Of a DNA stretch of 23,208 bases, positions 1 through 23,208 are shown piece after piece (position 1 is the stretch's first letter; every line of letters starts with the position of its first letter). The stretch covers positions 1 to 23,208 of IMG/VR virus record IMGVR_UViG_3300028008_000113; one strand, given 5' to 3'. The position numbers and the translations under genes were made by a program. Source of the DNA: a virus. The notes below the pieces were generated by a model, which saw only the letters and a program-made list of their open reading frames with translations, did not search any database and was not told the origin of the DNA.

Positions 1-3000
1 TCTTAGTACCTTCAGCAATCTTAGTTATATTATCTATAATCTCAGTTAAATCATTTAGCTGGAATATTTTAATATCAACATCATCAACATTTACAAAACC
101 TGCCGACGGCAATGAGTTCTCAACGTTCTGATAATCAACTGTTGGTAGTATGTCCTCTGTTGTGACTTTGTAGTTTGATTTGTAAATTTCAGCAGTTCTG
201 ATAGTTTGATTAACTGTGGTTCCGTTAACTGAATCTGTAATTTTTATTGTTGCAGGATTACCAGTTAACTTGTCACTGTCTAATTGTGTTTCAACATAGC
301 TTCTGTTTGAGCTAGCACCATAAACTCCTGAACGTACTGCCCAGTTTTCAAATATATTATAGTCAGTAAGCTCTTTGTCAAGTTTAGCTGATTTAAATAA
401 GTCTAATGACTGCGTACTACCTTTATTACCAATAAAGTTTTTATAAACATTTGTTTGGCTTACGTCATCAAGTGTGAGTCCTTGCATGTAGTTTCTTGGT
501 CGGAATCCAATAAGACCAAATCCTAATAGATCTGCGTCTGACTCTAAGTTTGCTTCACTTAGATCGTAGAACTGTTCACTCTGTTGTGCTTTTAATGCTA
601 GGTTAGGTATTAGGCCTGTCTTGACTGATTCGTATTCTGTTTCTGCCCAGTTAGCAAAGTTAAACACTGCTGTTGGTGTTAAACGTTTAAGGCTTGCATA
701 ATATTTGTTTTTATATTTAACAATGTCACCTTTTGCATATTGGCTGTTTTCTTTCCAGTCTTCAACATTAGGCTGATTCATAATAAAGCCTGGCGCATTA
801 ACAGTCCCGTCCCAATTATCTGACATTGTGCCAATTAGTCTCAAACGTTGTTGTCTAGCACCTGTTGCTGGATCGTACATTAAGTCATTAAAGATACTAG
901 TGTTGTCAAATACTAGTGCGTGTTCATAGCTTGTAAATTTAATCTTAACAAAACCAATTGAGTTTTCATCTATTGTTTTAATAGTTAAGTCATTATCGAT
1001 TCTATTCCATACAAGGTTTTCTTTTAGTATAGGACGTAAATTTTGATTTAGTACAAATTCATCTGCACGTTTACCTAGTATAGGAGTTGCCACTGCACCT
1101 GGTCTTGAAATTTTAAGTTCTCTTGCCGCTGGATTAAGATTAATGATCGCACCTTCTTGCCAACCTTGTTGATTCCAATATAAGAACTCAGTAACCATTT
1201 GTCCCCAATTTAGTAAATAGCCATTCTCTCTGTCTTCAAATATAAAGCCTTTGCTTTGTAACCATTCACCGTAGCTTACTAAGAAGTCTACCAATAAACC
1301 TTTATCTGTAAATGTGTAACCGTATGGCACTAATACTTCTTTGCTTGAGAAATCAAGACTTGTCCTAACATTGCTATCGCCTACTACAATATTTTTGTAG
1401 TTTCCGTTTGGAACTGACTGGAATATCTTAAAGTATAACTGTTCTTTTGAGTTACCGTATACAGCATAACCGCCTGCTACTTTCTGTACAATAACCGAAC
1501 TATATGTAACTTCATCAAATGGTTCGTTATTATATAAAACAACTTCGTAACTTTCATCAGGTAATAGTAAGTTTGCGTTAAGTGTGTTAGGTGATGATTT
1601 TTCTGTAAACACTTTTAAGAACTGTTTATCTGTAAAGCCGCCTGTTCTATAGACTAGTTGCACTTGTGTATTTCTTAAGGTGTCTTCTATTGCTTGCTTG
1701 TCTGCAATACCTTGTCTACGTGCAAAGTCAACACACCAGTTAATGTAACTGTGTTTAATAGTGCCACTGCCGTATATGTCAAGATTGTTTGATGTTAATC
1801 TATATCTTGAATCAAATACATACTGTCCTAGTGCTGATGAATACTTGTATCTATCTCTGTCAGCCATTAAACTAAAGAACTGTGCTGGCTTAGTTTTTGC
1901 TAGAAGTTTCATAACAGCAAATGGCCAAGCACTTGATCTTCTCCAAGCTGTCTCAACAGGGCCACCGTCTCCTACTTGCCAAGCCTTTTGTGTACTCATT
2001 GGGTCATAGTTGTCGACCAGTACATCAAATGTTGCTTCAAGTTGTCCTTCGTCGCCTGTAGGAATAACAGTTTGTAGTCCAGTACGCTTAAAGTTTGTTA
2101 ACGTATACTTTCCTGCTGGATCATTAACTACACCATTGGCTAAATCGTCCCATAACACTAAGTTATCACCTGTATATGGTGCTGGACCATATTGACGTTG
2201 CCACCAACTTGGTTCTTCTGAAAATCCAAACATTTCCCACGGATGTAAGTGCGGTATATCTGTGTCATAGAATTTAAGTAGATTACCTCTCCAGTTACCT
2301 CTTAGAAGTTCCTCATCAATTCTATCTGTTGCTGAACTATAGTTCCATGTTTTCTTATTATCTTTATCGTATTCTTGCAGTTTGTAATCTAGCTTGTTCC
2401 AACTTACCCATGACAAGAAGCTTTCGCCAAGTAGCTCAACTACTTCGGACTCTGCATAATCTGTTTTTCTAAATTTACCCGGAATAACATCATACCATCT
2501 TAGCGGTATTACATTAGACGATGGTAGTTTAATATTGTTGTACATTCTACGTTCAAACTCTAACAATACATCGTCACGGTTATCACCAAACGTAATCATT
2601 CTGGATCCATCATGACCTTGTAGTATTGTCTGTGATGTAGAATATGAATTATCTGTAAATATCTTAGGAATAAATTTATCAAATAATCCTAGCTTAGTTG
2701 GTGTTGGCGGAACAAAACTTCCTACTGTAGAGTCATACTCTCTAATTTTAACAACATCACCAACAACCAATGGTTGTTTAATTTCGTCAATAATTAGCCT
2801 AGGACCATCTGTTGCTACTGTGTAATCTATATCTTTTATTAACTGTACATCATTTAAGTAAACTAATACAGCTTTGTAGTTTGCTTTTGTGTAATCATAT
2901 GTAGACAGTGTGTCAAAGGTATTGTCATCAATCGCTGTTATTGTTATTTTAGTTTCTTCAAATACTTCACCGCACGGTATTGTGTCTGCCCAGTAAAACG

Positions 3001-6000
3001 GCATGTCTGGGTTTCTACCTCTGTTTAGATCTGCAAATGCAAGATCTAATCTCTCTGCGGCTGGGCCCTGGTAGTCATTCTTTGTTAATGCATCAACTAA
3101 TCTGTTCTTAATTTTTTCGTATTCATTTGACGCATATTCCAGTGAATCAAAGAAGTTAATGTTTGAATCTTTTGCAAATGTTGCTGTAAATTGTAATGGA
3201 CTACTTTGTTCAACAATCTGTTTACCATAACCAACAACATTACCTAGATCACGTAGATTGTTTTCACCTAGTAGCTCACCGGATAAGTCCGGGTGGCTCT
3301 GTGCTAGTGTAACAAAATGATTTCTAGTTGTACCTAGTGTAACTTCTTCAAACTCGTCATTGACTGAATTATCACTCAAGTTACTTGGCATTTCATAATA
3401 AGCAATGTCACTTGCTTGATCACTAACTACGTGAATGTGTACAACTGCTTCTGCTTTAGCTAATGTTACTGTTGTTGTGGTTGCTGTTCTTGTAACTGTG
3501 TAATTACTTGGCAATACATATTTGTTGTCAACATATACAACAACAGTGTTATCACCGTCGTTATGTCTTATATCACAGATACACTCAGATTGGTCACTAA
3601 ATGTAAACACTTGACTTTGTCTTGTTGTGTCAACAGCTTTTTCCCAACCTGTTTTTAAATTAAAAGTTGTTCGGTCACTGTACTTTCTAGCAAAGCCAGT
3701 AGCAATGTCTGTAGTTGTTGAAACATTATTAACTGTATAAACATAAGTGTCTTTATACAAGTTATTTTCAAATACAATGTCTCCAACATTGTTGATGTTC
3801 AAGTAACTCAGTCTAACACCAAGTTCACTATCAATTGGTCCTGTTCCTTCTTTGAAAGAAAATAGTTTAGTACCAGCAAAGTTAGTTGATGGATAATATG
3901 TATTATCGCTAATTGAATTACCTGCTTGATCAAATATGTCAAATACAGGATGTTGATTAACTTTTGTTTTTTGTTGTGTTTGTACCCATTCAGTTCCTGT
4001 ATATCTGTATGCCTGCCCTTGTATAGTTGCACCACTCATTAAGTACACTACTTGGTCCAAGACAACATCTCCGTCATCTGCTTTTGTTAGTTGAATAATT
4101 TTTTCGCTTGTTTGTTCAGGATCTACAGTTATACCTACCGGGTCAACTAAATTTACTGTATAAATTTTATTACGTACTTCGGGATCTTCGTCAGCGGCAA
4201 AAATAACTCTTGCACCATCGTATAATCCAAAGTTATCAATACTATATCCAATCTGTCCTGCTACATTTGAAAGTGCATCGTTCTGTCTTAGATCAATAAT
4301 ATCAATTGCTTGTTTACCTTCAGTGCCAAAGTTAAATAACCTCAGACCGTCGTTAAATTCTAAAATAGGGCGTTTAGCACGAGCTGTTTGATCTAAGTTA
4401 GCAATAGTCTTATTGTAATCTGCTGATGCTTTGATAACAGAAATATGGAACCATCTGTTACTTCGTGTCCACGGATTCTGATCAGGTGACGCTCTGTTAA
4501 TTGTAAAATAATCTTTTTCTGTTGGGGCATTTAGACTTGAGTCAAATGGTGTTTCATCAAACCCTTTAGCGTCAAACGGTTGTGTTTCGCTAACAGTATA
4601 AGCCTCGGGTGTTTTAAAGTCTGCAACTGCTAACAATTTAATTGCAGTACCCACACCTTCAACATAGTATTCTTTATCCTGATAAGTCTCAGGCAGTGTT
4701 TTACCACGAAACTGTACTTTCATTCCGTTACTAAATTTAATACCTGTTGGAGAAGTATAAGTTTTAACTCCTACAATATCGTCTCCAACATTTAGAGTCA
4801 ATTGGTTAACAGCATCTACTACACGAATGATGCCAAATCTATTTTCATCATTTTGATCTTGATAGTATAACGTATCTTTTATTGCTGTAAGATGTGGTTG
4901 TTCTTCAAAGAAGCCTTCTTTAGTTTTCCAAAAATACTTATTGTTATATGTTGTGCCATACTGTATATGTACTTTTTGTAAGTTTGGAACTTCTTTAACT
5001 TTGTTGAGTACCATAATTGGATTAGCACCACTAGCATCAAAGTCTGGCAATGATTCATCTTCTTCGTATACATATTCAATTCTGTATACTGAATAACGAT
5101 CTGTTTTAGTAGTAATGTCTTCTGACTCAGCAAACGGTGTATCATTATCGTCATATGGTGATGTATCAAATCTGTCATCTCTCTTCCAACCTGAATCTTC
5201 GCCATCACCAGGGTTTCTATTAGTAAAGATAATTGTTCTGTTACGTAGATCTGTTACTTGATCAATACCGTCATACAAATCTAAGAATGGTCTTACTTGT
5301 TGATTGTTAACTTCATCAAAGTCTAACTCTGTAACTAAATCAACCTTGGCCGCAGTATCCATGTTCAGGAAGAAGTTTTGATCTGTACTTTGCGGAACAT
5401 TGAATTGTACAACGCCGTTGTCGTCGCCGTTGTTAGTAACGCCTAATATTTCTCTACTTGATTGATTAGGTTGACCAGGAACTAGTCCATTTGCTCCTGG
5501 GTTACTTTGTATCCAGAAAGGAAATCCTGTTTGTTGAACATTAAATTTATAGTTACCGCCTCTAACAACTGTGATAGTTGGATTATTTCCTTCAACACCG
5601 TCTAGGCTATAATTAAATTCATTTCTTGTAACATCATACTCGTCACTGGTTGAAATTTCAGTTGCACCTATGTCAACTGAATCTGGACCACCAGGTAACC
5701 AGTAGTACTGGCTAAAGTTAACTAACTTGTCAAAATCTACAAAAGGATCCCATGAATAGTATTCAGAGTCAAATAACCTATCTGGTCTTTGAACATTTGC
5801 ACCAGATACTTGTAATGCATCTACTATACCCGGGTATGTTAAAAAGTCTTTAGTCTCTTGTGAATCTTTTTTCTTATATGTAATTGCAGGTTCTAACTGA
5901 TAGGCCGCACGTTCTTGATCTTGTTCTAATACATAACTATCAAGTCCTTTAACACCTAGTCCGGTTTTACGACCAATAAAGCCTTCAACACGTTTCAGTT

Positions 6001-6106
6001 GCGGACGCTGTACAATTTGATCAAGTGAGGCATTCAGAAACTTTTTGTTAACGTCAGTTTGAAATATCTCAGGTAGTAGATCTAATGTTCTAGTAAATCT
6101 TGCCAT
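1..6106 (-). CDS. Giant virion structural protein in the gene 7 position (partial, C-terminus beyond the left edge)
   Basis: An open frame runs leftward from an ATG at 6106-6104 with no stop down to base 2, so at least 2035 residues are encoded and the C-terminus lies outside the window. The start (MARFTRTLDLLPEIFQ) is supported by AGGA six bases upstream, just past the gp6 stop. The protein is soluble-looking, acidic and Asp/Asn/Thr/Tyr-rich, with no signal peptide or membrane segment. It has beta-rich stretches such as VVVYVDNKYVLPSNYTV (around residue 855-870) and VLVYLNDVQLIKDIDYTV (around 1080-1095), the style of repeated beta modules in phage tail and fibre proteins. Its place directly after gp6 is where T4 has the baseplate wedge gene 7 (about 1030 residues). 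That assignment rests on position; I did not recognise a gp7 domain, and this protein is at least twice as long. An additional adhesin-like role is possible. Confidence 0.85.
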   Translation of the reverse strand, partial: MARFTRTLDLLPEIFQTDVNKKFLNASLDQIVQRPQLKRVEGFIGRKTGLGVKGLDSYVLEQDQERAAYQLEPAITYKKKDSQETKDFLTYPGIVDALQVSGANVQRPDRLFDSEYYSWDPFVDFDKLVNFSQYYWLPGGPDSVDIGATEISTSDEYDVTRNEFNYSLDGVEGNNPTITVVRGGNYKFNVQQTGFPFWIQSNPGANGLVPGQPNQSSREILGVTNNGDDNGVVQFNVPQSTDQNFFLNMDTAAKVDLVTELDFDEVNNQQVRPFLDLYDGIDQVTDLRNRTIIFTNRNPGDGEDSGWKRDDRFDTSPYDDNDTPFAESEDITTKTDRYSVYRIEYVYEEDESLPDFDASGANPIMVLNKVKEVPNLQKVHIQYGTTYNNKYFWKTKEGFFEEQPHLTAIKDTLYYQDQNDENRFGIIRVVDAVNQLTLNVGDDIVGVKTYTSPTGIKFSNGMKVQFRGKTLPETYQDKEYYVEGVGTAIKLLAVADFKTPEAYTVSETQPFDAKGFDETPFDSSLNAPTEKDYFTINRASPDQNPWTRSNRWFHISVIKASADYNKTIANLDQTARAKRPILEFNDGLRLFNFGTEGKQAIDIIDLRQNDALSNVAGQIGYSIDNFGLYDGARVIFAADEDPEVRNKIYTVNLVDPVGITVDPEQTSEKIIQLTKADDGDVVLDQVVYLMSGATIQGQAYRYTGTEWVQTQQKTKVNQHPVFDIFDQAGNSISDNTYYPSTNFAGTKLFSFKEGTGPIDSELGVRLSYLNINNVGDIVFENNLYKDTYVYTVNNVSTTTDIATGFARKYSDRTTFNLKTGWEKAVDTTRQSQVFTFSDQSECICDIRHNDGDNTVVVYVDNKYVLPSNYTVTRTATTTTVTLAKAEAVVHIHVVSDQASDIAYYEMPSNLSDNSVNDEFEEVTLGTTRNHFVTLAQSHPDLSGELLGENNLRDLGNVVGYGKQIVEQSSPLQFTATFAKDSNINFFDSLEYASNEYEKIKNRLVDALTKNDYQGPAAERLDLAFADLNRGRNPDMPFYWADTIPCGEVFEETKITITAIDDNTFDTLSTYDYTKANYKAVLVYLNDVQLIKDIDYTVATDGPRLIIDEIKQPLVVGDVVKIREYDSTVGSFVPPTPTKLGLFDKFIPKIFTDNSYSTSQTILQGHDGSRMITFGDNRDDVLLEFERRMYNNIKLPSSNVIPLRWYDVIPGKFRKTDYAESEVVELLGESFLSWVSWNKLDYKLQEYDKDNKKTWNYSSATDRIDEELLRGNWRGNLLKFYDTDIPHLHPWEMFGFSEEPSWWQRQYGPAPYTGDNLVLWDDLANGVVNDPAGKYTLTNFKRTGLQTVIPTGDEGQLEATFDVLVDNYDPMSTQKAWQVGDGGPVETAWRRSSAWPFAVMKLLAKTKPAQFFSLMADRDRYKYSSALGQYVFDSRYRLTSNNLDIYGSGTIKHSYINWCVDFARRQGIADKQAIEDTLRNTQVQLVYRTGGFTDKQFLKVFTEKSSPNTLNANLLLPDESYEVVLYNNEPFDEVTYSSVIVQKVAGGYAVYGNSKEQLYFKIFQSVPNGNYKNIVVGDSNVRTSLDFSSKEVLVPYGYTFTDKGLLVDFLVSYGEWLQSKGFIFEDRENGYLLNWGQMVTEFLYWNQQGWQEGAIINLNPAARELKISRPGAVATPILGKRADEFVLNQNLRPILKENLVWNRIDNDLTIKTIDENSIGFVKIKFTSYEHALVFDNTSIFNDLMYDPATGARQQRLRLIGTMSDNWDGTVNAPGFIMNQPNVEDWKENSQYAKGDIVKYKNKYYASLKRLTPTAVFNFANWAETEYESVKTGLIPNLALKAQQSEQFYDLSEANLESDADLLGFGLIGFRPRNYMQGLTLDDVSQTNVYKNFIGNKGSTQSLDLFKSAKLDKELTDYNIFENWAVRSGVYGASSNRSYVETQLDSDKLTGNPATIKITDSVNGTTVNQTIRTAEIYKSNYKVTTEDILPTVDYQNVENSLPSAGFVNVDDVDIKIFQLNDLTEIIDNITKIAEGTK

Positions 6107-6114
6107 TGTTTATC

Positions 6115-9100
6115 CTAGTTCTTTTTAAGTGCACCGGCTGTTAGTGCGTCAATGACTTCAATGTCACTGACCAATGCCGCGTTAACAAATATTTCGTTTG
6201 GTGCACAACGAATCTCGTATAAGTCACCAAATGTTTTTGTTGGGTCTGTTGGTACAATCACTACACTAGAAACAATATCTCCTAGTTCTTCATGTAAGTA
6301 CGCTGACAGTTCTGAGAAATAGAACGTGTCACCAAAGTCCCATTTATCAATAGTAAAGTATTCATTTAGTGATTGAACAACACGTGATTTAATTTCACCT
6401 GTTGACACTACAATCCCACTCTGCTTAATAACTTTAATTTTTCCCTGTAACTCTAAACTTGCTTTATCTCCAAACAACGGTTTGAATGTTACAGAATTAA
6501 GAATTAATCCATCACTAGCCATCTTGTAATCTTCTAAGCTGTTGTATGCCAATGTTAGTTCATCAATTGTTGGCTCTAATGCTTTAGTGACTTTGCCTGT
6601 TGAATCTTTAATCCAGTTTGTGTAGTTTGTATAATATGTGTTAGTCACAAGATACAAATCAATAATGTTTGTTAATGCAGGATCAATTCTGCGTGTATTT
6701 GGTGAGTTATGTTTATACTGGAAGTATAAGTCTTGTCTGCCTACTGACACACGATAGTCTGTTGTTTCAGCTATTGTAAACTCACTGCCTGTAATTGATA
6801 ACTTATAGAATTTTTTATCTGTATAAGCATAAAATATTTGACCTTGCAAATATTCTTTTTTCTTAAGTTGAACAGCGTCTAGATCAGCATACATCATATT
6901 AATAACATTACTTGCTAACGGAACCCATCTTTCTAAGTTGTCAAAGTCTGTTTGGCGTTGAAAGAAAACGTATTTTGTGTTTGGACTTGTAGTTGGATTA
7001 ACAAGATCCTTAAAGATGTCTGGATTATCTGCTATGCCATCCTGGTCTTTGTCAGAGAAACTTACTAGTACTTTAAAGTTATCAACAAATCCATCTGTTT
7101 CAACTTCTTGTCCAACAATATCTAGGCTAACATCAGTTGTTAAGTTTTCGTTAGCATCTGGTTTAGTGTTTGCTTTTAAAACACTAACGTTGTCAGTAAC
7201 TGTTTTACCTGTCTTAGGATCATATACTTTTGCACTTGAATCAAATATAAATCTATTCTCTTGCACTGAAGCAAAGTAATAAACTAGATTACGGAATTTA
7301 ATAGTGTATATTTCACCATCTGTTGTAAACTGTATTAACCAACTTGCATCTCTATTCAAACCATCTGTATTTTTAGCAAAACTTCGATCATAATCAGCAC
7401 TTTCGCTTAGATTGTCTGTTGCAATAATATACCATTCACTAGTTTCTTCATCAAACCCAATACCAAAGTCTCGGTAAACTTCAATTTGATCAATTAATTT
7501 ATTTTCAAATGGCACTGTCAAGTCAGTTACAAATTTAGGAATAACTTCTGTAGGAACACATCCAGTAGGTAGATATTCGTTAAATGTAATTGGACCTGTG
7601 CCATTAGCTAAATTACCCTGCCCAAAGTTAGTACCATCTAACACTAAGTTAGTTACAGTTGCCCATAGTGCTAATTTTTCATTGGCTTTAGTTGGTACAC
7701 CTGACTGTAATCTATTGTTAGCATCAAAGTATTGATTCGCTGGTGGTTCAAATTTAATTAACGCACCTTCCTGGATGTATTTTGTTTTGCTTGATGTAAG
7801 TGCTACTGATACTGTTCCGCCACTTACATCATCTGTAAAGTATCCAGTTGTTTGATTAACAATAGCTGTTGATTGATTCCAAGTAATACCTGACAGACTA
7901 ACACGTTGGTACTTGTCATAGTAAAAGTGTGTTAATTCTCTAGACTTGAGAATTGGCTCTACTGTATTTTGAATTACATCAGCAATATCATTTGTATCTA
8001 CAAAACTAAATGTTTTAGTAGGATCTGTAAATGATCTATAAAACGAGCCATCACTAGCAAATGCTGTTGTTGACGAATATTTGCCTGTTGGATCTAATAA
8101 GTCTAACTGTCTGTTAATTCCAACGCCAGTTCTAGCCAATGCTTTTGACTTTAAGATACTTGTAAATCTAGTAAACGGAAAGTTGTTATAGTCTTCACCG
8201 TTGACCATTCTGTTCTGTGTATAAAATGCCGCAGGTGCTCTTTCTTTTATTTCACTAATATTTTCTCTAGCTTTTGAATTTGAAACTGCTGTCTGCAATG
8301 ACACTGTTAGCGTAAGTGTTTCTGTTCTACCATTACGACTCACATAGCTAAGTGGTACTTGTATGTTTTGTATCTCTTCTGGATTAATAACATATTCTAG
8401 ACCATTTGATGATCTAATATAACTTCTATATTCACCTAACGGTATTTTACTAAATGTACCATCACCAAATTGTAGTTGTATTTGATCGTTTGTTTTTGTA
8501 TTGACTTGATAAACTTCACGCTCGCCAATGGACGCTTTTGAATCAACTGCAAAAATGTTGTCAACTTCTCTCCATTCAGTTAGCACGTTGCCTGTTTGAG
8601 CTACATTAAATAACCATACGTCATCTTGGTTAACTCCTTCAACGTTTAAGTCAACAACTCTATTTGAAATACGATCAACAAGTGTAAAGTCCTGATTGCT
8701 CAATGTTCCTTGTTTGAACATAAAGAAGTAACCAGTATTTTCTGAACCGTAACCTAGTTTATCATTTTTATATAGTACATTAAATGCACCATCAGGTTGT
8801 GGACTTTGTTCGTACACATAAGTCTTATCTACTGCTGTGCCTGAAACAATTTCAAAGTCCATCGACACACCGTCAACATCACTTGAAAAGCCTGCTATAG
8901 GCATCACGTTTGTTGGTAAGTTAATTTGATATTCGTCTGTTTGTACTCCAAGTACTTTAGTTGTATTACCTGGACGACCAAATCGCTGACTGTCAATCAT
9001 TGACGCATTCATTATGGCATTAAACTGTTCTAACCAATCTGGGTTAGTAACGTCGTTCCAGTTAATTGTTATGCCTGATAAATTAAAGTTATTATAGTCT

Positions 9101-9489
9101 AACACTGACTCTGTGGTTGACACTGCTGTTACTTTTAGGAAACCGTTACCATTTAAGTTTCTCTTAGGAGTGTAACCCACTAACTTGGCTAATTTAGTTA
9201 CTGAGTCTCTACGCTCTGCTGTGTCTAAAAAGTTTTCCCTGGTGTTTAAGTCGTTGCGGAATGCAAGACCTTGTCCCATGAACGCCATGAGGTCTAGTAG
9301 TGCAACAAATTCACTTGACTCTGTATAGTCGTTAAATGTTTCTGGATAATATAATCTCAGATAGTCAACCATTGACTTACGTAAAGTCTCAAAGTCATAA
9401 CTTTGGAAGTCTGCTTCTTTGTAAGTTCGGTATAACTTTTTCCAATCTTCCGCTCCGAATATAGCGGTCTGTCTTGTAGTCTTAGCCAT
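6115..9489 (-). CDS. 6: Baseplate wedge protein gp6
   Basis: This encodes 1124 residues. The N-terminal 100 residues have the characteristic gp6/gpJ-type opening: an aromatic, helical segment (FETLRKSMVDYLRLYYPETF), then SSEFVALLDLMAFMGQGLAFRNDLNTRE and a TAERRDSVTKLAKLVGYTPKR stretch. In T4, gp6 forms the inner ring of the baseplate wedge and contacts gp25, gp53 and gp7. The C-terminal 120 residues (GEIKSRVVQSLNEYFTID, then FSELSAYLHEELGDIVSS) also fit the wedge family. T4 gp6 is about 660 residues, so the middle is greatly expanded here; it is beta-rich with many Asp/Asn/Thr and includes a calcium-like acidic segment, SDKDQDGIADNPDIF. A late box (9518-9525) lies 28 bases upstream and weak AGGT precedes the ATG. 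The stop (TAG) sits 8 bases before the start of the next gene. Confidence 0.92.
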   Translation of the reverse strand: MAKTTRQTAIFGAEDWKKLYRTYKEADFQSYDFETLRKSMVDYLRLYYPETFNDYTESSEFVALLDLMAFMGQGLAFRNDLNTRENFLDTAERRDSVTKLAKLVGYTPKRNLNGNGFLKVTAVSTTESVLDYNNFNLSGITINWNDVTNPDWLEQFNAIMNASMIDSQRFGRPGNTTKVLGVQTDEYQINLPTNVMPIAGFSSDVDGVSMDFEIVSGTAVDKTYVYEQSPQPDGAFNVLYKNDKLGYGSENTGYFFMFKQGTLSNQDFTLVDRISNRVVDLNVEGVNQDDVWLFNVAQTGNVLTEWREVDNIFAVDSKASIGEREVYQVNTKTNDQIQLQFGDGTFSKIPLGEYRSYIRSSNGLEYVINPEEIQNIQVPLSYVSRNGRTETLTLTVSLQTAVSNSKARENISEIKERAPAAFYTQNRMVNGEDYNNFPFTRFTSILKSKALARTGVGINRQLDLLDPTGKYSSTTAFASDGSFYRSFTDPTKTFSFVDTNDIADVIQNTVEPILKSRELTHFYYDKYQRVSLSGITWNQSTAIVNQTTGYFTDDVSGGTVSVALTSSKTKYIQEGALIKFEPPANQYFDANNRLQSGVPTKANEKLALWATVTNLVLDGTNFGQGNLANGTGPITFNEYLPTGCVPTEVIPKFVTDLTVPFENKLIDQIEVYRDFGIGFDEETSEWYIIATDNLSESADYDRSFAKNTDGLNRDASWLIQFTTDGEIYTIKFRNLVYYFASVQENRFIFDSSAKVYDPKTGKTVTDNVSVLKANTKPDANENLTTDVSLDIVGQEVETDGFVDNFKVLVSFSDKDQDGIADNPDIFKDLVNPTTSPNTKYVFFQRQTDFDNLERWVPLASNVINMMYADLDAVQLKKKEYLQGQIFYAYTDKKFYKLSITGSEFTIAETTDYRVSVGRQDLYFQYKHNSPNTRRIDPALTNIIDLYLVTNTYYTNYTNWIKDSTGKVTKALEPTIDELTLAYNSLEDYKMASDGLILNSVTFKPLFGDKASLELQGKIKVIKQSGIVVSTGEIKSRVVQSLNEYFTIDKWDFGDTFYFSELSAYLHEELGDIVSSVVIVPTDPTKTFGDLYEIRCAPNEIFVNAALVSDIEVIDALTAGALKKN

Positions 9490-9517
9490 AGAATACCTAT
9501 AATTCCTTTATTATAAG

Positions 9518-9525
9518 TATTTATC
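9518..9525 (-). promoter_or_regulatory. Late promoter box before gene 6
   Basis: On the minus strand this reads GATAAATA, seven of eight matches to the T4 late consensus TATAAATA that is recognised by gp55-bearing polymerase. It lies in the 56-base gap between gp25 and gp6, about 28 bases from the gp6 ATG, leaving room for a short leader containing AAGGA and AGGT. No -35 element is expected for this promoter class. Confidence 0.6.
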
Positions 9526-9545
9526 ACTTTAGTTAAGTGGGTATA

Positions 9546-9920
9546 TTATACGTAGGTAGCTGTGAGGTCGTCTGTATTGAGGAACAATCTAAACATTTCA
9601 GTAGCACTAGACATCACCGTCTTAACTGAAATTTCGCACAATAATCCATTGTCTTGTGTAAAGAAAAGTATTTCTTCAACTTTAACTCTTGGATCACGTT
9701 GTATTGACTTACGCATTTCGTTATCAAGTTGTGATAAAGTTGCATCGTCTATACTTTCAAACAAATAATTCCATAAGTCAGTGCCAACATTAGGTCGGCC
9801 CGGCAGTGTTCCTTGTCTTATTAAGAGATTATTAAGTAGATCTCTTTTAATTAATTCAAGGTTCTCTAAGCGAAACTTTTTGTTTCTGCCAATTGAACTG
9901 TATCCATAGAATTGTGCCAT
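9546..9920 (-). CDS. 25: Baseplate wedge protein gp25
   Basis: This encodes 124 residues, close to the 132 of T4 gp25. In T4 and related contractile systems (TssE in type VI secretion) this small protein is a core baseplate wedge subunit that helps start sheath assembly. The sequence shows the family pattern: a short beta opening (YGYSSIGRNKKFRLENLELIKRD), then IRQGTLPGRPNVGTDLWNYLFE, which matches the conserved segment around the EPR-type core, then a helix (LSQLDNEMRKSIQRDPRVKVEEI) and a beta C-terminus. The ATG is 10 bases after the gp5 stop and has no convincing Shine-Dalgarno sequence, so translation is probably coupled to gp5. Confidence 0.9.
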   Translation of the reverse strand: MAQFYGYSSIGRNKKFRLENLELIKRDLLNNLLIRQGTLPGRPNVGTDLWNYLFESIDDATLSQLDNEMRKSIQRDPRVKVEEILFFTQDNGLLCEISVKTVMSSATEMFRLFLNTDDLTATYV

Positions 9921-9930
9921 TGTGTATTAT

Positions 9931-12174
9931 TTATCTAGTATACTTGGGTGGTATTGCACGTTGGTCAGCAATAATCTTACTAACATTGTTATCTAATGTT
10001 TCTCTGTCTGTAGTACCTGCAAACGCACCAGGGTTACTAAAACTCTTGCTAAGATTTGATATTTTAGTATCTATAAAGTTAATTGCATACTTGCCGTTAC
10101 GTGCTGTTTGTTCAATACCGGCATTAATTAAACTGTTTCCGCCTTGGCTATTGGCCCAAGTTGCTACTGCATCAGCACCATAAGCTGAACTTGCTTGTAA
10201 GATACCGCCTAGGTCTACTGGACTTTCGTTTCCTGTTACTATACCTTTGGCTTTTAGTGTACTTAGACTAGTTGACAAAACATCTTGTTGTGCTAGCGTT
10301 TGTACTATCTTGTTGTTTAAGAATCCAAGTAAATTATTTGTTCCGCCTTTACCAGTCCACACATTTGGATTTTTAAGAACTGATTCTAACTGTGTTGTAA
10401 CTGTGCCAAATCCATCAGTTACTGATGACGCAGGATCTTTAATATATCTAGAAACTGTTCCAGGTTTTAAAAATCCTGCTGTTTCAAGCTGGTCTGGTGA
10501 TATCCCATATGCTCCTACACCTTTGTCTGCAGATATATCTGTAAATTCTTGTCCAACATCATTTGCACGTTGAGCTATCAAGCCAGTCAGTTGATCTTCG
10601 TCGAGACTGCCAATTGCTTTAGTAGCTGACTGTTGTTTAGCAAAGTCACTAGCATTGATTTCATTCGTTGGCAACTTGCTGTCAACGTTTGCTACTTTAG
10701 TAGCTACAGCCGATCCAAGCACTGCTGTTTCTTTCTTGCCTAACTGTACTGAATTTTCAACACCTAGGTTATGGTAGGGCCACGGCTCGTGACTTGGTAC
10801 TCTAGTAGCAATAGTTTCTAATGTACTGTACTCTACTTCCCAACCGTTTTGACTTAACACTGTGTCGCTGACTTTGTTTTTCTTAAGTAATACATTAGGA
10901 GAAACAGGAACACCCCCACCGTTGTTAAGATTAATAATGCCTGCTTTGATGTCCATTCTGTCACCACCGTTCATGCTTGATAGTTTTCCGCCTTCAATGG
11001 CCGCTGTGTTATCACTGCGTACTCCAGCAAATTGTTTACTGTATAATTTTGCTTCAGCAATACCAGTTGCCGAGAATTCTGTTTGAGCCTCCATTCTTGT
11101 TGACAGTTGCGAGTAGCTAGTAATGTGTCCACCAGCATACATATTAATATCCTTGTCAGCATGCAGGTTAATAGTACCCTGTGTCCTTACGTTTACAGAA
11201 TTTGTAGCAAATACATCTACAGTACCTTCTTGGCCAAACTCTAACCACGACTGTCCGTTAGCATGAATAATATGAAAACAGTTTCCGTCATCACTCATTA
11301 TAATCTGATGACCTTTGGCTGTTCTAATTCTTACTAGTTGATCGTTACCTTCGAGGTCTCCGTCATCTAATACAATAGAATGTCCACCGTTACGGCCAAC
11401 AACTTTTACTTGTTCTGGTTTTAACTCACCGCTTTGAAGTTTAGATCTGATACTACTCTGATCAGCTCCGTTGACACCTGAGTATATTGGCTTGCCTGGT
11501 GTTGACACTCCAAATACATTACTAGGTGATTCACGTTGTGCTGTTGATGTTATTGGTCCTCTTACGTTGTCTTTTAATAATCCTTGGTTAAATAGTGACC
11601 CAGCTAATACATCGTGTACTGGCTTAGGCTGTTTAAAGAACAGCGGGTTTTCGTTAATTGCCGGATCTTCATTATTAATTTCTGTAACAGGAACTTGGGT
11701 AGCACCTGTGAGAAGAGATTTTGCTCCTTCTCCTACTTCATATTCTTTTGCTGAACCAATAGCAGGTACCATGTGATTGAGACTGTCTTCCGGAATACAA
11801 CCTACGTAGTAACCGTTTCCTGGATCACCTGATACAAAGAAGCATAATACTTTAGTGCCAATGTCGGGTGGTGTAAACCACATTCCGTAACTGTGTTTAT
11901 TGCCAACAAAATTACCCGAACCCACAGATGCTCCTGAGTGTTCTGTTGACCCAAAGAACGGTGGAAGATAATTTACAGTTCGCCAGTTTGTTTGATCTAG
12001 TTCATCTGGACCCCCAAACTGTTCAATGTATACTTGTAACCTTGCCGCACGTGTAGGATCGATATTGTTTTTAACAATACCAACAAAAGGTCCTGCTTCA
12101 CCAGGTAGTTGATTACCTTGGCCAAACCCGTAACTTTTTGTTTTTCCTCTACCTCTTATATGATTCTCTGCCAT
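9931..12174 (-). CDS. 5: Baseplate hub and spike protein gp5 with a non-T4 C-terminal module
   Basis: This encodes 747 residues. Residues about 28-140 form the OB-fold hub domain (GPFVGIVKNNIDPTRAARLQVYIEQF, later GTKVLCFFVSGDPGNGYYVGCIPE). Residues about 263-350 are a repetitive beta-strand region (GHSIVLDDGD, LVRIRTAKGHQIIMSDD, then VDVFATNSVNVRTQGTINLH) typical of the trimeric beta-helix needle of gp5/VgrG proteins. In T4 a lysozyme domain sits between the OB fold and the helix; none is seen here. Instead residues about 530-695 form an Ala/Gly-rich helical module (KGVGAYGISPDQLETAGFLKPGT, NPNVWTGKGG) of the kind found at the end of gp5 in other marine T4-like phages. It may be a cell-wall degrading domain, but I could not assign catalytic residues. 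The extreme N-terminus carries the shared FGQGNQLPGE motif. Confidence 0.88.
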   Translation of the reverse strand: MAENHIRGRGKTKSYGFGQGNQLPGEAGPFVGIVKNNIDPTRAARLQVYIEQFGGPDELDQTNWRTVNYLPPFFGSTEHSGASVGSGNFVGNKHSYGMWFTPPDIGTKVLCFFVSGDPGNGYYVGCIPEDSLNHMVPAIGSAKEYEVGEGAKSLLTGATQVPVTEINNEDPAINENPLFFKQPKPVHDVLAGSLFNQGLLKDNVRGPITSTAQRESPSNVFGVSTPGKPIYSGVNGADQSSIRSKLQSGELKPEQVKVVGRNGGHSIVLDDGDLEGNDQLVRIRTAKGHQIIMSDDGNCFHIIHANGQSWLEFGQEGTVDVFATNSVNVRTQGTINLHADKDINMYAGGHITSYSQLSTRMEAQTEFSATGIAEAKLYSKQFAGVRSDNTAAIEGGKLSSMNGGDRMDIKAGIINLNNGGGVPVSPNVLLKKNKVSDTVLSQNGWEVEYSTLETIATRVPSHEPWPYHNLGVENSVQLGKKETAVLGSAVATKVANVDSKLPTNEINASDFAKQQSATKAIGSLDEDQLTGLIAQRANDVGQEFTDISADKGVGAYGISPDQLETAGFLKPGTVSRYIKDPASSVTDGFGTVTTQLESVLKNPNVWTGKGGTNNLLGFLNNKIVQTLAQQDVLSTSLSTLKAKGIVTGNESPVDLGGILQASSAYGADAVATWANSQGGNSLINAGIEQTARNGKYAINFIDTKISNLSKSFSNPGAFAGTTDRETLDNNVSKIIADQRAIPPKYTR

Positions 12175-12210
12175 ACTGTTAATTATGCTCCGCTTGGGTT
12201 AGTATTAATA

Positions 12211-15099
12211 TTATTCGCCAATGACATTACCCTCTTCGTCTATCAGTACTGCTTTGCCGTTTTCATCTCGGAATTGTCCATCACTGTCTCTTGTTATAAT
12301 TGGTCTAGGTTGTCCTCTACCTTGGCCTAAGTCTGTTCCTGTAGTATCGCCTGTTATTGTGTTCCTTCTTGGAGCCGAGTTACCATTTACTTGTCCTAGA
12401 TTAGGTCCTATAGGTCCTGCTGTATCAAACTGTCCTTGACCATTTTGTGCCAGGCCAATAACTTGTCCTAGATTAGGTCCTATTAACCTTCCGTCAAACT
12501 CAGTTACTGCGGACTTCCCAGGTACTGCATTAGGATTAGGTGTTTGTTGATTTTCTCTACCATCATCTACCTGTTCTTGATTGCTGTCCTGGTCAAACTC
12601 TCTTAGTATGCCTTTGATGGTCTGTGTCATCTTTCCGCCTTTAAACATACTAATAATTTCTGTAAGTTTATAAATTAAGCCTTTAGTTTCTTTAGTGCCA
12701 TCTGTAAATGTTGGTTCTATTAATTGAGCAGTGCCATCTTCGTTATAGTCTTCCATAGATTTAAAGTTAACTTCAATTAATACTTCTTGGCTGTCGTAGT
12801 TAATTGACCCGTCTGGCATAAATGGTTCAAAGTTGTCACCACTAGTGTACAGTATGTCATTCTGTTGTACATAGTCTGGGTCTCCAACAATATCCATAGT
12901 AAATGTAGCAAAGTCTACCGTAGAGTACAATACATTAGCGGCCTGTTCTGCAGGACTTGCGTTGTTTCCTGGTTGTCCTTTACTACCTGTGTCGGCCATA
13001 TTAACGTACCCTTTAGTTGTAATACGTTGACTATCTTCTGTGATGTTTTGCTCTTGTTGTGGTATGTTACCATCCATAGCAACAAAGTATGTTGAATTTA
13101 TTTCTTGCTCATATCCTAGTACTTCTGTATTCTCACCAGTAAACCAATAGTTATAACTCTTATGTACTCCTCTAATTTTTGCTTTAGGAAAGTATGGTGA
13201 ATATGTGTCAATTACTTGTTTAGGACTTACAATATATTCAATTTCATAAGCATAGTCTCCACGCTTGCTATCCCAAGCAATAGGCAGAGCTTTGACACCA
13301 ATGTGATACCATTGTAGAAACTTATTCTGTGCAGGATTTGGTTTTACTTTATTTGTTTTAGGATCAATAATGTGTGTCTGCTGTTTTGTAATATATTCGC
13401 TTGATCGCACCATGATGTCTAAAACTTGTTGCATCATAGTTCCTGCCGATATACTGTATATCTGTCTTGTTTTGTCGTAGGACAAGTTGCTGTTAAGCAA
13501 CGATTGTGCTGACGCTGTTACGCTAGGACTCATTGGTTTTGAGTCTTTGACACTTTGTAATGCGTCGCTTGAAACAACTTTTTGTGAACCTATACCTCCA
13601 GTGAACGTAACTTTGTAATGATCTGCATGCTCATAGCCAGCCTCTCTAGCTAACTTCTGCTGTAGTTTATTCATTGAATTAACAATACCTTTACTCTGTA
13701 TTGAACTCCCACCCATGGATTTTAATAGTGATGGAGTAACTGTTGTCTGTGTTGTACCAAATGGTGATGTTGCTGTGGTTTGACTAGTTGCCTCATCTGG
13801 CCTACTAGTAACATCCGCAGTTGCATTAAACATATCTCCCAATGTTTGTCCTAGTAGTTCAACATTAAACGGGATAGTTGCTCTTTTAGAACTTAGACCA
13901 ACTTCATGATTAATTGCTATTGCTTGACAGTCATAAGTCACTGCGCCTGTTACTACTCTAGTCGTTATAGTTGAAAATACAAAAGGTACAAATTTACTCA
14001 ATCTGTCATCTTCGTCTGCTGTTAGTTGATTACCATTTTCGTCATAGCCCGTGTATTTAATCACCATAAGATAATGTTGTTTTGCAAGTTCTGGCATGCC
14101 ATTTGCAACACATAGTTTTCTCAATTTTTGAAAAAATGTATATCCCATTGGTTCAATAATTTTAAAGTTTATTGTTGTAGCATTATGGGGACTACTGTTA
14201 CCTTCTGCAAATAATCCATTTATTTCAAGGTCATCAATGAATAGATCAGGGAATATAGCATCCTCTGCGGCATTATTGCCTCCACTTTGTAAAATCTTCA
14301 GAAGGCCTTGTGTTACTTTATTTTGATTTGTTATCAGTTCTCTGTATTGTTCAGGAGTTTGTAAGTACAGCCCAATGTTATATGTCATTTGAGCATATTG
14401 GTTTATTGGATTCTCTGCTGACTCAAACGTACTATAAAATGCTTTAGCAGTCTGCACACCGCCATTGGCTGACGCAGTAAAGGCATTGGTTTGAGTGTCA
14501 CTTACATCATCTTGTGCTACTGTATTAGTTGATCCTAATTGATCTGGTGCTAGTGTAGTTGTCACACCTGGGAATGAAGTAGGCACTGCATCAGCATTTG
14601 ATTCAGTGACCGTTTCACCTAATGTTGTAGAATCTAAATGATCAGGATAAGGAGTTTGTATTCCTGCACCGTTAGCACGAGCTAATGCTTCATTGTCAAC
14701 AATTTCACCCGACGATGTACTCCTTTGTATTTCTTCAAGGTCCGGTGTAAAAGGGTTCTGATCTCCTATTCTCTGAGCGGTTGATGGGTCAAACTGTTCC
14801 CCAATTTCATCGTCAATGAGATTCATTACCTGGAAACTTTCTCTTCTGCCGTCTGCTATCAACTCATTATTTTTTATTATCATTCCGTCAAATTGGCTAG
14901 GCTCGTCTCTTCTAAACTTTTCTGATTCTACTCTAACATTTGACCCTTCTTTACTGGCAATGCGAAGATCGTTTTTTGCGTTGTACAGTGATTGTTTAGA
15001 AGTTGTGGGATCTTGCAACTTGACCAATGCTGTTGTCTTAGCTCGATCCATAGTTGCGATTGCATCTGATTGTCTCGTCAGTACTGTTTCTACCGTCAT
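12211..15099 (-). CDS. Large baseplate hub-like structural protein (gp27 position, tentative)
   Basis: This encodes 962 residues. The ATG lies one base from the gp53 stop, so the two are almost certainly translated together. Residues about 105-215 and the last 130 residues are low-complexity and probably disordered. The conserved middle begins near residue 228 (PINQYAQMTYNIGLYLQTPEQY) and continues through FPDLFIDDLEINGLF, TINFKIIEPMGYTFFQKLRKLC and MMQQVLDIMVRSSEYITKQQ. I associate this arrangement with structural proteins lying beside gp53 and gp5 in marine T4-like phages. Its place just before gp5, and its partner-like position, suggest it does the job of the T4 gp27 hub, but I see no direct gp27 motif. 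The C-terminal tail holds repeats of IGPNLGQV and an LGQGRGQ segment. Confidence 0.75.
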   Translation of the reverse strand: MTVETVLTRQSDAIATMDRAKTTALVKLQDPTTSKQSLYNAKNDLRIASKEGSNVRVESEKFRRDEPSQFDGMIIKNNELIADGRRESFQVMNLIDDEIGEQFDPSTAQRIGDQNPFTPDLEEIQRSTSSGEIVDNEALARANGAGIQTPYPDHLDSTTLGETVTESNADAVPTSFPGVTTTLAPDQLGSTNTVAQDDVSDTQTNAFTASANGGVQTAKAFYSTFESAENPINQYAQMTYNIGLYLQTPEQYRELITNQNKVTQGLLKILQSGGNNAAEDAIFPDLFIDDLEINGLFAEGNSSPHNATTINFKIIEPMGYTFFQKLRKLCVANGMPELAKQHYLMVIKYTGYDENGNQLTADEDDRLSKFVPFVFSTITTRVVTGAVTYDCQAIAINHEVGLSSKRATIPFNVELLGQTLGDMFNATADVTSRPDEATSQTTATSPFGTTQTTVTPSLLKSMGGSSIQSKGIVNSMNKLQQKLAREAGYEHADHYKVTFTGGIGSQKVVSSDALQSVKDSKPMSPSVTASAQSLLNSNLSYDKTRQIYSISAGTMMQQVLDIMVRSSEYITKQQTHIIDPKTNKVKPNPAQNKFLQWYHIGVKALPIAWDSKRGDYAYEIEYIVSPKQVIDTYSPYFPKAKIRGVHKSYNYWFTGENTEVLGYEQEINSTYFVAMDGNIPQQEQNITEDSQRITTKGYVNMADTGSKGQPGNNASPAEQAANVLYSTVDFATFTMDIVGDPDYVQQNDILYTSGDNFEPFMPDGSINYDSQEVLIEVNFKSMEDYNEDGTAQLIEPTFTDGTKETKGLIYKLTEIISMFKGGKMTQTIKGILREFDQDSNQEQVDDGRENQQTPNPNAVPGKSAVTEFDGRLIGPNLGQVIGLAQNGQGQFDTAGPIGPNLGQVNGNSAPRRNTITGDTTGTDLGQGRGQPRPIITRDSDGQFRDENGKAVLIDEEGNVIGE
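12389..12483 (-). repeat. Two 23-base exact direct repeats, period 72 bases
   Basis: The plus-strand 23-mer at 12389-12411 recurs identically at 12461-12483, exactly 72 bases (24 codons) on. In the protein each copy encodes IGPNLGQV followed by Ile-Gly or Asn-Gly, so the disordered tail of the hub-like protein contains a 24-residue repeat. A third, degraded copy around 12317-12337 encodes the TDLGQGRGQ segment. The in-frame period indicates recent duplication of a coding unit. Confidence 0.85.
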
Positions 15100-15100
15100 G

Positions 15101-15403
15101 TTAGAGACCTAATACTTGTTTAAGTGTAGATTGCTTTGGAAGAAATATTTTTACACCAACTTTAAAATCCCAGATAGGATCTTTAATTGAGTTTGGATTA
15201 CGTTGAGCAAATACCCACCATAAGCCGGAGTCACCGTATAAGTCATTGGCTAGCAAGTCTGGACGATACTGATAAGTTTGATTAATTTCAATAATCTGAT
15301 CATCTACTTGTTTAGGTATAGGTCTATCTTTCATTATGTCAAGATAGCCTGCGTTTTTACTTGTTTCAAAGTAAGGTGATGTTTGTGCATACTTAGTTGC
15401 CAT
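15101..15403 (-). CDS. 53: Baseplate wedge protein gp53
   Basis: This is a 100-residue protein starting MATKYAQTSPYF. A TTG six bases upstream (15409) is in frame, but the ATG at 15403-15401 is preferred because it overlaps the gp48-like stop as TAATG and has AGAGG at proper spacing. The sequence has the gp53 hallmark YRPDLLANDLYGDSGLWWVFAQRNPNSIKDP followed by a glycine and a beta strand ending in IFLP, a LysM-like fold. T4 gp53 joins adjacent wedges by binding gp6 and gp25. T4 gp53 is about 196 residues, so this is a compact form, as expected for marine T4-like phages. The stop is one base before the next ATG. Confidence 0.9.
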   Translation of the reverse strand: MATKYAQTSPYFETSKNAGYLDIMKDRPIPKQVDDQIIEINQTYQYRPDLLANDLYGDSGLWWVFAQRNPNSIKDPIWDFKVGVKIFLPKQSTLKQVLGL

Positions 15404-16836
15404 TACCAATGTCCTCTCTGTGATAATCCTTTACCGTTAGCATAATCTTTTGTGCTATATCTATTACTCTGTTCTGCTCGTGTAACTACCGGTAATAAAA
15501 TTAAACTAACTTCTATTTTAGTTGGAACATAACTTGCGTCTGCTCTGGATAGATCAGTGCCTTCGTTTGCGGCCGCAAATCCACCGCCAGGTCCTTCTGC
15601 ACCTGCTTCTGCTCCAATACCTAATAATCTACCAATACGTGTAGCAATTCCAAACATACCAAAATCACCTGATCCACCACTAAGTTGAGCTCTTGTGGCC
15701 TGTGCTTGCAATGAGCCATTGCCGCCGGCCGATGTTCTAATATAGTCAACCTCGTCTGGTAGTGAGTAGTTGAACTGACTTACTACTGCTTTGTGAAAGT
15801 TGAACTGATGTTGCCCAAAACCTGTTACACTGACCAATGGTGGAGGTTGTCCTTTATTTGCATCTTGTCCGTAAAACATTTTAGTTGACGATCGGAAAAA
15901 ATGAATCATGGCCATCATATAGTCGGCTTCTTCTACACTCTGTGCAGTAAAAGTAGCATTAATCTGTACATCACTTACTTCTGAACTCTGATAGAAGTAT
16001 GTTGGAAAATTTGAATGTGTTGGTGATACCTTGTCATAGTTAGCACGATAGTTAACTAACACATTTGGAGTATATGGAAATATAACACCGTCTGTTTTCA
16101 ATAGAGGACTAAGCAAACTACTAGAATCGCCGTCTTTATATAATACTTCACTTCCCGGTAACAATCCAATTCTAAAACGCCAATCTGGCGAATTAGGTCT
16201 TGTTACTGTTTGTCTGATATTGCCACCAACGTTGGCTTGCATTTCTGTTGGAGAATTGCCATTGCCGCCTGGATCTTCAGGACCAGTGCCCGTCGGGTTA
16301 CTAAAGTCTGGACCAATGGTCCCAGTTAATCCTGTGATTGCACCCTCTCCGCCTACTTCATTACCAACTCCAGTAAAGTCTGGCTGTGGTGCAGGATCAG
16401 TAATAGCACGTTCACCTGGAACTTGATTACCCCTGGCTTGGCCAAAGTTAACTCCTATATCATCAGCAGGTGATATTGCATTTGCACCACCAATGCTATC
16501 AAAAGTTACCGGAGTAAAGTCTGGGCTAATTGTAGTATCTCCGCCTACTGTGCTTACTCCTTCAAAGTTAGCTTCGCCTGCAAGCGAAAAACCTTCAAGG
16601 TTTGTTCCAAATGCTTCTCCACCGACAGCGGAGGATCCAAATCCGAACTCTTGAGCGTTTGGATCAGTCTCTACGTTGATTACAATTGGATCTAGTAGAA
16701 ACGTCTCAGTACCGTCTTCCAGAGTTACTGGTCCTCTATCAAATGCTTCTTGAGCTTTAGTGGGCAGTTGCTCCGCTATTTGGCGTTCAACATCTGCTTC
16801 TGTACGTGCCGCTTTACTGTTAATTGGGTCTGCCAT
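15403..16836 (-). CDS. 48: Baseplate tail-tube cap protein, gp48-like
   Basis: This encodes 477 residues. The first 210 are low-complexity (Gly, Asn, Pro, Asp) with degenerate repeats of PDF(T/S) and the FGQARGNQVPGE motif, probably disordered. The structured part starts near residue 213 (SPDWRFRIGLLPGSEVLY) and includes FPYTPNVLVNYRANYDKVSPTHSN, then FTAQSVEEADYMMAMIHFFRSSTKMFYG, and a beta C-terminus (PTKIEVSLILLPVVTR). This layout fits the gp48/gp54 family that caps the central baseplate and starts the tail tube. The placement next to 53 supports gp48. The ATG has AGAGG upstream and a late box 22 bases further out. It is the first gene of the leftward block. Confidence 0.78.
   Translation of the reverse strand: MADPINSKAARTEADVERQIAEQLPTKAQEAFDRGPVTLEDGTETFLLDPIVINVETDPNAQEFGFGSSAVGGEAFGTNLEGFSLAGEANFEGVSTVGGDTTISPDFTPVTFDSIGGANAISPADDIGVNFGQARGNQVPGERAITDPAPQPDFTGVGNEVGGEGAITGLTGTIGPDFSNPTGTGPEDPGGNGNSPTEMQANVGGNIRQTVTRPNSPDWRFRIGLLPGSEVLYKDGDSSSLLSPLLKTDGVIFPYTPNVLVNYRANYDKVSPTHSNFPTYFYQSSEVSDVQINATFTAQSVEEADYMMAMIHFFRSSTKMFYGQDANKGQPPPLVSVTGFGQHQFNFHKAVVSQFNYSLPDEVDYIRTSAGGNGSLQAQATRAQLSGGSGDFGMFGIATRIGRLLGIGAEAGAEGPGGGFAAANEGTDLSRADASYVPTKIEVSLILLPVVTRAEQSNRYSTKDYANGKGLSQRGHW
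16302..16524 (-). repeat. Degenerate repeats encoding PDF(T/S) segments in the gp48-like N-terminus
   Basis: The ten-base sequence TAAAGTCTGG occurs on the plus strand at 16302, 16374 and 16515; the first two copies are 72 bases apart. They encode GPDFSNP, QPDFTGV and SPDFTPV. The flanking GE(R/G)AIT segments are also similar, giving a worn repeat of roughly 24 residues. Confidence 0.6.
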
Positions 16837-16858
16837 TATTTGTCCTCTTTATACATAC

Positions 16859-16866
16859 TATTTATT
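16859..16866 (-). promoter_or_regulatory. Late promoter box before the tail/baseplate block
   Basis: The minus strand reads AATAAATA, seven of eight matches to the T4 late consensus TATAAATA. It is 22 bases upstream of the gp48-like ATG with AGAGG in between, the expected geometry for a gp55-dependent late promoter. It is placed to start the whole leftward baseplate transcript. Confidence 0.65.
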
Positions 16867-16907
16867 TGAATAATTAACCCCCAATATAATAGATAAACCA
16901 AAAAAGG

Positions 16908-16935
16908 TTGACAGGGGCTTGTTTGGCTGTATAAT
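16908..16935 (+). promoter_or_regulatory. Consensus sigma-70 promoter for the gp55-47-46 operon
   Basis: TTGACA at 16908-16913 and TATAAT at 16930-16935 are separated by 16 bases; both hexamers match the bacterial sigma-70 consensus perfectly. The expected transcription start is near 16942, just before the gp55 ribosome binding site. This would be read by unmodified host polymerase, so gp55 and the recombination genes would be expressed before the late genes. Confidence 0.85.
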
Positions 16936-16949
16936 TAATTGTATCAAAC

Positions 16950-16955
16950 AAGGAG
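16950..16955 (+). promoter_or_regulatory. Ribosome binding site that decides the GTG start of gp55
   Basis: AAGGAG lies 9 bases before the GTG at 16965. With this strong site the GTG is the best start, even though an ATG codon occurs six codons later. Confidence 0.8.
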
Positions 16956-16964
16956 ATATCGCAA

Positions 16965-17864
16965 GTGGCAGAACAAAAAATTATGAGAGGTGGACGTAGA
17001 GTAAACTACCTTAACAACAGAGACATTCTTGCAGAAATACATAAATCAAAGAAAACGTATTGCAAGTACCAAGACAAAGAAACAGACTCAGACTTTGATA
17101 TCATTATAGATGACATTAAAAAGATTAATAAAACACGCATTAAAGAAGCTCGTGCTAACAAAATTGCCCGTGCTAAAAAGATTGACGGTATTATATTAGA
17201 TCCTAAAGATGTCTCAGATCAAGAGTTAGTATTTCGTGTTATGACCTGGGAACATATCCCAATGGTAAACAAAAAGCCTACCAAAGCACAATTAAAAAAA
17301 CGTGCTAAGATAGAAGAAATGTTCGATGACATTGACGAGGCGAGAGAGCAAGAAGATTATGGCATTGATGATCAAGTACATGCCAAAGTTAACTTTCCTC
17401 CATTCCAGCATTTTAAAGTTGACGAAAACGAAACTCCGTATAAAGTAGGACAAAGTCACTGGAAAGGTACATTAGCAAAAGGTGAATTTTCAAAAGATCA
17501 CGGAGCAATGACAATGAAGCTAGCTAACATGTTTATTAAACTATGTGAGCGTTATGCTACCAGATCAAACTGGCGTGGATATACATACAATGAAGAAATG
17601 CGTGGACAGGCGCTACTTCAATTATCACAAATTGGTCTACAGTTTGATGAGTCCAAATCAGATAATCCGTTTGCTTATTACACTGCGGCCATTACTAATT
17701 CATTTACTCGTGTACTTAACATTGAAAAGAAAAACCAAAGTATCAGAGATGACATTTTAGAAATGAATGGATTGAATCCAAGTTGGACTAGACAGAACAG
17801 TGGTCCAGACAAAGCAGATCCAAACGGTACTGCAACAGTAACAACTATCAAGCCAAAAAAGTAG
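16965..17864 (+). CDS. 55: Late-transcription sigma factor gp55, enlarged
   Basis: This encodes 299 residues from a GTG start. In T4, gp55 binds host RNA polymerase core and directs it to TATAAATA late promoters, with the gp45 clamp and gp33. The family's opening appears at residues about 13-30 (VNYLNNRDILAEIHKSKK). The sigma region-2-like helices lie at about 182-258 (MTMKLANMFIKLCERYATR, then YNEEMRGQALLQL and NPFAYYTAAITNSFTRVLNIEKK). Between them is a lysine- and acid-rich insertion of about 140 residues with no family counterpart I know. T4 gp55 is 185 residues and lacks it. The Thr/Lys tail (TTIKPKK) is short. The gene leads the rightward operon from a consensus host promoter, and its target boxes are present at 16859, 9518 and 22157. 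Confidence 0.85.
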   Translation: MAEQKIMRGGRRVNYLNNRDILAEIHKSKKTYCKYQDKETDSDFDIIIDDIKKINKTRIKEARANKIARAKKIDGIILDPKDVSDQELVFRVMTWEHIPMVNKKPTKAQLKKRAKIEEMFDDIDEAREQEDYGIDDQVHAKVNFPPFQHFKVDENETPYKVGQSHWKGTLAKGEFSKDHGAMTMKLANMFIKLCERYATRSNWRGYTYNEEMRGQALLQLSQIGLQFDESKSDNPFAYYTAAITNSFTRVLNIEKKNQSIRDDILEMNGLNPSWTRQNSGPDKADPNGTATVTTIKPKK

Positions 17865-17871
17865 ACAAAAG

Positions 17872-17896
17872 CTGACTAGTGCCGTATACTAGTCAG
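17872..17896 (+). other. Perfect 9-bp hairpin between genes 55 and 47
   Basis: CTGACTAGT (17872-17880) pairs with ACTAGTCAG (17888-17896) around a 7-base loop. It lies 7 bases after the gp55 stop. No run of T follows, so it is not a standard intrinsic terminator; it could stabilise mRNA ends, be an RNA processing site or weaken read-through. Confidence 0.6.
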
Positions 17897-17928
17897 TAAT
17901 TGCAACATTTTATTCATAAAAGGAAGGT

Positions 17929-18945
17929 ATGAGTAATTTATTTAAAAAGGCGGCTGTCCTTACAGATATACACTTTGGATTAAAATCCAATTCAACAACA
18001 CACAACGAAGACTGTTTGAACTTTGTAAAATGGTTTATCGAAAAAGCCAAACAAGAAAATTGTGAGACTTGTATCATGATGGGTGACTGGCACAATAATC
18101 GTGCGGCCATTAATATTGTTACACTTAACTATAGTCTACAAGCATTAGAATTATTAGGTGATGCTTTTGATCGTGTGTTTTTTATTCCAGGTAATCACGA
18201 CTTATACTACAGAGACAAGCGTGACATACAGTCAGCAAGTTGGGCCAAGCATATTAAAAATGTACACATCATGAATGACTTTCATAATGAGGGTGATGTA
18301 CAATTTATACCCTGGCTGGTTGGCGACGAAGCTAAAAAAGTTAAAAAAATGGAAGGACGTTATGCGTTTGGGCATTTAGAATTACCTCACTTCTTTATGA
18401 ATGCTATGGTACAGATGCCAGATACAGGCGAGATACAACGTGAAGACTTCCGTGGGCTAGAACATGTTTATACTGGACACTTTCACAAAAGACAAAGTCA
18501 TAATAATATTATCTATACTGGTAATTGTTTCCCTCACAACTATGCTGATGCCGGTGATGACAACCGAGGCATGACTGTTATTACTTGGGGTGAAGATCCT
18601 AAGTTTTATTCTTGGCCAGATCAACCTAGATACAGAGTCTATAATTTAGATGAGATACTAGCAAAGCCAGAAGAGCTACTCAAAGACAAAATGCACATTC
18701 GTGTTAACTTAAACATTGATATCTCATACGAAGAAGCAAGTTTTATTCGTGAAGAATTTGTTGGCAAATACAAGCTACGTGAACTAACATTGATTCCTGT
18801 TAAAAAAGATATGATGGACTCCATAGCAGAACCAGGTGAGTTAAAGTTTGAATCTGTTGACACTATCGTAACTAATCAATTAACTAGTATTGAATCAGAT
18901 CACTATGATCCTAATTTATTGTTAGAGATCTATAGAGATTTATAA
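17929..18945 (+). CDS. 47: Recombination nuclease subunit gp47 (Mre11/SbcD-like)
   Basis: This encodes 338 residues, against 339 in T4. All metallophosphoesterase motifs are present: DIH (D13, H15), GDWHNN (D53), GNHD (N89, H90), GHLELPH (H149) and GHFH (H184, H186), which together hold two metal ions. With gp46 it forms the Mre11-Rad50-type complex that trims DNA ends to give 3' single strands for recombination-dependent replication, and helps degrade host DNA. The ATG has an AAAGGA-type site about 4 bases upstream. The stop overlaps the start of a 12-residue mini-ORF. Part of the gp55-47-46 operon. Confidence 0.95.
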   Translation: MSNLFKKAAVLTDIHFGLKSNSTTHNEDCLNFVKWFIEKAKQENCETCIMMGDWHNNRAAINIVTLNYSLQALELLGDAFDRVFFIPGNHDLYYRDKRDIQSASWAKHIKNVHIMNDFHNEGDVQFIPWLVGDEAKKVKKMEGRYAFGHLELPHFFMNAMVQMPDTGEIQREDFRGLEHVYTGHFHKRQSHNNIIYTGNCFPHNYADAGDDNRGMTVITWGEDPKFYSWPDQPRYRVYNLDEILAKPEELLKDKMHIRVNLNIDISYEEASFIREEFVGKYKLRELTLIPVKKDMMDSIAEPGELKFESVDTIVTNQLTSIESDHYDPNLLLEIYRDL

Positions 18946-18983
18946 TGAAAATATATCTAATACACAATTATGTTCAAACTTAA
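18945..18983 (+). CDS. Possible 12-residue leader peptide between 47 and 46
   Basis: A mini-ORF (MKIYLIHNYVQT) begins with an ATG overlapping the gp47 stop as TAATG and ends 14 bases inside gp46. The gp46 ATG itself has no visible Shine-Dalgarno sequence, so ribosomes ending this mini-ORF could reinitiate at gp46. It may equally be a chance ORF; no protein family is suggested. Confidence 0.25.
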   Translation: MKIYLIHNYVQT

Positions 18984-20739
18984 AACCTTAACAGTTAAGA
19001 ATTTTATGAGTGTGGGTAATGCTACACAAGCAGTGAACTTTGACCGAAGAGACCTAACGTTAGTGTTAGGTGTTAATATTGATCTCGGAGGCGATGATAG
19101 TGGTGCTAGAAATGGTACAGGTAAAACCACTATCATTAACGCCCTTTCTTATGCCTTGTACGGTCAAGCACTGACAAACATCAAACGTGATAACCTAATT
19201 AATAAAACTAACTCAAAAGGTATGTTATGTAGCCTAGAGTTTGAACACGACGGACAGACATATAAAATAGAACGCGGACGGAAGAAAAACGTCATGAAGT
19301 TCTATGTAGGTGACGAAGAACAAGAAATTACAGACATGGCACAGGGCGATAGTCGAGAAACACAAAAAGCTATTGAGCATATGCTAGGTATGAGTCACGA
19401 AATGTTTAAGCATTTAGTTGCATTAAACACATACACAGAACCATTCTTAAATCTTAGAGCAAACGATCAAAAAGATATTATTGAGCAGTTACTTGGTATT
19501 ACAATGCTAAGTGAAAAGGCTACTAATCTCAAGGATCGATTAAAAGAAACCAAAGATAAAATTAAAGAAGAAGAGATAAGAATCGAAGCACAGAAAGACG
19601 CTAACGAGCAAATGATACAGCAAGTTGAGTCAACTAAACGCAGACAAACTCTGTGGGACAAGAAGAAGCAAGAAGACATCAATAGTTTTGTTACTGCTAT
19701 AGAAAACTTAGAAAAGATTAATATTGATTCTGAACTTGCTAGTCACAAAGAACTTGCCAAGTTTAATCAAAGCAAAAAAGATCATGATGATATATCAGAT
19801 GCTATCAAAAGATCCGAACGTGACCTTAAACGTGAACAAGGCAATGTTAGTAAACTAGAGCAAGACATACAGCTACTAAAAGAACACAAGTGTCACAGTT
19901 GTGGGCAAGAAATACACGACGATAAACACGAAGCACAACTAGCAGAAAAACAGGAAACACTAGTTAGAGTGCAGACTGATGTTAGCACCTACACAGAGAC
20001 CTTACAACAGCTCACAGACGCATTAACTGAGCTTGGTGACGTAGGCTTTGCTCCTGAAGTGTTCTACTCAAATGAGCAAGATGCATTTGAACATAAAAAT
20101 TCAATTACTACTTTGAACGCACAACTGAAATCAAAACAAGAAGAAGTTGATCCATATCAAGAACAAATTTCTGAAATGGAAGAAACTGCTGAACAAGAAC
20201 TTAACTATGATGATATTAATAATTTGGTTAAGTTACGAGAACATCAAGAATTCTTACAAAAATTATTAACTAATAAAGATTCATTTATTAGAAAACGAAT
20301 AATTGATCAAAATCTAAGTTATCTTAATGCACGACTAAGTTTTTACCTTGACAAGATCGGACTACCACACACAGTCACCTTCCTAAACGATCTGTCAGTG
20401 GAAATTACAGAACTCGGTCGTGAATTAGATTTTGACAATTTAAGTAGAGGCGAACGCAATAGACTGATACTTTCACTGTCATGGAGTTTCAGAGATGTAT
20501 ACGAAAGCCTCTACGACCCTATTAACTTACTATTCATTGATGAGTTGATTGACTCAGGTATGGATGCTAGTGGCGTAGAGAGTTCCCTAGCAATACTTAA
20601 GAAAATGAGTCGTGAGCAAAACAAGTCAATATGGCTTGTTTCACACAAAGATGAACTTGCAGGAAGAGTAAATAACATTATGACTGTAACTAAAGAAAAT
20701 GGATTTACTTCGTACGGTACCGACGTAGATAGTGTATAA
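18970..20739 (+). CDS. 46: Recombination nuclease ATPase subunit gp46 (Rad50/SbcC-like)
   Basis: This encodes 589 residues (T4 gp46 is 560). The motifs in order are Walker A GARNGTGKT (45-53), a coiled-coil arm of about residues 175-440 broken by the zinc hook CHSC (C308, C311), ABC signature LSRGE (491-495), Walker B LLFIDE (about 520-525), D-loop SGMD and the switch histidine in VSHKDE (about 558). It is the SMC-like ATPase partner of gp47. The ATG lacks a clear ribosome binding site, and translation probably depends on gp47 or on the mini-ORF just upstream. Its stop overlaps the next start as TAATG, implying coupled expression with the radical SAM gene. Confidence 0.95.
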   Translation: MFKLKTLTVKNFMSVGNATQAVNFDRRDLTLVLGVNIDLGGDDSGARNGTGKTTIINALSYALYGQALTNIKRDNLINKTNSKGMLCSLEFEHDGQTYKIERGRKKNVMKFYVGDEEQEITDMAQGDSRETQKAIEHMLGMSHEMFKHLVALNTYTEPFLNLRANDQKDIIEQLLGITMLSEKATNLKDRLKETKDKIKEEEIRIEAQKDANEQMIQQVESTKRRQTLWDKKKQEDINSFVTAIENLEKINIDSELASHKELAKFNQSKKDHDDISDAIKRSERDLKREQGNVSKLEQDIQLLKEHKCHSCGQEIHDDKHEAQLAEKQETLVRVQTDVSTYTETLQQLTDALTELGDVGFAPEVFYSNEQDAFEHKNSITTLNAQLKSKQEEVDPYQEQISEMEETAEQELNYDDINNLVKLREHQEFLQKLLTNKDSFIRKRIIDQNLSYLNARLSFYLDKIGLPHTVTFLNDLSVEITELGRELDFDNLSRGERNRLILSLSWSFRDVYESLYDPINLLFIDELIDSGMDASGVESSLAILKKMSREQNKSIWLVSHKDELAGRVNNIMTVTKENGFTSYGTDVDSV

Positions 20740-22148
20740 TGATAGTAATTGCTTCTGTACCTCACGTAGACACCGAAGAGCCCATAATGGCTCCTGCACT
20801 TTTAAAAAGTGTATTAGCCAGCCATAATATTAATTCAGTAGCATTAGATCTTAATATCGATATTGTGAATCAAGTAAATGTTCACAAGCACAAGCATAAA
20901 CTGTTAGATTTTTTCTATAGTGAACAACGTCACCCAGAAGTTAGAAAAGATATACAAGAAATAATTGAATATTGTTCAAATAAAATATTATCTAAAAATC
21001 CAACACTTGTTTCTTTAAGTTTATTAGTATACACATGTCAGTTTTTTACTAGATGGTTGTGTGCTAGTCTTAAACATAAAAACCCAGAATTAAGAATTGT
21101 CATAGGAGGCGCGGGCATACGAAACTTTGTTGGCGAAAATAACCTAGACTTTTGTCATAATTTAAAAAAACTAAAACTAATTGATGACTTTATTGTAGGC
21201 GACGCAGACGACACTTTTGTCGATTTTATTCGTGGTGTAAAAGATCTTCCAGGAGTAAACACTATTCAGTGGACACAGGTTTCGGATCTAAATCAAACTG
21301 TATATCCTGATTATGACGACTATAACTTTGATGATTACACTACACCAACTATACCTATAATAGATAGTCGTGGGTGTATCAAAAATTGTGAGTTCTGCGA
21401 TGTTATTGAATATTGGAAAAAGTATCAATACAGGACTGCTGATAACATATGGAAAGAGATGTTGTATCAGTTAGACAAATATAATGTAAAAACATTTAGT
21501 CTACGCAGTAGTTTGACCAATGGTAATCTTAAAGAGTTTCGTAAGTTAATGACTCTAATGAGTGACTACAATGAAGGACTCGACGAGAGCGAACAGATAA
21601 GTTGGAATGGTTACTTTATATTGCGTAATGCAAAAGCTCACACAGACGACTTATGGCATAAAATTAAAAAAAGCAACGGTACATTATTGATTGGTATTGA
21701 AAGTGTTGTATCAGATGTAAGACATGGACTAGGCAAAACATTTGAAGATGAGGATATTGATTGGAATTTAGATCTGGCTCAAAAATATGAAATACCTATT
21801 GTGCTATTAATAATTGTAGCATATCCAACAGAAACACTGGAAGACTTTGAATATACCAAACAATGGTTTAGAGAAAGAAAGCAGTATGCAGGAAATAGTG
21901 TTGTCGCTGTTAGCTTGTCATTTGCTAGTATTTTACCTGGAACTAAGTTAGCAAGAAAAAGTGAAGAGTATAATATTAAAAGAGGGAGCCTCCCTAGTGT
22001 TTGGCTCAATGAAGAGCTTAACATACCTAGCAAGGTAAGAACACAATATCTAAGAGACCTTTATGATATCTGTGCAAACGAATGCGGGTTTAATACTCTC
22101 ACAAACGAAGAAACATTGAAACATACAGAGCAAGAAGACAATTTTTAA
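20739..22148 (+). CDS. Radical SAM family enzyme of unknown substrate
   Basis: This encodes 469 residues. The radical SAM cluster motif is at C213-x3-C217-x2-C220 (GCIKNCEFC), which would hold the 4Fe-4S cluster that cleaves S-adenosylmethionine. The N-terminal 170 residues resemble a cobalamin-binding-type Rossmann domain (MIVIASVPHVDTEEPIMAPALLKSVL, then IVIGGAG), but the cobalamin ligand motif DxHxxG is absent. After the cysteines come barrel features (TFSLRSSL, TLLIGIES, VLLIIVAYPTET). No SPASM-type second cluster is seen; only two C-terminal cysteines (CANEC) occur. The ATG overlaps the gp46 stop, so it belongs to the recombination operon. Roles could include nucleic acid or protein modification, or anti-defence; the sequence does not decide. 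Confidence 0.85.
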   Translation: MIVIASVPHVDTEEPIMAPALLKSVLASHNINSVALDLNIDIVNQVNVHKHKHKLLDFFYSEQRHPEVRKDIQEIIEYCSNKILSKNPTLVSLSLLVYTCQFFTRWLCASLKHKNPELRIVIGGAGIRNFVGENNLDFCHNLKKLKLIDDFIVGDADDTFVDFIRGVKDLPGVNTIQWTQVSDLNQTVYPDYDDYNFDDYTTPTIPIIDSRGCIKNCEFCDVIEYWKKYQYRTADNIWKEMLYQLDKYNVKTFSLRSSLTNGNLKEFRKLMTLMSDYNEGLDESEQISWNGYFILRNAKAHTDDLWHKIKKSNGTLLIGIESVVSDVRHGLGKTFEDEDIDWNLDLAQKYEIPIVLLIIVAYPTETLEDFEYTKQWFRERKQYAGNSVVAVSLSFASILPGTKLARKSEEYNIKRGSLPSVWLNEELNIPSKVRTQYLRDLYDICANECGFNTLTNEETLKHTEQEDNF

Positions 22149-22156
22149 ATAGTAAT

Positions 22157-22164
22157 TATAAATA
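22157..22164 (+). promoter_or_regulatory. Perfect T4-type late promoter box
   Basis: TATAAATA, eight of eight to the T4 late consensus, begins 9 bases after the radical SAM stop. The start of transcription would be about 22171, giving a leader of roughly 73 bases before the GIY-YIG gene and allowing late synthesis of that gene and of the structured RNA downstream. Confidence 0.7.
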
Positions 22165-22243
22165 GTTTGGTAAGAAATTTTCACCCTGTTGTGTACGACA
22201 CTAAATGTTATATGCAACTCACTTCAATGAAAGGAAACAGTAA
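22165..22243 (+). other. Leader of the GIY-YIG gene with small hairpin and ribosome binding site
   Basis: The leader has a small hairpin, GTGT-ACG-ACAC, at 22191-22201. AAAGGA at 22230-22235 lies 8 bases before the TTG at 22244. An in-frame TAA (22241-22243) directly precedes that TTG, so no earlier start is possible. CCTGTTG at 22185-22191 is complementary to CAACAGG at 22778-22784 in the structured RNA downstream. Confidence 0.55.
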
Positions 22244-22687
22244 TTGTCATACAATAACCCTTGGTTATATAACAACAAAGTCTTTGATACAGAAGACATT
22301 GGGGACAACTACGGTTTCGTTTATCGAATTACCAACAATGACAACGGACATGACTATATTGGCAAGAAATTCTTTTGGCGTAAAGTCACTCGTCCACCAC
22401 TCAAAGGCAAGAAAAATAAAAGAAGATCATTGGCAGAATCTGATTGGAAGGAATACTGGGGTTCCAGCGACCGACTACAGGCAGATATAGGCAAACTAGG
22501 CAAAGAAAAATTCTCAAGACAAATAATTCATTTGTCAAAATCCAAAGGCTCAACAAATTATATGGAGTGCTACTATCAAATGAAAGAGAACGTGCTGTTA
22601 CGTGACGACAATTACAACGGCATTATTAATATTCGACTTGGTATAGGCTCTGTCAAAGACGTATTACTAGAAGACTTAAAAAAATAA
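22244..22687 (+). CDS. GIY-YIG family endonuclease
   Basis: This encodes 147 residues from a TTG start; the next Met is not until residue 107, inside the domain, and a good AAAGGA site precedes the TTG. The GIY-YIG motifs are seen as GFVYRIT (24-30) and DYIGKK (37-42), followed by a basic stretch (KGKKNKRR, 54-61), the YWGSS segment (71-75) and the likely metal-binding glutamate in NYMEC (E108). This is a single-domain member of a family scattered through T4-like phages, where relatives act as homing endonucleases or DNA-degrading enzymes. There is no separate DNA-binding domain beyond the basic patch. It has its own late promoter and is followed after one base by the structured non-coding region, an association also seen with mobile introns. 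Confidence 0.85.
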   Translation: MSYNNPWLYNNKVFDTEDIGDNYGFVYRITNNDNGHDYIGKKFFWRKVTRPPLKGKKNKRRSLAESDWKEYWGSSDRLQADIGKLGKEKFSRQIIHLSKSKGSTNYMECYYQMKENVLLRDDNYNGIINIRLGIGSVKDVLLEDLKK

Positions 22688-22902
22688 ACAGCCATTGATG
22701 CAGAGTGTTCTCTGTGTCCTATGAGGAGATTGCGGAAACGCATGGAACACACAAGAATAGACTTGTGTACGGGACGGCAACAGGCAAATAATAACTAAGT
22801 GTAAAAACTAAAAGATGTGGGCTCTGAGAAAAAGCAACCTACGTGACTTTGATAGTTGGCTAATTACGGCTATCATTGCATCCGCCAGATGAAGCTAGAA
22901 TA

Positions 22903-22925
22903 GGGGGTACCGGCTGACCGCCTCC
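22903..22925 (+). other. G5/CCTCC hairpin with CGG-CTGA-CCG tip
   Basis: GGGGG (22903-22907) pairs with CCTCC (22921-22925) with one G-U pair; after a three-base bulge (TAC), CGG pairs with CCG around a CTGA loop. It stands out as the most GC-rich element in an AT-rich genome. Confidence 0.65.
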
Positions 22926-22984
22926 GTGTATTAATACAATTTCTTTTAATTAGTATGTGCGTAAGACTCAGATAAAGTGTCTTT

Positions 22985-23014
22985 CATACTTGACCTTGCA
23001 ATAGGTGAAGTATG
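22985..23014 (+). other. 11-bp hairpin with one G-G mismatch
   Basis: CATACTT (22985-22991) pairs perfectly with AAGTATG (23008-23014). Inside, after a G-G mismatch, ACCT pairs with AGGT around the loop TGCAAT. It is flanked by AAGTG (22975-22979) and CACTT (23035-23039), which can close a junction around it. Confidence 0.65.
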
Positions 23015-23090
23015 GCAGAAAGATCTAGATAAAGCACTTAAAAACATATAGTATATCAATGTAATATAAAATATTTAATTTAGAAAAGAA

Positions 23091-23208
23091 CTTCGAGCGT
23101 TAGCGAAGAAGTAGATGTCAAAGACATCTTAAATAAGCCCATTGAACTATAGGATATAATCTTTATTATGTGATATCCACGGCTTAACAGTCTGTTAGGA
23201 TATTAAGA
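23091..23208 (+). other. Second block of the structured RNA
   Basis: This block contains CTTCG/CGAAG (23091-23095/23104-23108), a perfect 7-bp hairpin AGATGTC-AAA-GACATCT (23113-23129), and an outer stem TAAGCC/GGCTTA (23134-23139/23181-23186) enclosing GGATAT/ATATCC (23152-23157/23173-23178). TAACA-GTC-TGTTA (23185-23197) follows. The structure reaches the window edge and is probably incomplete. Confidence 0.6.

Follow-up and report, generated by a model that had tools for sequence, protein, structure and literature searches.

What is encoded, if anything, in the half kilobase of DNA that follows a GIY-YIG gene at the end of a stretch of the viral record IMGVR_UViG_3300028008_000113? The whole stretch analysed here (hereafter, the window) comprises positions 1-23,208 of that record, and within 22689-23208 the ORF list contains no reading frame of at least 50 aa, so that the gap is indeed gene-free, as a first-pass annotation made from the letters alone had stated. 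That annotation proposed a selected large structured RNA with at least ten stems. The folding energy of these 520 bases is -130 kcal/mol, compared with -113 +/- 5.8 for dinucleotide shuffles (z -2.9), and 0 of 100 such shuffles fold as well. The features of the locus are as follows.

22157..22164, plus strand: late-promoter-like octamer TATAAATA, a sequence match upstream of the GIY-YIG gene
22244..22687, plus strand: GIY-YIG (SegE-type) gene (Pfam PF19835, SegE_GIY-YIG, E 8.5e-39), directly upstream of the RNA
22689..23131, plus strand: structured RNA of ~440 nt, delimited by common ends across 30 close relatives and by covariation
23132..23208, no strand assigned: lineage-specific spacer outside the RNA family, the last ~77 bases

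Plain DNA similarity searches against phage records returned only chance-like matches of ~45 bases, and none for two diverged relatives, because the family is too diverged; homologues were therefore collected from the neighbours of related GIY-YIG genes and by motif scans. The former route yielded four close homologues (L001, L002, L003 and L004), of which L001 is identical to the window and extends past its end, while 74-79% likeness was seen for L004, L003 and L002. Two conserved motifs, scanned against viral contigs, added ~100 further loci, which were confirmed by profile, and a third motif added 78 new loci, each a covariance-model match at E <1e-6. Homologues are thus present at >180 IMG/VR loci, and in far-T4 phages of the sea and fresh water the RNA is usually single copy. 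There is no conserved ORF at the RNA position in the homologues, nor a frameshifted coding gene in any relative.

The edges of the RNA, 22689 and 23131, were set by comparison and are predicted ends. In all close relatives, the RNA begins at or just past the stop codon of the upstream gene (at or adjoining the GIY-YIG stop codon in the window) and closes with a hairpin of the form AGATGTC-NNN-GACATCTT, followed by differing sequence, often directly by the end of a convergent gene. In the window, this hairpin (P12) reads AGATGTC-AAA-GACATCT and sets the 3' edge at ~23131, the same end as in every close relative. The spacer at 23132-23208 is missing from L003, L102, L151 and L137; in these, P12 is directly followed by different sequence, frequently the next gene's end. 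Hence the originally proposed span, which ran to 23208, holds as RNA up to 23131 and has to be shortened by its last part. The elements of the predicted structure are given below.

22691..22778, plus strand: 5' domain, with a closing helix, a hairpin, P2, P3 and P4
22691-22693 with 22776-22778, plus strand: closing helix of the 5' domain, AGCC/GGC (mutual information)
22700-22715, plus strand: hairpin of the 5' domain
22716-22723 with 22770-22775, plus strand: P2 (covariation)
22731-22742, plus strand: P3, with a GAAA loop (covariation)
22751-22768, plus strand: P4 (covariation)
22798-22809, plus strand: P5 (covariation)
22817-22842, plus strand: P6 (covariation); the P5-P6 region is 22798..22842
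22819-22839, plus strand: family signature GGGCUCUGAGAAAAAGCAACC, within P6 (motif scan)
22851..22874, plus strand: P7 hairpin, whose loop 22860-22866 (CUAAUUA) is the 5' strand of PK2
22860-22866 with 22947-22953 (UAAUUAG), plus strand: pseudoknot PK2 (covariation)
22884..22918, plus strand: pseudoknot PK1, GCCAG 22884-22888 with CUGAC 22914-22918, the 3' strand lying inside the P8 loop
22897..22944, plus strand: core closing helix P8', AGAA 22897-22900 with UUCU 22941-22944, enclosing P8 and P9
22903-22907 with 22921-22925, plus strand: P8 (covariation)
22927-22929 with 22936-22938, plus strand: P9
22966-22977 and 23023-23034, plus strand: twin motifs ACUCAGAUAAAG and AUCUAGAUAAAG, respectively, flanking P10
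22984..23015, plus strand: P10, a 13-bp hairpin (comparison with close relatives)
23090-23112, plus strand: P11 (comparison with close relatives); the 3' end region is 23090..23131
23113-23129, plus strand: P12, the terminal hairpin (common 3' end in close relatives)

Comparison with relatives backs ~14 helices, among them the GNRA-capped hairpin previously seen by eye (GCG-GAAA-CGC, ~22732-22741); the last two hairpins are preceded by an AU-rich linker of variable kind. Covariation was assessed in 30 close relatives (A2), 42 diverged sequences (A3) and 32 copies from jumbo phages (A4). In A2, both sides change in 46 of 81 pairs, and 97.6% of cells are paired, against 84.9% in shuffled and 31-42% in slid controls. 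For the core in A3, the respective values are 31 of 41 pairs and 87.6%, against 71.6% shuffled and 43-52% slid, and in A4, 28 of the 32 core pairs covary and 98.5% of cells are paired (PK1, 100%; PK2, 99.6%), compared with 74.1% after shuffling. By mutual information alone, structure pairs fill the top dozen places. Within the close set, P2, P3 and P4 together show compensatory changes in 16 of 17 pairs. All 78 loci picked by a variant of the GGGCUCUGAGAAAAAGCAACC motif are covariance-model matches.

The G-U pairs within helices that had been noted from the sequence are present and conserved (U-G in P7, G-U in P8), which argues for the RNA nature of the element and for the plus strand. Comparative analysis demonstrates that 22689-23131 encodes a predicted structured RNA whose family has no Rfam model. 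That it acts as RNA is well supported given the conserved G-U and U-G pairs, the compensatory character of the base-pair changes and the absence of an ORF. The proposal of a selected structured RNA is therefore borne out, since the stems covary and the fold is better than that of the shuffles.

The core of the RNA consists of two interlocked pseudoknots on a closed helix. PK2 connects the P7 loop with a strand located after the core closing helix and, in the diverged set, shows both-side changes in 7 of 7 pairs, with 90% of cells paired; the strands are CUAAUUA/UAAUUAG in the window, CUGACUA/UAGUCAG in L151, CUUGUUA/UAACAAG in L098 and UUUGUGA/UCACAAA in L019. PK1 pairs five bases of the P8 loop with the five bases that start at the G of a conserved CCG. 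Over 11 distinct strand pairs (GUCAG/CUGAC, GUUGA/UCAAC, GUGAG/CUCAC, GAGCG/CGCUC and others), 52 of 55 PK1 positions are paired, compared with a mean of 34 and a maximum of 45 in 2000 shuffles; in the window, four of the five pairs form. Covarying pairs in the diverged set also include 4/4 in P8' and 3/5 in P8. The twin motifs around P10 vary in concert, with the same letter at three varying positions in 9-10 of 10 distinct pairs, which is not base pairing and perhaps reflects two identical contacts.

Three other structural candidates were discarded. A long helix proposed by RNAalifold (268-272/444-448 in A2) lacks covariation and competes with the covarying closing helix P8'; the inner CGG/CCG of P8 is replaced by PK1; and a resemblance between the P7 loop GGCUAACUACGG and the 530 region of 16S rRNA was set aside because this loop covaries with its PK2 partner.

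The nearest cultured relatives of the hub gene of the window are jumbo phages. In PBECO4 and GAP32, the hub-gp46 spot is a gene-free gap of >800 bases, and a covariance model built from far-T4 sequences only (R1) matches this gap in PBECO4 (E 0.0094), where the sequence shows the same core. The PBECO4 stretch recurs at 163 places in 41 phage records: four copies in PBECO4, five in GAP32, three in RaK2 and ~5 each in Munch, Hallingskeid, CBB, BF, XbC2 and XaC1. Cultured jumbo phages of the 121Q/GAP32/RaK2 group thus have 3-5 paralogues each; these lie in gaps without genes, most of them are unannotated, and they share the double-pseudoknot core with the far-T4 phages. Several of the PBECO4 and GAP32 copies occupy matching gene contexts, which implies that these copies are old.

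Further R1 searches find most of the jumbo copies on the expected strand and in the expected place (best, 7e-7 in PBECO4 and 4e-5 in RaK2), and the best match of R2, a model from jumbo copies only, in 143 kb is the window at 22851-22957 (E 0.035); these cross-group matches are weak to moderate, and Infernal E-values are rough given the short calibration. The R1 scan of whole genomes of cultured phages was empty under strict filters, and the copies were found with the filters off. The order of helices is the same in both groups, and the joining bases CCG, UAG, CG, G and AAU are common to both, in the pattern CCG at PK1, closing helix-UAG-P8, PK1-(C)CG-P8, G-P9 and AAU-closing helix-PK2. We take the far-T4 and jumbo groups to be homologous on this comparative evidence. 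A core match at 4e-5 was also detected on the minus strand of L115 (9247-9395), a GC-rich, otherwise unrelated 106.8 kb phage contig with neither gp46 nor the hub gene nearby; judging from the core match alone, pseudoknots aside, this suggests a wider spread of the RNA. Matches in Atu_ph07, PA5oct and Salicola SCTP-2 are weak and were not counted as members, and no significant match was obtained for PA5oct, Atu_ph07 or Phosso. In PA5oct, a gap near gp46 (L310, 5520-7050) contains AAAGGATGTTGCTCTGGTAGAAAAAGATCAAC, close to the P6 signature, with small ORFs annotated over it, and is probably a further diverged member. Two bacterial assembly contigs with a jumbo-type core, L427 and L428 (Silvania hatchlandensis and Enterobacteriaceae RIT714), are probably phage genomes inside bacterial assemblies.

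Large structured phage RNAs are already known as a broad kind. Rfam gave no relevant family for the window, for its relatives or, at E up to 10, for the stretch taken by itself, in agreement with the initial impression that no known family is involved. The kinship to GOLLD, ROOL, a known ribozyme or an intron core that had been considered is not borne out: no GOLLD or ROOL match was found for the stretch or its relatives at E up to 5-10, no match to HDV or other ribozyme models, no group I intron match in Rfam, P3-P7 core signature included, and no tRNA or tmRNA gene in the window with ARAGORN. Like GOLLD and ROOL, large ornate RNAs of bacteria and phages (PMC12286853), the RNA is large, structured, non-coding, present in phages and poorly understood in function, with covarying helices and pseudoknots, but it differs in its size (~440-500 nt), double-pseudoknot core, gp46/hub spot and 3-5 paralogues per jumbo genome. 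A GIY-YIG gene beside a structured phage RNA is reminiscent of group I introns with GIY-YIG endonucleases; unlike those, however, this RNA lies between two genes rather than within one (in the close relatives, between a stop codon and the following, mostly convergent gene, without split exons). Similarly to HEARO and OMEGA RNAs, it is often located directly beside a nuclease gene; here, however, that gene is replaceable or absent and hence not obligate, and no Rfam match to HEARO was found. No description of the RNA was found in the open-access literature; on that basis the family appears to be new, as do its double-pseudoknot core and its number of copies in jumbo phages.

The first-pass annotation also implied a functional tie to the GIY-YIG gene, and this is not supported. 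In far-T4 phages, the RNA usually lies between the gp47-gp46 operon, at whose end it is found, and the convergent baseplate-hub gene (Pfam T4_baseplate). Among 38 loci selected by the RNA and with enough flank, gp46 is a neighbour in 30, the hub gene in 27, GIY-YIG in 18 and a PD-(D/E)XK gene (PF24608; 'RusA-like Holliday junction resolvase' in PHROG) in 15. The GIY-YIG gene does end where the RNA begins in most far-T4 loci, and HNH genes lie near two PBECO4 copies, as might be expected of a guide or scaffold RNA used by the nuclease in a homing or OMEGA-like system. Nevertheless, this reading is highly improbable: the RNA is often found with PD-(D/E)XK instead, with GIY-YIG inverted, or with neither gene, it was not found at ~66 loci carrying the same GIY-YIG family, and the SegE-type genes of cyanophages have other gene contexts. 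For these reasons, GIY-YIG and RNA as a unit were rejected; as far as gene order tells, GIY-YIG is a frequent neighbour of the RNA, linked by position only, and not a required partner. No protein family was found to accompany the RNA everywhere.

A TATAAT box directly precedes most jumbo copies, usually in the form TGxTATAAT, and TG[AG][AG]A[CT] lies ~14-17 bases before it. This motif is close to the TGAAACG/TATA promoter that was predicted in CBB and noted in GAP32 (PMC5259590), and in some copies an intrinsic-terminator-like hairpin with a T run follows. Among 17 far-T4 and L115 copies, most of which do not follow a co-directional GIY-YIG gene, 6 are preceded by a sigma-70-like site with no more than two mismatches, compared with 6% of control windows. 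That the RNA forms its own transcription unit in many genomes is accordingly well supported by these predicted promoters: most jumbo copies come directly after a phage promoter, and several far-T4 copies that lack a co-directional upstream gene have good sigma-70 promoters before them. In the window itself, no strong promoter was found just before the RNA, which therefore may be cut from the gp46/GIY-YIG transcript here. The octamer TATAAATA may drive GIY-YIG and the RNA as a late transcript in this genome; the window also encodes a gp55-like late sigma factor (phrog_12791, E 3e-73).

These arrangements bear on two further explanations, both improbable. A cis-acting 3' element that protects, processes or ends the gp47-gp46 mRNA at the convergent junction would fit the same-strand position at the end of this operon in most far-T4 genomes and the terminal hairpin that touches the end of the next gene in some of them. 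However, the orientation to the neighbours differs in L194, L234, L212, L268, L090 and L107, the jumbo copies, which have promoters of their own, are spread over 4-5 unrelated gene contexts, and the fold far exceeds a terminator. An origin transcript, serving to prime or mark DNA replication at several origins in each jumbo genome, could account for the multiple copies, the early or middle type promoters and the one copy close to recombination genes, but other copies are found near spanin, sigma, methyltransferase and ADP-ribosylglycohydrolase genes, with no replication theme, and T4 origins are not known to need such a fold.

HDV-like ribozymes contain a nested double pseudoknot in the order P1, P2, P1', P4, P2', a P3 hairpin and a catalytic C before the last P2 strand. 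The order of the core described here (PK1, P8', P8, PK1', P8, P9, P8') resembles this arrangement, with PK1, the closing helix and P9 in similar order, and a self-cleaving or other ribozyme would be compatible with the tight double pseudoknot, its conserved joining bases and the retention of both pseudoknots over great divergence. Yet P8 is 5 bp here, there is no counterpart of the HDV P3 hairpin, and most members have AAU as the strand leading into the closing 3' strand, where no C is conserved; together with the lack of ribozyme model matches, this makes such an activity unlikely.

The best reading of the comparative data is an independently transcribed, trans-acting structured RNA of a new family that would be neither an intron nor a nuclease guide nor a form of GOLLD or ROOL. 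Good confidence attaches to the components derived from comparison, namely a structured RNA family, its distribution, the two-pseudoknot core, action as RNA and an own transcription unit in many genomes. An important job is very probable because the RNA has been kept through deep evolution in large T4-like phages of the sea, lakes and the laboratory. We tentatively propose that it binds a factor in trans: it would be made early to mid infection, fold into a rigid scaffold and bind one partner, be it a host protein, a phage protein or further copies of itself, and the bound RNA would help in host takeover or in protecting the phage. The chances are not quite even that it represents an ancient new class of RNA machine: a double-pseudoknot RNA that many of the large T4-like phages have kept and jumbo phages have multiplied to 3-5 paralogues, and that assembles with a partner, possibly one paralogue with another, for a core step of infection in which an RNA had not been suspected.

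A conserved folded RNA, mostly unannotated, is thus present in up to five copies in well-studied laboratory phages of E. coli, Cronobacter, Klebsiella and Salmonella, and no mention of it was found in jumbo-phage genome papers in the open-access literature. Deep conservation and two covarying pseudoknots imply a real task. Jumbo-phage biology gains an RNA part to study, and the role of large phage RNAs becomes a testable question in E. coli jumbo phages. The small ORFs annotated over the RNA are spurious, which corrects the annotation.

Several observations concern the neighbourhood of the RNA. Just before the RNA, where the gp46 operon ends, PD-(D/E)XK (PF24608) and SegE-type GIY-YIG genes take each other's place (L238, L231, L207, L160 and others), and jumbo phages have EndoVII or RusA genes in this slot; possibly, these are alternating Holliday-junction nucleases. 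Between gp46 and GIY-YIG, the window contains a radical SAM gene (PF04055, 20739-22148); in relatives, this slot holds SGNH-like, SDR-like and further radical SAM genes and is a hot spot of gene exchange. Convergent to the RNA, the minus strand of L001 (5039-5269) encodes a 76-aa, possibly membrane protein that has no family match and is strongly conserved in the closest relatives of the window. Finally, the SegE-type GIY-YIG protein, a GIY-YIG endonuclease according to Pfam, is labelled 'NAD synthetase' in many cyanophages (e.g., NC_020845.1 and NC_015283.1) and in PHROG 447, which is likely a misannotation that has spread.
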